NCBI RefSeq assembly: GCF_900312745.1
Contig: NZ_OMPD01000014.1
Span: 992,001-1,056,000 of the forward strand
Reading direction: 5' to 3'
DNA: 64,000 nt
From: Aquimarina sp. AU58
GTDB taxonomy: Bacteria; Bacteroidota; Bacteroidia; Flavobacteriales; Flavobacteriaceae
Part shown: piece by piece, positions 1 to 64,000 of the stretch
Position numbering within the stretch: the first letter of the stretch is position 1
Layout: every line of letters starts with the position of its first letter
Position numbers and translations under genes: made by a program
The notes under the pieces: generated by a model
The model's input: the letters and a program-made list of their open reading frames with translations, nothing else
Database searches by the model: none
Told to the model about the DNA's origin: nothing

Positions 1-1657
1 TATATTATCAGCACAATCCATAGAGAAAAAATGGACTTTAGAAGAAGTTAATGGAGATACAGAAGAAACTTTTTCCGTTAAAAAAGGAGATTATCTTTCA
101 TTAGAACAAGGCCAGTTTTCATATTCTTTTAATGGTGCTTTAGAAACACTACAAGGAGATTATTTACAGCAAAACAGCGTTTTGTTACTTTTCCCCGAGA
201 CAGCTCAAGATTCCCTTATACGATATAGAGTTACTACCTTAACTGATTCTACGCTGGTTATTTCAAAAAATAATATTTCATATGCTCTTTCTACCCAGAA
301 AAAAACAGAGCAAGTAGCTCCTGTAGTAGAAGTTAGTCAACTTATACCTAATCAAGGGTTTTCACTTAATAGTTTATCGAGAGGGGTCTTAGGGATGATT
401 GTTCTTCTGATAATTGCATTTTTATTTAGCAGTAACCGAAAAGCTATTAATTGGAAAACAGTTGGATTAGGTGTTGGATTTCAATTACTAATTGCTATTG
501 GAGTTTTAAAAGTACCGTTTGTTCAAACGGTATTTGAATGGGTTGGAAGCCTATTTGTTAGTGTTTTAGACTTTACTAGAGCAGGAAGTAAATTTCTGTT
601 TGAAGGTTTGGTTGTAGATATGGATACCTTTGGTTTTATATTCGCTTTTCAGGTACTACCAACTATTATATTCTTTTCAGCTTTAACTTCCTTATTATTT
701 TATCTAGGTATTATTCAAAAAGTAGTAAAAGGCTTGGCTTGGTTGTTGACCAAAGCACTCAAGATATCTGGAGCAGAAAGTTTAAGTGTTGCTGGTAACA
801 TCTTTTTAGGCCAAACAGAAGCACCTCTATTAATTAAAGCGTACTTAGAAAAGATGAATAAGTCTGAAATGCTATTAGTTATGATCGGTGGTATGGCAAC
901 TGTTGCTGGAGCTGTATTGGCAGCATATATTGGTTTTTTAGGAGGAGACGATCCGGTTTTACGATTACAATTTGCAAAACACCTATTAGCAGCATCAGTA
1001 ATGGCAGCTCCTGGAGCCATAGTGATTTCTAAAATACTATTTCCGCAAACGGAAAAAATTAATACAGACGTGCATGTTTCTTCAGAAAAAATAGGATCTA
1101 ATATTTTAGACGCTATAGCAAACGGAACAACTGAAGGCTTAAGACTAGCTGTAAATGTTGGTGCTATGTTATTAGTGTTTGTAGCCTTTATTGCTATGCT
1201 GAATGGTGTATTAAGTTGGATTGGAGACATCACTTCTGTAAACACTTGGATAGCATCAAACACAGCTTACCAAAGCTTATCTCTTGAACTTATTTTAGGT
1301 TATCTTTTTGCACCATTAATGTGGATGATTGGAGTCGCCAAAGAAGACATAACTTTAATGGGGCAACTTCTAGGAATTAAATTGGCAGCAAGTGAATTTG
1401 TAGGATATATACAATTAGCAGATCTAAAAAACCCAGCCAGTGCACTACATTTTACCTATAATAAATCTGTGATTATGGCTACTTATATGCTATGTGGTTT
1501 TGCAAATTTTGCTTCAATCGGAATACAAATAGGAGGTATTGGTTCGTTGGCACCCGGACAACGAAAAACATTGTCTGAATTTGGTATGAAAGCACTGATC
1601 GGTGGTACTATAGCATCCCTGTTATCTGCTACAATTGCAGGAATGATAATAGGATAA
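1..1657 (+). CDS. CNT-family nucleoside transporter with N-terminal secreted-type extension (5' partial)
   Basis: The reading frame is open from base 2, so the gene starts before the window; the TTG at 182 is not needed as a start. The C-terminal ~430 residues are a concentrative (Na+ or H+ coupled) nucleoside transporter of the NupC type, with many hydrophobic helices and the family motif GQTEAPLLI near 802-830, plus the later SEFVGY segment. Before the first helix (about base 390) there are roughly 130 residues that are not part of NupC: a sequence ...LSAQSIEKKW that looks like the end of a signal peptide, then a beta-rich stretch resembling a small lipocalin-like domain. The fusion would place an extra domain outside the inner membrane. 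thyA follows 140 bases later, which fits pyrimidine salvage. Transporter call is firm; the extension's role is unknown. Confidence 0.88.
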   Translation, partial: ILSAQSIEKKWTLEEVNGDTEETFSVKKGDYLSLEQGQFSYSFNGALETLQGDYLQQNSVLLLFPETAQDSLIRYRVTTLTDSTLVISKNNISYALSTQKKTEQVAPVVEVSQLIPNQGFSLNSLSRGVLGMIVLLIIAFLFSSNRKAINWKTVGLGVGFQLLIAIGVLKVPFVQTVFEWVGSLFVSVLDFTRAGSKFLFEGLVVDMDTFGFIFAFQVLPTIIFFSALTSLLFYLGIIQKVVKGLAWLLTKALKISGAESLSVAGNIFLGQTEAPLLIKAYLEKMNKSEMLLVMIGGMATVAGAVLAAYIGFLGGDDPVLRLQFAKHLLAASVMAAPGAIVISKILFPQTEKINTDVHVSSEKIGSNILDAIANGTTEGLRLAVNVGAMLLVFVAFIAMLNGVLSWIGDITSVNTWIASNTAYQSLSLELILGYLFAPLMWMIGVAKEDITLMGQLLGIKLAASEFVGYIQLADLKNPASALHFTYNKSVIMATYMLCGFANFASIGIQIGGIGSLAPGQRKTLSEFGMKALIGGTIASLLSATIAGMIIG

Positions 1658-1744
1658 TAGTTTATTCATAATGTATTGTTAAAAACTATTGTACAACAAT
1701 CCTTAAATCAATAAATTAAAGAGTATCTGGTATGCTATTTTTTG

Positions 1745-1752
1745 TATATTTG
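1745..1752 (+). promoter_or_regulatory. Candidate -7 promoter element for thyA
   Basis: TATATTTG matches the Bacteroidota -7 consensus TAnnTTTG and lies 47 bases before the thyA start. I do not see a well-spaced TTG -33 element, so the call rests on the -7 box and its position. Confidence 0.45.
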
Positions 1753-1799
1753 GAAAGCACTTTTAACTTTAAAGATTAACATAAACTGTAAGAGAGAAT

Positions 1800-2624
1800 A
1801 TGAGGCAATATCTTGATCTTGTGAATCATGTAATTGAAAATGGAAATGCAAAAGAAGATCGAACTGGCACAGGTACAAAAAGCGTTTTTGGTTACCAAAT
1901 GCGTTTTGATCTTAGTGAAGGATTCCCTATGGTCACTACCAAAAAACTACATCTAAAATCTATAGTCCACGAATTATTATGGTTTTTGAAAGGAGATACC
2001 AATATAGGTTATCTTCAGGAGAATGGCGTTCGTATCTGGAACGAATGGGCTGATGATAATGGAGATTTAGGCCCTGTATATGGTCATCAATGGCGTAATT
2101 GGGATAATAATGAGATTGACCAGATCAAAGAAATAGTAGAGACGCTTAAAAGCAATCCCGATAGTAGACGTATGTTGGTATCTGCCTGGAACCCAAGTGT
2201 TCTGCCAGATACATCAAAATCTTTTTCAGAAAATGTGGCTAACGGTAAGGCGGCATTACCTCCCTGTCATGCTTTTTTTCAATTTTATGTTGCTAATGGC
2301 AAGCTGTCGTGTCAACTGTATCAACGTAGCGCAGATATTTTTTTAGGAGTACCATTTAATATAGCTTCTTATGCCTTGTTTACCATGATGATGGCACAGG
2401 TCTGTGGCTATGAAGCAGGTGAGTTTATACATACTTTTGGAGATGCTCATATCTATAACAATCATAAAGAACAACTAGAGCTTCAGCTATCTAGAACACC
2501 TCGAAAATTACCCAAAATGATACTTAATCCAGAGGTGAAAGATATTTTTGGCTTCGTTTTTGATGATTTCAAGTTAGTAGACTATGATCCGCACTCTCAT
2601 ATAAAGGGAAGGGTTGCAGTTTAA
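1800..2624 (+). CDS. thyA: Thymidylate synthase
   Basis: Makes dTMP from dUMP with 5,10-methylene-tetrahydrofolate as methyl donor and reductant, producing dihydrofolate. The 274-residue protein is collinear with classical Thy[12 protein letters not shown] near residue 21, WNEW at 80-83, GPVYGHQWR at 91-99, and the catalytic Cys156 in [12 protein letters not shown], followed by [17 protein letters not shown]. Compared with the E. coli enzyme there is a short insertion just before the catalytic loop (about residues 137-150, [13 protein letters not shown]). The ATG at 1800 gives the canonical MRQYLDL N-terminus. Dihydrofolate reductase, which recycles its product, is encoded about 5 kb downstream. 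Confidence 0.97.
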
Positions 2625-2647
2625 GCCCAAATTTTAAATGAACTACG

Positions 2648-3073
2648 ATGAAAAGAACATTACTTATTTTAACACTTTTGCTTTCGGGAATTTCTTTTTC
2701 CCAGGATGCAATAATTTTATCGCAGGAAAATGCGAATGAAAAAGGAATCACACCAATGTGGCCCAAATGTGATCGGTCAAGACAAACCCCTGCACAATGT
2801 TTTGATCAAAAATTGAGAAATCATATTATTCAAAATTTTGAGTACCCAGAGATTGCTATGAACGAAGGATTAAGTGGTACAGTAACAGTAGAGTTTATTA
2901 TAAATAAAAAAGGAAAAGTAGAAGTACTTGAAGTTACAGGAGCACATAGATACTTACAAAGAGAAGCTATTAGAATTATTAGAGCTATTCCTAAGATGAA
3001 ACCAGGTAAATGGGGAGAGAAACCAATAGCTGTAGCTTATACTGTTCCAATTACGTTTAGAAAACCACAGTAA
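2648..3073 (+). CDS. Exported protein with TonB C-terminal domain
   Basis: A 141-residue protein with a signal peptide (MKRTLLILTLLLSGISFSQ, residues 1-19) followed by a short linker and a TonB_C-type domain (about residues 48-141), recognised from the pattern YPEIAMNEGLSGTVTVEFII, KGKVEVLEVTG and the basic end VPITFRKP. It lacks the membrane anchor plus proline-rich spacer of a true TonB energy transducer, so it is more likely a free periplasmic TonB-like domain protein of the kind common in Flavobacteriia. It starts 23 bases after thyA and is followed by a hairpin at 3151. The partner is unknown. Confidence 0.75.
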   Translation: MKRTLLILTLLLSGISFSQDAIILSQENANEKGITPMWPKCDRSRQTPAQCFDQKLRNHIIQNFEYPEIAMNEGLSGTVTVEFIINKKGKVEVLEVTGAHRYLQREAIRIIRAIPKMKPGKWGEKPIAVAYTVPITFRKPQ

Positions 3074-3143
3074 TATAGAGGTTGACATTCTAATTTTAAC
3101 ATTGGATTAACCTTGTTATAGGATAAAAAATAATAAAAATCAG

Positions 3144-3151
3144 TAAATTTG
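3144..3151 (+). promoter_or_regulatory. Candidate -7 promoter element for egtB
   Basis: TAAATTTG matches TAnnTTTG and ends at the first base of the hairpin at 3151. A transcript from it would begin about 7 bases later, inside the hairpin, leaving a leader of only some 25 bases before the egtB ATG. A -33 TTG at a good distance is not evident. Confidence 0.35.
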
Positions 3152-3183
3152 AGTGTATACGTAAGTCGTATACACTCTTTTTT
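3151..3183 (+). terminator. Hairpin with T-tract abutting the egtB start codon
   Basis: GAGTGTATACG and CGTATACACTC form an 11-bp perfect stem around a 5-base loop (TAAGT), followed by a run of T that ends directly at the egtB ATG (3184). It reads as an intrinsic terminator for the upstream TonB-domain gene, but it could also be an operator palindrome or a leader attenuator of egtB. Confidence 0.75.
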
Positions 3184-4356
3184 ATGATCATTATAGATAA
3201 TTTAATAACTTCCTTTTTAAGAACCCGATCAGATACCGAAGAAATTTGTGCACCTCTCCAGATAGAAGATTATGTGATCCAACCTATTGTAGATGTTTCC
3301 CCTCCAAAATGGCACTTAGGGCATACTACCTGGTTTTTTGAAGAATTCATTCTGTCAAAATATGTATCAGGTTTTAAACGATTTCACCCAGAGTATGCCT
3401 ATGTTTTTAATAGTTATTATGAAAGCGTAGGAAAACGAGTAATCCGTACCGATAGAGGAAATCTTTCTAGACCAACCGTAAGTGAGGTATACGAATATAG
3501 AGATTATATTACCTCGCACTTACAGACTTTTTTAGAAGAAAATGATGACCCAAAAATCAGAGAGTTGGTAGAGATTGGTATTCATCATGAAAAACAACAT
3601 CAGGAATTATTGATTACAGACATAAAATTTATATTAGGAAATAACCCGTTGTTTCCTAAGTACAATGATACGTTTTCTGAAAACCCCAGTTTTGATGATG
3701 ATCAAACTTCTGGATATAGTACTGTAGAAGAAGGTGTGTATGATATTGGTTATGAGGGAAATAAGTTTTGTTATGACAATGAACTTGGCAGACATAAGGT
3801 ATTTCTAAGAGAATACACCATTGCAAATACACTAGTAACCAATAAAGAATATCTTGAATTTATAGAAGATAAAGGATATAAAAACAGTCTGTTATGGCAT
3901 GCAGAAGCTTGGGATTGGATACATAAAGATAATATCAAAGCTCCATTATATTGGCATAAAATAGATGGACAATACCATCAGTATACCTTACAAGGATTAA
4001 AAACAGTGGATTACACAGCTCCGGTCACTCATATTTCATTCTATGAGGCATTTGCTTTTGCTCAATGGAAAGGAGAGCGGTTACCAACCGAGTTTGAATG
4101 GGAAACTGCTCAGTCTCTTTTCAAATGGGGAATACGATGGGAATGGACAGAAAGTGCATACTCACCTTATCCAAACTACAAAAAAGCTCCCGGGGCATTA
4201 GGGGAGTACAACGGAAAATTTATGGTAAATCAAAAAGTGCTACGAGGAGGATCTGTAGCTACACCACGAAACCATACAAGACCAACATATCGTAATTTTT
4301 TTCACCCAAACCTTAGATGGCAATTTACAGGATTGCGATTAGTGAAGGATAAATAA
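3184..4356 (+). CDS. egtB: Ergothioneine biosynthesis protein EgtB (non-heme iron sulfoxide synthase)
   Basis: Joins a sulfur donor (gamma-glutamylcysteine or cysteine) to the C2 of hercynine with O2. The 390-residue protein has an N-terminal DinB_2-like helical domain with the iron-ligand motifs WHLGHTTWFFEEF (His44/His47) and HHEKQHQELL (His135, His139), then a C-terminal FGE-sulfatase (formylglycine-generating enzyme-like) domain from about residue 180 ending in GGSVATPRNHTRPTYRNFF and TGLRLVKD. The ATG at 3184 gives the usual N-terminus (FLRTRSDTEEICAPL). egtD follows after 15 bases. No egtA or egtC is present, which suggests a class that uses cysteine directly, but substrate choice cannot be read from sequence alone. 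Confidence 0.92.
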   Translation: MIIIDNLITSFLRTRSDTEEICAPLQIEDYVIQPIVDVSPPKWHLGHTTWFFEEFILSKYVSGFKRFHPEYAYVFNSYYESVGKRVIRTDRGNLSRPTVSEVYEYRDYITSHLQTFLEENDDPKIRELVEIGIHHEKQHQELLITDIKFILGNNPLFPKYNDTFSENPSFDDDQTSGYSTVEEGVYDIGYEGNKFCYDNELGRHKVFLREYTIANTLVTNKEYLEFIEDKGYKNSLLWHAEAWDWIHKDNIKAPLYWHKIDGQYHQYTLQGLKTVDYTAPVTHISFYEAFAFAQWKGERLPTEFEWETAQSLFKWGIRWEWTESAYSPYPNYKKAPGALGEYNGKFMVNQKVLRGGSVATPRNHTRPTYRNFFHPNLRWQFTGLRLVKDK

Positions 4357-4371
4357 CTCTATTTTTTTTAC

Positions 4372-5346
4372 ATGAATTCTAAAGATCAAAAAGTACTGGT
4401 TTCTACTTTCGAGAAAGAAGTATGCGAAGGTTTAACTGCGTTTCCCAAATACCTGTCATCTAAATTTTTTTATGACGAAATAGGAGATGAACTCTTTCAG
4501 CAGATAATGGCATTGCCAGAATATTATCTTACACGAGCAGAGTATGAAATTTTTGTAACTCACAAATCCGATATTATTCAAAAATTCGATACCGATAAAG
4601 AAGGTTTTGACTTAATCGAATTGGGAGCAGGAGATGGAAAAAAAACAAAAGTGTTATTGCAAGAATTACTAAATCAAAACTACGATTTTACGTATAGCCC
4701 GATTGATATTAGTGAAAATGCTATTGATGGATTGGTGAAAAACTTAAACCAGGAAATGCCAGAAGTTACTGTGCAAGGACAAATAGGCGAGTATTTTGAA
4801 GTCTTAGATCGATTAAAACATATAAGCGATCGTAAAAAAGTAATCATGGTTCTAGGATCTAATATTGGTAATCTATTGCATGCAAGGGCTATTCAGTTTT
4901 TGAAAAAATTATACAATGCAATGCATACTGGTGATTTGCTTTTTATAGGATTTGACCAAAAAAAACATCCTCAGAAAGTTTTAGATGCATATAACGACAA
5001 ATCTGGAGTAACAGCAGCTTTTAATAAGAATGTTTTGGCAAGAATTAATAAAGAACTTAATGGAAATTTTGATCTGGATAAGTTCTTGCATTGGGAGACA
5101 TATGATCCCGAAAATGGAACTGCTAAAAGTTATTTGGTGAGCAAAGAAAAACAAACTGTCGATATTGATAATTTGTCGTTGCAAGTTCACTTCGAAGCCT
5201 GGGAGAGTATTCATACCGAAATTTCTCAGAAATATGATGATGATATTGTAAAGTGGCTGGCAAAAGAATCTGGTTTGAAAATTGTGAAATCTTTTTCAGA
5301 TCAGAATAACGATTACAAAGATTATCTTATTACAAAAGAAGAATAA
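4372..5346 (+). CDS. egtD: L-histidine N-alpha-methyltransferase EgtD
   Basis: Trimethylates histidine to hercynine, the first ergothioneine step, using three S-adenosylmethionine. At 324 residues it has family length. Visible hallmarks are the N-terminal block FFYDEIGDELFQQIMALPEY with TRAEYEI (residues 32-60), the SAM-binding motif ELGAGDGKKT (83-92), and VLGSNIGNLL in the middle. It is in the same operon as egtB (15-base gap) and a DUF427 gene. metK, which supplies SAM, is elsewhere in the window. Call is firm. Confidence 0.93.
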   Translation: MNSKDQKVLVSTFEKEVCEGLTAFPKYLSSKFFYDEIGDELFQQIMALPEYYLTRAEYEIFVTHKSDIIQKFDTDKEGFDLIELGAGDGKKTKVLLQELLNQNYDFTYSPIDISENAIDGLVKNLNQEMPEVTVQGQIGEYFEVLDRLKHISDRKKVIMVLGSNIGNLLHARAIQFLKKLYNAMHTGDLLFIGFDQKKHPQKVLDAYNDKSGVTAAFNKNVLARINKELNGNFDLDKFLHWETYDPENGTAKSYLVSKEKQTVDIDNLSLQVHFEAWESIHTEISQKYDDDIVKWLAKESGLKIVKSFSDQNNDYKDYLITKEE

Positions 5347-5368
5347 AAAACAAAAAAACACCCAGAAT

Positions 5369-5650
5369 ATGAAAGCAATTTGGAACGGACAGGTATTAGC
5401 AGAAAGTAAGGATACTAAAGTGATAGAGAATAATCACTATTTTCCTCCCGAAGCAATAAAAAAAGAATTTTTTAAATCCAGTGATACACATACCAATTGC
5501 CCTTGGAAAGGAGTAGCATCGTATTATACAATCGAGGTAGACGGAAAAGAAAATAAAGATGCGGCATGGTATTACCCAAATACTAGTGATCTGGCAAAGC
5601 AAATCAAAGGATATGTTGCTTTTTGGAAAGGTGTTGAAGTTGTGGATTAA
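5369..5650 (+). CDS. DUF427 domain protein in the egt operon
   Basis: A 93-residue soluble protein made of a single DUF427 domain: KAIWNGQVLAES at the start, then YFPPEAIKKEFF, the conserved THTNCPWKGVASYYTIEVDG and AWYYPN. The biochemical function of the family is not established. It starts 22 bases after egtD and is on the same strand, so it is probably co-transcribed with egtB-egtD; a role in ergothioneine or a related thiol is an inference from position only. Confidence 0.85.
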   Translation: MKAIWNGQVLAESKDTKVIENNHYFPPEAIKKEFFKSSDTHTNCPWKGVASYYTIEVDGKENKDAAWYYPNTSDLAKQIKGYVAFWKGVEVVD

Positions 5651-5693
5651 CACTTTTCAACACCTTGTATAAATTTATAGAGTTATAAATCAA

Positions 5694-5990
5694 TTATACG
5701 ACAAGTAAACTATTGTCTGCAGCTGCAAAATCGTTCCACTGATATCCGTCAGCTTCGATCTCGTTTGTCCATTCACCATCTACAACATATTTAAATTCAA
5801 ATTTGTTGTCTTTAGGAAGATCAATGGTTCCTTTAAAGTTTCCGTTTTTCAACTTTTTCAAAATGGTAGCTTCTGTATTCCATTCATTAAATTCTCCGGC
5901 TACGCTTACATTATTTGCTTCTTTCGCAGGAACGATAAAAGTAACTTTACAAATAGGTTTAGATTTTAAGTATTGCTTAGTAATCGCCAT
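5694..5990 (-). CDS. Isoamylase early-set (CBM48-like) domain protein
   Basis: A 98-residue protein consisting of one immunoglobulin-like glycogen-binding domain: VTFIVPAKEANNVSVAGEFN, EWNTEATILKK, GTIDLPKDNKFEFKYVVDGE and WTNEIEADGYQWNDF are the standard CBM48/E-set pattern. There is no enzyme domain. Stand-alone copies are common in Bacteroidota and are thought to bind alpha-glucans. It faces the egt operon tail to tail; no link to ergothioneine is implied. Confidence 0.85.
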   Translation of the reverse strand: MAITKQYLKSKPICKVTFIVPAKEANNVSVAGEFNEWNTEATILKKLKNGNFKGTIDLPKDNKFEFKYVVDGEWTNEIEADGYQWNDFAAADNSLLVV

Positions 5991-6111
5991 AATTTATATA
6001 CTATTAAATATTGGTTAATAAATTTATAACTAAGTTACTATAAAACAATAAAAACGAAAAGAGGGAAACATCAGATTATCAGTAATTTAATCAACACTTA
6101 ACAATAAGATA

Positions 6112-7194
6112 TTAACGATAACGATATAGTACATCAATTAATTTTTTTACGTCCTCTTTGGTATTATAAAAATGAAGACTAATTCGAATCCCTGGTCCTC
6201 GAAGAGAAGTAATTATATGGTGCTTTTTTAAATGCAAATGTAATTTCTGATCACCTTTTATATTAAAAATTGTACTATGCCTTTGGCGTTTTACCACATT
6301 TTCTTCTAATACATTTAGTTTGGCAAATTCTGATTTTGCATAATTACCTAATGTGTTCATATGTTCTTCAATAGTCGCAATGCCTATTTTGTTTAGAAAA
6401 TTCAGAGAATATTGTAGGCTTCCAAAATTGAAGGTGTCCAGATGACCACATTCAAATCTTGCTTGCAAACTTGTGTATGATGGATCATAATTGGTATTAG
6501 CAGCAGCATCGATATATGAAGAAGGTGTAATCTGATCTAATACTTTATGGTTAAACAGCATAAATCCATTACCATACCCGCCCAGTAACCATTTATAACC
6601 ACTACATCCTAAAACATCAATTCCCGAAGCATTAAAATCGAAAGCCCTGGTACCGCAAAACTGTGTAGCATCAGCAATAAAAAGTATATCAGGATGTTTG
6701 GCTTTTAATTGGGTAAGGAAATCAAGATCTATTGCAATACCATTAATGTATTGTACCAGGCTAAATGCAAAAATATCAGGCTTATGTTTTTGTATGGCAT
6801 TTTCAATATTTTGTTCTACTGTAGCATCTATTGTTGCGTAACAAACATTAAATCCTTTACTGGTGACAGCAAAGTTAATAGAAGGATAGTCTTCATCCAG
6901 CAATAAGACCTTTTTATTTTTATCTAACCCGCTCAATATTGTATTGAAGCCTAGAGAAAAATTAGGAGTTAATACTACATTGTCATCAGAGCTTCCAAAA
7001 AATGTTGCAATAGTTTTGCGCACACTATTTAAAAAATCTCGTTGATGATCTCTAAACAGACTTCCGCCAATAAGAAAATCTAAATCATGTTCCTGTCTAA
7101 AATCTAAAAGCGAATCATAAAGTAATCCAGAAGATGCTGTGTTGAGATAGGTATTGTTAGATAAAACAGGAAATTCTTTTCTTAAATTCTTCAT
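6112..7194 (-). CDS. Class V aminotransferase / cysteine desulfurase-like PLP enzyme
   Basis: A 360-residue fold-type I PLP enzyme. The PLP lysine is Lys201 in GCSGYKWLLGGYGNGF; the cofactor ring-binding Asp175 and Gln178 are in FIADATQFCG. Substrate is not evident. Proteins of this family include EgtE, the C-S lyase that cleaves hercynylcysteine sulfoxide to ergothioneine, and this gene lies within 2 kb of egtB-egtD, so it is a candidate for that step. It is on the opposite strand with a CBM48 gene between, so the link is weak. It could equally be a kynureninase-like or unspecified desulfurase-like enzyme. Confidence 0.8.
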   Translation of the reverse strand: MKNLRKEFPVLSNNTYLNTASSGLLYDSLLDFRQEHDLDFLIGGSLFRDHQRDFLNSVRKTIATFFGSSDDNVVLTPNFSLGFNTILSGLDKNKKVLLLDEDYPSINFAVTSKGFNVCYATIDATVEQNIENAIQKHKPDIFAFSLVQYINGIAIDLDFLTQLKAKHPDILFIADATQFCGTRAFDFNASGIDVLGCSGYKWLLGGYGNGFMLFNHKVLDQITPSSYIDAAANTNYDPSYTSLQARFECGHLDTFNFGSLQYSLNFLNKIGIATIEEHMNTLGNYAKSEFAKLNVLEENVVKRQRHSTIFNIKGDQKLHLHLKKHHIITSLRGPGIRISLHFYNTKEDVKKLIDVLYRYR

Positions 7195-7259
7195 AAGTAA
7201 TTTTAGTGCTTTTTGGTAAAAACTATATCTTTACTTGCCGGTACTAAGTTAGCATTAAT

Positions 7260-8198
7260 ATGTTTTCAAAAAAGAAAGAAACAATACAAATTGACCCACA
7301 GCAGCGTGAGTTATATGAGCATGCACGTAAGCGCGTTATTCAGAAAAAAAGATTATTTCAACATTTCATCATTTTTTTAGTTGGTTCTGTGTTTTTTGCA
7401 ATTCTTAACCTGGCATTTGGTTACGGAAAAGAGGTTACATTATTTGGGATAGACTGGTATATTATAGCAATACTATGCTGGGCATTCCTTTTGGTAGTAC
7501 ATTTTTGTAATGTATGGTTGTTTAGTACATTTATGGGGCAAGAGTGGGCAGATCGCCAGATGGAGCGTTTAATTACCAAACAAAAAGAAGAAATTGCTTT
7601 ACTTCAGAAAGATGTAGATTTAATGTACCCCAAAGAAGAATTGGTTAAAAAGAAAGAAGGATTTATAAAAGGAAAAACATCAGAGATTGTGGGAGAGTTA
7701 AAAGAAACAAAGAGTGTGATTACAATGATTGCTGCGGCTGGAGAAAATAACGCCTTAGGTAAAGATAATGACCTGGTTTGGCATTTACCAGATGATTTTA
7801 AGCGGTTTAAAAAACTAACGACTGGTCATCATATTATCATGGGGCGTAAAACTTTTGAAACTTTTCCTAAATTACTCCCTAATCGTGTGCATATTGTAAT
7901 CACCAGAAATACAAACTATCAGGCAGAAGGTGTAATAGTAGTACATAATATACAAGATGCTTTAGAGATAGCCAAAGGAGATACACAACCTTTTATTATA
8001 GGAGGTGGTGAGATTTATACTATGGGGATGGGTCATGCAGATTGTATTGAATTAACCAGAGTACATGAATCTTTTGAAGCAGATGCTTTTTTTCCTGAAA
8101 TTGATACCAAAATCTGGAAATTAGAGAAAGAAGAATTTCATGATATAGACGAAAAGCATAAGTATCCATTTACGTATTTGACGTATATCAAAAAATAA
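7260..8198 (+). CDS. folA: 2TM-domain / dihydrofolate reductase fusion
   Basis: Reduces dihydrofolate to tetrahydrofolate with NADPH. Residues 1-115 form a 2TM domain: a basic helix, two membrane helices (about 33-54 and 65-90) and a cytoplasmic amphipathic tail. Residues 152-312 are a complete DHFR: ITMIAAAGENNALGKDNDL, WHLPDDFKRFK, IIMGRKTFETFP, VITRN, FIIGGGEIY. The frame is continuous, with no stop or ATG at the junction; a GTG at 7716 (codon 153) could allow a free DHFR as well. The enzyme would therefore sit on the inner membrane. The next gene overlaps the stop by one base. Confidence 0.92.
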   Translation: MFSKKKETIQIDPQQRELYEHARKRVIQKKRLFQHFIIFLVGSVFFAILNLAFGYGKEVTLFGIDWYIIAILCWAFLLVVHFCNVWLFSTFMGQEWADRQMERLITKQKEEIALLQKDVDLMYPKEELVKKKEGFIKGKTSEIVGELKETKSVITMIAAAGENNALGKDNDLVWHLPDDFKRFKKLTTGHHIIMGRKTFETFPKLLPNRVHIVITRNTNYQAEGVIVVHNIQDALEIAKGDTQPFIIGGGEIYTMGMGHADCIELTRVHESFEADAFFPEIDTKIWKLEKEEFHDIDEKHKYPFTYLTYIKK

Positions 8199-9049
8199 TG
8201 CGCTCTTTAAAGCTTACATCTCATTTTGAAGAATTACTTTCAGAAAATATAATAGCGATACAGCCATTATCAGGAGGAGATATTAATGAAGTCTGTCTTA
8301 TACACACAAATCAACAAAAATTTGTTGCCAAAGTTAATAGTGCTTCAGAATTTCCTGGGATGTTTGAGGCAGAAGTCAAAGGTCTTGAAAAACTTAAAGA
8401 TTCAAACACATTTACCATACCAGATATTATTCATTTTGGTGAATCTGATGATGTTGCTTTTTTGATATTAGAATATATTGATTCTGGAAAACAAGCAGAT
8501 ACTTTTTGGGAAATATTTGGAGAACAACTAGCGGGCCTACACCAACAAAATGATTCTTATTTTGGTTTCGAAAATGACAATTATATCGGGAGTTTACCAC
8601 AGTATAATACTATATGTGATTCTACATACCAATTCTATGTGACCCAGCGACTACAACCACAATTTGAATTGGCGCGACAAAATGGTTTCTTATTCTCAGA
8701 TGTAGATACATTTTATAATATGCTTAAAGATGAAATACCAGACGAAAAACCAAGCCTGATTCATGGTGATTTATGGAGTGGTAATTTTATGATTGACATG
8801 CAAGGATATCCTTGTCTTATCGATCCGGCGGTTGCATACGCACCCAGAGAAATGGATATAGGTATGATGCATCTTTTTGGAGGTTTTAATTCTAGCGTAT
8901 TTGATATCTACAATGAAGTTTTTCCGCTTGTAGAGAATTGGAAAGATCGATTATCGATTTGGCAATTATATTACCTTTTGGTTCACCTTAATCTATTTGG
9001 GAGTTCATATTACAATAAGGTAAAAAGTATTGTAAAGCGGTATTCATAA
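8198..9049 (+). CDS. Fructosamine kinase family protein
   Basis: A 283-residue APH-fold kinase of the fructosamine-3-kinase family, whose bacterial members phosphorylate ketoamines such as ribulosamines so that glycated proteins can be repaired. It shows the ATP-site region QPLSGGDINEVCLI, the catalytic loop LIHGDLWSGNF (Asp191, Asn196), and the metal-binding LIDPAVAYAPREMDIGM (Asp209). The ATG shares its A with the TAA of the DHFR gene, indicating translational coupling. Exact substrate not deducible. Confidence 0.88.
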   Translation: MRSLKLTSHFEELLSENIIAIQPLSGGDINEVCLIHTNQQKFVAKVNSASEFPGMFEAEVKGLEKLKDSNTFTIPDIIHFGESDDVAFLILEYIDSGKQADTFWEIFGEQLAGLHQQNDSYFGFENDNYIGSLPQYNTICDSTYQFYVTQRLQPQFELARQNGFLFSDVDTFYNMLKDEIPDEKPSLIHGDLWSGNFMIDMQGYPCLIDPAVAYAPREMDIGMMHLFGGFNSSVFDIYNEVFPLVENWKDRLSIWQLYYLLVHLNLFGSSYYNKVKSIVKRYS

Positions 9050-9117
9050 TAAACTCACCTTACTTTTTTTTAGACGGTTATATAAATTAGGTATAAACAA
9101 TTTGAATTAATTTTTTT

Positions 9118-9157
9118 CAGTTCCGAAAAATGAAACTGAGATGTTCTATTATTGCAT
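9118..9157 (+). promoter_or_regulatory. CAGTTC upstream motif, copy 1
   Basis: CAGTTCCGAAAAATGAAACT followed by GAGATGTTCTATTATTGCA lies about 120 bases before the gene at 9241. A closely similar block (CAGTTC, spacer, GAACTG, GGATGTC, TATTATnCA) lies 110 bases before the gene at 18451. The shared inverted repeat and tail suggest a regulator site or small structured leader. Function unknown. Confidence 0.4.
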
Positions 9158-9240
9158 AGAATATTACATTTTGATCTATAGAATCTCTTACGATTAAAAA
9201 AACTTAAACCATTGCCTAACTAATAATTAACTAATCTAAA

Positions 9241-10458
9241 ATGAAAAAACAGCTATTATTTCTTTTAATTATTGTTGTTAATATTAATTGCTATTCACAA
9301 ATTTCTTTTCAAAAAGGATATTATATCGATAATTCTGGCCAAAAAATTGATTGCCAAATTAAAAATATTGATTGGAAAAATAACCCAACCGAATTTGAAT
9401 ATAGATTATCAGAAGATACAGAACACAAGAAAATTACTATCAAATCTGTTAAAGAGTTTGGGGTTTATGATATATTAAAATATCGTAGACATGTAGTTAT
9501 GATTGAGAGATCAAGCAATGCAATGAACAAGTTGAGTACTAGTGGAAATCTTACATTTAAAGAAGAAGAAATTTTTTTAAAGGTAGTAATAGAAGGAAAA
9601 GCTAGTTTGTACTCATTTGAAGATAAAAACGTGTCCAAGTTTTTTTATAGCGTAGATAATTCTGAAGTTAAGCAACTAATATTTAAAAAATACTTGACCC
9701 CAGAAAACAAAATAAATATAAACAATAGATATAGGCAGCAGTTATGGAGTGATTTAAAATGCAAAGGCATTTCAATGAACACTTTTAAAAATGTAGATTA
9801 TTATAAAAACGAACTAAAAGTTCTTTTTAAGAAATACAATACATGTAACAATTCAGAATCTATCAATTTTGAAAACAAACAGAAAAGAGATTTGTTTAAT
9901 TTAACCGTTAGACTTGGTTTAAATAGTTCTTCTCTATCCATACGCAATGATGCTTTGTTTTCATCATATAATATGGATTTTGACAATAAATTAGGATTTA
10001 GGCTTGGAGTTGAAGCTGAATTCATTTTACCATTTAACAAAAACAAATGGGCCGTACTGGTCGAGCCAAAATATCAATATTATAAATCAGAAAACGAAAG
10101 AATTTTAAACCCGAATACTGTTATTGAGCGAACAGAACAGATTAAGGTGGATTACAAGTCTTTAGAAATACCTATTGGAATTAGGCATTATATGTTTTTA
10201 AGCGAAAACTCAAAATTATTCATCAATAGCTCTTTTGCATTTGTTTTGAATCTAAACTCAAATATTACTTTTGAACACAGCGAAGATTTAGATATTCAGG
10301 CAGGAAGCAATTTAACTTTTGGTTTAGGATACAAATACAATGATAAATATAGTTTGGAATGTAGATATGGATTAAGTCATGATATCTTAAATGATTATGC
10401 AGATTGGAGCTCTGATTATAAAACACTGTCTATAATCTTTGGGTATTCTATATTTTAA
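9241..10458 (+). CDS. Outer-membrane beta-barrel protein, hypothetical
   Basis: A 405-residue exported protein. Residues 1-19 are a signal peptide ending YSQ. The N-terminal half (about 20-205) begins with KGYYIDNSGQKIDCQIKNID, a pattern common in Bacteroidota exported proteins with a GxYxxxxGxxxxGxI opening. The C-terminal half (about 215-405) is alternating amphipathic strands ending in aromatic residues (LSIIFGYSIF), as in PorT-like barrels. I do not recognise a specific function. It is probably transcribed alone and carries the CAGTTC motif upstream. Confidence 0.75.
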   Translation: MKKQLLFLLIIVVNINCYSQISFQKGYYIDNSGQKIDCQIKNIDWKNNPTEFEYRLSEDTEHKKITIKSVKEFGVYDILKYRRHVVMIERSSNAMNKLSTSGNLTFKEEEIFLKVVIEGKASLYSFEDKNVSKFFYSVDNSEVKQLIFKKYLTPENKININNRYRQQLWSDLKCKGISMNTFKNVDYYKNELKVLFKKYNTCNNSESINFENKQKRDLFNLTVRLGLNSSSLSIRNDALFSSYNMDFDNKLGFRLGVEAEFILPFNKNKWAVLVEPKYQYYKSENERILNPNTVIERTEQIKVDYKSLEIPIGIRHYMFLSENSKLFINSSFAFVLNLNSNITFEHSEDLDIQAGSNLTFGLGYKYNDKYSLECRYGLSHDILNDYADWSSDYKTLSIIFGYSIF

Positions 10459-10470
10459 ATAAGACAACTT

Positions 10471-10602
10471 GTTGCGTTAGGGATAGTAGTAGAAATCCCG
10501 AGTATTGTCTTTTTAAGCTATGATACTGAGCTTGGCGAAGTGTTGTCTAGGGGTAGATCATGCGAGGAATTGTAGCGAATAGCCCGCCCGAACGCCCAAA
10601 AC
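10471..10602 (+). repeat. GCGTTAGGG...AACGCCC structured repeat, copy A
   Basis: Begins TTGCGTTAGGGATAGTAG and ends TAGCGAATAGCCCGCCCGAA then CGCCCAAAAC. The ends pair (GCGTT with AACGC) and the two conserved flanks recur at 22812 and 46939 around a variable middle. The layout is that of a structured RNA or a dispersed palindromic unit. It resembles what I remember of the Flavo-1 RNA motif of Flavobacteria; this is unverified. Located between an outer-membrane protein gene and fabD. Confidence 0.65.
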
Positions 10603-10635
10603 AAAAAATCTAGTTACTCGTACCAACTTTATCCT

Positions 10636-10643
10636 TACTTTTG
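10636..10643 (+). promoter_or_regulatory. Candidate -7 promoter element for fabD
   Basis: TACTTTTG matches TAnnTTTG and lies 26 bases before the fabD ATG, downstream of repeat copy A. This suggests that fabD has its own promoter with a short leader. No clear -33 element. Confidence 0.4.
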
Positions 10644-10669
10644 TCAAAATTTTAAATATACAGTATCAT

Positions 10670-11551
10670 ATGAACGCATATGTATTTCCTGGTCAAGGAG
10701 CTCAATTTTCCGGAATGGGTCTTGATCTATATGAAAACTCAAACATCGCTAAAGAACTTTTTGATAAAGCTAATGATATCTTAGGGTTTGAGATTACCAA
10801 AATTATGTTTGAAGGTACAGCAGATGAGTTAAAACAAACTAAAGTAACGCAACCTGCTATCTTTTTGCATTCTGTTATCTTAAGTAAAGTATTAGGAGAT
10901 AGTTTTAAACCAGATATGGTTGCAGGGCATTCTTTAGGAGAACTTTCTGCTTTAGTTGCTAACGGAACTCTTAATTTTGAAGATGCATTGCGATTGGTAT
11001 CTAAACGAGCGATAGCGATGCAAAAAGCGTGTGAGTTGAAACCATCTACAATGGCAGCTGTTTTAGGATTAGAAGATGAGGTAGTAGAGCAGGGGTGTGA
11101 AGAAATAGATGGAATTGTAGTAGCAGCAAACTATAATTGCCCTGGGCAATTAGTAATCTCTGGCGAAGTAGAAGCTATCGAAAAAGCATGTGAATTGATG
11201 AAAGAAAAAGGAGCTCGAAGAGCATTGGTATTACCAGTAGGAGGAGCATTTCATTCACCATTAATGGAACCTGCCAGAGAAGAATTGGCAGCAGCGATTG
11301 AAGCGACTACGTTTAATACACCCAATTGCCCTGTGTATCAAAATGTGACGACAGAAGCGGTTACAGATCCAGAAGAAATTAAAAAGAACTTGATCGCACA
11401 GCTTACGGCACCTGTAAAATGGACGCAAAGTGTGCAAAATATGATCAAAGATGGCGCAACATCATTTACCGAAGTTGGACCAGGAAAAGTATTATCAGGA
11501 TTGGTGAAAAAAGTAGATCGATCTATGGAAACTATTTCTGCTTCGATTTAA
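10670..11551 (+). CDS. fabD: Malonyl-CoA:ACP transacylase
   Basis: Transfers malonyl from CoA to acyl carrier protein for fatty acid synthesis. The 293-residue protein has FPGQGAQFSGMG at residues 6-17, the nucleophile Ser88 in AGHSLGELSALVA, the catalytic His in GGAFHSPLMEPA (about residue 200) and the closing TEVGPGKVLSGLVKK. It stands alone rather than in a fab cluster, a common arrangement in Flavobacteriia. A terminator follows 25 bases after the stop. Confidence 0.97.
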   Translation: MNAYVFPGQGAQFSGMGLDLYENSNIAKELFDKANDILGFEITKIMFEGTADELKQTKVTQPAIFLHSVILSKVLGDSFKPDMVAGHSLGELSALVANGTLNFEDALRLVSKRAIAMQKACELKPSTMAAVLGLEDEVVEQGCEEIDGIVVAANYNCPGQLVISGEVEAIEKACELMKEKGARRALVLPVGGAFHSPLMEPAREELAAAIEATTFNTPNCPVYQNVTTEAVTDPEEIKKNLIAQLTAPVKWTQSVQNMIKDGATSFTEVGPGKVLSGLVKKVDRSMETISASI

Positions 11552-11575
11552 GAAATATCAACAATATATAATATA

Positions 11576-11628
11576 AACCTCGCAGAAGATGCTACACTAA
11601 GTTCGGCATTAGTCTGTGAGGTTTTTTT
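11576..11628 (+). terminator. Terminator after fabD (probably bidirectional)
   Basis: AACCTCGCAG at the left and CTGTGAGGTT at the right form a stem with one G-T type mismatch, with inner pairing of GATGC and GCATT, followed by a T-run. The gene at 11650 ends on the other strand just beyond it, so it can serve both. The stem sequence resembles the palindrome at 22764. Confidence 0.75.
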
Positions 11629-11649
11629 ATGATCGATATGTGCTGTTTA

Positions 11650-12927
11650 CTACTTTTCGTTTTTAAGACCCAATAGGTCTTTTTCATATTCCTCTAATCT
11701 CCAGTCAGCATTTTTCTTGCCGAGTCGAATAGCACGCTGGTAATACATCATAGCTTCTTTTTTGTTTTTTAAAGCACGATAAACATCGCCTAATCCATTA
11801 ATCGGGCGTGCCGCATTAGGAGATTTATTAGTGAAAAAGACATACAACTCTTTTGCTTTCTCGGGTTGGTTGTGTTTCATATAAAATGCTGCAAAGACAC
11901 ATCCCCAGGTTGTTCTTAGGTTTTCAAGAAAATCGTTAGGTTTAAATTGATTTATAAAAGTGTCAAATGCAGTATAATCATCTTCATCAGAAGCTTTTTT
12001 GACGAGATTCCACATGGTACGTTGTGCAATTTTTTCTGGAAAACCAAATTGTTCTGCTCTCTTTTTATAATAGGTAATTACAGTATTCATTCCGCCCGAT
12101 TTTTTATATTCTTCTAAGGAGTTGAACCGAAGTTCTGGATAATCATGATAATATTGTTTTATACCATGATAAAGGGTGTGGTATGGGGTAGAGCGATGCT
12201 CTTCGTTCTGCAGATAGGTATACTCCCATCTTAATGTGTTGGGAGCTTCTGATTCTAGTTTGTTTTTAAGGTATTCGGTGCCTTTTGTTACGACACGTTC
12301 ATGATTACTGGAAGTAAAAAACAGGAAAGTTTCGAGTTTTTTCTTTGCGCTAAGGATACTATCCAGAGATTTCATTCTGTTTGCAGATATCGGTAAGCTG
12401 GTATCATGAATAGGAAAAGGGCTTGCGGCCAGATATCCGCTAAACAGTTCTGGGTTTTTGGTCATCGTTTCAATGACAAAACCACCGGCATATTCCCAAC
12501 CAAATAGTAATCGTTCTCCAGATGTTCTAAACGTATGATCTACATAAGGAATAATTTCTTGAGCTATAAAATTTAAAAAGGTTTTTGCTCCAGAACTAAA
12601 ATGACCAAATCGCTTGGGGTACGTATTTGTGATACCCACGGTAATATATTCTGGGGTGAGTTTAAATTTTTTAAAAGATTGTGATACACTTACAGCATGA
12701 AGAAAAAGCCGTTGCCCGTCTAATATGTAAACTACAGGATATTTTTTTGAAGAACCATCATAACCCTCAGGTAGAAAGATTTGAATTTTTCTTTCTTCAT
12801 CCAATATTTTAGAAGGAATCACAACGTTCTTTCCAATAGTATTTTCTGTTATTTGGATTTGTGAGAATGAAAAACAGAAGATAAAACTAAATAGAATACT
12901 TAGTAAAAATGGATTTTTAATATTCAT
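11650..12927 (-). CDS. Esterase-D-like hydrolase with TPR tail, catalytic serine replaced
   Basis: A 425-residue exported protein. I place the start at 12927, where MNIKNPFLLSILFSFIFC begins a clear signal peptide; an upstream ATG at 13035 would overlap the previous gene. Residues 30-260 follow the esterase/enterochelin-esterase fold (KIQIFLPEGYDG, YPVVYILDGQ, ITVGITNT). At the nucleophile elbow the expected GxSxG reads GWEYAG (143-148), with Glu145 in place of Ser, so classical serine hydrolysis is doubtful. The last ~60 residues contain TPR helices (GLGDVYRALKNKKEAMMYYQ). The neighbour at 12956 is a paralogue that keeps the serine. Confidence 0.8.
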   Translation of the reverse strand: MNIKNPFLLSILFSFIFCFSFSQIQITENTIGKNVVIPSKILDEERKIQIFLPEGYDGSSKKYPVVYILDGQRLFLHAVSVSQSFKKFKLTPEYITVGITNTYPKRFGHFSSGAKTFLNFIAQEIIPYVDHTFRTSGERLLFGWEYAGGFVIETMTKNPELFSGYLAASPFPIHDTSLPISANRMKSLDSILSAKKKLETFLFFTSSNHERVVTKGTEYLKNKLESEAPNTLRWEYTYLQNEEHRSTPYHTLYHGIKQYYHDYPELRFNSLEEYKKSGGMNTVITYYKKRAEQFGFPEKIAQRTMWNLVKKASDEDDYTAFDTFINQFKPNDFLENLRTTWGCVFAAFYMKHNQPEKAKELYVFFTNKSPNAARPINGLGDVYRALKNKKEAMMYYQRAIRLGKKNADWRLEEYEKDLLGLKNEK

Positions 12928-12955
12928 AACAATACAATATATCAAATAATAGAAA

Positions 12956-14248
12956 TTACCGTTTGCCTTGTTTCTCAAGTTTGGTTTTGATTTTAGCCAA
13001 TTGCTCTTCATATTCAGATAGGTATTCGGTATCATATTCTTTGGCTAGTTGTACTGCCTTTTGCTGTGTTTCAAGCGCAAGACCCAGTTGATTGTTTTTT
13101 TCTAACGCTTCAGACAAATTATGATATGCCCATGGAGATCGAGGACGATATTGTATTCGTCGTTTAATAACTTGTATAGCTTCTTCGATTCTACCATCTT
13201 GTAATAATTTTCTGCCAATAAATCGCAAAGAATTTACACTATTCCATCGTTCGGCTTTTGGAAGAATAGAAAAACCATATGTTGTCGAAAGTTTTTGATG
13301 AAAAGAGTCTATATTCTTTAAAGCATTACCAGGTTCTTTTATGATTTCCCTAAATCTTGGAGACCATTTTTCTTTAGGAAAAATCATTTCTATCGAAGAA
13401 AGCAGTGCTTTTATAATACATGCATAATGATCTTCATTAGGGATGACTTCGACTTTTAAGTTTAAGTTTTTTGAAGTAAATGGAGACAAGCGCTTTTTCA
13501 ACTCTTCCATATTCTTGATATAGGGTTTGTCTTTACTAATATCATTTTCAGAGACACCCAGGTAGAATTGCGCTTTACGATTGGGGTTTTTAACAAAACT
13601 CTCTTCAAAAGCATCTATGAAGGTGGTGTTGGGCTGATAGCCCATACCAATCATATCTGCGGTAGCAACAGTAATATGCGCCTGAAACAAACCTGGCTCT
13701 TTTGCAAAGGTGTGTAGCGGATATACACTACTTCCTGATACGCCAACAATGATTCTGTAATCGGCAGCACGATATTGTTCTTTTAAGTATGGAAATAGTT
13801 CTTCTTTAAGATGTTTTGTGAATTTATCTGGATCGGCATTAAATTCGAGTTTATCTCTACTAGACCACATGCCATTGGTATAGACATTTGGAGCATAATG
13901 TGTTTCTTCTTCAAAGCTAATTACAATAGCTTCGGGCATACGAGTGACAGAACTTAGATGTCTTATGACCCCAGAGATCATTTGAAAAAACTTAACACCA
14001 TGAGAACCACTTATCATGACTATAGGATACGTATGGTCTTTTGAAGCTACATGAAAACTCTCGGGAATGAAAATATTCATCACCCTATTTTCATCCAGTA
14101 TCTTAGAATGAAAAGTAACTTTTTGTGCGTAAGTAATAGGGGAAGATGAGATTTTGGATAACGACGATTCATAAGATTGTTGCGCGTTCCCGATAAAAAT
14201 AAATGTAAATAAAAGAATTGTAAGTATTAAGAAACTGTTCGTTTTCAT
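12956..14248 (-). CDS. Esterase-D-like exported hydrolase with TPR tail
   Basis: A 430-residue paralogue of the downstream gene (gap 28 bases after correcting that gene's start). Signal peptide at residues 1-22 (ending GNAQQ). The esterase domain spans about 40-280 with MNIFIPESF, YPIVMISGSHG and the nucleophile elbow GVSGSS (Ser171 at 169-174, so GxSxS rather than GxSxG), and NEDHYACI probably supplying the catalytic His. TPR-like helices at about 340-415 (GRIEEAIQVIKRRIQYRPRS, AYHNLSEALEKNNQLGLAL). Likely secreted or periplasmic esterase; substrate unknown. Confidence 0.82.
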   Translation of the reverse strand: MKTNSFLILTILLFTFIFIGNAQQSYESSLSKISSSPITYAQKVTFHSKILDENRVMNIFIPESFHVASKDHTYPIVMISGSHGVKFFQMISGVIRHLSSVTRMPEAIVISFEEETHYAPNVYTNGMWSSRDKLEFNADPDKFTKHLKEELFPYLKEQYRAADYRIIVGVSGSSVYPLHTFAKEPGLFQAHITVATADMIGMGYQPNTTFIDAFEESFVKNPNRKAQFYLGVSENDISKDKPYIKNMEELKKRLSPFTSKNLNLKVEVIPNEDHYACIIKALLSSIEMIFPKEKWSPRFREIIKEPGNALKNIDSFHQKLSTTYGFSILPKAERWNSVNSLRFIGRKLLQDGRIEEAIQVIKRRIQYRPRSPWAYHNLSEALEKNNQLGLALETQQKAVQLAKEYDTEYLSEYEEQLAKIKTKLEKQGKR

Positions 14249-14320
14249 AATGTGATTGATGAGGATTTTTATTAATAATTGATTTGTTCTTCATACCAAA
14301 TCATAATGGTTGATTTATGA

Positions 14321-15085
14321 TTACCAATATTCTTCGATATAGTAGATTTTATCTTTTCTAAATTTTATAAGTGTCATTGTACTCTCGGTTTCATTCTCTT
14401 GTAATTCTTCTATAACAATAGCGTTTAATCCAATAATCATATTTACAATTTTGCTTTTCGGAAAATCATTATATCTACCTTTTTTTAAGAATTTTACTGT
14501 ATTGTTATAAAGCAATTCTCTTGAATATATACCGCCATAGCCTGGATGGTTATATTCAAAATCTGTTGTGTAAAAGCTGTATAGAAAATCTACGTCTGCT
14601 ACTGTAGATCCTTTTTTGAAGACTTTTTGGTGAGCATTTTTATACTTTTTGAAAATTGATTTTAATTCTTCTTTGGATAAAGGTTTAACTTTCTCATATT
14701 CGGCTGCTACAATATCTGTGACTTCTTTCCATCTTGGATCAGTATATAGAGATTTTAAATCGCTATCATTTGTTAGTTGCTTATAGTTAGAAAACTTTCC
14801 TTCTTTTACTATTTTAAGTAATTGCAGAAATGCTGCATCGGGTTCTTTTGCCAATGCCCAGGCACATGCTGCATTAAATCGATTAGAAATTTCTTTGTCA
14901 GACATGTTTGATTGATTGCCTAATACAGCGAATGCTTCTGTGTATTTTTGTCCCGATGTATAGAATTCTTTAGATTGGTATAAACCCCAGGCTTCTTTTA
15001 ATAATTTGGAATACGATTCGTTTTCTTGCCCAAATCCCTGGGACATTAAAAAACTCATCAATATAACTACAATTTTACTTCTCAT
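14321..15085 (-). CDS. Exported TPR-like / SnoaL-like protein, hypothetical
   Basis: A 254-residue protein with a signal peptide (MRSKIVVILMSFLMSQGFGQ, 1-20). Residues 25-130 are helical and TPR-like (LLKEAWGLYQSKEFYTSGQK, FNAACAWALAKEPDAAFLQL, DSDLKSLYTDPRWKEV, a pattern seen in TPR-end-of-repeat proteins). Residues 150-254 resemble an NTF2/SnoaL fold (FLYSFYTTDFEYNHPGYGGI, MTLIKFRKDKIYYIEEYW). No catalytic function is apparent. It follows the LytTR pair on the same strand and precedes the esterases, so it may belong to a LytTR-controlled group; that is inference. Confidence 0.7.
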   Translation of the reverse strand: MRSKIVVILMSFLMSQGFGQENESYSKLLKEAWGLYQSKEFYTSGQKYTEAFAVLGNQSNMSDKEISNRFNAACAWALAKEPDAAFLQLLKIVKEGKFSNYKQLTNDSDLKSLYTDPRWKEVTDIVAAEYEKVKPLSKEELKSIFKKYKNAHQKVFKKGSTVADVDFLYSFYTTDFEYNHPGYGGIYSRELLYNNTVKFLKKGRYNDFPKSKIVNMIIGLNAIVIEELQENETESTMTLIKFRKDKIYYIEEYW

Positions 15086-15214
15086 ATTTTTGGTAATAAC
15101 CTGAGTTAAATATAGTGTGTAGTTAAAAAGCTAATCTTAAAATAGTGATGAATTGGGGTAAAAAAACAGTAAAGCGTTTCTTTTTATCGTTGAAGAATTA
15201 AAGTAAGTACTTGC

Positions 15215-15982
15215 TTAAAATTGCACCCATTTTCTGAATGCAGAAGTCGTACTCGAACTAGTGATTACACTTTGTTCAACCCCATCAAGAATAATTAGCA
15301 ATCTGTTTTTACTATGACTGTCCATTCCTTTGATGTGATTGATATTTACCATTTGGCTTCTGTTAATTCTGAAGAAAACTTTTGGGTCTAACTGATTAGT
15401 TAGCGTGCCTATTTTTTGCGTTGCTCTATGTATATTGCCTTTTGTATCTGTAATCTTACAAAAATCTCCATACGCCTCAATTAGGGATATTGTATTGGTA
15501 TCGATCAACTTGATCCCATTTCCTTTTTTAATCACAAAACGTTTTAGAAACTGTCTTTTTTCGGGAGTCATTAATTCTTTAAGTTCTTTAAAAACATTTT
15601 TGTCTACCGAAGGCGAGTTTTTTGGCAATGCAATAAGTGTTTCATATTTGCGAAGTGCTTCAGAAAGTTCTTCTTTCGAATAGGGTTTTAAAATATATGC
15701 AATACCATTAGTTTTAAAAGCATCTAATAGAAACGTGTCATAAGCAGTACAGAAAATAATAGGAGAAGATATGGGTATTTGATCAAAGAGATCAAATGCA
15801 TTGCCATCTAATAATTGAATATCTGAAAGGATTAAATCATAGTGATGTTTAGATAACAAAACAGAGGTTTCATTTACAGATCTGGACCAATCCAAAGTAA
15901 GATCTGACTCAAAATACTCAGTAAGATATAGTTCAAGTTTTTCATAAGCCGGAATTTCGTCTTCTAAAATCAGAATATGCAT
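15215..15982 (-). CDS. LytTR-family response regulator
   Basis: A 255-residue two-component regulator. The receiver domain (about 1-120) has LEDE at 6-9, phospho-acceptor Asp54 in LILSDIQLLDG, the TA of FCTAYD and the Lys of LKPYSKEEL. The LytTR DNA-binding domain (about 150-253) shows VIKKGNGIKLIDTNTISLIE, YGDFCKI, FFRINRSQMVNINHI. It lies 18 bases downstream of its kinase gene. Target genes may be the adjacent minus-strand exported proteins, but no operator repeat was identified. Confidence 0.92.
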   Translation of the reverse strand: MHILILEDEIPAYEKLELYLTEYFESDLTLDWSRSVNETSVLLSKHHYDLILSDIQLLDGNAFDLFDQIPISSPIIFCTAYDTFLLDAFKTNGIAYILKPYSKEELSEALRKYETLIALPKNSPSVDKNVFKELKELMTPEKRQFLKRFVIKKGNGIKLIDTNTISLIEAYGDFCKITDTKGNIHRATQKIGTLTNQLDPKVFFRINRSQMVNINHIKGMDSHSKNRLLIILDGVEQSVITSSSTTSAFRKWVQF

Positions 15983-16000
15983 AGGATCAACAATGTCGTT

Positions 16001-17008
16001 TTAATCTTTTAATGTTAATAGTGGTAGCGAAACCGTAAAATACGCTTTATCTTCTTCAATTGTTACTTCTCTATCAGAAAGCAAAAGATACCGTTTTTTT
16101 ATATTCTGTAGTCCGCTTCCCGAAGAATGATTAGTTTCTGAAGTGTTTGAGGTATTGTTTTTTACCAGGATATGATCTTCGGTAATCGTGATTTGTGTAG
16201 TAATGATTTGATCGCTAGTTGGTTTATTATGTTTTACAACATTTTCAATAACTGTTTGTAGTGCGCCAGTAGGTAAATACTTGTCTTTTGGTAAATTGGT
16301 TTCAGGTATTTTAAATTCATAAGAATGCCCAAATCGAGTTTTGATAAGAAAGAAATAGTTTTCGGCTAATTTTATTTCTTCTTCGAGAGAAACAACTTCC
16401 TGATCCTTGGTCTGGATGAGATGACGGTACAATGCAGCCAATCGCGCAATATATGCTTTTGCTTTTTGTGGGGAAGTATCAATAAGCGCATCCATAGTAT
16501 TTAAGCTATTAAACAAAAAATGAGGATCAAATTGCGATCGTAATAACTTGAGTTCTGTTTCCCGTTGTTCTTTTTCAATCTGATTTACTTTTATAAAGTT
16601 TTCGTAATACTTCTTACCCATTAATAACCCCAATGGTATGGCAATATCTACAGCAGAATTGTAGTAACTTTTAAAGAGTAAAAGAGGATGCATATTAGAA
16701 AAAGTAAAGGGATTACCCGAGGACCAAAACTCAAGAAGAAGAGATCCAAATCCAACTAGAATAACACTTGCTAGTGCCAGCATAAAAAACAGAAGATATT
16801 TTTTGTTTTTAACCAGTAACTCTACGATAAGATACTTAAAAAGAAAGAGTAGGATAATAGTTTTTACCCAAAACAGAGGCATGTTTACCAGATATTGTAA
16901 TAATGCCATATCCAAAATATAGTATCGAGCCATATCCCAGAGGGTAGCCAGAACAAAATAAAAAACCAGAAGTTTATAATCTGATGTATTAAGTTTTAAG
17001 TATGTCAT
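16001..17008 (-). CDS. LytS-type sensor histidine kinase
   Basis: A 335-residue membrane kinase. Four hydrophobic segments lie in residues 10-130; the His_kinase domain begins at the phospho-acceptor His163 in SQFDPHFLFNSLNTMDALID, and the ATP-binding part contains PTGALQTVIENVVKHN and SGSGLQNIKKRYLLL. No extracellular sensor domain is present, as is typical for this class in Bacteroidota. Paired with the LytTR regulator 18 bases downstream. A TATCTTTG -7-like element at 17015-17022 would give a near-leaderless transcript. Confidence 0.9.
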   Translation of the reverse strand: MTYLKLNTSDYKLLVFYFVLATLWDMARYYILDMALLQYLVNMPLFWVKTIILLFLFKYLIVELLVKNKKYLLFFMLALASVILVGFGSLLLEFWSSGNPFTFSNMHPLLLFKSYYNSAVDIAIPLGLLMGKKYYENFIKVNQIEKEQRETELKLLRSQFDPHFLFNSLNTMDALIDTSPQKAKAYIARLAALYRHLIQTKDQEVVSLEEEIKLAENYFFLIKTRFGHSYEFKIPETNLPKDKYLPTGALQTVIENVVKHNKPTSDQIITTQITITEDHILVKNNTSNTSETNHSSGSGLQNIKKRYLLLSDREVTIEEDKAYFTVSLPLLTLKD

Positions 17009-17066
17009 AGATTACAAAGATAGTATTCAAACCAAATAGGAGATTTTTACTTTTGAATTGTATTTA

Positions 17067-17702
17067 TTATTTCGCTTTCGCGAAAGCTATTTTTACAGCT
17101 AACCCCGTTAATACAGAAGCCATAAACCACTTTTGAACCCTTACCCATAATGGATTTTTTGCAAACCAACCCGCCATTTTTGCTGCCGAAATAACAATAA
17201 GAAAATTAATTGAAAAACTAATCATAATCTGCATCATCCCTAATTGAAAACTTTGTCCCAAAATTGATCCGTATTCTGGTTTGATAAATTGTGGAAAAAA
17301 GGATAAATAAAACAATGCCATTTTAGGGTTGAGGACATTGGTAAGAAGCCCAATATTAAATAACTTAAAAGGTTTGTCTTCTTTTAAAGAACGATCGGTG
17401 TCAAATATTTTAGTACCACCAGATCTAATCGTATTGTAGGCTAAGTATAATAAATAACCAACCCCCAGAAATTTAACAATCACAAAAGCATAAGGTACAG
17501 CAAAAAAGATGGCAGTTAACCCAAACGATACCATAAGAATGTGAAACAAAAATCCGCAGATAACTCCAAAAAGCGAAATGATTCCGGCCTGCTTTCCTTG
17601 GGATAAGGATCTCGAAATAAGATAGATCATATTAGGTCCGGGAGATAGTACCATTATTAGTGAGGCGAGAGCAAATACAAGAAATTCGTTGATAGGAATC
17701 AT
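17067..17702 (-). CDS. LysE-family exporter
   Basis: A 211-residue inner-membrane protein with about six helices and the family N-terminal signature SPGPNMIYLISRSLSQGKQA (residues 20-40) plus GIISLFGVICGFLFHI and TNVLNPKMALFYLSFFPQF. Members export amino acids such as lysine, threonine or homoserine lactone; the substrate is not predictable here. The TACGGAAAAACC motif lies 163 bases before its start. Confidence 0.9.
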   Translation of the reverse strand: MIPINEFLVFALASLIMVLSPGPNMIYLISRSLSQGKQAGIISLFGVICGFLFHILMVSFGLTAIFFAVPYAFVIVKFLGVGYLLYLAYNTIRSGGTKIFDTDRSLKEDKPFKLFNIGLLTNVLNPKMALFYLSFFPQFIKPEYGSILGQSFQLGMMQIMISFSINFLIVISAAKMAGWFAKNPLWVRVQKWFMASVLTGLAVKIAFAKAK

Positions 17703-17864
17703 ATATTTTAATTACGGGTTTATAGGGTAAAAGTATTGTTTTTTTCTAAGTTAAAAATCCTATTATGCTGTATTGACACTTAATTTGTATTTGTCGAATG
17801 TAAAATCCTTATGGTATTATAATTTATAAATGTAACTGGTTTACAGATATCTGTATTTTTCTGA

Positions 17865-17876
17865 TACGGAAAAACC
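17865..17876 (-). promoter_or_regulatory. TACGGAAAAACC motif, copy 1
   Basis: TACGGAAAAACC lies 163 bases before the LysE-family gene start. The same motif stands at 39413 and, with one change, at 40290, 144-148 bases before two paralogous exported-protein genes, always with the downstream gene on the minus strand. It may be a regulator site. The + strand HTH gene at 17978 is another possible target. Confidence 0.4.
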
Positions 17877-17977
17877 ATAATTTCGCTTTGATTACGATGT
17901 TAAAACCGTAAAGAATACTATTTAGAAAACCAACTTTTCCTGTTTCGTAGTACAGTGTACATTTTTAATCTATAGTT

Positions 17978-18250
17978 ATGAATTTGATGGTAAAGCAAAT
18001 ACGATTGATAGAGCGAGTTGATCAACTTATTCGTCTGCAAGCTACGGGCTCACCAGAAGAACTGATCTCTAAATTAGGAATCTCAAAAACCAAATTATAC
18101 CGCATTATTAATACGATGAAAACTTTAAATGCTCCTATTGAGTATGATATCACGCTGCAAAGTTTTGTGTATGCCGAACCGGTAGGATTTACTTTTGGAT
18201 TCTATACAAAAAATCAAAAAGCAAAAATCCTTAATGGTTTTGGGAGATAA
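17978..18250 (+). CDS. Small HTH DNA-binding protein
   Basis: A 90-residue protein whose first 60 residues form a winged or DeoR-like HTH: IRLIERVDQLIRLQATGSPE, ELISKLGISKTKLYRIINTM. The C-terminal ~37 residues (YDITLQSFVYAEPVGFTFGF) may form the wing and a dimerisation tail. Start could be Met1 or Met4 (MVKQIRL). A decayed copy of the last 37 codons lies 1.3 kb downstream at 19420. Targets are unknown. Confidence 0.75.
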   Translation: MNLMVKQIRLIERVDQLIRLQATGSPEELISKLGISKTKLYRIINTMKTLNAPIEYDITLQSFVYAEPVGFTFGFYTKNQKAKILNGFGR

Positions 18251-18339
18251 CCAGAAGTATAGATTATATAAAACTAAATACTACATATGAGGCCCAAAAT
18301 CATAAATCTGCCCCCTCATTTCTTAAAAAAAACATTTTT

Positions 18340-18380
18340 CCAGTTCCGTTTTTCAGAACTGGGATGTCTTATTATACACA
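18340..18380 (+). promoter_or_regulatory. CAGTTC upstream motif, copy 2
   Basis: CCAGTTC (18340-18346) and GAACTGG (18356-18362) form a 7-bp inverted repeat, followed by GATGTCTTATTATACACAA. It matches the block at 9118 upstream of an outer-membrane protein gene and lies 110 bases before the gene at 18451. Confidence 0.4.
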
Positions 18381-18450
18381 ATTTGTTTATTAACTAGGAT
18401 GTATTGTAAAATTTATAGCATACAATAGATCACAAAATCATTAATATACT

Positions 18451-19152
18451 ATGTCTAAAGAAAATTATGATGTAAAATTAGCTGCATTAGAAACACTACC
18501 ACAAGAAGAAATAAAGGCACCAACACTTCCTGTTGATGTATTTATTCAAGAAGCCGAAAACTTGTACGTATGGACAGAGGAAGACAAAGAAATATTACTA
18601 GCCAAAGGGTTGGATTGGGAGATGTTTGTAGAGGATTTACCTATTAGAACTGGAGCCTGTCGATATGCGCAGGCCATGTGGATGAAAGAACGATATAGCC
18701 AGGAAGAAGCCTCCAAAGTTTGGAAAGAAAAATCTCCTAAAGCATACGAGTTTAGAAATGATTTGCTTGCCGATTTGCGCTTTACGTTTCGCAAGAGACC
18801 AGACCTTATCACTCGTGTACGAGCTATTGCAGATGGAGAAGGGGATGCAGATATGATCCAGGATTTGATGGATATTAGTGTATTGGGTAAAGCCAATGTA
18901 CCAGAGCTCGAAAAAACGAAATACGATCTTCGAAACTTAGAACTGGCCGCACAGAAATCAGATACTCTGGCCGAATTACTGACCAAAGCTAACGGAACTA
19001 CTTTAGATAATTCTAAAGCCAAAGAAATCAGGGATAGAGCCTTTACTCATCTTAAAGAGGCTGTAGATGAAGTTCGGGATACTGGGAAATATGCCTTTAG
19101 AAAAGACCCCGAGCGTTATAAAGGATATATTAGTCAATATAAACGTAGATAA
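18451..19152 (+). CDS. Hypothetical protein of 233 residues
   Basis: Not recognised. It is a soluble, charged, mostly helical protein without signal peptide or membrane segment. Noticeable blocks are YVWTEEDKEILLAKGLDWEM, FVEDLPIRTGACRYAQAMWM, KERYSQEEASKVWKEKSPKA and a C-terminal basic end (KYAFRKDPERYKGYISQYKR). The reading frame is open with good codon use, and a long hairpin starts one base after the stop. It is flanked by an HTH gene and a decayed copy of that gene, so it may be part of an accessory unit. No function should be assigned. Confidence 0.7.
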   Translation: MSKENYDVKLAALETLPQEEIKAPTLPVDVFIQEAENLYVWTEEDKEILLAKGLDWEMFVEDLPIRTGACRYAQAMWMKERYSQEEASKVWKEKSPKAYEFRNDLLADLRFTFRKRPDLITRVRAIADGEGDADMIQDLMDISVLGKANVPELEKTKYDLRNLELAAQKSDTLAELLTKANGTTLDNSKAKEIRDRAFTHLKEAVDEVRDTGKYAFRKDPERYKGYISQYKRR

Positions 19153-19153
19153 T

Positions 19154-19244
19154 CGAGAGCTATAACTAGCCCGCGCCTAAGCTTAAGGTTTCTGCGCAAT
19201 CATGGAGCCTGATCATACTGCGCGGGATGGTTTTATAGCTCTCG
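19154..19244 (+). repeat. Long GC-rich hairpin after the 233-residue gene
   Basis: CGAGAGCTATA (19154-19164) pairs perfectly with TATAGCTCTCG (19234-19244), and inside it CCCGCGC (19170-19176) pairs with GCGCGGG (19220-19226). This 91-base foldback starts one base after the stop codon at 19152 and is much richer in G+C than its surroundings. It has no T-run, so it is not a simple terminator. A weaker echo (TATAACTAGTGCG) occurs at 19273. It may be a structured RNA or a REP-like unit. Confidence 0.6.
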
Positions 19245-19419
19245 GGAAAGCAGTCGGTATACCGATGGTCGATATAACTAGTGCGAGGAAAAACACAATG
19301 ACGTGATGAAGATATATAATGTGCCGATGATCGATAAAAATGTTGTGAGGATGATGTTACTTATACCGATGGTTAATACATACCAAGTGTGGATACTGTT
19401 TTTATTGTAATAAAAGGAA

Positions 19420-19548
19420 ATGTATTTATTTACATATGAATATGACATCACGGTACAAAGTTTTGTATATGCCGAGCTCGTTGATTTTACTTTTGGGTTC
19501 TATACAAAAGATCGAAAAACGAATATTATTAACCCTTTTATAGGGTAG
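19420..19548 (+). pseudogene. Decayed C-terminal copy of the HTH gene at 17978
   Basis: The frame from ATG 19420 encodes 42 residues; from 19435 it reads YEYDITVQSFVYAELVDFTF then GFYTK..., matching the last 37 residues of the protein at 17978 at 25 positions, and ends at a corresponding stop. The N-terminal HTH half is missing. It is therefore a remnant of a duplicated gene, or a second copy largely replaced by unrelated sequence. Confidence 0.8.
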
Positions 19549-19652
19549 TTAAAATGGTGTTTAACCTGAACTCCAAAATCAGATACTTGGTGCAGAAAAC
19601 CCTTCTAATTTTATTTAACATAATTTTAACAATTCTTACATTCTCAGGGTAA

Positions 19653-19670
19653 TGGGTCAAACTGGTGCTT
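19653..19670 (+). repeat. Solo copy of the IS1-element end sequence
   Basis: TGGGTCAAACTGGTGCTT occurs here and again, identically, at 19809-19826, just before the IS1-family transposase. The first copy, 156 bases upstream, looks like an IS end left by an older insertion or an internal deletion. Confidence 0.6.
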
Positions 19671-19719
19671 TTGAGAAAAAGTGTATTTTTGATATTGATT
19701 ATCAATAATTTATAAAACA

Positions 19720-19746
19720 AATAAGCCTCTTTATTGAGGCTTATTT
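19720..19746. terminator. Hairpin between the two IS-end copies
   Basis: AATAAGCCTC and GAGGCTTATT form a 10-bp stem around TTTATT, with A/T runs on both sides, so it can act as a terminator on either strand. It would shield flanking genes from the IS region. Confidence 0.6.
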
Positions 19747-19808
19747 ATGTTGTTTGTACTACTTAAAATTGCTTAGAACCTATTAAATAAGGGTTTTGTA
19801 TTGCTACG

Positions 19809-20499
19809 TGGGTCAAACTGGTGCTTGGTTATATTTGCAGCTATGAATTGTAAAAATTGTAACCAATCAAATTGTATAAAGAGAGGTAAAAGAAATGGTA
19901 AACAACGCTATTTCTGTAGAGATTGTCGTATTTCATTTCAAGATATATATTCTTATAAAGCATATCAAACCACAACAAATACTTTGATTAGAAGTTTACT
20001 CAAAGAAAGCTGTGGTGTTTTGAGTATTTCTAGAATTATAGGTATTTCAAAAAATACTGTACTATCCAGAATGCTAGAAATTAGCCTACAAATTAAAGCT
20101 CCATGTTTTGATAGATTAGGTTGCAAATTTGAGGTCGATGAATTGTGGAGTTTTATTGGCAGTAAAGACAATGTAACCTGGATTACCTATGCTATAGAAA
20201 GAGAAACCAAAAGTGTTGTTGATTTTTTTGTAGGTAGAAAAACAAAAGATACGATCAGACCTTTGATAGATAAATTATTGTTATTGCAACCCAAGAGTAT
20301 TTATACCGACCGATTAAATATTTATCCGGGATTGATCCCTAAAGAAATTCATAAAGTGTTTCGATATTGTACCAACAGAATAGAGCGTAAGAATTTGACT
20401 TTACGTACTCATATTAAAAGAGTATCGAGAAGAACAATTTGTTTTTCTAGAAACAAAATATATCTCATCGCCCATTTACGAATCTATTTTTGGGGATAG
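19809..20499 (+). mobile_element. IS1-family insertion sequence (left end visible, right end not found)
   Basis: The element has a probable left end TGGGTCAAACTGGTGCTT at 19809 and a single transposase gene. I searched downstream to about 20610 for the inverse (AAGCACCAGTTTGACCC) and did not find it, so the right end is diverged, or lost. No target-site duplication could be defined. Confidence 0.65.
19843..20499 (+). CDS. IS1-family transposase
   Basis: A 218-residue transposase from the ATG at 19843 (MNCKNCNQSNCIKRGKRNGK); an upstream TTG-initiated frame would run through the IS end. Residues 3-34 form an InsA-like zinc finger (CKNC...C, RYFCRDCRISF), then a helix-turn-helix region (SISRIIGISKNTVLSRMLEI), then the DDE catalytic part with Asp in FEVDELWSFIGSK, Asp in SIYTDRLNIYPG and Glu in NRIERKNLTLR. 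It is one continuous frame, so no programmed frameshift is needed. Catalytic residues look intact, although the element's right end was not found. Confidence 0.9.
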   Translation: MNCKNCNQSNCIKRGKRNGKQRYFCRDCRISFQDIYSYKAYQTTTNTLIRSLLKESCGVLSISRIIGISKNTVLSRMLEISLQIKAPCFDRLGCKFEVDELWSFIGSKDNVTWITYAIERETKSVVDFFVGRKTKDTIRPLIDKLLLLQPKSIYTDRLNIYPGLIPKEIHKVFRYCTNRIERKNLTLRTHIKRVSRRTICFSRNKIYLIAHLRIYFWG

Positions 20500-20610
20500 T
20501 TTTTTATGATTAAGAAAACTACTTCTATCTCGATCTGTTATTGGTGAACTTTACTATTTTAATACTTTGTATTAATGGATTAAGTCACAATGTCTTTTCT
20601 CTTTGATCTA

Positions 20611-21351
20611 TTATTTTGTTTTAGTTTCTCCTATAATTACTCCAAAGTTTCCGTCTAATTGATTCTGATTTTTAGAAGGTAGATATACTCTGGATACAAA
20701 TCCATCCAGATATAATGCATTTTTGCAACCGTTTTGCTTAAAATAGGAAGCAAAATCATAAAAATTTGTTTTCTCTTTAGAGATTGCAAAAAGTAAATTT
20801 CCGTTGGGCAAGATTCCTACTCCGTTTCTAATATGAACATTAGAAGATCCTTTTCTAAATTTGGGATGGATTTTTCCGTCAATCAAGAGCATAGGACCTG
20901 ATTGCGTCGCATATTTGATGTTCTCACTACTTGCAAACATCTTTGTGGTACAAATGACAGGTTTGTTTTTATTGGTTAGATAGAATATCCCATTGGGTTG
21001 AAGATAAAAATTACCGTACCCACTTTGGGATGTGTCAATCCTGATTTTGGTTTCTCCATTTTCAATATATAGCCCCTGGGGGGATAGATCTTTATTATAC
21101 ATCCCCCCGTTCATTGCAAAAATCAATTCTTTGTTTTCTTTTTCAAGTTCTGATTTTAAATTTTGAAAGCTTTTGTAATTCGTAGCGTTCTCATTTTTCC
21201 AATAGAAATGTAACTCTTGTTGCAATGGATTTATCTCGTAGCTTAAAAATCTGGATTTTTTAACCTGAGTTTCTGATTTGTTAACAAAAAAGAAACTGGT
21301 TAATAGTACCAGAGCTCCAAGTATTACTATAGAACCAATGAGTTTTTTCAT
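20611..21351 (-). CDS. Phosphodiester glycosidase family protein (NAGPA-like, DUF2233)
   Basis: A 246-residue protein with one N-terminal membrane segment or signal anchor (residues 4-23). The NAGPA/phosphodiester glycosidase fold is shown by FAMNGGMYNKDLSPQGLYIE (about 78-98), YLQPNGIFYL, ATQSGPMLLIDG, VHIRNGVGILPNGNLLFAIS and NALYLDGFVSRVYLP. The family cleaves alpha-N-acetylglucosaminyl phosphodiesters; bacterial members act on cell-surface phospho-sugars. Its start is 6 bases after the stop of the upstream amidohydrolase gene, so the two are probably co-transcribed. Confidence 0.88.
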   Translation of the reverse strand: MKKLIGSIVILGALVLLTSFFFVNKSETQVKKSRFLSYEINPLQQELHFYWKNENATNYKSFQNLKSELEKENKELIFAMNGGMYNKDLSPQGLYIENGETKIRIDTSQSGYGNFYLQPNGIFYLTNKNKPVICTTKMFASSENIKYATQSGPMLLIDGKIHPKFRKGSSNVHIRNGVGILPNGNLLFAISKEKTNFYDFASYFKQNGCKNALYLDGFVSRVYLPSKNQNQLDGNFGVIIGETKTK

Positions 21352-21357
21352 TACATA

Positions 21358-22632
21358 CTAGTTCTTATATACTTTTCCATCTTTCATTACAAACACTACA
21401 TTCTCCATAGTGCTTATTTTTTGAGTTGGATCATCATTTACTGCTACAATATCGGCTAAGAAACCGGGAGTAATTTGCCCAATCTGATCTTGCATATTCA
21501 GGATTTTGGCGTTGGTGGTCGTTGCACTTTGTATAGTTGCCATTGCAGGCATACCGGCTTCGACCATAAAACCAAACTCTTTTCCGTTTTGTCCGTGTTT
21601 AAATACTCCGGCATCAGTACCAAAGGCGATACCTACTCCACGATCATATGCTTTTTTAAATGTATTTTGGATTTTTGGACCGATCTCTAGTGCTTTGGGA
21701 ACAATAATAGCAGGGTAATACCCATCAATAGCTGCTTTTTCGGTAACTTCTTTTCCGGCAGTAATAGTAGGGACCAAATAGGCATCATGCTGTTTCATTA
21801 AATCCATTGTTTTTTCACTCATTAATGTACCGTGCTCAATAGTTTTTACACCACCCAAAATAGCACGTTGCATTCCTTCATCACCATGTGCATGTGCGGC
21901 AACGTGAAATCCATAATCTTTTGCAGTTTCACATATCGCCTTAATCTCTTCTACAGTAAACTGGGGGTTAGAACTACTTTTTGCTACACTTAATACGCCA
22001 CCTGTAGCAGTAATTTTGATGAGATCTGCACCATTTTTATAGCGTTGTCGTACTGCTTTTTTTGCATCTTCGACACTATTTACTACGCCTTCTTTTGGAC
22101 CGGGATCACCGATTAATGATCTTTTACTGCCGTTAGTAGGATCTGCATGACCGCCAGTGGTAGCCAGAGACTTACCAGCTGTAAATACTCTAGGGCCTTT
22201 TATACGCCCGCTTTTAATTGCTTTTTTAAGTGAAATATTTACTCCACTTCCTCCTAAATCTCGCACTGTAGTAAAGCCTGCCATTAGTGTCGTTTTAGCA
22301 AACTGAACCGAATTAAAAGCGACATCTGCTTCGCTATCGGTATATTTTTGTAAATACGCCTTTGGATTCGTTTCGCCTTCGAGATGTACGTGCATATCAA
22401 TCAAGCCAGGCATCACTGTTTTATTTTTAAGATCAATAGTGATGTCATCTTTTTTGCCGGCAACAAAGCCATTTTCGACTTTAATAATTTTATTTCCAGA
22501 GATGACAATCGTTTTTTCGGTAAGAACTTTACCTACTTTGGTATCGACTAGTTTTCCGCATTGTAAATAGGTGTTTTGAGCAAAAATAGTCGTGCTTATA
22601 AATACAAAAAGTACTGTGTATAGATATTTCAT
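21358..22632 (-). CDS. Secreted amidohydrolase (Xaa-Pro dipeptidase-like, metal-dependent)
   Basis: A 424-residue member of the amidohydrolase superfamily with signal peptide (1-19, ending IFAQ). Metal-site motifs are MHVHLEG (His81, His83), HVAAHAHGDEG, KTIEHGTLM and FGTDAGVF; LIKITATGGVLSV supplies the probable lysine ligand. Family members in Bacteroidota hydrolyse dipeptides or N-acyl amino acids in the periplasm. The downstream phosphodiester glycosidase gene is separated by 6 bases. Confidence 0.9.
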   Translation of the reverse strand: MKYLYTVLFVFISTTIFAQNTYLQCGKLVDTKVGKVLTEKTIVISGNKIIKVENGFVAGKKDDITIDLKNKTVMPGLIDMHVHLEGETNPKAYLQKYTDSEADVAFNSVQFAKTTLMAGFTTVRDLGGSGVNISLKKAIKSGRIKGPRVFTAGKSLATTGGHADPTNGSKRSLIGDPGPKEGVVNSVEDAKKAVRQRYKNGADLIKITATGGVLSVAKSSSNPQFTVEEIKAICETAKDYGFHVAAHAHGDEGMQRAILGGVKTIEHGTLMSEKTMDLMKQHDAYLVPTITAGKEVTEKAAIDGYYPAIIVPKALEIGPKIQNTFKKAYDRGVGIAFGTDAGVFKHGQNGKEFGFMVEAGMPAMATIQSATTTNAKILNMQDQIGQITPGFLADIVAVNDDPTQKISTMENVVFVMKDGKVYKN

Positions 22633-22763
22633 ATGTGATAGTGTGAAAAGTTACTATAAATTAAAATTGAGTTTTGAATATACAAAAGGAACAATTTAAA
22701 ATAAATTGTTGTGATTAAGAGGTTGATTATGATTTCTTTTAGAAATATGGAGTTAGTTTTTAT

Positions 22764-22796
22764 AGACCTCACAGGTTTCACAAACCTGTGAGGTCT
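22764..22796. terminator. Perfect palindrome AGACCTCACAGGTTT/AAACCTGTGAGGTCT
   Basis: A 15-bp perfect inverted repeat around CAC. It is probably a terminator or a dispersed palindromic unit; similar CCTCACAGG palindromes are, from memory, frequent in Bacteroidota. A related stem lies after fabD. On the minus strand it stands downstream of the SNF2 helicase gene. Confidence 0.55.
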
Positions 22797-22811
22797 TATC
22801 GATGACCTTGA

Positions 22812-22914
22812 ATGCGTTAGGGATAGAAGCGGCATCCTTTTTATTATTATTTCGAATAACTTTTCGAAATAATAATAAAAAGATATAGCGAATAGCCTGC
22901 CTCGAACGCCAAAA
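22812..22914 (+). repeat. GCGTTAGGG...AACGCC structured repeat, copy B
   Basis: Starts ATGCGTTAGGGATAGAAGCG, then GCATCC, and ends AGATATAGCGAATAGCCTGC then CTCGAACGCCAAAA. The middle is a long AT-rich hairpin (TTTTTATTATTATTTCGAA against TTCGAAATAATAATAAAAA). Same conserved flanks as copies A and C. It lies between the amidohydrolase and helicase genes, both on the minus strand. Confidence 0.7.
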
Positions 22915-22928
22915 TAACTATAAAGATA

Positions 22929-25829
22929 TTACGTTAATAACTCTTCTAGATTTTGTTCTATGTATTGTGGAATAGCATTAATATCGATAATCTCATCAGA
23001 TAAACCTTTTTTCTTTTCTTGTAATTGTAGTATTTTTTCTTCGATCGTATTTTTAGTAATAAATCGCATGACCATTACATTATTGGTTTGTCCTATACGA
23101 TGCGCTCTGGCGATCGCTTGCTTTTCAATAAACGGGTTCCACCATGGATCTAATAATACTACATAAGATGCTTTGGTAAGATTTAGTCCAACACCTCCTG
23201 CTTTTAATGAAATAAAGAACAAATTGATATCATCATTTTGTTGAAACTCATTTACAATAGCTTCTCGATCCGTACTCTTGGTTTGCCCGGTTAGTGTTAG
23301 ATAGGAAATGTTATTTGCCGTGCACCACTCCTGATACAGACTAAGATGAGATACAAAAGAACTGAACACAAGTACTTTTTTGTTGGCTTTGACCAGTGTA
23401 CTTAGGTAATGCGTAACATCCTGAAATTTTCCTGATTGATCTTTTGTATTATCGTCTACAAGTTTAGGATGATTTACAATCTGGCGAAGTTTGGTGAGTG
23501 TATTAAGAATATGGATCTTATTTGTCGAAGTTGGATCGATACCCAGCAGTAGATTTCTGGCTGCTGATTTCTGAGATTCGTATTGCTTTTCCTGTTCAGA
23601 AAGCATTTCTGTGTATATAGTCTGTTCTGACAATTCGGGCAGATCTTTGGCAACCTGTTCTTTGGTTCTTCTTAATATAAAAGGATCTATTAATGCTTTT
23701 AACTCTTTGATACATTCTTGATCCTGGTGTTTTTCTATCGGAATTTTAAAGCGATCCTTGAAAAAAGGATAGCTGCCTAGCATTCCCGGGTTAATAAATT
23801 CCATCTGAGACCAAAGATCGGATAATGAGTTTTCTATCGGTGTACCACTCAAAGAAATCTTATGAGTAGTATGTATATTGTTTATAGCCTGAAATATTTT
23901 AGACTCTTTGTTTTTGATCTGCTGGCTCTCGTCTGTGATCAGATAGGTGAAATTTACTTTTTCTAAGGCAGAGATGTCTTTTGATACCGTAGTATAGGTG
24001 GTAAGAATAATATCGTAAGTCTCTAGATATGGAGTGATTTTTTTACGATCAGAACCTGTGTATTTAACGATATTGAGGTGGGGGGCAAACTTTAATATCT
24101 CCTGTGCCCAATTAAATACCAGAGAAGAGGGGAGTACAATCAAAGCTTTGAGATAAGTCTTTACCTCTAGAGGATCACTAAACAATTCTAATCGAATTTT
24201 CTCAACCTTTTCATCTATAGGTTCTAGCTGTTCTTTTGCATATACCAACATTGCAATAGTTTGCAAAGTTTTTCCTAATCCCATATCATCTGCTAAGCAT
24301 GCACCTAATTTGTTGTAATGATGATTGACCAACCATTGTACCCCTTCTTCCTGATAAGGACGCAATGTTGCTTTAAGTTTTGCTGATGGTTCATAATGTT
24401 GCCTGGTAACATCTTCTATACTAATTTCTTCTGGCGGAATAATATCCTTTAACAAGATGTAATTACTTTTGGTGATACGTATACTTTTATCTTGTATCTG
24501 GCCAAAATCTACAAGTTTTTTATATCGCGTCATCCATTCGTTAGGGATAATAAAAACCTGATCTTCATGAATTGGAAAAAAACGATTATTTTGCTTGATA
24601 TATGGTGTAAATTTTGAAAAAGGAATTTCCTGACCTCCAATGGTAACGACTCCTTTAATATCAAACCAATCATTCTCTTGTTGACTGCCGATTTCAATGG
24701 TATATGGAGCAATATTAACTGTCCTATCATCCAATAGAGGTAGTTTTATCTCAAATCCATCAGCTTCTAATTGGGCTTTGTTCGATTTTAGCCAATTCAG
24801 AATTTCAAAAGGATCATCAGAAGCTTTAGTTTCTAATAGTAAATTATTATTTACCTGCAGCCCTTTGGATGTGAGTAGATCAATGATTTCTTGTTCGGCT
24901 TCTGGATCACGTTTGGTTTGAATAATCTGAATTTGATCATCATTTTCTAGACGCACATTAGAAACCGTAGTTTTTGCACTATTATAATCAAAAAGAATAG
25001 TATTGTATTCAAAACAGACTTTAATCACATAAGTATTCTGGATAAAATCCTGGATGATTTCTATCCCATAAGATGCTATGTTTTTATGTGTAATGATATC
25101 AAAACCATGAGTTATAACATCTATGTTTTTGATTATTGGGATGATTACTTTTTCGAGGTAAATTTTGATATGTTTATGGGCAATGGTAATTTTTTCTTTA
25201 TCAAAAAAGGGTTTTAATTTATTAGCGTTTAGGTTTTCAATTTGATACAGGTATTTATCTAGAATAATCCAGGAAGGCTCATTAAGTAGTATGCTAATAT
25301 CATTATTTTTAGGAATAATGAGTGTGTCTTTATTTTTTAGAGAAAAAGCATATTCAATACCTTCATCTGTCTTAGTGAATTCGAGAATAGGTTTGAGTAT
25401 CGTATTACCAATCGATAGTTTATGATTTTCGAAAGGATCTTTTCTTTGAGCATTACTGGTTATTGCATATTGATGTGTAACAATCAAGGAATAGAAAACA
25501 GATAATTTTTTATTTATATAATCAAGTACAACTTTTTTTATTTTTGGATCTTTTAATACATCTGAAAAACGTAAACTTTTTCTCCTTTTTACAGGCATAA
25601 ATTGTTGCTCTAATGTTTTGATTTTTAGATGAGAACATATCTCTAGCAATTGCTCATGAGGAGTGTCCCGAAATTCTATATTGTAGCTTTCCAAAGTTTC
25701 GGGGATTGCTTGTTTTTCTACATAACCAAGATGTCCATTAGTTATTGGTACTACATATGCTTCTGGTAAGAGCGGGATTTCAGAAAAATTATGATCAACA
25801 AGATTATAACAGATGCAAAGGGAATCCAT
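22929..25829 (-). CDS. SNF2/SWI2-family DEAD-like helicase
   Basis: A 966-residue ATP-dependent DNA translocase. The N-terminal ~470 residues are a Bacteroidota-type region of beta and helical segments. The helicase core has RPYQEEGVQWL, Walker A ADDMGLGKTLQTIAML, motif II as ITDESQ (instead of DEAH/DEAQ), SLSGTPIENSLSDLWS, FILRRTKEQVAKDLPE, and the C-terminal lobe SLKAGGVGLNLTKA, LLDPWWNPFIEKQAIARAHR, IGQ. Such proteins remodel DNA-protein complexes. It appears monocistronic. Confidence 0.93.
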   Translation of the reverse strand: MDSLCICYNLVDHNFSEIPLLPEAYVVPITNGHLGYVEKQAIPETLESYNIEFRDTPHEQLLEICSHLKIKTLEQQFMPVKRRKSLRFSDVLKDPKIKKVVLDYINKKLSVFYSLIVTHQYAITSNAQRKDPFENHKLSIGNTILKPILEFTKTDEGIEYAFSLKNKDTLIIPKNNDISILLNEPSWIILDKYLYQIENLNANKLKPFFDKEKITIAHKHIKIYLEKVIIPIIKNIDVITHGFDIITHKNIASYGIEIIQDFIQNTYVIKVCFEYNTILFDYNSAKTTVSNVRLENDDQIQIIQTKRDPEAEQEIIDLLTSKGLQVNNNLLLETKASDDPFEILNWLKSNKAQLEADGFEIKLPLLDDRTVNIAPYTIEIGSQQENDWFDIKGVVTIGGQEIPFSKFTPYIKQNNRFFPIHEDQVFIIPNEWMTRYKKLVDFGQIQDKSIRITKSNYILLKDIIPPEEISIEDVTRQHYEPSAKLKATLRPYQEEGVQWLVNHHYNKLGACLADDMGLGKTLQTIAMLVYAKEQLEPIDEKVEKIRLELFSDPLEVKTYLKALIVLPSSLVFNWAQEILKFAPHLNIVKYTGSDRKKITPYLETYDIILTTYTTVSKDISALEKVNFTYLITDESQQIKNKESKIFQAINNIHTTHKISLSGTPIENSLSDLWSQMEFINPGMLGSYPFFKDRFKIPIEKHQDQECIKELKALIDPFILRRTKEQVAKDLPELSEQTIYTEMLSEQEKQYESQKSAARNLLLGIDPTSTNKIHILNTLTKLRQIVNHPKLVDDNTKDQSGKFQDVTHYLSTLVKANKKVLVFSSFVSHLSLYQEWCTANNISYLTLTGQTKSTDREAIVNEFQQNDDINLFFISLKAGGVGLNLTKASYVVLLDPWWNPFIEKQAIARAHRIGQTNNVMVMRFITKNTIEEKILQLQEKKKGLSDEIIDINAIPQYIEQNLEELLT

Positions 25830-25911
25830 GAAAAAGGAATAAGTTTAAGAGGTTAAATTAGGTGTTGAAAAGATTAGATTTCTTTTTCTTCTTTCATTTC
25901 AAACAAAATCA

Positions 25912-25946
25912 AAAAACATCAAAGAAATTCTTCTTCAATGTTTTTC
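25912..25946 (-). terminator. Probable terminator after the DegT aminotransferase gene
   Basis: AAAAACAT and ATGTTTTT close an imperfect hairpin (inner arms CAAAGAA and TTCTTCAA); on the minus strand it is followed by a T-rich run and lies 34 bases beyond the stop of the gene at 25980. Confidence 0.45.
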
Positions 25947-25979
25947 GACTTTATCTAATTTTTTTAGTTTTTAAATATT

Positions 25980-27125
25980 TTAGATTGTGACAGATTTGCC
26001 TACAAAATCGATAACAGTACTGGTGATAAAATCAATTTGTTCATCATCTAATTCTGTATGCATTGGTAAAGAAATCACTTCTTTTACCAACTGATTGGTT
26101 ATAGGGAAATCGGCTTCATTATAGCGTTCATCCTGATATGCTTTTTGACTGTGCAAAGGGATAGGGTAATAAACACCACAAGGAATTCCATTATCATTTA
26201 GATGTTTAACCAGAGCATCACGATCTATATCGATCACTCTAAGCGTATATTGATGAAACACATGTGTGTCTTCTTTATCAATTATAACAGGGGTAATAAT
26301 ATGTTCCTGATCGGCAAAAGCTGTTGTATATTTTTTTGCCGCCTCTCGTCGGGCATCATTATAGCGATCCAAGTTAGGAAGTTTTATTCTTAGCACTGCT
26401 GCTTGTATAGAATCCAGACGAGAATTTACACCTACAACATCATGATGATATCTCGTATACATTCCGTGGTTTACAATCCCTCTTATGATATGTGCCAAAT
26501 CATCATCATTAGTAAAGATAGCACCTCCATCTCCATAACATCCTAAATTTTTGGAAGGGAAAAAAGAAGTAGAAGCTACATGGCCGATCGTTCCTGATTT
26601 TGAAGTGCTTCCATCTTTAGAATGGTAACTCCCTCCAATACCTTGGGCATTATCTTCGATTACATATAAATCATGCTCTTTGGCAATGGCCATAATGGCA
26701 TCCATATTGGCAGACTGCCCAAATAGATGTACAGGTACAATAGCTTTTGTCTTAGGAGTAATTGCTTTTTTTATAGCTTCGGGATCAATATTAAAAGAAT
26801 CTGGCTCTACATCTACTAGTACAGGAGTAAGCTGTAGTAAGGCAATTACTTCTACTGTAGCAGCAAAAGTAAAATCTGCCGTTATTACTTCATCACCAGG
26901 TTGTAGACCTAGTCCCATCATGGCAATCTGTAATGCATCTGTACCATTTGCACAAGGAATAACATGTTTTACACCAAGATAATCCTCTAGTTCTTTTTGA
27001 AAACTATGTACTTCGGGACCATTAATAAAAGCAGTAGATTGCACAACATCGAGAACAGATGAATCTATGCGTTCTTTGATTTGTTCATATTGACCCTTAA
27101 GGTCAACCATTTGTATCTTCTTCAT
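25980..27125 (-). CDS. DegT/DnrJ/EryC1/StrS-family sugar aminotransferase
   Basis: A 381-residue PLP enzyme that converts a keto-sugar nucleotide to an amino sugar, or a related dehydratase reaction. It shows the family start (VDLKGQYEQIKERIDSSV), the PLP-phosphate site PCANGTDALQIAMM, VEDNAQGIGG and the PLP lysine in TSFFPSKNLGCYGDGGAIFT. Amino-sugar modification of surface polysaccharide is the likely context, supported by the divergent Kdo transferase gene. The exact sugar cannot be read from sequence. Confidence 0.92.
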   Translation of the reverse strand: MKKIQMVDLKGQYEQIKERIDSSVLDVVQSTAFINGPEVHSFQKELEDYLGVKHVIPCANGTDALQIAMMGLGLQPGDEVITADFTFAATVEVIALLQLTPVLVDVEPDSFNIDPEAIKKAITPKTKAIVPVHLFGQSANMDAIMAIAKEHDLYVIEDNAQGIGGSYHSKDGSTSKSGTIGHVASTSFFPSKNLGCYGDGGAIFTNDDDLAHIIRGIVNHGMYTRYHHDVVGVNSRLDSIQAAVLRIKLPNLDRYNDARREAAKKYTTAFADQEHIITPVIIDKEDTHVFHQYTLRVIDIDRDALVKHLNDNGIPCGVYYPIPLHSQKAYQDERYNEADFPITNQLVKEVISLPMHTELDDEQIDFITSTVIDFVGKSVTI

Positions 27126-27146
27126 AAATGTTTTATTGTAACCTCA

Positions 27147-27177
27147 CGAAAGTACAAAATATTGATACTATTGCCAA
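27147..27177 (-). promoter_or_regulatory. Candidate promoter of the DegT aminotransferase gene
   Basis: On the minus strand TTG (27175-27177), a 20-base spacer and TACTTTCG (27147-27154) approximate the TTG-N17-23-TAnnTTTG promoter with one mismatch in the -7 box. It lies 22 bases before the aminotransferase start. Confidence 0.4.
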
Positions 27178-27230
27178 TGTAATTTTAGATAAAAGAAATG
27201 TATTTTAGCAATTCATAAAAATTATCATTT

Positions 27231-28472
27231 TTGGGCATTTTATATAACATCTTTATTGCAATATTTAATAGTATACTTCCTATAATAGGGCTATTAAGTC
27301 CTAAACTTAAATTGTTTGCTAATGGAAGGAAAACAGTTTTTGAAACTCTTGAGCAGTATTTTCCTTCTCAAGATCGTATAATATGGTTTCATTGTGCATC
27401 TTTGGGAGAATATGAGCAAGGTGTTCCTGTAATAGAGGAGTTAAAGAAAAAATATTCGGATCATAAAGTATTAGTTACTTTTTTTTCTCCTTCTGGTTAC
27501 GAAGCTAAAAAAAATAGTACACTGGCTGATATTATTGTATATCTGCCTATGGATACCAATGCAAATGCTATTCGGTTTATTCAATTGGTAAAACCCGAAC
27601 TTGCTGTTTTTGTAAAATATGAGTTTTGGCCTAATTACCTAAAAGTATTGCAAAACAAAAATGTTCCAGCAGTATTTATATCTGCTACATTTAGAGAAGA
27701 TCAGGCATTTTTTAAATGGTATGGCGGTTTTATGAGAAAAACTTTACAAACCGTAGATCATTTTTTTGTTCAGGATAAAATATCACAAACACTAATAGAA
27801 AAACAAGGTTTTGCCAACGTTACATTGAGTGGAGATACACGTTTTGATCGTGTGTCACACCAAATAGAAATGGATAATCATGTTGATTTTATTTCAGAAT
27901 TTATTAACGAGCGACTTTGTATAGTAATGGGAAGCTCATGGCCAGAAGACGAAGAAGTTTTTATAGACTATATAAACGAAGTTTCGGATAAGGTTTGTTT
28001 TATTATTGCTCCTCACGAAATAAAAGATAATATCACAAATACATTAAAACGAAAGATCAAAAAGAAAGCTGTTTTATATTCTGAAAAAGAAGGAAAAGTA
28101 CTGAAAGATCAGCAGGTGTTTATAATGAATACTATCGGATACTTATCTCGGGTATACAGCTACGCAGATATAGCATATGTTGGCGGAGCTATGGGAACAG
28201 GAGGGTTGCATAATATTTTAGAACCAGCAACTTTCGGAATCCCTATTGTTATCGGTAAAAATTTTGAAAAATTTAGAGAGGCCAAGCAGCTTCAAAAATT
28301 GGCTGGGCTATTTTCGGTTTCAAGTGCTGATGAATTTAACCAGGTACTACATAAACTTGTCGAGGATAAAAAGTTTAGAGAAAAAACAGGAATGATTTCT
28401 GGTCACTTTATCAATAGCAATACAGGGGCTACGGCAATGATTATGGCATATTTAATTAAGAAAATTAATTAA
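27231..28472 (+). CDS. waaA: 3-deoxy-D-manno-octulosonic acid (Kdo) transferase
   Basis: Transfers Kdo from CMP-Kdo to lipid A precursor at the inner membrane. The 413-residue GT-B protein has the N-terminal membrane anchor (LYNIFIAIFNSILPIIGLLS), the acceptor-side motif WFHCASLGEYEQGVPVIEEL, YLPMDTNANAIRF, ISATFREDQAFFKWYGGF, GSSWPEDEE, and the donor-site AYVGGAMGTGGLHNILEPAT. An in-frame TAA at 27216 leaves the TTG at 27231 as the only plausible start, giving MGILYN. Divergent from the DegT aminotransferase. Confidence 0.95.
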   Translation: MGILYNIFIAIFNSILPIIGLLSPKLKLFANGRKTVFETLEQYFPSQDRIIWFHCASLGEYEQGVPVIEELKKKYSDHKVLVTFFSPSGYEAKKNSTLADIIVYLPMDTNANAIRFIQLVKPELAVFVKYEFWPNYLKVLQNKNVPAVFISATFREDQAFFKWYGGFMRKTLQTVDHFFVQDKISQTLIEKQGFANVTLSGDTRFDRVSHQIEMDNHVDFISEFINERLCIVMGSSWPEDEEVFIDYINEVSDKVCFIIAPHEIKDNITNTLKRKIKKKAVLYSEKEGKVLKDQQVFIMNTIGYLSRVYSYADIAYVGGAMGTGGLHNILEPATFGIPIVIGKNFEKFREAKQLQKLAGLFSVSSADEFNQVLHKLVEDKKFREKTGMISGHFINSNTGATAMIMAYLIKKIN

Positions 28473-28519
28473 AATAAAAAGCTTTAAAATAACAAAGAAT
28501 CGTTGACTTTTGCTTTTAA

Positions 28520-29176
28520 CTATACGGTAACGGCCTGATTAAAATATCGTCTAAACGGAAGCATTTCTTTATATACAGCAATCACCTTATCCATAAAATC
28601 GTCTTTCAGTATATCTTCTTGATTTAGAGGATGAATAACGGCAAATGTTCTATGACGTAGTAAATCAATATATTCATGATCAGAAGAGTATCCTTTGGGA
28701 GTAGTTTTTAATTTATCTTTATCTAAATACATCCCTCCAAAAGTCTGTTTAAAGCTTTTTTTGTTTAAAATTTTCACCAGTTCTTCACCATTATAATCAA
28801 TTGCTTCTCGAATACTGGCAAGCATTTTGTTTTCTGGTCTCCAGTAACCACCAGCTAACTCACATTCGTTAATCCCAATTTGGATATAAAAATCGCCTTG
28901 CTTGGTACGTTGATCCAGTCCAGCTGCAAAATGATCTTTATAAACTGGTTTGTTTGGGTGAAAAAGTAAATTGTTATTAATACGATTAATACCTTTTTTA
29001 CCTGAAGTAGGATAGTAATTTGGATCTATTGCTGCCAATTTCCCATCCAATTCATCTAGCCATTGTATAAATGAATTACGAATAGTTTGATACTGTTTTC
29101 TATTAGCATCCATCCATTCTTTATGATTATTGGCCTGTAAATCTTGTAAAAATTGAAAGAGTGTATTAAAATCCAT
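28520..29176 (-). CDS. DUF2461 family protein
   Basis: A 218-residue soluble protein of the DUF2461 (TIGR02453) family: FNTLFQFLQDLQANNHKEWM and DANRKQYQTIR at the start, INRINNNLLFHPNKPVYKDH and FYIQIGINECELAGGYWRPE in the middle. The function is unknown. It is on the same strand as and 14 bases after the deoxynucleoside kinase gene, and converges with waaA. Confidence 0.88.
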   Translation of the reverse strand: MDFNTLFQFLQDLQANNHKEWMDANRKQYQTIRNSFIQWLDELDGKLAAIDPNYYPTSGKKGINRINNNLLFHPNKPVYKDHFAAGLDQRTKQGDFYIQIGINECELAGGYWRPENKMLASIREAIDYNGEELVKILNKKSFKQTFGGMYLDKDKLKTTPKGYSSDHEYIDLLRHRTFAVIHPLNQEDILKDDFMDKVIAVYKEMLPFRRYFNQAVTV

Positions 29177-29190
29177 CTTGATCCAAAGAA

Positions 29191-29805
29191 TTAGAACAAC
29201 CCGTTTAACTCGGCATCGATACGATTTATAATATTACCCAAATCCTCTGGGTTGTCTACAAAATTGATATTGTCTACATCTACAATAAGAAGGTTGCCTT
29301 TATCATAATCATGCGCCCAGGCTTCATATCGCTCATTAAGCCTGCTTAGATAATCAATACTAATTGTATTTTCATATTCACGGCCACGTTTGTGGATCTG
29401 ATTTACCAGGTTAGGAATACTACTTCTAAGATAAATTAGTAAATCAGGACCTTCTACTACATTTTCCATAAGGTCAAAAAGTGATCTGTAGTTTTCAAAA
29501 TCGCGATTGGTCATAAGCCCCATTGCATGTAAGTTTGGAGCAAAAATGTATGCATCCTCATAGATCGTTCTATCCTGGATGATATCTTTTCCGCTTTCAC
29601 GAATATCTAATATTTGTCTAAAACGACTATTAAGGAAATAAATCTGAAGGTTGAAAGACCATCGCTCCATTTTATTATAAAAATCCTCTAGATAAGGGTT
29701 CTCTAATACATCTTCAAAATGAGCTTCCCATTTATAATGTTTAGCAAGTAATCGGGTCAATGTAGTTTTTCCGGCTCCGATATTTCCAGCTATTGCTATA
29801 TGCAT
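29191..29805 (-). CDS. Deoxynucleoside kinase
   Basis: A 204-residue dNK-family enzyme that phosphorylates deoxynucleosides for salvage. Walker A is IAGNIGAGKTTLTRLL (residues 4-19), followed by FEDVLENPYLEDFY, the substrate-site YFLNSRFRQIL, the DR(S/T) motif as IIQDRTIYEDAYIFA and the lid region RGREYENTI. Family members range over dGK, dAK and dCK/TK2; specificity cannot be decided here. It complements the nucleoside transporter and thyA found at the window start. Confidence 0.9.
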   Translation of the reverse strand: MHIAIAGNIGAGKTTLTRLLAKHYKWEAHFEDVLENPYLEDFYNKMERWSFNLQIYFLNSRFRQILDIRESGKDIIQDRTIYEDAYIFAPNLHAMGLMTNRDFENYRSLFDLMENVVEGPDLLIYLRSSIPNLVNQIHKRGREYENTISIDYLSRLNERYEAWAHDYDKGNLLIVDVDNINFVDNPEDLGNIINRIDAELNGLF

Positions 29806-29977
29806 AGTTGATTGTTTTTCTTGAGGGGTTTTGTAAAAATGTGCGTTAAAGTGTGGGCGTAAATATAGTGGATTTTATGAGTAACATAAAAAGGATGGAA
29901 AAGAATTTCGGTAAGATGCATATTTTAAAAACTTAAGTGCTTGCTTAATCAATATAAGTAACGTACAAAAATTGATT

Positions 29978-30658
29978 TTAGCATACCAGTTTATATCCAT
30001 ATCCTCTTACATTAATAATTTGAATAGATTCGTCTTGTTTTAGTTTTTTGCGAAGTTTGGTGATAAATACATCCATACTTCTACCACTAAAAAAATCATC
30101 ATCACCCCAAAGTTTTTTAAGAATCATTGAACGATCCAGTACTTGATTTTTGTTTTTGATCAGGTGAAACAGCAGGTGGGCTTCTCTATGTGTAAGTTGT
30201 GATGTTTCTTCTTTGTAGGTAAGTAATTGCTTAGGGAAATCGAAAGTATAGGCACCAATGCTAATAATTTCTGCACTCTGTTGTAAGGTAATGCGATGCA
30301 ATAAATTATTGATTCTTACAATCAATTCTTCCATGCTAAAGGGTTTTTTTAGATAATCATTACCACCAATAGTAAATCCTTCTACGACATCTTGGGTTTG
30401 AGACTTAGCTGTAAGAAATATGATAGGAATGGTGCTATCTTCTTGTCGAATTTCTTTGGCGAGCGTAAAACCATCTTTTTTAGGCATCATAACATCCAGA
30501 ACAAGGAGTTTGGGTTGTACAGATTTATATAAAGCATAGGCTTCTTCGCCATTTTTGGCCAGGTGTACTTTAAAACTTCTGGTCTCCAGGCTCTCCTTAA
30601 TGATTTGGCCCAGAGATGGTTCATCTTCTGCAAGTAGTATTTCGATTGTCTCAGCCAT
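29978..30658 (-). CDS. OmpR-family response regulator
   Basis: A 226-residue regulator. Receiver domain (1-120): LLAEDEPS, the phospho-acceptor Asp in LLVLDVMMPKKDG (about residue 55), IFLTAKSQ and LKKPFSMEEL. Winged-helix DNA-binding domain (130-226): LTHREAHLLFHLIKNKNQVL, RSMDVFITKLRKKLKQD, VRGYGYKLV. Its start overlaps the end of the kinase gene by 8 bases. The phased GTTAAC array upstream of the divergent GLPGLI gene is the obvious candidate binding site. Confidence 0.94.
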   Translation of the reverse strand: MAETIEILLAEDEPSLGQIIKESLETRSFKVHLAKNGEEAYALYKSVQPKLLVLDVMMPKKDGFTLAKEIRQEDSTIPIIFLTAKSQTQDVVEGFTIGGNDYLKKPFSMEELIVRINNLLHRITLQQSAEIISIGAYTFDFPKQLLTYKEETSQLTHREAHLLFHLIKNKNQVLDRSMILKKLWGDDDFFSGRSMDVFITKLRKKLKQDESIQIINVRGYGYKLVC

Positions 30659-32159
30659 TAGGTAAAGTAATTTTGAAATTGGTTAACCCTTGATCTAATG
30701 ATAATTGTATGGTTCCTTTATGTTTTTCAATAATGGTTTTGGTATAAAAAAGACCGATGCCAAAACCTTTAACGTCGTGCGTATTTCCTTTGGGTACACG
30801 ATAGAATTTTTCGAATATTTTCTCTTTATGAGCTTTAGTTAATCCTGTCCCATTATCTTTAATTTCTATGATGATATGTGGATCTGTATTTATAATACTA
30901 ATACCCACTGTGTTTCCTCCATATTTAATTGCATTATCAACAATATTATTTATGGCATTTTCAAAGTGAAATACATCTATTTTTCTCCAAATATTCTCAT
31001 GAGAATTGGTAAAGGTTATATTTTTTTCGGGTGAATTTACCTTATGCTTTTCTGCAATAGTATGAATCAGTTTTATTAAATTCGTTTCTTCCAGATTTAA
31101 TTGCAATTCATCGCTGTCTAGTGTAGCCGTTTCCAGAATTTTTTCGACCATGGTATTAAGTTTGTTTAATTGACCCGAAGACATTTCGATATACTTTTTT
31201 GTCTTTTTCTGATCATTTTCCTGGTTGAAATTTTGAATACCTTCCAGGGCAGCACTTATGGTGGCAATAGGAGTTTTAAATTCGTGTGTGATATTACTTA
31301 TTAAATCGTTTTTAAGCGCGGCCAGGTGTTTTTGATGATTAATGATTTGAAGTAGATACAATAAGCAACCAATTACCGCAGTCATTAATATAAAAGATAA
31401 AAGTATACCAAGCAGGTTTTTCTTCAGAATAGCGATTGTGGTATTGGTGAAAAAAAGTTTTAGAGAGCTATTAGGAGGTAAATACGAAGATTTAGATTGA
31501 GTGTATAATTGGTTTTTATCGACTGTTAAAGTATCACATCTATTATTGTGTAATTGCTCTAACTGATTGGTATATTTTAAAGTATAATCAGCAGAAACTT
31601 TTTTTCGAACGAGTTCAACCTTTAATAAACTATCTATTTTATTGAGATTCACTTCATCCTGACTTATAGAAATAACAATTTTAGAAGTCAAGGTTTCAAA
31701 TGGATTTGTATTAGTAGAAACGGTAATAGAATCATGCTCTGATATATTTAGCATAGTCTTAATAGAGTCAGATATTTGTAAAACCTTTATAAACTGTTTT
31801 GTAGAATCAATGTTTTTATTTCTATAGAAGGATATTTCTGAAGTTCTGATAGAATCTGATAGATCAGATCTACTAAAATGCTTTTTGGTAGAATCAATTT
31901 GTTTTAAAATTTTATCTAGTTGTTTACTCGAGAAATAGTTTGAGTTTTTTGGATTGGATATAAAACCAAAGGTTTGGTTTTTCGCTAATTCTTCGTAATA
32001 CTGGTCAACAGCGTTGTCCAAACTAATCTGTACTTCATTAACCAATTGTTGTTTGGAAGCCTGATAATTTTTGAAATTCCAGTATATCTGAATCACTAGG
32101 GTAACCAGAATAACGGCTGAAATAAAATACAATATGCTCTTATAACGATTCTTTTGCAT
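30651..32159 (-). CDS. Sensor histidine kinase
   Basis: A 502-residue membrane kinase. Membrane helix 1 at about 9-26, a ~215-residue periplasmic sensor domain with no recognised fold, membrane helix 2 at about 248-270, then HisKA with His292 in SNITHEFKTPIATISAALEG, the N box NAINNIVDNAIKYG and the G boxes DNGTGL and GFGIGLFYTK. Overlaps the response regulator gene by 8 bases and is divergent from the GLPGLI/TonB-receptor genes that it probably controls. Confidence 0.93.
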   Translation of the reverse strand: MQKNRYKSILYFISAVILVTLVIQIYWNFKNYQASKQQLVNEVQISLDNAVDQYYEELAKNQTFGFISNPKNSNYFSSKQLDKILKQIDSTKKHFSRSDLSDSIRTSEISFYRNKNIDSTKQFIKVLQISDSIKTMLNISEHDSITVSTNTNPFETLTSKIVISISQDEVNLNKIDSLLKVELVRKKVSADYTLKYTNQLEQLHNNRCDTLTVDKNQLYTQSKSSYLPPNSSLKLFFTNTTIAILKKNLLGILLSFILMTAVIGCLLYLLQIINHQKHLAALKNDLISNITHEFKTPIATISAALEGIQNFNQENDQKKTKKYIEMSSGQLNKLNTMVEKILETATLDSDELQLNLEETNLIKLIHTIAEKHKVNSPEKNITFTNSHENIWRKIDVFHFENAINNIVDNAIKYGGNTVGISIINTDPHIIIEIKDNGTGLTKAHKEKIFEKFYRVPKGNTHDVKGFGIGLFYTKTIIEKHKGTIQLSLDQGLTNFKITLPNG

Positions 32160-32199
32160 ACTTCAAAAGTAAGGTTCTTATCTTATATAAAACCAATCG

Positions 32200-32237
32200 G
32201 TTAACACACGTTAACACTGGTTAACCTTTTGGTTAGG
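32200..32237 (+). promoter_or_regulatory. 10-bp-phased GTTAAC array, predicted response-regulator operator
   Basis: GTTAAC occurs at 32200, 32210 and 32220, exactly 10 bp apart, and a degenerate GTTAGG follows at 32232, overlapping the predicted -33 region of the GLPGLI gene. Direct repeats on one face of the helix are typical of OmpR-family regulators binding as tandem dimers, and such a regulator is encoded by the divergent operon. Confidence 0.7.
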
Positions 32238-32255
32238 GTTCAGTTTTCATATTTG
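32228..32255 (+). promoter_or_regulatory. Candidate promoter of the GLPGLI/TonB-receptor genes
   Basis: TTTG (32228-32231), a 16-base spacer and CATATTTG (32248-32255) approximate TTG-N-TAnnTTTG with one mismatch at the first -7 base. It ends 27 bases before the start codon and overlaps the last unit of the GTTAAC array, which suits an activator site. Confidence 0.5.
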
Positions 32256-32282
32256 TAACGTATTAATCAAAAAAATCTAATC

Positions 32283-33107
32283 ATGGTACGAATTATAATA
32301 TTGATAGCACTATTTATGGTTGAAAGCTTGTTTGCTCAGGATTTTCAGGGTGTTGTAACGTATAAGACCAATAGAAAAGTGGATCTTAATATGGAAGACT
32401 CTAAAATGAATGCAGATATGCAAAAACAACTTCAGGAGATGTTGAAAAAGCAATTTCAAAAAGAGTATGTATTAAATTTTAATACTTCAGAATCGATATA
32501 CAAAGAAGAAGAAAGTTTAGGAGCACCACAACCAGCCTCTGGGATTCAGGTTGTAATTGCAGGATCTGGAGCATCTAATATTTTGTATAAAAACATTAAA
32601 GAAAAACGCTTTGCCAGGAAACAAGATATGATGGGTAAGCTATTTCTGGTTAAAGACAAGCTGGAAAAATTGGATTGGAAGCTCGAAGATAAAACAAAAA
32701 AAATAGGGAATTATACATGTTATAAAGCAACGGCAAAACGAATGGGGCAACGTATGCGAAATATGACAATTAGTGTTGATAGTGATGAAGAAATGACAGA
32801 GCCTGAAGAAGAAGAAATTACAATTACGGCTTGGTATACACCAGAAATACCAATCTCTCATGGACCCGGAAGTTATTGGGGACTTCCTGGTTTGATATTA
32901 GAAATCAATGATGGAGATCAAAGTATACTAAGTACTAAATTGGTGTTGAATTCAAAAAAGAAAACAGATATCAAAGAACCAACAAAAGGTAAGGTAGTTA
33001 CAGAAGAAAAATTTGAAAAAATAATGGAAAAGAAAATGAAAGAAATGAGAGATAGAATGAATACACGAGGAGGCAGTGGAGATTTCGAAATTCGAATCGG
33101 AGGATAA
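32283..33107 (+). CDS. GLPGLI family exported protein
   Basis: A 274-residue protein with a signal peptide (1-19, ending SLFAQ). It carries the diagnostic family segment GPGSYWGLPGLILEINDGDQ around residues 199-218, preceded by ITAWYTPEIPISH. The family is restricted to Bacteroidota, is usually encoded beside a TonB-dependent receptor, and has no established biochemical role. The receptor gene follows after 112 bases with two hairpins between. Its C-terminus is highly charged (EKKMKEMRDRMNTRGGSG). Confidence 0.92.
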   Translation: MVRIIILIALFMVESLFAQDFQGVVTYKTNRKVDLNMEDSKMNADMQKQLQEMLKKQFQKEYVLNFNTSESIYKEEESLGAPQPASGIQVVIAGSGASNILYKNIKEKRFARKQDMMGKLFLVKDKLEKLDWKLEDKTKKIGNYTCYKATAKRMGQRMRNMTISVDSDEEMTEPEEEEITITAWYTPEIPISHGPGSYWGLPGLILEINDGDQSILSTKLVLNSKKKTDIKEPTKGKVVTEEKFEKIMEKKMKEMRDRMNTRGGSGDFEIRIGG

Positions 33108-33143
33108 AATTTATATTCTAACCTAACATAATACTAATTAGAT

Positions 33144-33200
33144 AACAGTAACTCTACTCTTCATAAAGAGTTACTGTTTCTATAACTCTGGTTATAGAAA
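33144..33200 (+). terminator. Two hairpins between the GLPGLI and TonB-receptor genes
   Basis: AACAGTAACTCT (33144) pairs with AGAGTTACTGTTT (33167), and TTTCTATAAC pairs with GTTATAGAAA (33177-33200) around TCTG. The T-runs are short. They may act as a leaky terminator or an mRNA-stability element that sets different levels for the two genes. Confidence 0.5.
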
Positions 33201-33219
33201 TAGATAAAATCATTATAAA

Positions 33220-35964
33220 ATGCATAAAAAATTAGGACTATTGGTGTTCCTTATAGGGATATCCCTGGCATCTACTGCCCAAAAAGTACAAATTACTGGT
33301 TTTGTTAAAGATTCATTAGGTGATCCTATTGCAATGGCTAATGTAATTGCATATAAGAAGTTGGATAATGCCATGACTAGTTATGGAATCACGAATGATC
33401 AGGGTAGGTACAAAATTTCAGTTCCTAATAATGAAACATATCTGCTAAAAGTGAGTTTTATCGGTCTTACCGCAGAAACAAAATCAATTACAGTAACTAC
33501 CAAAGATGTAATTTCAGATTTTGAAATGAAATCCGAAGAAAATAGCCTGGACGAAGTAGAAATCGTTTATGAGATGCCAGTAGTAGTAAAAGGAGATACT
33601 TTGGTGTATAATACCGATTCTTTTGTGAATGGTACAGAAAAGAAATTGGGAGATGTGTTAGAAAAACTACCAGGAGTCGAGGTTAATGAAAATGGAGAAA
33701 TTGAAGTCGAAGGTAAAACTGTTTCTAAGGTAATGGTAGAAGGAAAAGACTTTTTTGACGGAGATTCTAAACTGGCAACAGAAAATATCCCTGCCGATGC
33801 ATTAGACAAGGTTGAAGTGTTACGCAATTATGAAGATGTAGGACAAATGCGCGGGCTACGTAATTCGCAAGATCAGGTAGCGATTAATATCAAATTAAAA
33901 GAAGGGAAAAAGAACTTCTGGTTCGGTGATATAACCGCAGGTTCTGGAGTAGGAGAGACAGAACGCTATATCGTAAAACCTAAACTATTTTATTATAGCC
34001 CAAAGTACAGTATTAATGTGCTTACAGATATTAATGATATTGGCGAAGTCCCTTTTACGATGAGAGACTATTTTAATTTTACAGGAGGTTTTAGAAATTT
34101 AGGCCGTGGGGGTACTACTTTTAGTATCTCTACAGATGATCTGGCCTTTGCCACATTACAAAATAATAGAGCTAATGAAGTTGATACCAAATTTGGTGCG
34201 GCAAACTTTAGTCTTACAGCCAATAAAAAACTGGACCTTAGTGGATACGGAATCGCAAGTGATACCAGAGTAGATTTGATCACTAATACACAGAGAGTAT
34301 ATATTGATGATACTTCGGATCCTACAGATAACACGACAGAAGAAACTATTGATAACACCTGGCAACGAAGTAAGTTGGGTTTATTAAAATTAAGCGCAAG
34401 TTATAGACCGAATAGCAGTTTTAGAATGGATTATGATATCTTCGGAAAACTTTCCGGGCAAAAGGAAGATGGTGCTTTTCGATCTATAAGATCAACGGTT
34501 TCTGAAGATATAAATGAGAAACTTGAAAATACTACATTTTCGATCCAGCAAAATATGAATGCGTACTATACATTAGGTACAAAACATATATTTTCATTAG
34601 AAGCACAACATCTATTTCAAAATGAAGATCCTTTTTATAATGCAATACGATCAGAAATTCCTTTTAGAGGAGTTTTTACACAAATAAATGATCCTTTTCT
34701 CCCTGATACAGATACTTTTGACCCATTAGAAGAATCTGAAAATTATAGTATTAATCAACAAAAAAAGGTGAAAACAAATAAGCTGGATGCAAAACTGGAT
34801 TATTATTATGTGTTAAATAAGAAAAGTAACCTCAATTTCACATTAGGAAGTACACTAAGCACTCAAAGTTTTGAATCTAATATTTTTCAGATTTTGGATA
34901 ATGGAAATCAAAATAACTTTGAAGCTAATGAGTTTACTAACGATGTAAAATATAGTTTTAGTGATCTATATGCTGGTTTGCATTATAAGTTTATTAAAGG
35001 GATTTTTACATTTAATCCCGGGGTGAGTGTGCATAATTATAGCTTAAAAGATCAACAATTGGGAACCGAAATAACTCAGAATGAATGGCAGGTGTTACCA
35101 GATCTTTTTGTTTTAGCTCAATTAAGGCAAAATGAAAGCTTACGATTTAATTATTCGATAACAGCAGAGTATACAGATGTTAACCGTTTGGCGACTGGGT
35201 ATGTGTTTAATAATTATAATTCATTATTTCAGGGAAACCGAAATCTGGAAAATTCATTATATGATAATTATTCATTAAACTATTTCAATTTTAATATGTT
35301 TAATTATACTAATATTTTTGCTCAAATATCGTATAGCAATCGGCGTAATCCTATTAAGAATACGAGTGTGATTACGGGAATAAATAGAGTAGATACACCT
35401 ATTAATTCTAACATGGAAGATCAAATACTTTCTGCCAACGGAAATTTTGCTCGCACGTTTGGAAAAATAAAAGGAAACCTGAGAGCAAATATAAGTTGGT
35501 CGAGTTTTAATAATATTGTAAATACGCTCCCAAGTGAAAGCGTAAGTTTTACACAAGTGTATAGTACAGAGTGGTCAACCAATTTTAAAAAAGGACCTAA
35601 TTTTGATTTAGGATATAGTTTTACGGTTAATGATTATGATAATAATGGCGCCAAAAACACATTTTATACCAGTCAACCATTTGCGAGATTAGATTGGTCT
35701 TTTGCCAAAGGGTTTTTGATGAAATCATCCTATAGGTATTATGATTATCGCAATACAAAAACGACTCTAAATGAATATAGTTTTTGGGATGCAGATTTGT
35801 TTTATCAAAAGCCAAATAGTAAATGGGAGTATAAACTGTCGGTAACCAATATTCTAGATACCAAAAGTATCAATCAAGATAATTTTAATGAATTATATAA
35901 CAGCACATCGAGTTATGTGATCCAACCTCGTTACTGGATTTTAAGTATAAAATATAATCTGTAA
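33220..35964 (+). CDS. TonB-dependent receptor-like outer-membrane protein
   Basis: A 914-residue outer-membrane protein. Signal peptide 1-20 (ending ASTAQ), carboxypeptidase-regulatory-like domain about 22-110 (ITGFVKDSLGDPIAMANVIA, DQGRYKISVP), a plug-like region about 125-225 (LGDVLEKLPGVEVNENGEIE, VSKVMVEGKDFF, IPADALDKVEVLRNYEDVGQ), then a large beta-barrel ending in YWILSIKYNL. It is the form often annotated as outer-membrane beta-barrel family (PF14905). Together with the GLPGLI gene and the divergent two-component system it forms a signal-controlled import or envelope module; the ligand is unknown. Confidence 0.92.
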   Translation: MHKKLGLLVFLIGISLASTAQKVQITGFVKDSLGDPIAMANVIAYKKLDNAMTSYGITNDQGRYKISVPNNETYLLKVSFIGLTAETKSITVTTKDVISDFEMKSEENSLDEVEIVYEMPVVVKGDTLVYNTDSFVNGTEKKLGDVLEKLPGVEVNENGEIEVEGKTVSKVMVEGKDFFDGDSKLATENIPADALDKVEVLRNYEDVGQMRGLRNSQDQVAINIKLKEGKKNFWFGDITAGSGVGETERYIVKPKLFYYSPKYSINVLTDINDIGEVPFTMRDYFNFTGGFRNLGRGGTTFSISTDDLAFATLQNNRANEVDTKFGAANFSLTANKKLDLSGYGIASDTRVDLITNTQRVYIDDTSDPTDNTTEETIDNTWQRSKLGLLKLSASYRPNSSFRMDYDIFGKLSGQKEDGAFRSIRSTVSEDINEKLENTTFSIQQNMNAYYTLGTKHIFSLEAQHLFQNEDPFYNAIRSEIPFRGVFTQINDPFLPDTDTFDPLEESENYSINQQKKVKTNKLDAKLDYYYVLNKKSNLNFTLGSTLSTQSFESNIFQILDNGNQNNFEANEFTNDVKYSFSDLYAGLHYKFIKGIFTFNPGVSVHNYSLKDQQLGTEITQNEWQVLPDLFVLAQLRQNESLRFNYSITAEYTDVNRLATGYVFNNYNSLFQGNRNLENSLYDNYSLNYFNFNMFNYTNIFAQISYSNRRNPIKNTSVITGINRVDTPINSNMEDQILSANGNFARTFGKIKGNLRANISWSSFNNIVNTLPSESVSFTQVYSTEWSTNFKKGPNFDLGYSFTVNDYDNNGAKNTFYTSQPFARLDWSFAKGFLMKSSYRYYDYRNTKTTLNEYSFWDADLFYQKPNSKWEYKLSVTNILDTKSINQDNFNELYNSTSSYVIQPRYWILSIKYNL

Positions 35965-36014
35965 TTATAGTATAGATGATTACGACCAATTAGGGGTAAT
36001 CTAAAAAAAACGTT

Positions 36015-36533
36015 ATGGCAACATATAAAGTATTGGGGTTTTTATTTTTGATAGTGATGATATCTTGTAATCAAAGTCAAAAAAATACGTCTAAAGATGT
36101 ACAAACGAATTCACAACAAGAGATGGAAGTTACCAAGGCACAAGGCATAATCACCAAGATAAGCTCTAAAAACTTTGAAGATACATACAATACATTAGTC
36201 GAAATCATTACCAATAATCCTAACCTGAAGATTATAGCGCAATTAGATCATCAAGCTAATGCTGCATCTGTAGATCTAGAATTGAACCCCACACGAGTAA
36301 TCATGTTTGGTAATCCTAAATTAGGAACTCCTTTAATGCAGAATTCTCAAATTACTGGATTAGATCTTCCTCAAAAGATTCTAATATGGCAAGATGATAA
36401 TGGTGTTGTTAATGTTTCGTACAATGATCCCGAGTTTTTAAAACTTCGTCATGAGATTACGGATAAAGAGGATGTCTTAACAATCATTTCCAAAGCTTTA
36501 GATAATCTTTCGAAAGGAGCCACAGGAATATAA
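36015..36533 (+). CDS. DUF302 lipoprotein
   Basis: A 172-residue lipoprotein: the lipobox is LIVMISC (Cys18). After a polar linker, residues 45-170 form a DUF302 domain (FEDTYNTLVEIITNNPNLKI, IAQLDHQANAASVDLELNPT, VIMFGNPKLGTPLMQ, LPQKILIWQDDNG). The family is widespread, with no fixed role assigned. It starts 50 bases after the receptor gene and may be co-transcribed with it. Confidence 0.88.
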   Translation: MATYKVLGFLFLIVMISCNQSQKNTSKDVQTNSQQEMEVTKAQGIITKISSKNFEDTYNTLVEIITNNPNLKIIAQLDHQANAASVDLELNPTRVIMFGNPKLGTPLMQNSQITGLDLPQKILIWQDDNGVVNVSYNDPEFLKLRHEITDKEDVLTIISKALDNLSKGATGI

Positions 36534-36576
36534 TAATCTACAATACTTGAGTTAGCCCAATATTCAATATAAATGT

Positions 36577-36607
36577 CTCCAGGAATATATATTATTTATT
36601 TCTGGAG
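36577..36607. terminator. Hairpin between convergent genes
   Basis: CTCCAGGAATA and TTATTTCTGGAG form an imperfect stem immediately beyond the stop codons of the convergent genes at 36533 and 36609. T-runs are poor, so a terminator role is likely by position rather than proven. Confidence 0.45.
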
Positions 36608-36608
36608 G

Positions 36609-36950
36609 CTAATTTTGTAGTTTTACCTTGATTGGGCCTCCACTAGATACATAACTTCCACCAATTTCATCAATATTAATATCCAATTCGTCTTGTGTGC
36701 TAATACTGTTAAGATCTATTTTAAGCTTATCATAAGTATCAATGTTTTTAATATTTACATCGATCTCATCAGTATTGCTTAGTCGAACCGTTATTGATCC
36801 ATCATCATTAATAGGAAGTAACCCATAGTTTGTTGCGGGAGTATTATTTGCATATGCTTTTGGAAAAATATCTATATCTCTTATTACAATAATAACGAGA
36901 CAGATAGCGATAATCGTGATTATAGACTTGGTATACGTATCAGTTTTCAT
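36609..36950 (-). CDS. Small membrane-anchored hypothetical protein
   Basis: I start it at 36950 (MKTDTYTKSIITIIAICLVI); an upstream ATG at 36995 adds 15 residues before the natural N-terminus. The resulting 113-residue protein has one N-terminal membrane helix (about 9-25) and a C-terminal region of about 70 residues rich in Asp, Ile and Asn with repeated xDxxID spacing (TDEIDVNIKNIDTYDKLKID, LDINIDEIGG). No recognised domain. Function unknown. Confidence 0.65.
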   Translation of the reverse strand: MKTDTYTKSIITIIAICLVIIVIRDIDIFPKAYANNTPATNYGLLPINDDGSITVRLSNTDEIDVNIKNIDTYDKLKIDLNSISTQDELDINIDEIGGSYVSSGGPIKVKLQN

Positions 36951-37162
36951 AAAGTATAGTTTTTGTTTGCTAAAAAGTACCAATAAAGGTGCCAAAACCT
37001 AGCTTTCTTTATATGAAATCTTACACATATTAAGAGATTAGACGAGTAAATGCCTTAAAATCAATACAAAAACCAATAAAAATTACCTAGATTTGCGCTT
37101 TTTTAAGCAATAATAGAACCCAAAAACTCGTTTTTTGGGAACAACCTAACCAAACCACAATA

Positions 37163-38329
37163 ATGACTAAACGTACTAGTCGATTGCATTTTCTTGATGC
37201 AATTCGGGCATTTGCAATTCTTATGATGCTTCAAGGACATTTTGTACATTCTCTTTTGGGAGATGTATATAGGGACAAAAATAATATTGTATACGCGACC
37301 TGGGAATATTTTAGAGGTATGACTGCTCCTACATTTTTTACGATAACAGGCTTTATTTTTACGTATTTACTACTAAAACAAAACACAAAAGGAATAGATA
37401 ATCCAAGAGTTTTAAAAGGCGTAAAACGTGCTGTTAAAGTTATTTTTTGGGGGTATTTATTGCGAGTAAGCTTTTATGAAGTTTTTACAGGAAGAGTAAA
37501 CCCTTCGTTTTTCTATGTAGATGTATTACAATGTATAGGTACGTCATTGTTACTATTGATAGGAATATATCTTGTTTTGTGTCGAATTAATGAAACTTGG
37601 TTTCAAAATGTAATGTTAAGTATTGGTGTGATTATTTTTCTTCTCCAGCCCATGTATGGTAGCTGTATATTAGAGTTTTTACCACAAACAGTTGCAAATT
37701 ATTTTACAAATAGAAATGGTTCTATTTTTACATTATTACCCTGGTTTGGATATGTGTGTATTGGCAGTTTTATGGCCAGCCTGTTTTTAAAATACGGAAA
37801 ACAAAAAATGTTTTACCCTCATGCTATTATCGCACTTTTATTCGTAGGGGTATTATTGGTGTTTTATTCTTCAGCTATACTAATGGTTATTTATAATATA
37901 ACAGATATTAGTATTTTTAAATCAGTAGCTTATAACAACTTCTTATTTATAAGATTAGGAAATGTGTGTATCCTTTTTTCTGTATTTATTTTGATGAAAA
38001 ACTATGTTACAAATCAGATGATAACTAAAATAGGAGGGAGAACACTATCAATCTATATAGTTCACTTTTTTGTACTTTACGGAAGTTGGTTCGGACTGGG
38101 ACTTAGTCGTTTTTTTTATCACAGTTTAACGCCGGGACAAACTTTTATAGGAGCATTATTGTTTATAATTAGTATATGTGCAACAGTTTTGTATTATTAT
38201 AAATATGAAGAAGAACTGAAGCTTCAAACACATTATATACTTAAGAAAACTATCTTACCAGAAGCTTTTGTGTTATTTAAAAATACAATTATTCGTACAT
38301 ATCGAAACATTAGATATACAAGACGATAG
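37163..38329 (+). CDS. Membrane acyltransferase-like protein (DUF1624/HGSNAT-type)
   Basis: A 388-residue integral membrane protein with about 10 helices. The N-terminus RLHFLDAIRAFAILMMLQGH and the next segment MTAPTFFTITGFIFTYLL match the heparan-alpha-glucosaminide acetyltransferase/DUF1624 pattern; the conserved His of LQGHFVH (about residue 27) is the likely acetyl carrier in that family. A second protein of related type is encoded at 59599. Probably modifies surface glycans; substrate unknown. Confidence 0.8.
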   Translation: MTKRTSRLHFLDAIRAFAILMMLQGHFVHSLLGDVYRDKNNIVYATWEYFRGMTAPTFFTITGFIFTYLLLKQNTKGIDNPRVLKGVKRAVKVIFWGYLLRVSFYEVFTGRVNPSFFYVDVLQCIGTSLLLLIGIYLVLCRINETWFQNVMLSIGVIIFLLQPMYGSCILEFLPQTVANYFTNRNGSIFTLLPWFGYVCIGSFMASLFLKYGKQKMFYPHAIIALLFVGVLLVFYSSAILMVIYNITDISIFKSVAYNNFLFIRLGNVCILFSVFILMKNYVTNQMITKIGGRTLSIYIVHFFVLYGSWFGLGLSRFFYHSLTPGQTFIGALLFIISICATVLYYYKYEEELKLQTHYILKKTILPEAFVLFKNTIIRTYRNIRYTRR

Positions 38330-38415
38330 TATTATTATCTTTAGATTGGTTAATTATTTTTTTATTGTATTAAAAATCAGTATCTTATAATGGTTTAATC
38401 AATACTCATTTTGTC

Positions 38416-38838
38416 ATGCCAACAATAAAATCATTAAACAAATGGGCTAATGCACATACGTATTATCCGTTAGATTTGTTAAGAATTGCATTAGGAGTTT
38501 TCTTATTTATAAAAGGAATAAATTTTATTAGTAATAGCCAGATTCTGGTAGATCTTATTAAACCTGTTCAAAACCTTGCGGGTGCTATGATTATAATTCA
38601 TTATGTCGCTCCGGCACATTTAATAGGAGGTTTACTTATTTCTTTTGGATTACTTACTCGATGGTCGGTTACGGCACAGCTTCCATTATTAATTGGTGCA
38701 GTTCTTATCAATTTTGTGGGAGAGATGAATGTGGCAAACCTTGTTATTGCTAGTATAATTTTGTTATTATGTGTATTTTTCTTGTTCTACGGTTCGGGGA
38801 AACATTCTGTAGATTACTATCTAAAGATGGAACAATGA
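38416..38838 (+). CDS. DoxX-family membrane protein
   Basis: A 140-residue protein with four membrane helices and the DoxX-type pattern: YPLDLLRIALGVFLFIKGIN near residue 17, then VAPAHLIGGLLISFGLLTRW and a final helix ILLLCVFFLFYGSG. Family members are thought to act with redox or quinone enzymes, but the role here is undetermined. Follows the acyltransferase-like gene by 86 bases; a strong terminator is 42 bases after its stop. Confidence 0.82.
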   Translation: MPTIKSLNKWANAHTYYPLDLLRIALGVFLFIKGINFISNSQILVDLIKPVQNLAGAMIIIHYVAPAHLIGGLLISFGLLTRWSVTAQLPLLIGAVLINFVGEMNVANLVIASIILLLCVFFLFYGSGKHSVDYYLKMEQ

Positions 38839-38880
38839 AACAATAAAAACAAAATAAGGAGTGCAGTGCATTTCGAAAAT

Positions 38881-38912
38881 AAAAAAAACCGCTCATTGAG
38901 CGGTTTTTTTTA
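38881..38912. terminator. Strong bidirectional terminator
   Basis: AAAAAACCGCTC and GAGCGGTTTTTT form a 12-bp stem around ATT, with A and T runs on either side, between the convergent genes ending at 38838 and 38918. Confidence 0.9.
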
Positions 38913-38917
38913 TTTTT

Positions 38918-39265
38918 TTACCATCCCGATAAGCGAGATTTCCCACTATTAGAAGGAATGTCTAAGTATATAGTGTCTATTTTTTTTGAAGCATAAACAT
39001 TGCTTTTGTATTTAGAAGCTCTTTTTTTATTCTTTTCAATTTGTTTTCTTATTTTTTTCCACTTCTTTTCACTATAAATAGTAGTGTTTTTTGATTGCTG
39101 AGCTACATTTTCATTTGCCTCTACCGAGTTAGTAGTATAAGAGGAGGCTTGTTTTTGTAACGTGTTATTAGTAATAGTAATAGGTTTGAAATCAGTTGTG
39201 TTACTTTGTCCTATCGATGAATACGATATACATAGTAATAGTACTGTAGTCATAGCAATTTTCAT
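38918..39265 (-). CDS. Small exported basic protein, SRLSGW family (paralogue 1)
   Basis: Start taken at 39265 (MKIAMTTVLLLCISYSSIGQ, a signal peptide); the ATG at 39295 only adds ten residues before it. The mature protein is about 95 residues, with a basic helix (KKWKKIRKQIEKNKKRASKY) followed by VYASKKIDTIYLDIPSNSGK and the C-terminal SRLSGW. The protein at 39781 shares the basic helix, the YAS-DTIYxDIP segment and the exact SRLSGW end. I recognise no domain. Both genes carry the TACGG motif about 145 bases upstream. Confidence 0.7.
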   Translation of the reverse strand: MKIAMTTVLLLCISYSSIGQSNTTDFKPITITNNTLQKQASSYTTNSVEANENVAQQSKNTTIYSEKKWKKIRKQIEKNKKRASKYKSNVYASKKIDTIYLDIPSNSGKSRLSGW

Positions 39266-39412
39266 TTTTTTAGATTTTGGGGGGTTAGTAATCATAAGTA
39301 TAAAATTGAAGTTATTTATATAAGTTTAAATAAGATTAATTTTTATAATCTGAATATTAAATAAATATCTGATCTTCAGTTACTAAGATAGTTATACTAA
39401 TTCAATTTTGAC

Positions 39413-39424
39413 TACGGAAAAACC
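39413..39424 (-). promoter_or_regulatory. TACGGAAAAACC motif, copy 2
   Basis: TACGGAAAAACC lies 148 bases before the start of the gene at 38918-39265, on the same relative strand as copies at 17865 and 40290. The rest of the 515-base gap holds only an AT-rich stretch and the hairpin at 39606. Confidence 0.45.
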
Positions 39425-39605
39425 GCAATATAGTACAGGGATTTTTCCCCTAAAATGTGCTGAGAAGTACTGTGGTTACTCGTATTTTTTTCTAAATATT
39501 AATCGAAAATTTTATTTTATGTTTTATACAAGAAAAATATAAAATATAGAGTTAATCAAGTGGTAATAAGGGATGAAAGCTATTTTGAAATATCGAATAA
39601 AAAAA

Positions 39606-39657
39606 CTGATTTTCTTGAAAATAATGCTTTTTTCGAGAAAATCAGCCTGTTTTTTAT
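39606..39657. terminator. Bidirectional terminator hairpin
   Basis: CTGATTTTCT and AGAAAATCAG form a 10-bp perfect stem around a 20-base loop that itself contains complementary bases; T-runs flank it on both strands. On the minus strand it is about 125 bases beyond the stop at 39781. Confidence 0.7.
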
Positions 39658-39780
39658 TTCACAAAATGGTGAAAAACGTCAAATTTTAAACAATATAGAA
39701 ATAACTATATGTTAATAAAGTGATATAAGGTAATTGAAAAAGTTGCTTTTTTCAGAATATTTTAGACCTAATTATATAGT

Positions 39781-40146
39781 TTACCAACCCGATAAACGAG
39801 ATTGACCACTACCTATATTATATGCAGGAATATCTATATATATAGTATCCATAACTTTTGAAGCATAGATTCTGTGTTTTGCATTAGAAGCTCTTCTTTT
39901 ATTTTTTTTGAGTTGTTTTTTGATTTTTCGCCACTCTTTTTTACTATAAAAATCCTTATCCTTCATTTTTATAGGAGCATGTATCACCAAACGATCTGTC
40001 ATAACAATTTCATCAGTACTATATTGCTCTTCCTGAATTTGATTATCAATAGTTTTTACCGAAGTCAGATCATTTTCAAAATCCTGACCAAAAGACATAC
40101 CAAACACTAATAAAAAAGCGATATTGAATGCAAATTTTAATTTCAT
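39781..40146 (-). CDS. Small exported basic protein, SRLSGW family (paralogue 2)
   Basis: A 121-residue protein with signal peptide (MKLKFAFNIAFLLVFGMSFG, 1-20). It has the basic block KKEWRKIKKQLKKNKRRASN, then HRIYASKVMDTIYIDIPAYN and the C-terminal SRLSGW shared with the protein at 38918. An acidic central part (VKTIDNQIQEEQYSTDEIVM) differs between the two. Likely a recent local duplication with the same regulation. No known function. Confidence 0.7.
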   Translation of the reverse strand: MKLKFAFNIAFLLVFGMSFGQDFENDLTSVKTIDNQIQEEQYSTDEIVMTDRLVIHAPIKMKDKDFYSKKEWRKIKKQLKKNKRRASNAKHRIYASKVMDTIYIDIPAYNIGSGQSRLSGW

Positions 40147-40289
40147 TTCCCTAAATTTAAATGAATTAATAGCGGTACACTAAAATTCTAAAATAAAACA
40201 TATCGAAATTATTTTCCCTCCAAATAGATATGTTTATGTACCTCATTATATTAATGTGATAAATGTAATGATAATACTTGATTTCGTAA

Positions 40290-40301
40290 TACGGGAAAAC
40301 C
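40290..40301 (-). promoter_or_regulatory. TACGGGAAAACC motif, copy 3
   Basis: One base different from the motifs at 17865 and 39413, 144 bases before the start of the gene at 39781-40146. The matching distance in the two paralogous genes supports a functional site or an inherited duplicate of the upstream region. Confidence 0.45.
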
Positions 40302-40359
40302 TCATTTTTTCAGAGCTTCACCTAATTTTTCGATGAATAACTATAAAACCAGATAAAAA

Positions 40360-41616
40360 CTAGATTTTAAAAGCTTTTTTAACAGCTTCTACATAGTCAA
40401 GTTTCTCCCAGGTAAATAACTCTACTTCCTTTTCAATTTTACCAGAATACGGACTTTCAAAAACCTTAGTAATCGTTTGTGGTTCTTTACCCATATGACC
40501 ATAGGCAGCTGTTTCCTGATAGATAGGATTACGTAATTTAAGACGTTTCTCGATAGCAGCTGGACGCATATCGAAGATTTTGCCTACTATTTCTGCAATT
40601 TCACCATCAGTTAATCCAAGAGAGCTACTTCCGTAAGTGTCTACAAAAATAGAAGTAGGTTCAACAACACCAATCGCATAAGATACCTGTACCAATACTT
40701 CATTCGCTACTCCTGCGGCTACAAGATTTTTGGCTATATGTCTGGATGCATATGCAGCAGAACGATCTACTTTACTTGGATCCTTACCCGAAAAAGCACC
40801 TCCACCATGAGCACCTTTACCACCATAAGTGTCTACTATAATTTTTCTTCCGGTAAGACCAGTATCTCCATGAGGACCACCAATCACAAATTTTCCGGTT
40901 GGGTTAATGTGATATGTGATCTGATCATTAAATAATTGTTGAATATAACTAGGTAATTGAGCAATTACTCTAGGCATTAAAATAGAAATGATATCATTTT
41001 TTATTTTACTTAGCATTACATCATCATTACTATCAAAATCATCATGTTGTGTAGATACTACAATAGCAACAATACGTTGAGGTACATTATCATCATTATA
41101 TTCGATAGTTACCTGACTTTTAGAATCAGGACGTAAATAAGGGATTTCTACACCTTCACGTCTTAGTTTGGCCAATTCAATTAATATTTTATGAGAAATA
41201 TCAAGAGCCAAAGGCATGTAATTAGCAGTTTCTTTGGTAGCATATCCAAACATCATTCCTTGGTCACCAGCACCTTGCTCTTCTTTATTCTCACGATCAA
41301 CTCCTTGATTTATATCTTGCGATTGTTCATGAATAAGAGAGATTACTCCACAAGAATCACCACTAAATTGGTATGCACCTTTGGTGTAACCAATTGTATT
41401 GATGACATCTCTTGCTATATGTTGTACATCGAGATATGTTTTTGATTTTACTTCTCCGGCAAGTACTACCTGACCAGTAGTTACAAGCGTTTCGCAGGCT
41501 ACTTTAGAGTCAGCATCAAAAGCTAAAAAGTTATCTAATAATGCATCACTTATCTGATCTGCTACTTTATCTGGGTGTCCTTCAGATACACTTTCTGAAG
41601 TAAATAAATATGCCAT
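40360..41616 (-). CDS. metK: S-adenosylmethionine synthetase
   Basis: Makes SAM from methionine and ATP. I start at 41616 ([20 protein letters not shown]), the standard N-terminus; the longer frame to 41679 adds a non-conserved leader. The 418-residue protein has [35 protein letters not shown], the signature [18 protein letters not shown] and [20 protein letters not shown]. It is on the opposite strand from the S-box riboswitch, with about 330 bases between; no riboswitch precedes metK itself. Confidence 0.97.
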
Positions 41617-41775
41617 TCTTTGTTGTTTTATGAGAAAATATTTAGACGTAATTGCAATGTGAAGCTTTCGACAGAACATCTTAATCGAACTGCTTTAGCA
41701 TTTTTTATACTGTAAAAAAAATTATTTCAGTATTTGGGTTGCAATCAGTCAAATCTTTCCCCGAAAATATTTTGG

Positions 41776-41783
41776 CAAAGGTA
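41776..41783 (-). promoter_or_regulatory. Candidate -7 promoter element for metK
   Basis: Read on the minus strand, TACCTTTG matches TAnnTTTG and lies about 160 bases before the metK start. It would give a leader of about 150 bases, in which I see no S-box or other riboswitch. Confidence 0.4.
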
Positions 41784-41890
41784 AAAAAAATGATAATACT
41801 TAAAAGCATTTAACGTATCATTAATTTTCTTTAATGAAGATTATTTTTAAGAAGCCAACTTTATTAAAATAATTTTTGAAGGAAAAATGA

Positions 41891-41918
41891 TTTGATTAAA
41901 AAATAATTACTAGATTTG
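41891..41918 (+). promoter_or_regulatory. Promoter of the S-box leader
   Basis: TTTG (41891-41894), a 16-base spacer and TAGATTTG (41911-41918) match the Bacteroidota promoter TTTG/TAnnTTTG. Transcription would start about 7 bases downstream, roughly 23 bases before the riboswitch P1 helix. Confidence 0.6.
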
Positions 41919-41946
41919 TCCCCGAAGTTTCTTATACATATTAGTA

Positions 41947-42053
41947 AGTTATTAAGAAAGGTGGAGGGAATAGACCCTGTGAAACCTTAGCAACCCTTTG
42001 ATTTATTAAAGAAGGTGCTACATTCTATCTCAATTAATTGGGAGAAGATAACT
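41947..42053 (+). ncRNA. SAM riboswitch (S-box, SAM-I clan)
   Basis: The core AAAGGTGGAGGGAATAGACC, then CTGTGAAACCTTAGCAACCC, then AAGGTGCTACATTCT is the S-box pattern of Bacteroidota. The closing helix P1 is AGTTAT (41947) with ATAACT (42048-42053). It sits in the leader of metY-metX-thrA and should shut the operon off when SAM is high. An almost identical core occurs at 63866. Confidence 0.95.
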
Positions 42054-42057
42054 CGAT

Positions 42058-42100
42058 ACAATTATTATTTCTGTAATTGTCTTTCCTTTCTTTTTAATTT
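42058..42100 (+). terminator. Expression-platform terminator of the S-box
   Basis: ACAATTA (42058-42064) and TAATTGT (42074-42080) form a stem followed by CTTTCCTTTCTTTTTAATTT. It lies 5 bases after the riboswitch P1 and 70 bases before the metY start, fitting transcription attenuation. Confidence 0.65.
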
Positions 42101-42170
42101 TCTATTTACATACACTATAATTGAGTGTTTGATGTATTTGAATTTTGTTTAAAATTTAAAATAGAAAATT

Positions 42171-43457
42171 ATGAATACACAAAAATTTGCAACAGGAGCT
42201 TTGCATGCAGGTCATGATGTATCTGCTAATGGTGGAACAAGAGCGGTGCCAATTTATCAAACAACATCGTATGTTTTTAACAATTCTGATCATGCTGCCA
42301 ACCTATTTAACTTGTCCGAAACAGGATTTATTTATACGAGATTAAATAACCCAACAAATGATATACTAGAACAACGCCTTGCAGCATTAGAAGGAGGTAT
42401 TGCGGCAGTAGTAACGTCGTCGGGAACAGCAGCAATCAATACAACTTTGTTAACCTTACTAAAAACAGGTGATCATATAGTAGCATCGAGTAGTTTGTAT
42501 GGCGGGACATACAACTTGTTAAATGTTACATTGCCTAGATTTGGCATTACAACAACTTTTGTAGATCCTTCAAACCCAAATAATTTTAAAGATGCTGTAC
42601 AAGAGAATACACGCGCATTTTTTGTAGAATCATTAGGGAACCCAAAGCTAGATGTATTAGACTTAAAAGCAATTTCGTCTGAAGCCAAAACCTATAAAGT
42701 ACCTTTAATAGTTGATAATACAGTTGCTACACCGGCATTACTTAACCCTATTGAGTATGGGGCTAATATCGTAATTCATTCCCTTACAAAATATATTAGT
42801 GGTAATGGAACATCTCTTGGAGGAGCAATTATCGATGCAGGGACTTTTGATTGGTCTAGCGGTAAATTTCCGGAGTTTACAGAGCCTTCACCGGGATACC
42901 ACGGATTAGTGTATCACGATGCATTAGGACCAGCAGCATTTATTGCAAAAGCAAGAATAGAAGGATTGCGAGATCATGGAGCTGCACTAAGTCCATTTAA
43001 TGCATTTCAGATTTTACAAGGTTTAGAAACCTTAGAAATCAGAATAAAAAAACATAGCGAAAATGCATTGCAGCTTGCTAAATGGTTAGAAAAACAAGAA
43101 GAGGTAAGTTGGGTAAAGTATCCGGGACTCAAAAATGATACATACTATGAGCTAGCTAAAGAATACTTGCCAAAAGGGCAAAGTGGGATCATCACTTTTG
43201 GAGTAAAAGGTGGTTTTGACTCTGCTAAAACGGTAGCAGATGAAACAAAAATTTTCTCTTTACTAGCAAATATAGGAGATTCTAAATCTTTAATTATACA
43301 TCCTGCTAGTACTACGCACCAACAACTAGACCCTGCACAGCAAGAATCTACTGGGGTAACTCAGGATTTGATACGGTTATCAGTTGGACTCGAAGATATT
43401 GAGGATCTAAAAGAAGATTTAAAAGAAGCTTTTAATAAAGTAAAAGTTAAAATTTAA
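42171..43457 (+). CDS. metY: O-acetylhomoserine sulfhydrylase
   Basis: Forms homocysteine from O-acetylhomoserine and sulfide. The 428-residue PLP enzyme belongs to the Cys/Met metabolism family and has the long O-acetylhomoserine aminocarboxypropyltransferase form: FATGALHAGHDVSANGGTRA, VPIYQTTSYVF, YTRLNNPTNDILEQRLAALE, SSLYGGTYNL, and the PLP lysine in VIHSLTKYISGNGTSLGGAI. First gene behind the S-box riboswitch; metX follows after 81 bases. A second, shorter sulfhydrylase-type paralogue is at 47499. Confidence 0.95.
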   Translation: MNTQKFATGALHAGHDVSANGGTRAVPIYQTTSYVFNNSDHAANLFNLSETGFIYTRLNNPTNDILEQRLAALEGGIAAVVTSSGTAAINTTLLTLLKTGDHIVASSSLYGGTYNLLNVTLPRFGITTTFVDPSNPNNFKDAVQENTRAFFVESLGNPKLDVLDLKAISSEAKTYKVPLIVDNTVATPALLNPIEYGANIVIHSLTKYISGNGTSLGGAIIDAGTFDWSSGKFPEFTEPSPGYHGLVYHDALGPAAFIAKARIEGLRDHGAALSPFNAFQILQGLETLEIRIKKHSENALQLAKWLEKQEEVSWVKYPGLKNDTYYELAKEYLPKGQSGIITFGVKGGFDSAKTVADETKIFSLLANIGDSKSLIIHPASTTHQQLDPAQQESTGVTQDLIRLSVGLEDIEDLKEDLKEAFNKVKVKI

Positions 43458-43538
43458 AAGATCCAAAAATCGGTATCCTTTTTATAAGGATTTATAATAA
43501 TGAGGGGTATTAAAATAACCTCAAAGAAATTATAAAGA

Positions 43539-44501
43539 ATGCTTCAAGAATTAGACATCATAAACTATACTACAATAAAGGGAAGATCTATTGATCAGAT
43601 TCATCTCACATACGAAGTATTTGGGAAACCTCTCTATACGGCACCAATTGTTTTAGTTAACCATGCTCTTACCGGTAATTCTGCTGTATGTGGAGAGCAT
43701 GGTTGGTGGAACGGCTTAATAGGGAAAGATAAGTGCATTGATACCAATAGATACACCGTTTTGTCTTTTAATATTCCTGGAAATGGATATGATGGAAAAG
43801 AAGAAAGCTTAATTGAAGAGTATAAAATATTTAATGCACGAGATATTGCTATTATCTTTTCTGAAGGGCTAAAACTATTGAAAATTGATAAACTATATGC
43901 TGTAATTGGAGGATCTGTTGGTGGTGGTATTGCGTGGGAATTAGCAGCTCTTAATCCTAGTTTAATAACCCATTTAATTCCGGTAGCTACAGATTGGAAA
44001 TCTACAGATTGGTTAAAAGCTAATTGTTTGGTACAAGAACAGATTTTATTGAATTCTAAAGACCCCGTTCGTAATGCCAGGTTACATGCTATGTTGATCT
44101 ATAGATCCCCAGAATCATTTAAACAAAAATTTAATCGTACTTATAATGATGAAAAAGACATGTATAATATAGAAAGCTGGCTATTGTATCATGGAGAAAA
44201 ACTAGACGGTAGATTTGCACTTTCTGCCTACAAGGAACTAAATCATATCCTGGCAAATATCGATATAACAGAAGGGCGAGGAGATTTTAATGAAGTAGCC
44301 GCATCGATCCAATCCAATATTCATATCATCAGTGTAGATTCTGATGTGTTTTTTACTGCAGCAGAAGATAAGATTACATTTGAAAAGTTGAAAAGAGTAA
44401 AACAAAACGTTACTCATAAAATAATTAACTCGGTTCACGGCCATGATGCCTTTTTAATAGAATTTGAACAATTGAATGCATTATTGAAAGATGTGTTTTA
44501 A
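43539..44501 (+). CDS. metX: Homoserine O-acetyltransferase-like alpha/beta hydrolase
   Basis: Activates homoserine for sulfhydrylation. The 320-residue protein has the MetX start (IHLTYEVFGKPLYTAPIVLV, NHALTGNSAVCG), the nucleophile elbow AVIGGSVGGGIAWELA (Ser126) and the C-terminal catalytic VHGHDAFLIEF. It is somewhat shorter than classical MetX (about 350-380), as usual in Flavobacteriia. Placed between metY and thrA in the S-box operon, which makes acetylated homoserine the natural product; acyl choice (acetyl or succinyl) is not proven by the sequence. Confidence 0.92.
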   Translation: MLQELDIINYTTIKGRSIDQIHLTYEVFGKPLYTAPIVLVNHALTGNSAVCGEHGWWNGLIGKDKCIDTNRYTVLSFNIPGNGYDGKEESLIEEYKIFNARDIAIIFSEGLKLLKIDKLYAVIGGSVGGGIAWELAALNPSLITHLIPVATDWKSTDWLKANCLVQEQILLNSKDPVRNARLHAMLIYRSPESFKQKFNRTYNDEKDMYNIESWLLYHGEKLDGRFALSAYKELNHILANIDITEGRGDFNEVAASIQSNIHIISVDSDVFFTAAEDKITFEKLKRVKQNVTHKIINSVHGHDAFLIEFEQLNALLKDVF

Positions 44502-44514
44502 AGAAAAAGAAAAA

Positions 44515-46929
44515 ATGAAAGTTTTAAAATTTGGAGGAAAATCACTTGCTAACGGAAAAGGAATTCATGCAGTGATAGATATAATTGAAGACAAGGTTAA
44601 AAATGGAGAAAAGATTACCGTTGTCCTTTCTGCTCGTGGTAATACAACTGATGAGCTTGAAGAAATTCTTGAAAAAGCCGTTAAAGGAAAAAAATATCAG
44701 GAGCAGCTAGAAGCGCTTAAAAAGTACCAAATTGCAGATTTTGATAATGCTGATTTTACCAAGGAGTTCGAAACATTAGACAAACTTTTTGAAGGAGTTT
44801 CACTTTTAGGAGACTATAGTAAGAGGATAAAAGATCAAATACTATCACAAGGCGAAGTTGTTTCGGCCAAATTGGTAACGCAAATTCTTAAAGAGAAAAA
44901 CATCAAAGCTAATTTTACCGATAGTAGAACTCTGATCATAACAGATGCCCAATTCGGAGATGCCCAGCCACTCGATAAGTTATCCAAAGAAAATGTAATT
45001 AATCATTTTCAAACGTATAATGGTACTACAGTAAATATTGTCACAGGTTTTATAGCATCTAATACCAAAAATGAAACAACCACTTTAGGAAGAAACGGAA
45101 GTAATTATACAGCATCATTGCTAGCAAATTATTTAGAAGCAGAGGAGTTACAAAGTTTTACTCATGTAAACGGGATCTATACGGCAAACCCAGACTTAGT
45201 ACCTGATGCTATAAAAATTGAAAAACTATCATTTACAGAAGCTAATGAATTAGCATATTTTGGGGCTAATATTTTACATGCAAAAACTATAATCCCATTA
45301 ATTGAAAAGAATATCCCACTTAGGATTTTGAATACTTTTGATCATAAAAATAAAGGAACTTTAATTACATCAGAAGCGAGTGAAAAGGGAATCAAATCTC
45401 TTTCGGTTTTAGAGAATGTAGCTCTAATCAATCTTGAAGGAAGAGGACTCTTAGGGAAAGTAGGAGTAGATGCAAGAATATTTAAAGCACTAGCCCATAA
45501 AAATATTAGTGTTAGTATTATTTCACAAGGTTCATCAGAGCGCGGAATAGGTTTTGTTGTCGAAGCTGATAAAGCAAAAGAAGCTAAATCTATATTAGAA
45601 CAAGAATTCGAATCAGATTTTTATAAACGTGATGTTAGTGGGATTTCAATAGAAAAAGATGTCTCTGTGATTTCTATTATTGGTCAGGATCTAAGCACAT
45701 TTCATAAGCCATACAATGCATTGATTAAGAATCAGGTAATTCCATTATTGTTTAATAATACGGTTACAGGAAAGAATGTGAGTTTGGTAGTGCGAAAAGA
45801 ACAATTGCATCGCGCCTTAAATGTGATTCATGGTGAGATTTTCGAAATTTCTAAAAAAATCAACATAGCTATATTTGGTCATGGATTAGTAGGAGGTACG
45901 TTGATAGATCAAATCTTAAAATCTTCAGAGCAGATCGAAAAACGAAAAAAAATAAACCTCAATATTTTTGCAGTAGCAAATTCTAGAAAAGTACTCTTAG
46001 ATAAAAACGGAGTAACGCAAAACTGGAAAAATGCTATCGATGAAAAAGGAATTTCATATACGGTCGAAAATGTGATTCGATTTGCAGATGATCATCATTT
46101 AGAAAACCTAATAGCTATTGATAATACAGCTAGTCAGGGATTTACAGAAAAATATATCAATTTGGTAGAACATGGTTTTGATTTAGTTTCCTCTAACAAA
46201 GTAGCTAATACATTAAGTTTTAATTTTTATAAGAAATTAAGAGCTAGGCTAGAAGAAAATCAAAAACAATACCTGTATGAAACTAACGTAGGAGCTGGAT
46301 TGCCATTGATTGACACTATTAAATTATTGCATTTATCAGGAGAAAATATAACTCGAATTAAAGGTGTTTTTTCTGGGTCACTAAGTTATTTATTTAATAC
46401 TTTTTCTGTAGAAGAACGACCGTTTAGTGAGGTATTGCAAGAGGCAATTGATAAAGGATTTACTGAGCCCGATCCTAGAGAAGATCTCTGTGGTAATGAT
46501 GTAGGCCGAAAATTGTTAATTCTAGCAAGAGAATTAGATTTAAGTAATGAATTTGAAGATATTAATATTCATAATCTAATTCCTGAAGAATTAAGGGCTG
46601 GAGAAGCAAAAGAGTTTTTAGGAAGGCTAAAAGAGTTGGATGTTGTTTATAAAAAAGTTAAAGAAGAGCAAAAACCAGATCATGTATTGCGATATATTGG
46701 TGATCTTTGGGGTGATTTATCACAAGAGAAAGGAAGTTTAGATGTTAAATTAGTTTCTGTACCTCAAAGTAGTGCGTTAGGACAGGTAAAAGGTTCCGAC
46801 TCTATATTCGAGATTTATACAGAATCATATGGCGATCAACCTATCGTAATTCAGGGAGCTGGTGCTGGAGCAGCTGTAACAGCAAGAGGAGTGTTTGGAG
46901 ATGTCTTACGATTAGCAGAAAAAGGATGA
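44515..46929 (+). CDS. thrA: Bifunctional aspartate kinase / homoserine dehydrogenase
   Basis: Catalyses the first and third steps from aspartate to homoserine. I start at 44515 (MKVLKFGGKSLANGKGIHAV); an ATG at 44491 would add eight residues and overlap metX. The 804-residue protein has the aspartokinase domain (about 1-295; KFGGKS, GRNGSNYTASLLA), two ACT-type regulatory segments (about 310-450; SVLENVALINLEGRGL, VSVISIIGQDL) and the homoserine dehydrogenase domain (about 460-804; IFGHGLVGGTLIDQ, GVFSGSLSYLFNTFS, EPDPREDLCGNDVGRKLLIL). Last gene of the tight metY-metX-thrA set. Confidence 0.96.
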   Translation: MKVLKFGGKSLANGKGIHAVIDIIEDKVKNGEKITVVLSARGNTTDELEEILEKAVKGKKYQEQLEALKKYQIADFDNADFTKEFETLDKLFEGVSLLGDYSKRIKDQILSQGEVVSAKLVTQILKEKNIKANFTDSRTLIITDAQFGDAQPLDKLSKENVINHFQTYNGTTVNIVTGFIASNTKNETTTLGRNGSNYTASLLANYLEAEELQSFTHVNGIYTANPDLVPDAIKIEKLSFTEANELAYFGANILHAKTIIPLIEKNIPLRILNTFDHKNKGTLITSEASEKGIKSLSVLENVALINLEGRGLLGKVGVDARIFKALAHKNISVSIISQGSSERGIGFVVEADKAKEAKSILEQEFESDFYKRDVSGISIEKDVSVISIIGQDLSTFHKPYNALIKNQVIPLLFNNTVTGKNVSLVVRKEQLHRALNVIHGEIFEISKKINIAIFGHGLVGGTLIDQILKSSEQIEKRKKINLNIFAVANSRKVLLDKNGVTQNWKNAIDEKGISYTVENVIRFADDHHLENLIAIDNTASQGFTEKYINLVEHGFDLVSSNKVANTLSFNFYKKLRARLEENQKQYLYETNVGAGLPLIDTIKLLHLSGENITRIKGVFSGSLSYLFNTFSVEERPFSEVLQEAIDKGFTEPDPREDLCGNDVGRKLLILARELDLSNEFEDINIHNLIPEELRAGEAKEFLGRLKELDVVYKKVKEEQKPDHVLRYIGDLWGDLSQEKGSLDVKLVSVPQSSALGQVKGSDSIFEIYTESYGDQPIVIQGAGAGAAVTARGVFGDVLRLAEKG

Positions 46930-46938
46930 AATTATAAT

Positions 46939-47071
46939 TGCGTTAGGGATTGAAGCGACATCCTTTTATAATCTTATCACCCTAAAATAGAATCAAGGGG
47001 TTTTGATAGATTATAAAAGATATAGCTGAAAGCCCGACCCCTGATTGATTAGGGGGAACGCCCAAAACAAT
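46939..47071 (+). repeat. GCGTTAGGG...AACGCCC structured repeat, copy C
   Basis: Starts TGCGTTAGGGATTGAAGCGA, then CATCC, and ends AAAGATATAGCTGAAAGCCC, then GGGGGAACGCCCAAAAC. The middle contains the pairing TTTTATAATCT with AGATTATAAAA. Same flanks as copies A (10471) and B (22812); this copy looks the best preserved. It lies between thrA and the OsmC gene, on the transcribed strand. Confidence 0.7.
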
Positions 47072-47076
47072 ATACA

Positions 47077-47502
47077 ATGAAAATACAACTAAAAAGAATA
47101 GACAACGATTATCATTTCGAATTAAAAAATGAAAGAGGACATGTAACTTATATAGATAGTACGGCCAAAGTTGGAGGACATGACCAGGCACCAAGTCCAA
47201 TGGAATACGTATTGATGGGAGTAGCAGGGTGTAGTGCTATTGATATAATTTCTATTCTGAAGAAACAACGACAAGAAATTACAGACTATCGAGCAGAAGT
47301 AAATGGCGCTCGCGAAGAAATTGATGGAGCAAAACCATTTAAAAAAATTACAGTAACCGTTTATCTTGAAGGGGATATTACTCCAGAAAAAGCACAGAGA
47401 GCGGCAGAATTGTCATTTGAGAAATATTGTTCGGTATCCAAAACATTAGAACCCACAGCTACAATAGAGTACAAGGTGGTGGTTAATAATAAAGAAGTAT
47501 GA
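47077..47502 (+). CDS. OsmC-family protein
   Basis: A 141-residue OsmC/YhfA-like protein: GGHDQAPSPMEYVLMGVAGC, SAIDIISILKKQRQEITDYR and a final SVSKTLEPTATIEYK with the second conserved Cys in KYCSVSKT. The two cysteines make a thiol peroxidase activity possible, though the YhfA branch is not characterised. It overlaps metZ by four bases (ATGA), so it is translationally coupled to a sulfur gene. Confidence 0.9.
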   Translation: MKIQLKRIDNDYHFELKNERGHVTYIDSTAKVGGHDQAPSPMEYVLMGVAGCSAIDIISILKKQRQEITDYRAEVNGAREEIDGAKPFKKITVTVYLEGDITPEKAQRAAELSFEKYCSVSKTLEPTATIEYKVVVNNKEV

Positions 47503-48677
47503 GCCTTAAAAGTTTAAATTTTGAAACACAAGCGGTAAGAACGCAAACTGATAAAACACAGTTTTTAGAGCATTCTACACCAATGTATTTAACCTCGGGC
47601 TTTGTTTTTGAAGATGCAGAAGAGATGAGAGCTGCTTTTGCAGAAGAGAAAGAACGAAATCTATATAGCCGTTTTAGTAATCCTAATACAACAGAATTTG
47701 TAGATAAGATTTGCAAATTAGAAGGAGCAGAAGACGGGTATGCATTTGCAACGGGTATGGCAGCAGTGTTTTCTACATTTGCTGCGTTATTAGATGCTGG
47801 TGATCATATTGTTTCGGCTCGATCTGTATTTGGTTCTACTCATACTTTATTTACTAAATATTTACCAAAGTGGAATATCGAAACCAGTTATTTTAGAGTA
47901 GATGAGGTGGATAAAGTAGAAAGTTTGATCCAACCCAATACAAAAATTATATATGCCGAATCTCCAACAAATCCGGGAGTAGATGTTTTAGATTTAGAAT
48001 TGTTGGGTGCGATCGCAAAAAAACACAACCTGCTTTTGGTTATTGATAATTGTTTTGCGACTCCATATTTGCAAAACCCGATTAAGTTTGGTGCAGATTT
48101 GGTAATTCATTCTGCAACTAAGCTAATTGATGGCCAGGGAAGGGTTCTGGGAGGAGTGACTGTTGGTAAAAAAGAACTGATAAGAGAAATTTACCTCTTT
48201 TCGCGTAATACCGGACCATCACTATCACCTTTTAATGCTTGGGTATTGTCTAAAAGTTTAGAAACCTTGGCGGTTCGGGTGGATCGTCACTGTGAAAATG
48301 CACTAAAATTAGCAGAGTTTTTAGAATCACATCCTAAAATAAACTGGGTGAAATACCCATTCCTAAAATCTCACCCACAATATGAAGTTGCCAAAAAGCA
48401 AATGAAAATGGGAGGTAATGTTGTTGCTTTTGAAGTAAAAGGAGGTGTACAAGGAGGTAAAACTTTTTTTAATAGTGTACAAATGTGTTCTCTGTCTGCC
48501 AATCTTGGTGATACCAGAACCATAATTACACATCCCGCTTCAACAACACATAGTAAACTAGCCGATGAAGACAAGCTTGTTGTAGGGATTACAGATGGAA
48601 TGGTGCGTTGTTCTGTAGGATTAGAGCATATCGATGATGTTATATCGGATATAGAACAAGCATTAGAAAAAATATAG
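47499..48677 (+). CDS. metZ: O-succinylhomoserine sulfhydrylase-type trans-sulfuration enzyme
   Basis: A 392-residue PLP enzyme of the Cys/Met metabolism family. It shows FETQAVRTQTDKTQFLEHST, PMYLTSGFVFEDAEEMRAAF, SRFSNPNTTEF, the PLP lysine in VIHSATKLIDGQGRVLGGVT and SLSANLGDTRTIITHPASTT. Length and motifs fit MetZ (O-succinylhomoserine sulfhydrylase) better than the longer MetY encoded at 42171. With metX in the same stretch the organism may use either acyl-homoserine. Start overlaps the OsmC gene by 4 bases; a terminator follows. Confidence 0.9.
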   Translation: MSLKSLNFETQAVRTQTDKTQFLEHSTPMYLTSGFVFEDAEEMRAAFAEEKERNLYSRFSNPNTTEFVDKICKLEGAEDGYAFATGMAAVFSTFAALLDAGDHIVSARSVFGSTHTLFTKYLPKWNIETSYFRVDEVDKVESLIQPNTKIIYAESPTNPGVDVLDLELLGAIAKKHNLLLVIDNCFATPYLQNPIKFGADLVIHSATKLIDGQGRVLGGVTVGKKELIREIYLFSRNTGPSLSPFNAWVLSKSLETLAVRVDRHCENALKLAEFLESHPKINWVKYPFLKSHPQYEVAKKQMKMGGNVVAFEVKGGVQGGKTFFNSVQMCSLSANLGDTRTIITHPASTTHSKLADEDKLVVGITDGMVRCSVGLEHIDDVISDIEQALEKI

Positions 48678-48714
48678 AAGCTATAAAACTTCTTGTAGTA
48701 TTGAAATAAAATGA

Positions 48715-48752
48715 AAAATGCTCTGAAAATTAATTTTTCAGAGCATTTTTTT
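48715..48752. terminator. Bidirectional terminator after metZ
   Basis: AAAATGCTCTGAAAA and TTTTCAGAGCATTTT form a 15-bp stem with loop TTAATT and A/T runs on both sides. It serves metZ on the plus strand and the Cys-rich peptide genes on the minus strand. Confidence 0.9.
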
Positions 48753-48773
48753 GATGAAAATTAATTTTTACGG

Positions 48774-48965
48774 TTATATAAAATGACAACGCCCGTTTGA
48801 CATGCATGTACCTGCATCACAAAATAAACGTACTCCACCTCTCCAGGTGCAACATTGATATCCGTTTTGATAACAACCAAAACCTCTTGCTCCCGAACCA
48901 GAGATTGAACTTTGTTCGGTTTTACTTAATAAGGAAACTCCTTTTAAATTTAAAATTTTTTTCAT
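48774..48965 (-). CDS. Cys-rich precursor peptide with double-glycine-type leader (2 of 2)
   Basis: A 63-residue peptide from the ATG at 48965; the frame's earlier ATG at 49001 lies inside the upstream peptide gene. The N-terminus MKKILNLKGVSLLSKTEQSS and ISGS is a Bacteroidota leader of the bacteriocin-like/natural-product precursor type (LSKxxQxxIxGG/GS). The remaining ~40 residues hold six Cys in the order C-x6-CC-x9-C-x4-C-x5-C (GCYQNGYQCC, FCDAGTCMSNGRC). It is a close paralogue of the peptide at 48979, 13 bases upstream. No export or modification gene is nearby. Confidence 0.75.
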   Translation of the reverse strand: MKKILNLKGVSLLSKTEQSSISGSGARGFGCYQNGYQCCTWRGGVRLFCDAGTCMSNGRCHFI

Positions 48966-48978
48966 AAAATAATTTGTT

Positions 48979-49164
48979 TTAAGAATACACACAATATCCA
49001 TTAGGTAGGCATTGTCCTACATCACAGAAATTTCCGTTACCGGTTTCTCTACAGCACTGATTTCCGTTTTGAAAACAAGGAGTCCCGCTGCGCGAACCCA
49101 AAATTTGACTTTGATCATTTTTACTTAATAAGGTAACTCCTCTTAAGTTTAAAACTTTTTTCAT
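48979..49164 (-). CDS. Cys-rich precursor peptide with double-glycine-type leader (1 of 2)
   Basis: A 61-residue peptide. Leader MKKVLNLRGVTLLSKNDQSQ, then ILGS; core region with six Cys as C-x6-CC-x8-C-x4-C-x5-C (PCFQNGNQCC, FCDVGQCLPNGYC). Leader and Cys pattern match the downstream peptide, and both start codons are preceded by the same sequence (ATTCTTAAAACAAATTA on the minus strand), pointing to a tandem duplication. A -7-like element is at 49253. Probably exported after leader cleavage; antimicrobial or signalling roles are inference. Confidence 0.78.
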   Translation of the reverse strand: MKKVLNLRGVTLLSKNDQSQILGSRSGTPCFQNGNQCCRETGNGNFCDVGQCLPNGYCVYS

Positions 49165-49252
49165 AATGTAATTTGTTTTAAGAATGAATAGAATTGCACC
49201 TTTAAATCGGGGTATTATTGGTTAAATGAACAATTCTATAGATTTAGTTTCT

Positions 49253-49260
49253 CAAATTTA
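49253..49260 (-). promoter_or_regulatory. Candidate -7 promoter element for the peptide genes
   Basis: Read on the minus strand, TAAATTTG matches TAnnTTTG and lies about 90 bases before the first peptide's start. A -33 element is unclear. Confidence 0.35.
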
Positions 49261-49346
49261 AAATTTGAATATAGGATATAGACCCCCGTAAACAGGGGAA
49301 TATGTATTTTTGATTATAAAAACAGGTTTTAGGAAAATGAGCAAAT

Positions 49347-49378
49347 AAAAAAACTGAGGAATTCCTCAGTTTTTTTAT
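49347..49378. terminator. Terminator after the lipocalin-like lipoprotein gene
   Basis: AAAAACTGAGGAATTCCTCAGTTTTT is a perfect palindrome with flanking A and T runs, 26 bases beyond the stop of the minus-strand gene at 49404. Confidence 0.88.
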
Positions 49379-49403
49379 TCAAAGAATTTAGAAGCTTATA
49401 GCC

Positions 49404-49946
49404 TTATTTTTTTGTCAGAGTAAAAATTTGACTTCCGGTAATTTCAAAAGTAATTCCTTGTTGTTCTACCGTTTCTTTGATGTCTTTTTTTATACTCATG
49501 GTTTGTGCTGTTAATGCAATAATATCAAAAGACGCGTCTTTTTCGGCAACAGTAGTAATTAATTTGGTTCCATCTATTTTCCACTCCCCAGCTCCAATAA
49601 AATCTGGAATTGATTCTTCATAATCAATAGATTGTGTAGGGATAGTTATTTTTGCTACTAATGTAAACCCTCCAGAGCTAATAAAAGTATTGGGTTTATC
49701 GGCATCAGAAACTTCTGTAAAAGTTGCTTCTGCAGTATAATCTTTACCCGATATAGAATAACTACCACTCACAGGTATGTTTTCAATAGTAGCAGTAACT
49801 TTTCCATTTTCAGATTTGACATCCGAAAGACTCCACTCACCAGGGATTAAGGATTGATCAATTTCAATTGGAGAATCATCATCGTTGTTACAAGAAACAA
49901 ATAGTAAGGTACTTGCTAAACATAAAAGCATTGCAAATCTTTTCAT
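49404..49946 (-). CDS. Lipocalin-like lipoprotein, hypothetical
   Basis: A 180-residue lipoprotein (LLFVSCNNDDDS, Cys19 followed by acidic residues as in Bacteroidota surface-exposed lipoproteins). Residues 30-178 are beta-rich with the opening LIPGEWSLSDVKSENGK, and ISGSYSISGKDYTAEATFTE, GEWKIDGTKLITT, ITGSQIFTLTKK, which resemble the lipocalin-like families common in this phylum. No substrate is evident. Confidence 0.75.
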   Translation of the reverse strand: MKRFAMLLCLASTLLFVSCNNDDDSPIEIDQSLIPGEWSLSDVKSENGKVTATIENIPVSGSYSISGKDYTAEATFTEVSDADKPNTFISSGGFTLVAKITIPTQSIDYEESIPDFIGAGEWKIDGTKLITTVAEKDASFDIIALTAQTMSIKKDIKETVEQQGITFEITGSQIFTLTKK

Positions 49947-50110
49947 TTTGATTATGTATTTTGGGTTAATATTACTTTTATCAACGAGTTAGAAATTCAC
50001 ATATTGTCATTTTTTCTAGACGAAATCTCTTTTTATGTGATTTTTAAGGATAATTAATAAAAGTTTAATAGGATGTTCTTCAATAAATTATCTAATGATT
50101 CTGGGATTGA

Positions 50111-50252
50111 TTTAATAATCTACTAAGTTACTAGGGTTTTTGTTGAAAATATCATAATTCTTATGATTTTCTACAAGAACTTTTGAGATTTTTATGCTAT
50201 AAACAAAATATTATATATACATTTGTTTAATAATCTACTATTCCGATAGGGT
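50111..50252 (+). promoter_or_regulatory. Leader of the sulfate-assimilation operon with a repeated motif and -7 box
   Basis: TTTAATAATCTACTAAGTTA then CTAGGG (50111) is repeated as TTTAATAATCTACTATTCCG then ATAGGG (50226), 115 bases apart. A -7-like TACATTTG is at 50218-50225, so the second copy covers the expected start of transcription. The repeats may be operator sites for a sulfur-status regulator; the 325-base gap holds no gene that I can see. Confidence 0.5.
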
Positions 50253-50272
50253 AATAGAGTTTTAGAAAAAAA

Positions 50273-50539
50273 ATGATTTTAGATCAAATGATATTAGATA
50301 AAGTGGCTACGCAGAAAACAACGTATCAGGATGATAAAACCTCTGAGAAACCAATACGTAGTATCGCAAAAGCAGTAAGCTGGAGAGTCGTGGGTACATT
50401 AGATACATTAATAGTGTCTTATGTGTTAACAGGAGAGATTGCTCTTGCTACTTCGATTGCATCTATTGATTTTGTGACAAAAATGATTCTGTATTTTTTT
50501 CACGAAAGAATTTGGAATCGTATTAAATGGGGAAAATAA
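50273..50539 (+). CDS. DUF2061 membrane protein, first gene of the cys operon
   Basis: An 88-residue protein with an N-terminal polar part and a DUF2061 domain (RSIAKAVSWRVVGTLDTLIV, FVTKMILYFFHERIWNRIKW), predicted to form two membrane helices. The family often accompanies sulfate-assimilation genes, but its function is not established. The cysH gene begins 32 bases after its stop. The start could be 50273 or one of the two following ATGs. Confidence 0.85.
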   Translation: MILDQMILDKVATQKTTYQDDKTSEKPIRSIAKAVSWRVVGTLDTLIVSYVLTGEIALATSIASIDFVTKMILYFFHERIWNRIKWGK

Positions 50540-50571
50540 TTGCTATAGTAGAAAAACAAGTATTGTAGGCT

Positions 50572-51198
50572 ATGAGTTTAACAGAAAAAGAAATAGAAAA
50601 ATTAAATAAATCTCTAAAGGATAAAACACCTTTAGAAATTGCGCAATGGGCAGTTTTAAATGCGAAAACTCCGGTTGTAACTACTAATTTTAGACCATAT
50701 GAGGTTGCAATTCTTAATATTTGCTCAAAAGCATTGTCAGATATTCCGGTAATATGGTGTGACTCTGGATACAATACTCCAAACACCTATAGACATGCCG
50801 AAGAGGTTATTGATATGCTAGGACTGAATGTTAAATTGTATGTTCCTAAACAGACCACAGCACATAGAGATGTAACTATGGGAATTCCGGATATTGATGA
50901 TCCCAAACACAAAATTTTTACAGAACAAGTAAAATTAGAACCATTTAGAAGAGCAATGTCTGAATTTACTCCTGATGTTTGGTTTACAAACCTAAGGAAA
51001 GGACAAACGGCACTTAGAGATTCGCTGGATATTGTAAGTATGGGTAAAGATGGAATTTTAAAAGTAAGTCCATTTTACTATTACAATGATGAAGAGTTAG
51101 ATGTGTATTTAGAAGAACATAAATTACCTAACGAATTTAAATATTTTGATCCAACTAAAGTATTGGAAAATAGAGAGTGTGGATTACATACTAACTAA
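50572..51198 (+). CDS. cysH: Phosphoadenylyl-sulfate reductase-type CysH
   Basis: Reduces activated sulfate (PAPS or APS) to sulfite. The 208-residue protein has the PAPS-reductase fold markers IPVIWCDSGYNTPNTYRHAE, VWFTNLRKGQTALRDSLD and the C-terminal redox ECGLHTN. It lacks the CC...CxxC cysteine pairs that bind the 4Fe-4S cluster in APS reductases, so it looks like the thioredoxin-dependent PAPS type. No APS kinase (CysC) is in this window, which is a puzzle for PAPS supply. cysD follows after 21 bases. Confidence 0.9.
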   Translation: MSLTEKEIEKLNKSLKDKTPLEIAQWAVLNAKTPVVTTNFRPYEVAILNICSKALSDIPVIWCDSGYNTPNTYRHAEEVIDMLGLNVKLYVPKQTTAHRDVTMGIPDIDDPKHKIFTEQVKLEPFRRAMSEFTPDVWFTNLRKGQTALRDSLDIVSMGKDGILKVSPFYYYNDEELDVYLEEHKLPNEFKYFDPTKVLENRECGLHTN

Positions 51199-51219
51199 TA
51201 AAATACGAAAAAGATAAGA

Positions 51220-52179
51220 ATGGAAATACTAGAAAAGAAAATAGAACAATTAGAAGGGACGGCAGGAAATCTGGCTGGAGCATCTGTTCTTAAGGTAAAT
51301 CCTTTGGAGAGTGAAGCAATTTATATTTTTAGAGAAGTAGTAGCACAGTTTGAAAAACCAGTATTGCTTTTTTCTGGAGGAAAAGATTCTATTACTTTAG
51401 TGCGATTGGCCCAGAAAGCATTCTATCCAGGAAAAATTCCTTTCCCTTTATTACATATCGATACGGGGCATAATTTTCCCGAAACTATAGAATTTAGAGA
51501 TCGATTAGTTAAAGAATTAGGGGTAGAACTTATTGTTCGCAATGTTCAGGATTCTATAGATCAAGGTAAGGTTATAGAAGAAAAAGGAAAATATGCTAGC
51601 CGTAATAGTTTACAAACTACCACACTTTTAGATGCTCTGGAAGAATTTAAGTTTGATGCAGCTATTGGTGGAGCTCGTAGGGATGAAGAAAAAGCCAGAG
51701 CCAAAGAACGTATATTCTCTGTTAGAGATGATTTTGGTCAATGGGACGAGAAAAACCAACGTCCTGAATTGTTTGATCACCTTAACGGAAAAATTGATTT
51801 AGGCCAAAATGTAAGAGTGTTCCCAATTAGTAACTGGACAGAATTAGATGTATGGAGCTATATCCAAAAAGAAGGAATCGAAATTCCGTCTATATATTTT
51901 GCTCATACCCGTAAAACATTTGTGAGAGATGGGATGATTTGGTCTGCCGAAGATGGTGTTGTGTATAGAGAAGATGATGAAGTGGTAGAAGAAAGAATGG
52001 TGCGTTTTAGAACTGTTGGTGATATGTCATGTACCGCAGCAGTCCTTTCTGATGCAATCACTATAGATAAAGTAGTATCAGAGATCAGAGAATCTACAAT
52101 TTCAGAACGAGGAGCTCGTATCGATGATAAACGATCAGAAGCTGCGATGGAAAAACGAAAACAACAAGGATATTTCTAA
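51220..52179 (+). CDS. cysD: Sulfate adenylyltransferase subunit 2
   Basis: The catalytic subunit of ATP sulfurylase, making APS from sulfate and ATP with CysN. The 319-residue protein has the PP-loop FSGGKDSITLVRLAQKAF (about residues 57-74), LLHIDTGHNFPETIEFRD, GGARRDEEKARAKERIFS, RDDFGQWDEKNQRPELFDHL and VFPISNWTELDVW. It lies between cysH and cysN. All family landmarks are present. Confidence 0.96.
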   Translation: MEILEKKIEQLEGTAGNLAGASVLKVNPLESEAIYIFREVVAQFEKPVLLFSGGKDSITLVRLAQKAFYPGKIPFPLLHIDTGHNFPETIEFRDRLVKELGVELIVRNVQDSIDQGKVIEEKGKYASRNSLQTTTLLDALEEFKFDAAIGGARRDEEKARAKERIFSVRDDFGQWDEKNQRPELFDHLNGKIDLGQNVRVFPISNWTELDVWSYIQKEGIEIPSIYFAHTRKTFVRDGMIWSAEDGVVYREDDEVVEERMVRFRTVGDMSCTAAVLSDAITIDKVVSEIRESTISERGARIDDKRSEAAMEKRKQQGYF

Positions 52180-52327
52180 AATTAGTTGCTGGTTATTAGT
52201 TTTCTAATGATTAGTGAGAATATAAATTAAGGATCAAAATAATTGGTGATAGTATTGGTAAAGGAATCTTTTATAAGTCATAAAAAAGACCTTCAACAAA
52301 AAACTATTAACCATCAACCAAAATAAG

Positions 52328-53575
52328 ATGGATGTATTAAAAATAGCAACAGCAGGAAGTGTAGATGATGGTAAAAGTACCTTGATCGGTCGTATTCTAT
52401 ATGATACAAAATCATTAACGACAGATAAATTAGAAGCAATTGAAACCAGAAGTAAAGCCAATGGTTTTGATTATTTAGATTTTTCGTTGGCTACAGATGG
52501 ATTAGTAGCCGAACGTGAACAAGGGATTACTATTGATGTTGCTCATATCTACTTTTCTACAAAAACCAAAAGTTATATTATAGCCGATACCCCTGGGCAT
52601 ATTGAATATACCAGAAATATGGTTACAGGAGCATCGACATCACAAGCCTCTATCATTTTGGTAGATGCTCGTAAAGGTGTAATAGAACAAACCTATCGTC
52701 ACTTTTTTATCAATAACCTGTTAAGAGTTAAAGACGTGATTGTAGCAGTTAACAAAATGGATTTGGTAGATTTTTCTCAGGAAAAATATGAAGCTATTAA
52801 AGCTGATTTTGAAACATTGATCGAAAAAAGTGACTACAAAGAACAGAATATAACATTTATCCCGGTAAGTGCATTGCAGGGCGATAATGTGGTAGATAAA
52901 TCTGAGAATACCCCATGGTATACCGGGCAAACTTTACTAGAACACTTAGAGAAATTAGATGCGCAGGATGTATATGAAAAAGCTCAGGTACGTTTTCCTA
53001 TTCAAACGGTAATTCGTCCTAAAAAAGATGAGTTTCATGACTTTAGAGGATATGCAGGTAAATTATACGGAGGCGACCTTTCTGTTGGAGATGAAGTAAC
53101 AATTTTACCTTCATTAACTACGTCAAAAGTAAAAGAAATTTACTTCTTTGATCAGAAATTTGATACCGCAGGTAGAGGAAGTTCTTGTACTATTACTTTA
53201 GAAGATGATGTAAATGTAAGTAGAGGAGATATGATTGTAAAATCATCAGAGAAGCCTCGGGTAGAAAAACAACTCACAGCAACAGTATGCTGGATGGACA
53301 GTAAAGACCTAAATCCAGGAACAAATTACTTTATACAAAGTGGAAGTAATAGAATTCTAGCAAAAGTGAAAAGTATAAACGGAACCATAGCAACCGATTT
53401 TTCTGGAGACGATACTTCAAAAAATGCTTTGAGTTTAAACGAAATAGGAAAAGTTCAGATACAGTTGAGCAAACCTTTAGCAGTTGATTCTTATAGCAAG
53501 AATAAAGCTTCAGGATCATTTATATTAATAGATTCACAAACCAATACTACTTCAGGAGTTGGTTTTATAGAATAA
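52328..53575 (+). CDS. cysN: Sulfate adenylyltransferase subunit 1 (GTPase)
   Basis: GTPase subunit that drives sulfate adenylylation by CysD. The 415-residue protein has P-loop AGSVDDGKSTLIGRI (residues 9-23), EREQGITIDVAHIYF, DTPGHIEYTRNMVTGAS and NKMDLV, then EF-Tu-like beta-barrel domains. It is shorter than E. coli CysN (475) and carries no C-terminal APS kinase. A 148-base AT-rich gap separates it from cysD; no extra gene is seen there. Confidence 0.96.
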   Translation: MDVLKIATAGSVDDGKSTLIGRILYDTKSLTTDKLEAIETRSKANGFDYLDFSLATDGLVAEREQGITIDVAHIYFSTKTKSYIIADTPGHIEYTRNMVTGASTSQASIILVDARKGVIEQTYRHFFINNLLRVKDVIVAVNKMDLVDFSQEKYEAIKADFETLIEKSDYKEQNITFIPVSALQGDNVVDKSENTPWYTGQTLLEHLEKLDAQDVYEKAQVRFPIQTVIRPKKDEFHDFRGYAGKLYGGDLSVGDEVTILPSLTTSKVKEIYFFDQKFDTAGRGSSCTITLEDDVNVSRGDMIVKSSEKPRVEKQLTATVCWMDSKDLNPGTNYFIQSGSNRILAKVKSINGTIATDFSGDDTSKNALSLNEIGKVQIQLSKPLAVDSYSKNKASGSFILIDSQTNTTSGVGFIE

Positions 53576-53680
53576 ATATAAGCCATTCTTTATAGGAAGA
53601 AAACAAGAAATTAGAATCATAAAACCATCATACAAAAGTCATAACTATGACCTTTTTTAAAGGCAGAAATACGAAAAAAG

Positions 53681-55771
53681 ATGCAAAGTTTTAGAACCGA
53701 AATAGAAAACCCAATTGTTCAAAAAGATGTTATAGAATTAGCTAATAAAATTGAGCAATTCCATAAGGGTAAGATTGATGAAGAGAAGTTTCGTAGCCTT
53801 CGTTTGGCACGTGGTGTATATGGCCAACGCCAGGAAGGGGTGCAGATGATTCGTATTAAGTTACCCTATGGTAAAGTGTTGAGTAATCAACTAAGACGTA
53901 TTTGCGAAGTTTCTGATGAGTATTCCAGAGGAAGATTGCATATCACGACACGCCAGGATATTCAGATTCATTATGTAGATTTAAATAGAACCCCAGAACT
54001 TTGGGCAGAGTTAGAAAAAGATGATGTAACGTTAAGAGAAGCTTGTGGTAATACAGTACGTAATGTAACCGCATCAGAAACTGCCGGAATTGATCCAAAA
54101 GAACCTTTTGATGTATCACCTTATGCAGATGCATTATTTCGTTTCTTTTTAAGAAACCCTATCTGTCAGGAAATGGGACGTAAATTCAAAGTTTCTTTTT
54201 CAGGAACCGAAGAAGATACCGGACTATCCTACATGCATGATTTGGGCTTTATTGCTAAAATTGAAAATGGAGTTAGAGGATTTAAAGTAATGCTAGGTGG
54301 TGGATTAGGGTCGCAACCAAGACATGCAGATGAGTTGTATAATTTCTTGCCATCAGAAAAAATTATTCCTTTGATGGAAGGAGTTTTGAGGATTTTTGAT
54401 CGCCATGGGGAACGAAAAAGTAGAGCCAAGGCAAGAATGAAGTTTCTACTTAAAGACATAGGAGTTGAAGCGTTCAAAGAATTAGTAGAAGCAGAACAAA
54501 ACGCAATAGAACAGAAAACTGTTGTAATTGATGCAGAAGCATATAAAACTTCAGTTCCGGTTGAAGTTGAAGCACCTCAAGTAGAAATCAAAAACCAAAA
54601 AACCTTTGATCTGTGGAAATCTACCAATGTAGTAGCACAAAAACAAGAGGGGTACGTAGCCATAGGTGTCAAAGTACTATTAGGGGATTTTTATACTGAT
54701 AAAGCTAGATTACTAGCAGATTTAGTTGAGAAATATGCGGCAGGAGAAATAAGATTATCATTGCGCCAGAATATTTTGATCCCTTTTGTAAAAGAAGATA
54801 TAGTACCGTTTTTCTATCAAGAATTAGAAAAATTAGGATTTGTAGAATCTGGTTACAATAAAGCAGTAGATATAACCGCTTGCCCAGGAACAGATACCTG
54901 TAATCTAGGAATTGCAAGTAGTACAGGTATTGCCGAGGAACTAGAACGAGTAATCAAGACAGAATACCCTCAATATCTTGAAAAAGAAGATTTGGTGATC
55001 AAAATTAGTGGATGTATGAATGCTTGCGGGCAACATAATATGGCAAATATTGGTTTTCAGGGAATGTCTGTGCGTACTAAGGATAAATTAGTTGCACCTG
55101 CATTACAAGTCTTATTAGGAGGAGGAAACTTAGGAGATGGTAATGGTCGTTTTGCGGATAAAGTAGTAAAAATACCAAGTAGAAGAGGGCCAGAAGCATT
55201 ACGTAGAATTCTTAATGATTTTGAAGCAAATGCTAACGGTAAAACTTTTATAGACTATTATACTAAGCAAGGAGAAAAGTATTTCTATGATTTTCTTACC
55301 GATTTATCTAATGTAGATAGTCTTACTCAAGAAGATTTTATTGATTGGGGAACAGAAGAGAATTATGTAAAGGCAATCGGAGTAGGAGAATGTGCAGGAG
55401 TAGTTATAGATTTAATAGCTACTTTGTTCTTAGAAAGTGAAGAGAAAATAGAAAATGCGAAAATATCTTTTGAGAATGAAATATACTCTGATGCTGTATA
55501 TCATGCATACAGCTCATTAGTTAATTCTGCAAAAGCATTATTATTAGCCGAAAACAAAAAAACAAATACACATGCAGGAATCATTCGTCAGTTTGACGAA
55601 GAATTTGTCGCAAGCGGAAAAGTACAATTAGAAGGAACATTTGCAGACTTGATTTATCAACTTCAAAAAAATGCACCCACTAGAGATTTTGCAGTAGATT
55701 ATATAAAAAATGCAGAGCAGTTTTTGCAAAAAGTGCAGGAGTTTAGAGCTGTTGAAGTAGAAAATGCATAA
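53681..55771 (+). CDS. Sulfite reductase (siroheme, 4Fe-4S) fused to a HEPN domain
   Basis: Reduces sulfite to sulfide with six electrons. Residues 1 to about 560 are a ferredoxin-type sulfite/nitrite reductase: YGQRQEGVQMIRIKLPYG, GRLHITTRQDIQIHYV, ACGNTVRNVTASE, and the cluster/siroheme cysteines C401 and C407 (CPGTDTC) with C445 and C449 (SGCMNAC). Residues about 577-690 are a HEPN-type helical domain (SFENEIYSDAVYHAYSSLVN, SAKALLLAENKKTNTHAG, FADLIYQL). The operon context (cysH-D-N before, siroheme genes after) favours sulfite over nitrite. The HEPN part could regulate or anchor the enzyme; that is unknown. Confidence 0.9.
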   Translation: MQSFRTEIENPIVQKDVIELANKIEQFHKGKIDEEKFRSLRLARGVYGQRQEGVQMIRIKLPYGKVLSNQLRRICEVSDEYSRGRLHITTRQDIQIHYVDLNRTPELWAELEKDDVTLREACGNTVRNVTASETAGIDPKEPFDVSPYADALFRFFLRNPICQEMGRKFKVSFSGTEEDTGLSYMHDLGFIAKIENGVRGFKVMLGGGLGSQPRHADELYNFLPSEKIIPLMEGVLRIFDRHGERKSRAKARMKFLLKDIGVEAFKELVEAEQNAIEQKTVVIDAEAYKTSVPVEVEAPQVEIKNQKTFDLWKSTNVVAQKQEGYVAIGVKVLLGDFYTDKARLLADLVEKYAAGEIRLSLRQNILIPFVKEDIVPFFYQELEKLGFVESGYNKAVDITACPGTDTCNLGIASSTGIAEELERVIKTEYPQYLEKEDLVIKISGCMNACGQHNMANIGFQGMSVRTKDKLVAPALQVLLGGGNLGDGNGRFADKVVKIPSRRGPEALRRILNDFEANANGKTFIDYYTKQGEKYFYDFLTDLSNVDSLTQEDFIDWGTEENYVKAIGVGECAGVVIDLIATLFLESEEKIENAKISFENEIYSDAVYHAYSSLVNSAKALLLAENKKTNTHAGIIRQFDEEFVASGKVQLEGTFADLIYQLQKNAPTRDFAVDYIKNAEQFLQKVQEFRAVEVENA

Positions 55772-55779
55772 AGAAAATA

Positions 55780-56547
55780 ATGAATAGTAAAACACCAAAA
55801 TTAACAGTAGTAGGAGCAGGCCCGGGAGATCCGGATTTGATCACTCTTAAAGCAATTAAAGCTTTAGAGTCTGCAGATGTGGTGTTATATGATGCACTCA
55901 TTAATGAAACCTTATTGGGTTACGCGTCTAAAGCAGAGAAGATATTTGTTGGTAAAAGAAAAGGATGCTATGCATATCAACAAGAACAGATTAATGAATT
56001 AATAGTAAGTAGAACCAAGAGCCATGGGCATGTAGTGCGATTAAAAGGAGGAGATCCTTTTATTTTTGGACGTGGAGCAGAAGAGATTGATTATGTACAA
56101 CAGTTTGATGTAGAAACCAATATGGTTCCGGGTATATCATCATCTTTAGCTGTTCCAGCATATCAGGGAATCCCATTAACAAAAAGAGGATCCTCAGAAA
56201 GTTTTTGGGTGATTACAGGAACTACAAAATCCCACAAATTATCACAGGATATATGCCTGGCAGCAAAATCAAATGCAACTGTGGTAATTTTGATGGGAAT
56301 GAGTAAGTTGAATGAAATAGTTAGTATCTTTGCTGCCGAAAATAAGCAAGATACCCCAGTAGCTATTATCCAAAACGGAACCACAGAAAAAGAGAAGTTT
56401 GGATACAGTACAATAGAGAATATTGAGGAAGTAGTTTTAGAAAAAGAATTATCCTCACCAGCAATTATTATAATAGGGGAAGTGGTAAACCAACGAGTTC
56501 GACTAGCTTCGATTTATAATGAAGTTCGAGAAGAAATTGTATCTTAA
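55780..56547 (+). CDS. cobA: Uroporphyrinogen-III C-methyltransferase
   Basis: Adds two methyl groups from SAM to uroporphyrinogen III, giving precorrin-2 for siroheme. The 255-residue protein has the standard motifs LTVVGAGPGDPDLITLKAIK (about 8-27), DVVLYDALIN, VRLKGGDPFIFGRGAEE (about 87-103), MVPGISSSLAVPAYQGIPLT and VILMGMSKL. It starts 8 bases after the sulfite reductase stop and supplies its cofactor together with the next gene. Confidence 0.96.
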   Translation: MNSKTPKLTVVGAGPGDPDLITLKAIKALESADVVLYDALINETLLGYASKAEKIFVGKRKGCYAYQQEQINELIVSRTKSHGHVVRLKGGDPFIFGRGAEEIDYVQQFDVETNMVPGISSSLAVPAYQGIPLTKRGSSESFWVITGTTKSHKLSQDICLAAKSNATVVILMGMSKLNEIVSIFAAENKQDTPVAIIQNGTTEKEKFGYSTIENIEEVVLEKELSSPAIIIIGEVVNQRVRLASIYNEVREEIVS

Positions 56548-56568
56548 TAGTTTGGGACTAGCTTAAAG

Positions 56569-57162
56569 ATGAAAGAAAGAAACAATTTATATCCAGTTTT
56601 TTTAAAGGCTGCAAACCTTGAAACCCTTATCGTAGGAGGAGGAAATGTAGCAGAAGAAAAACTTACGTTCTTATTAAAATCCAGCCCAGATGCTAAGGTG
56701 ACTATAGTATCATCAATGTTTAGAGAAGGTACAATAGCATTAGCGAATAAGTTTGGAGTGGAAATGATACATAAAAAATATCACAAACGTTTTCTCAAAG
56801 GAAAACATATTGTGATTGCTACCACAGATGTTCCTAAAGTTAATATGCAGGTGTATAAAGATTGCAGGAAACGAAGTATACTGGTTAATGTAGCAGACAA
56901 TCCGCCATATTGTGATTTTTATATGGGTGCGATTGTAACCAAAGGCAATGTAAAAGTGGCAATCTCTACTAATGGGAAATCACCAACTACAGCCAAACGA
57001 TTACGTCAGTTTTTTGAGGAAGCGATCCCTGAAAATATTGATGATTTAGTTAAAAATTTAAACGAGTACAGAAAAACAATAAAAGGTAATTTTGAAGAAA
57101 AAGTGGAGACACTAAACGAATTTACCAAAGGATTAATAGGAAAAAAAGAAGTTGAAAAATGA
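56569..57162 (+). CDS. Precorrin-2 dehydrogenase / sirohydrochlorin ferrochelatase
   Basis: Oxidises precorrin-2 and may insert iron to make siroheme (Met8/CysG N-terminal type). The 197-residue protein has the NAD-binding start TLIVGGGNVAEEKLTFLLKS, then IVIATTDVPKVNMQVYKDCR, VNVADNPPYCDFYMGAIVTK and KVAISTNGKSPTTAKRLR. Its length fits the stand-alone form without a methyltransferase domain, which is provided by the upstream gene. The next gene overlaps by four bases. Confidence 0.94.
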   Translation: MKERNNLYPVFLKAANLETLIVGGGNVAEEKLTFLLKSSPDAKVTIVSSMFREGTIALANKFGVEMIHKKYHKRFLKGKHIVIATTDVPKVNMQVYKDCRKRSILVNVADNPPYCDFYMGAIVTKGNVKVAISTNGKSPTTAKRLRQFFEEAIPENIDDLVKNLNEYRKTIKGNFEEKVETLNEFTKGLIGKKEVEK

Positions 57163-58214
57163 TCAAGACTGATATTTTAATAATCGGAGCGGGACCAACA
57201 GGACTATTTACTGTTTTTGAAGCAGGATTACTGAAGTTAAAGACGCATCTTATTGATGCCTTACCACAACCAGGTGGGCAATGCTCAGAAATATATCCCA
57301 AAAAACCAATATATGATATTCCTGGTTTTCCAGAAATACTTGCAGGAGAATTGGTAGATAACCTAATGGAGCAAATAAAACCTTTTAAGCCCGGGTTTAC
57401 TCTAGGAGAAAGAGCAGAAACTATCGAGAAATTAGAAGATGATACTTTTTTGGTAACTACCAATAAAGGAACGCAACATAATGCACCGGTAGTTGCAATT
57501 GCAGGAGGATTAGGTTCTTTCGAGCCTCGTAAACCACCGATCCCAAATATTGCAGATTTCGAAGATAAAGGAGTAGCGTATATCATACGTGATCCAGAAG
57601 TATATAGAGATAAACGAGTTGTAATTGCAGGAGGAGGAGACTCTGCTTTAGATTGGTCAATTTTCTTGGCAGATGTGGCCAGTGAAGTAACTCTAGTGCA
57701 TAGACGAAACGAATTTCGTGGAGCTTTAGATTCGGTAGAAAGAGTAGCAGAACTTTCTAAATTGGGAAAAGTAAACCTGATTACTGAAGCTGAAGTAAAA
57801 GAATTGAAAGGTGATGATCACATTACAGCGGTTGGTATAAAACATAAAACAAAAGGTGAAATTATTTTAGATACAGATTACTTCATCCCGTTATTTGGAT
57901 TATCCCCAAAATTAGGACCAATAGGAGATTGGGGATTAGAGATCGAAAAAAATGCGATCAAAGTAGATAATTCATACGATTACCAAACTAATATCCCGGG
58001 AATTTACGCTATTGGCGATGTAAATACATATAAAGGAAAACTAAAACTAATTCTTTCTGGTTTTCATGAAGCAGCCATTATGTGTCAGAGCGCTTATCAA
58101 AGAATCTTTCCGGATAAAAAGTATGTGATGAAATATACAACCGTTGGTGGAGTAGAAGGATTTGATGGAACTAAAAAAGAAGCTAAAAAAGAAGTAGTAA
58201 AAGCTATTAATTAG
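57159..58214 (+). CDS. NAD(P)/FAD-dependent oxidoreductase (ferredoxin-NADP reductase type)
   Basis: A 351-residue flavoprotein of the thioredoxin-reductase-like ferredoxin-NADP reductase family. FAD site IIGAGPTGLFTVFEAGLLKL near the N-terminus, HLIDALPQPGGQCSEIYP, NAD(P) site VVIAGGGDSALDWSIFL, VTLVHRRNEFRGA, and IYAIGDVNTY. It lacks the CxxC disulfide of thioredoxin reductase. As last gene of the cys operon (ATGA overlap) it probably supplies electrons, through a ferredoxin, to the sulfite reductase. Confidence 0.92.
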   Translation: MIKTDILIIGAGPTGLFTVFEAGLLKLKTHLIDALPQPGGQCSEIYPKKPIYDIPGFPEILAGELVDNLMEQIKPFKPGFTLGERAETIEKLEDDTFLVTTNKGTQHNAPVVAIAGGLGSFEPRKPPIPNIADFEDKGVAYIIRDPEVYRDKRVVIAGGGDSALDWSIFLADVASEVTLVHRRNEFRGALDSVERVAELSKLGKVNLITEAEVKELKGDDHITAVGIKHKTKGEIILDTDYFIPLFGLSPKLGPIGDWGLEIEKNAIKVDNSYDYQTNIPGIYAIGDVNTYKGKLKLILSGFHEAAIMCQSAYQRIFPDKKYVMKYTTVGGVEGFDGTKKEAKKEVVKAIN

Positions 58215-58239
58215 AAAAGAGTTTATTTTTAAAATAAAA

Positions 58240-58288
58240 CAGGTGTATATCGAAAAATTGATTTTCGGTATACACCTGTCCTTTTTTA
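58240..58288 (+). terminator. Strong terminator of the cys operon
   Basis: ACAGGTGTATATCGAAAAAT and ATTTTCGGTATACACCTGT form a long stem of nearly 20 bp, followed by CCTTTTTT. The arms GTGTATA/TATACAC recall the hairpin before egtB. Confidence 0.92.
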
Positions 58289-58462
58289 GAACCCTATGAA
58301 CAAAGGTTAAATTGCTTCAATATCTCATTTAACGTTATTAAAAATGGTATAATAGATTACAAAACAGGTTGTACTTCTATGAAATGATGTGTTTTGTAGA
58401 AAAAAATTTTAAACCCTATTTTTTTTCTTTACCTATGGTTCTAATTTTTTTTAAACGTTCTT

Positions 58463-59596
58463 ATGAAAAAGCTATTTTCTATTCTTTCGATTGTTTTTGT
58501 GTTAATTGCTTGTAAAAATAAAGCTGAAACTGAAAAAAATGTAATTACTAAAAACAAAATACCTGTTTATGCATGGGCGCATCTACCCGAAAATGCATCA
58601 GATGAAGAATTAAAAAAACAATTTCAGGAATTAAAAAATAAAGGAATAGATGGTTTAATGTATTCTGCAGGTCACGATCCTTTAACTTATAAAAGGGTTG
58701 GTGAAATTGTAAAAGAAACAGGTATGGAGTTTCATGCATGGATACCTACCATGATACAAAACTCTAATCCAAAATTAAAACCAGAATGGTACGCCATTAA
58801 TCGAAATGGTGAATCTGCATATGATAAACCAGCATATGTTTCGCACTACCAGTTTTTATGCCCTAATAAAGATGAAGTGTATGATTTTCTTAATAGCCTA
58901 TACAGTAGTGTTGCTGATGTAGAAGAAGTAGATGGAATTCATCTAGACTATATCCGGTTTCCAGATGTGATTTTGGCAAAAGGATTATGGGAAAAATATA
59001 ACCTGGTAATGGATAAAGAATATCCTCAATTTGATTATTGTTACTGCGATAAATGTGTCCATGATTTTAAAACATTATCAGGCATAGATATTAAAGACGT
59101 TGAAGATCCTTCGCAAGTAGGAGAATGGAAACAATTTCGTTATGATTTGATAACTAAAATGGTGAATAGATTGGCAGATGTAGTACATGACAAAAATAAA
59201 GTGATTAATGCGGCAGTGTTTCCCGGGCCAAATTCTATTGCCAAAAAACTAGTCAGACAAGAGTGGAATACATGGAATTTGGACGCGTTTTTCCCTATGA
59301 ATTATAATGATTTCTATCTGGAAGATACAAAATGGATTGGCGAGCTAACAAAAGAAGAAGTAACTGCTGTTAATAGTAAGAAACCTGTTTATAGTGGTTT
59401 ATTCATTTGCCCGAAACCAAAAAATAAAGCAAATGAAGCAGACCCCGAAAATCATGGATTATTACCCGAAGAATTAGGAGCTGCAATTATTGAATCTATT
59501 CAAAATGGAGCCACTGGTATTTGTTTATTTACACCAAATAGGATGACAGATGCACATTGGGAGGTCTTGCAAAAAACAATTAATAAAGATTTTTAA
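58463..59596 (+). CDS. Lipoprotein with glycoside-hydrolase-like GHL10 domain
   Basis: A 377-residue lipoprotein (VFVLIACKNK, Cys17). The rest is a TIM-barrel-like domain of the GHL10/DUF187 kind: IPVYAWAHLPENASDEELKK, GIDGLMYSAGHDP, MEFHAWIPTMIQNSN, the signature VDGIHLDYIRFPD (about residue 150) and NAAVFPGPNSIAKKLVRQEW, WNLDAFFPMNYNDFY. Family members are putative glycosidases acting on surface or peptidoglycan-related glycans; the substrate is not known. The DUF5009 gene starts 2 bases after the stop, so the two are one operon. Confidence 0.85.
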   Translation: MKKLFSILSIVFVLIACKNKAETEKNVITKNKIPVYAWAHLPENASDEELKKQFQELKNKGIDGLMYSAGHDPLTYKRVGEIVKETGMEFHAWIPTMIQNSNPKLKPEWYAINRNGESAYDKPAYVSHYQFLCPNKDEVYDFLNSLYSSVADVEEVDGIHLDYIRFPDVILAKGLWEKYNLVMDKEYPQFDYCYCDKCVHDFKTLSGIDIKDVEDPSQVGEWKQFRYDLITKMVNRLADVVHDKNKVINAAVFPGPNSIAKKLVRQEWNTWNLDAFFPMNYNDFYLEDTKWIGELTKEEVTAVNSKKPVYSGLFICPKPKNKANEADPENHGLLPEELGAAIIESIQNGATGICLFTPNRMTDAHWEVLQKTINKDF

Positions 59597-59598
59597 AT

Positions 59599-60771
59599 AT
59601 GAGAATTGCATCAATAGATATTTTTAGAGCTTTAACAATGGTTTTAATGATCTGGGTAAATGACTTCTGGACACTTACAGATATTCCTAAGTGGCTTCAA
59701 CATGCGACTGCTAGTGAAGATTATATGGGGTTTTCTGATATTATTTTTCCGTTGTTTTTATTTATTGTTGGCCTTAGTATTCCTTATGCAATCGAAAATA
59801 GACTTGCTAAAAAAGAAAGTAAAACTTTAATAGCAAAGCATATAATTATAAGATCTTTTTCATTGCTGTTAATTGGTTTTTTTATGGTAAACTATGAAAC
59901 AGCTCACCATGAAAGCATTCTTATTGGAAAATATTTTTGGGGTTTACTTATGGCCTTGGCAGTACTATTAATTTGGATGAATTGGAAAAAAAGCCCAATT
60001 CAAAAAAAATGGCATATCTATTTTCAGGCCTTAGGAATTATTATACTTATTTTTTTGGCAGTTATATACAATGGAGGTCCTCAAGGAGAAAATTGGATGA
60101 AAATACATTGGTGGGGTATTTTAGGACTTATCGGTTGGGCTTATGCTATAAACGGGTTAATTTACCTATATAGTAAAAGGAACATTACGATAATGGTTAT
60201 TTTATGGGTGATTTTTAACCTGCTCTCTATATTGAATCAGACCGATAAGCTAATTTTCGAAAATGATAATATTACTTTTTTCTCTACATTATATACAGGT
60301 ACTATTCCCGCATTTACTACTGCTGGTATTGTAGCAACATTAATATTTAAAAAGTTATCAGGAACAAACATAAAATGGCGATATATAAGTTTAATAGGAT
60401 TAGGAGTACTACATGTTATTTATGGAATAGCAACCAGACCATATTGGGGTATTTCTAAAATACAAGGAACACCATCTTGGTTAGCTATCTGCACAGGAAT
60501 AGGTTTTCTTATGTTTGCAATGTTGTATTACATCACAGATGTAAAAAAACAAACTAGTTGGGCAAAGATAATTGCTCCGGCAGGTACAGCAACATTAACA
60601 TGTTATATGATCCCTTATTTTTTGTATCCAATGTATGCCATTACCGATATTAAATTCCCTGATATTTTGAACTCTTCTGGCTTAGGGCTGTTTATATCTT
60701 TTATCTTTTCTTTATTAGTAGTCGTTTTTACAGGCTGGTTAGAACAAAAAAAATATAAGCTAAAACTGTGA
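59599..60771 (+). CDS. DUF5009/heparan-alpha-glucosaminide acetyltransferase-like membrane protein
   Basis: A 390-residue integral membrane protein with about 10-11 helices. The start RIASIDIFRALTMVLMIWVN and DIIFPLFLFIVGLSIPYAIE is the DUF5009/HGSNAT pattern, which transfers acetyl groups across a membrane to glucosaminide ends. TPSWLAICTGIGFLMFAMLY lies near the C-terminus. The adjacent GHL10-like lipoprotein suggests a joint glycan-processing role. A paralogue-type protein is at 37163. Confidence 0.9.
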   Translation: MRIASIDIFRALTMVLMIWVNDFWTLTDIPKWLQHATASEDYMGFSDIIFPLFLFIVGLSIPYAIENRLAKKESKTLIAKHIIIRSFSLLLIGFFMVNYETAHHESILIGKYFWGLLMALAVLLIWMNWKKSPIQKKWHIYFQALGIIILIFLAVIYNGGPQGENWMKIHWWGILGLIGWAYAINGLIYLYSKRNITIMVILWVIFNLLSILNQTDKLIFENDNITFFSTLYTGTIPAFTTAGIVATLIFKKLSGTNIKWRYISLIGLGVLHVIYGIATRPYWGISKIQGTPSWLAICTGIGFLMFAMLYYITDVKKQTSWAKIIAPAGTATLTCYMIPYFLYPMYAITDIKFPDILNSSGLGLFISFIFSLLVVVFTGWLEQKKYKLKL

Positions 60772-61093
60772 TATCTTCTTTTTTTGCTCTATTTCTTTAG
60801 TATAATAATGATGAAAGGTAGATGATAGTATTGATTTTATTTTTTTTATTAATAGACACTTTTTTTATTGGTTTAGTTTTTATAAAATAGATGTTAATAA
60901 ATGATTATTATTTGAATGATTTTTTATAAGATTCAGTATATTTGATCCTTCAAAATCTTCATAATTACTGGTTTAAAAAAACGAGATACGACTCTTAGAT
61001 AAAATACGCTAAACAATTTAAAATAAAAAGTAAAAGACCTTAAATAAAATCGGTAAGGTCTTTGATTATATTTGTAAACAGAAATAAAAAGAT
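60772..61093. other. 322-base intergenic region before ferredoxin
   Basis: AT-rich; apart from the hairpin at 61032 I see no gene, repeat or convincing promoter in it. Confidence 0.5.
61032..61064. terminator. Hairpin 30 bases before the ferredoxin gene
   Basis: AAAAGACCTTA and TAAGGTCTTT pair around ATAAAATCGG. The flanking T-run is short. It may terminate readthrough from the DUF5009 gene or fold in the ferredoxin leader. Confidence 0.55.
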
Positions 61094-61414
61094 ATGTCAG
61101 ATGTTACCATAAAAATAAAAGATAGAGAAGGTGTAGTACATGAGATACAAGCACCTACAGATATGGCTATGAATTTAATGGAAGTTTGTAAAGCTTATGA
61201 ATTACCAGTAGAAGGAACCTGTGGGGGAATGGCCATGTGTGCTTCTTGTCAATGCTATATTTTATCTGATCACGAATTACCAGAAATGGGACAGGATGAA
61301 GATTTGATGTTAGCAGAAGCCTTTTATGTAGAGGATAATAGTAGATTAGGATGTCAAATCCCAATTACTCCCGAGTTAGATGGATTAGAAATAGAATTGG
61401 CCCCGGAGTCTTAA
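61094..61414 (+). CDS. 2Fe-2S ferredoxin, adrenodoxin type
   Basis: A 106-residue electron carrier. The cluster ligands are Cys43, Cys49, Cys52 (GTCGGMAMCASCQCYIL, C-x5-C-x2-C) and Cys87 (SRLGCQIP). The segment MGQDEDLMLAEAFYVEDNSR is the acidic interaction region typical of adrenodoxin-like ferredoxins. Its partner is unspecified; the reductase at 57159 and sulfite reductase are possible but not co-transcribed. Confidence 0.93.
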   Translation: MSDVTIKIKDREGVVHEIQAPTDMAMNLMEVCKAYELPVEGTCGGMAMCASCQCYILSDHELPEMGQDEDLMLAEAFYVEDNSRLGCQIPITPELDGLEIELAPES

Positions 61415-61420
61415 TTAATA

Positions 61421-61849
61421 TTATTCTCCCAGGATTTTAATAGATTCTTTTTTGGGTTTTTTAATTCTAACGGTAATTTTTTGATATTCCCAGTTAGCTC
61501 CTTTTTTATAGGCTACGATATCTAGTTTAGCTTTTCCTTTGGTGCCTCTAATTCCAACAGTTAATGCAATTGAAGTGTTGTGATTTGAATATTCGACTTC
61601 TCCTTCTAGTAACCGAAAGAAATCTATAGGAGATAGTTCACCTAATTTTTCAATAACACGATCGTTTTTTTTAGCTATTTCAAGAGCATTTCCTGTAAGA
61701 TTAGGTTGAACATAAACAGATCCATATCTAAATGCAGCATTGCCAGTCATCATAAAAAACACAAATATACAAACAGCCATCCCTATCGTAGGGAGTGTCC
61801 ATTTCCAATTTCGATTCCACCAACTTTTTTTAGAAATTAATTCGTTCAT
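61421..61849 (-). CDS. Coa1-like membrane protein
   Basis: A 142-residue protein with one N-terminal membrane helix (about 17-36; WTLPTIGMAVCIFVFFMMTG) and a domain of the cytochrome c oxidase assembly factor Coa1 type (NALEIAKKNDRVIEKLGELS, NHNTSIALTVGIRGTKGKAK). The bacterial role is uncertain; it need not act on cytochrome oxidase, and no oxidase genes are near. Converges with the ferredoxin gene, leaving only 6 bases. Confidence 0.72.
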   Translation of the reverse strand: MNELISKKSWWNRNWKWTLPTIGMAVCIFVFFMMTGNAAFRYGSVYVQPNLTGNALEIAKKNDRVIEKLGELSPIDFFRLLEGEVEYSNHNTSIALTVGIRGTKGKAKLDIVAYKKGANWEYQKITVRIKKPKKESIKILGE

Positions 61850-62038
61850 GATATCTAATAGTATTGTTGTTAAGCTCTTTTTTATAAAGACCCCTTGTCA
61901 AATAAATTTGTTGCAAATAGCAATGGATAACTATTCATTATAGTATTAAAAAAGATAAAAATTAAAAACTGGTATTCGAAATTCCTTTTGGTTAGATTAT
62001 AAGGTGATTATTGAAGTTATGCCGAAATGTATATAGTG

Positions 62039-62491
62039 CTACAGCTTTTTGTTTTTTAACGAAAAAGCCAAGTTGTTTTTGTCAACTTGATCCAAGTGTT
62101 CTTTTATCCATAATTCTGCTTTGATTAGAGAGTTAAAATGTTTTCTGTTGATAGAAAAAAAATAATTTTCTAAATCAAAATTAAGTTTAGCGGTCTCATT
62201 ATAAGTTACTACAGCAGTTGCTATAAGATTTGTTAATTGACCTTCTATTAAATTAGCATCGGTAGGAATAACAGCATAATTATTTACCTTATTAACAATA
62301 AGTCCAAATGGTGTTGTGTTTCCGTAGTGAGTATGTTTAGTAGTCATAACCTCCTTTAGAGATTCAAAAGAAACTGTTACACCTTCTGCATATTCGACAA
62401 CTACAAAATTATCAAAATAATAAAAATCTCCTATAGCGAGAGAATAAGATGTTACAATATTTTTTGACAATGGAGAATCCTGTAAGTACAT
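62039..62491 (-). CDS. STAS/SpoIIAA-like hypothetical protein
   Basis: A 150-residue soluble protein. LAIGDFYYFDNFVVVEYAEG, FGLIVNKVNNYAVIPTDANL, TAVVTYNETAKLNFDLENYF and ELWIKEHL follow the alternation of a SpoIIAA/STAS-like fold, as in many short Bacteroidota proteins, but the match is by pattern only. No operon partners. Function unknown. Confidence 0.6.
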   Translation of the reverse strand: MYLQDSPLSKNIVTSYSLAIGDFYYFDNFVVVEYAEGVTVSFESLKEVMTTKHTHYGNTTPFGLIVNKVNNYAVIPTDANLIEGQLTNLIATAVVTYNETAKLNFDLENYFFSINRKHFNSLIKAELWIKEHLDQVDKNNLAFSLKNKKL

Positions 62492-62848
62492 GTTTTCGAA
62501 TAATTGATCTCTTAAATATATAAAAATAAATTCATTCTATTTGTTTTAAAAAATATTCCAAATTATCAGATATGTTCTTGTTATAAAGAAACGTTTATTT
62601 AAGTCAGAAATGATATTATTATCTGTGAGAATGATTACATATTTGAGGGGGTGTTTTCCTTTGGAAATAAATGTATTTCCCTATTGTAAAATGGGGTTTT
62701 TGCCTTTGTTTTTAAGTTTGTTTAAGTAGTATTTTTGAAGCTATAGTTTAATCTATGAGTTTTTAAGGATTAAAAAATAATATTGAGGTATTTCCTGATA
62801 ATTGCTATAGCAGAATATAGAATAGAAAACACACAAAAACAATATGTT
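62492..62848. other. 357-base intergenic region
   Basis: AT-rich. A small hairpin GGAAATA-AATG-TATTTCC lies at 62663-62680. I see no gene or clear promoter match. Confidence 0.45.
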
Positions 62849-63697
62849 ATGAAAGCAAAGACTTTTCGACTGAATTTAAGTTTTTTGACTCTTTTAATAG
62901 CAAGTATGTTATTATTTACAAATTGCGAAAAAGAATCAATTGTAAACGAAGAATTAAATACATTAAATGCAGAACAAGAAGAATTCCTCACTAAAGCAAA
63001 AGAGAATTATTTGAAGGAAAACGGAATCAATATTGATATCATAGATATCGATTGGTGTTCTATTATACCAAATTTGTCTGGGTATTATTATGCTAATGAT
63101 GGAGGGCATTATTATGTTAGACATATTGGAAATAAGGTGTACTGGTTTGGAGAACATCCATCAGGTATTTGGGCCAATGTTTTTAAGGGTACCGTTAGTG
63201 GTAAAATAATTACCGGAAGTTTTTATGATGTGCCTAAAGGTAAAATAGCAGGAAGTGGAAGTTTAACATTGTCTATAGGTTGTTTTGGAAGCGGTTTTAC
63301 CAAAATATCCGGGAGTAATTTTGGGGGTTCAGTTTGGACAAAAACCGTAAGGCCTTCGCATCTCCCTCGTCCACGTCAGGCAGGATTTGGAGTTGTGAAT
63401 GATAGCAATAATATTACTGGTCGATGGGTTGGCGATGATGGAGGTATTTACTATGTCAGACAAATAGGTAATAGGATTGTTTGGTTTGGAGAACGCAATT
63501 TTGTAAATGGTCGCCCTACATGGTCCAATGTTGCCTGGGGGAGTCGTTTCTATAGCCAGTTATGGTTAGATTGGGTTGATGTTCCTAAAGGGAATACAAA
63601 TAGCGGTGGAATTCTAAGAGGATTTGTCGAAGGGCCAAATTATATCTCTCTAGGGCATAATACAGGAGGTTTTGGAGGCTCAGAGCTTCGAAGGTAA
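62849..63697 (+). CDS. Lipoprotein with two tandem beta domains, hypothetical
   Basis: Start taken at 62849 (MKAKTFRLNLSFLTLLIASM), giving a 282-residue lipoprotein with lipobox LLFTNCEK (Cys26); the ATG-less frame upstream to 62783 is not needed. A helical linker (about 35-65) precedes two similar domains: LSGYYYANDGGHYYVRHIGN, KVYWFGEHPSGIWANVFKGT ... DVPKG (about 78-140) and ITGRWVGDDGGIYYVRQIGN, RIVWFGERN ... DVPKG (about 195-265). The repeated GxxxxxDGGxYYVRxIGNxxxWFGE pattern is recognisable, but I do not know its function. Likely surface-exposed. A terminator follows. Confidence 0.75.
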   Translation: MKAKTFRLNLSFLTLLIASMLLFTNCEKESIVNEELNTLNAEQEEFLTKAKENYLKENGINIDIIDIDWCSIIPNLSGYYYANDGGHYYVRHIGNKVYWFGEHPSGIWANVFKGTVSGKIITGSFYDVPKGKIAGSGSLTLSIGCFGSGFTKISGSNFGGSVWTKTVRPSHLPRPRQAGFGVVNDSNNITGRWVGDDGGIYYVRQIGNRIVWFGERNFVNGRPTWSNVAWGSRFYSQLWLDWVDVPKGNTNSGGILRGFVEGPNYISLGHNTGGFGGSELRR

Positions 63698-63720
63698 TAT
63701 AAATATATACATGTAGAATA

Positions 63721-63750
63721 GAGATTACCCTTTTGGGTAATCTTTTTTTG
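63721..63750 (+). terminator. Terminator after the duplicated-domain lipoprotein gene
   Basis: AGATTACCC and GGGTAATCT form a 9-bp stem with loop TTTT and a run of seven T, 26 bases after the stop. Confidence 0.9.
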
Positions 63751-63858
63751 TTAATACGAGGTGAAATTGATAAATAAACTTGCATAACAAAAGGCTATGT
63801 CTTTTATTTGCACTTAAATTAACAGCAATTGCTGTTTAGTTCATATATATTTTAATTG

Positions 63859-63960
63859 TTATCGAGAAAGGTGGAGGGAATAGACCCTGTGAAACCTTAG
63901 CAACCCTTTATCCTGTAAAGAAGGTGCTACATTCTATCCGTCGTAACGGTATAGATAACC
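63859..63960 (+). ncRNA. SAM riboswitch (S-box), second copy
   Basis: The core is the same as at 41957 (AAAGGTGGAGGGAATAGACC, CTGTGAAACCTTAGCAACCC, AAGGTGCTACATTCTAT), with P1 formed by GTTATC (63859-63864) and GATAAC (63955-63960). The P3/P4 loop regions differ, so this is a separate locus rather than a recent duplicate. The regulated gene lies past 64000, most likely another methionine or SAM-cycle gene. Confidence 0.95.
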
Positions 63961-63962
63961 AA

Positions 63963-64000
63963 AACTCATAGTTCAGCTATGTTTTCCATTTATTTTTCTT
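63963..64000 (+). terminator. Expression-platform terminator of the second S-box (may extend past window)
   Basis: AAAACTCATAG and CTATGTTTT form a stem around TTCAG, followed by CCATTTATTTTTCTT. It directly follows the riboswitch P1, as at the first copy. Confidence 0.65.

Follow-up and report, generated by a model that had tools for sequence, protein, structure and literature searches.

Two small genes of Aquimarina sp. AU58, each encoding a six-cysteine peptide behind an export-type leader, lie in a 64,000-nt stretch of DNA (hereafter the window) in which we found neither a C39 peptidase domain nor a VKOR domain. How would such peptides be exported, cleaved and folded from this position? 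The answer that we consider likely is that they are dispersed three-disulfide precursors, which would be exported and cleaved by a cluster-type C39 exporter and oxidised by a fusion enzyme, both acting in trans.

The two ORFs, of 61 and 63 aa, are present where originally predicted, on the minus strand, arranged head to tail (peptide 1, then peptide 2), with leaders of the form MKKxLNLxGVxLLSKxxQSxIxGS and the predicted cysteine spacings. The features of the locus are:

48979..49164, minus strand: peptide 1 gene, six-cysteine precursor, 61 aa; orthologs in genomes G001, G003, G026, G029, G056 and a MAG (L153)
49093..49164, minus strand: peptide 1 leader, 24 aa, ending in Gly-Ser, putative cleavage site; 28.1 bits on the leader profile
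48982..49092, minus strand: peptide 1 core, 37 aa, C-x6-CC-x8-C-x4-C-x5-C
48774..48965, minus strand: peptide 2 gene, six-cysteine precursor, 63 aa
48894..48965, minus strand: peptide 2 leader, 24 aa, ending in Gly-Ser, putative cleavage site; 32.4 bits on the leader profile
48777..48893, minus strand: peptide 2 core, 39 aa, C-x6-CC-x9-C-x4-C-x5-C
48894..49194, minus strand: span with both copies of a 102-nt direct repeat (48894-48995 and 49093-49194)
49342..49381, minus strand: terminator-like hairpin 5' of the pair, 18-pair stem and T run, separating the pair from a lipoprotein-like gene (49404-49946)
48714..48750, no strand assigned: palindromic terminator-like hairpin 3' of the pair, 16 pairs, separating the pair from a convergent gene (47499-48677)

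For peptide 2, the mechanical ORF begins at 49001 (75 aa), 12 codons before the start at 48965 that the family shares. The peptides are close paralogs (56% identical). The repeat covers the leader and upstream sequence of both genes at 82% identity, so the upstream sequences, first described as identical, are only nearly so. The surroundings are sulfur-metabolism genes (named by eye), within which the pair looks like a separate transcription unit because terminator-like hairpins stand on both sides; the downstream hairpin was listed for the minus strand in the terminator scan, and two shorter terminator-like matches within peptide 1 were disregarded. The pair had no NCBIfam match.

Both ORFs are real genes. 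They are more than chance occurrences, since every one of the 18 ortholog comparisons made over the full length, 15 for peptide 1 (six genomes) and 3 for peptide 2 (three genomes), gave a dN lower than dS; against A. macrocephali, for example, dN was 0.075 and dS 0.574. A few leader-only comparisons, with 0 or 1 synonymous change, gave dN above or close to dS. The same neighbourhood occurs with both peptides in A. atlantica, A. megaterium and a MAG, and with peptide 1 alone in A. macrocephali; peptide 2 was not seen at the fetched syntenic loci of A. macrocephali and G026, which show only peptide 1. No machinery genes were seen adjoining the pair in the five loci of its synteny group.

The pair belongs to a family with 11 six-cysteine paralogs at six loci in its own genome: the pair itself, four single genes and five copies in a tandem array. 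A profile built from 26 members matched 42 of 52 Aquimarina genomes, some at leader level only. Every one of the 95 database relatives found has exactly six cysteines beyond residue 20; those carrying an organism name come from Aquimarina save three from Tenacibaculum and one from Spongiimicrobium, and judged by these sequences the family is mainly one of Aquimarina. In an alignment of 64 rows (62 of these relatives plus the pair), cores open with CC-xn-C in 52 rows and with C-xn-CC in 12, including the pair; the later C-x4-C spacing is constant and Gly23 is invariant (64/64). One cysteine takes either of two positions and the total stays at six, a shift that would be expected of disulfide-bonded cysteines. 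An AlphaFold model of the core has a small beta fold (pLDDT about 83, pTM 0.41), and its comparison with solved structures gave no useful match. Across 14 synteny groups of family members, no partner gene recurred in more than two, save a secreted endonuclease in four. This endonuclease I, which carries fn3 domains as well as a secretion tail, lies within 5 kb of six-cysteine peptide loci in the four groups (L035:7076-9676 and 36 other loci).

To place the leaders, we built a profile from 48 leaders of cysteine-containing leader peptides at 18 loci, all from other genera. On this profile peptide 1 scored 28.1 bits and peptide 2 32.4 bits, and each of the genome's 11 family members reached 27 bits or more. 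Sixteen other GG peptides, located close to three of the genome's four exporters, did not exceed 17.2 bits, and a background set of 80 ORFs did not exceed 3.8 bits. The leaders have the conserved hydrophobic positions and the GG/GA/GS end before the core that characterize C39 exporter substrates, the pair ending in Gly-Ser, not Gly-Gly. By sequence, they match the leader class of compact clusters in other Flavobacteriaceae.

The original prediction had placed the leaders in a class exported by C39 ABC transporters, with the exporter encoded at a distance, and had proposed searching the genome for one. Four C39 exporters were found, with genes at G000:C14:289-293 kb and G000:C2:1524-1528 kb among them; all are outside the window and, judged by their listed positions, at least 230 kb away from every family member. 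Two of the four (L043 and L044) are of the cluster type, being 65–92% identical to 15 of 16 compared exporters, including those of the 11 compact clusters described below, and 46–47% identical to the 16th (in L046); the other two are 28–34% identical to all compared. Together with the leader match, these candidates lend inferential support to the predicted route of export. The Cys-Gly block is kept in the own exporters aligned (L041, L042 and L043), and the C39 domain is common to the own-genome exporters and PCAT transporters (PCAT1, LahT150). The L043 locus has an adaptor, and no cysteine-rich leader peptide was found there in 19 kb; the HlyD assignment was checked by Pfam for own-genome adaptors and read by eye for those of other genera. 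The system that had been called incomplete does lack C39 and VKOR domains in the window, but it is probably a dispersed one, with its machinery elsewhere in the genome.

The candidate oxidising enzyme joins a degenerate C39-like peptidase domain, a VKOR domain and a DsbA/ScsC-like thioredoxin domain, and has existing database entries under the name ‘vitamin K epoxide reductase family protein’. Its VKOR domain matched PF07884 above cut-off, and the loop cysteine pair and CxxC typical of the VKOR family (C193, C201, C268 and C271) are invariant in 46 of 46 sequences; the thioredoxin CxxC is also kept. The N-terminal domain retains the C39 fold and has lost the catalytic cysteine: the catalytic block of active C39 peptidases is absent in 14 of 14 aligned fusion rows, and the first 130 residues are cysteine-free in 71 of 79 full-length relatives, with one cysteine in the other 8. 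Synechococcus-type VKOR–thioredoxin fusions resemble it in the VKOR core and its attached thioredoxin, with the cysteines of both parts (two VKOR pairs and the thioredoxin CxxC) kept, whereas the Aquimarina type additionally carries the C39-like domain at its N terminus and one more hydrophobic helix ahead of VKOR. From the number of helices, both soluble domains of the fusion are predicted to be periplasmic. The genome's own triple fusion lies 282 kb from the pair (G000:C2:757556-759142), surrounded by four six-cysteine and two four-cysteine leader peptides with spacings other than the pair's. All 11 family members of the genome lie away from this fusion and from the four exporters.

Across the genus, VKOR matches were found in 44 of 52 Aquimarina genomes at 75 places, which include proteins other than triple fusions. 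We scanned 45 of these places, 40 fetched as VKOR places and 5 fetched earlier for C39 hits, among them one in G015 taken for its nearness to a peptide match; L048 and L065 were excluded for want of a scoring fusion-type protein, leaving 43 loci. Leader peptides with at least four core cysteines lay within 2 kb of the fusion at 29 of the 43 loci, amounting to 78 peptides (77 on the fusion strand) compared with 1 in the other 364 kb. None was detected at the remaining 14, with a regular expression that misses some (at L100, a leader peptide that it missed was found by profile search). A 568-aa C39-like/VKOR/thioredoxin protein of G015 is separated by 113 nt from a family member that scored 64.8 bits. 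The presence of a disulfide-forming fusion enzyme near such peptides supports, by inference, the three disulfides that had been proposed. Two more leader peptides adjoin the G015 fusion (L045:7005-7505) with other six-cysteine spacings, and one enzyme may therefore serve several cysteine frameworks.

Outside Aquimarina, we fetched 18 loci, 17 for peptide–VKOR nearness and one for a high score. At 11 of these, the fusion, cysteine-containing leader peptides and a C39 exporter stand in one run, with an HlyD-like protein (read by eye) beside the exporter. The family-level scan covered 299 Flavobacteriaceae genomes, scoring at most 21 peptide candidates per genome, and in many of the peptide hits the match lies more in the leader than in the core. 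Positives span 23 genera (tally), and 24 genomes have both a peptide hit and VKOR. VKOR was present in 24 of 27 peptide-positive genomes versus 21 of 272 others (Fisher P = 5e-20, not corrected for phylogeny), and in 22 of 25 versus 21 of 272 when Aquimarina was left out; the three VKOR-free positives are G102, G143 and G336. C39 alone also co-occurs with the peptides (25 of 27 versus 69 of 272), and within the 94 C39-positive genomes VKOR was found in 24 of 25 peptide-positive genomes versus 18 of 69 (P = 5e-10). With the pair's own genome left out, 18 of 23 double-positive genomes have a peptide hit within 6 kb of VKOR, as do 20 of 60 VKOR places. Among the 52 Aquimarina genomes, 42 have both, 2 have VKOR only (G002 and G062, without a match to the six-cysteine profile), none has the peptide only and 8 have neither. 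Because the six placeable double negatives form one clade, co-occurrence at genus level was counted as one event, and the absence may reflect a single loss.

Under the favoured explanation, each precursor would be translated from its orphan gene, and a cluster-type C39 ABC exporter encoded elsewhere would recognise the 24-aa leader, cut after Gly-Ser and move the 37–39-aa core out of the cell. The membrane fusion enzyme, with its C39-like, VKOR and DsbA/ScsC-like thioredoxin domains and likewise encoded elsewhere, would then insert the disulfides, passing electrons from thioredoxin to VKOR to quinone, a route that is established VKOR chemistry. The pair would be a dispersed, amplified outpost of an export system that is often compact in other Flavobacteriaceae. 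A tentative extension, which we regard as possible though short of probable, is that the dead C39 peptidase now acts as a docking domain, bringing leader-bearing or freshly exported cysteine-rich peptides to VKOR and thioredoxin; disulfide bonding would become a dedicated, recognition-guided step, and Aquimarina would have spread and amplified the precursors, keeping the leader alone as an address. If the favoured explanation is true, a conserved Flavobacteriaceae peptide system built on this three-domain oxidative enzyme would be added to the small number of secreted disulfide peptides that have been worked out in Bacteroidota, the leader alone could find unlinked precursor genes, and the role of the catalytically dead C39 domain would become testable. 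Cluster-based mining would miss such orphans, as none of the 11 own family members adjoins machinery. Neither the cluster and its peptides nor the dead C39 domain was the subject of any paper found in our literature searches; one survey notes Aquimarina-specific RiPP-like clusters (PMC10734526).

The best-studied comparable system is that of the bacteroidetocins, antibacterial peptides proposed as class IIf bacteriocins of Bacteroidetes (PMC6671954). The passages of that paper defining them give leaders of 15–16 aa and at least two cysteines, and a region with a C39 ABC exporter, a TM protein and mostly a thiol oxidoreductase, deletion of which attenuates toxin activity (PMC6671954). Common to both systems as described there are a GG-type leader, a cysteine-containing core of ~40 aa, a C39-type exporter and a thiol oxidoreductase (PMC6671954). 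For bacteroidetocins A and B, the leader is 15 aa long, the cysteines number four and the four-gene region includes a 5-TM protein (PMC6671954), whereas the present system has 24 aa to the Gly-Ser, six cysteines (within the wording of at least two, unlike the four of A and B), the C39-like–VKOR–thioredoxin fusion, an HlyD-like adaptor and scattered precursors. The described gene neighbourhood is likewise absent from the window, with no C39 or VKOR there; in other genera, genes of the leader class do stand together with an exporter and an oxidoreductase. On these described features, and short of claiming membership, the best reading is that the pair would work much like the bacteroidetocins. 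NCBIfam NF047798 (leader_Chryseo, bacteriocin-like) gave a weak leader-end match in three related peptides, with E values of 0.07 to 0.19 and scores below the 23.5-bit cut-off.

By this analogy, competition with related bacteria is the most likely biological role, and antimicrobial activity of the predicted cores is plausible. The same maturation route could, however, yield signals or surface components, with the paralogs forming a peptide repertoire. Such products would fit the lack of any immunity-like gene recurring beside family members in the 14 synteny groups, the 11 paralogs in one genome and the greater sequence variation in cores than in leaders; bacteroidetocins, though, are antibacterial and their region, in the published description, also has no obvious immunity gene (PMC6671954). 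We consider these roles somewhat unlikely.

Oxidation by air, with the VKOR fusion serving only the peptides that adjoin it, is a clearly less likely account of folding. It would suit the 282 kb between pair and fusion and the two genomes with VKOR and no six-cysteine profile match, but it leaves unexplained why VKOR predicts the peptide class even within C39-positive genomes, and why all 11 own members have kept the cluster leader far from exporters and fusion.

The original prediction also proposed a two-peptide product, and the head-to-tail order within what looks like a single transcription unit, which A. atlantica, A. megaterium and the MAG also have, would suit an obligate two-component bacteriocin. 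That interpretation is not supported and is now very unlikely: class IIb two-peptide bacteriocins should always be paired, whereas the pair is only 2 of 11 own paralogs that include singles and an array of five, peptide 1 occurs without peptide 2 at the syntenic loci of two genomes (A. macrocephali and G026), and the two are close paralogs. Least probable of all is that the genes are relics of duplicated precursors, no longer exported or used, as their scatter away from machinery and the loss from view of peptide 2 at two loci might suggest, given dN below dS throughout, six cysteines in 95 of 95 relatives and conserved synteny.

Several other leader peptides were observed near the own-genome machinery. 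Beside the own fusion, L063:10617-12269 (G000:C2:759617-761269) holds four tandem leader peptides with the pattern C..C..CC..C..C, which we take to resemble knottin spacing. Four near-identical, cysteine-free leader peptides of 52 aa also adjoin the disulfide enzyme (L063:7272-8072), with none to four copies in the closest fetched relatives. In the exporter region at L042:2021-6388 (G000:C12), several cysteine-poor leader peptides accompany a VKOR protein that gave no C39 match; this is perhaps a second, different peptide system. The region of the third exporter (L041:7353-14200, G000:C2) encodes several kinds of leader peptide, some with hydrophobic, Gly-rich cores like those of class II bacteriocins, and a protein that by eye resembles a lanthionine cyclase.
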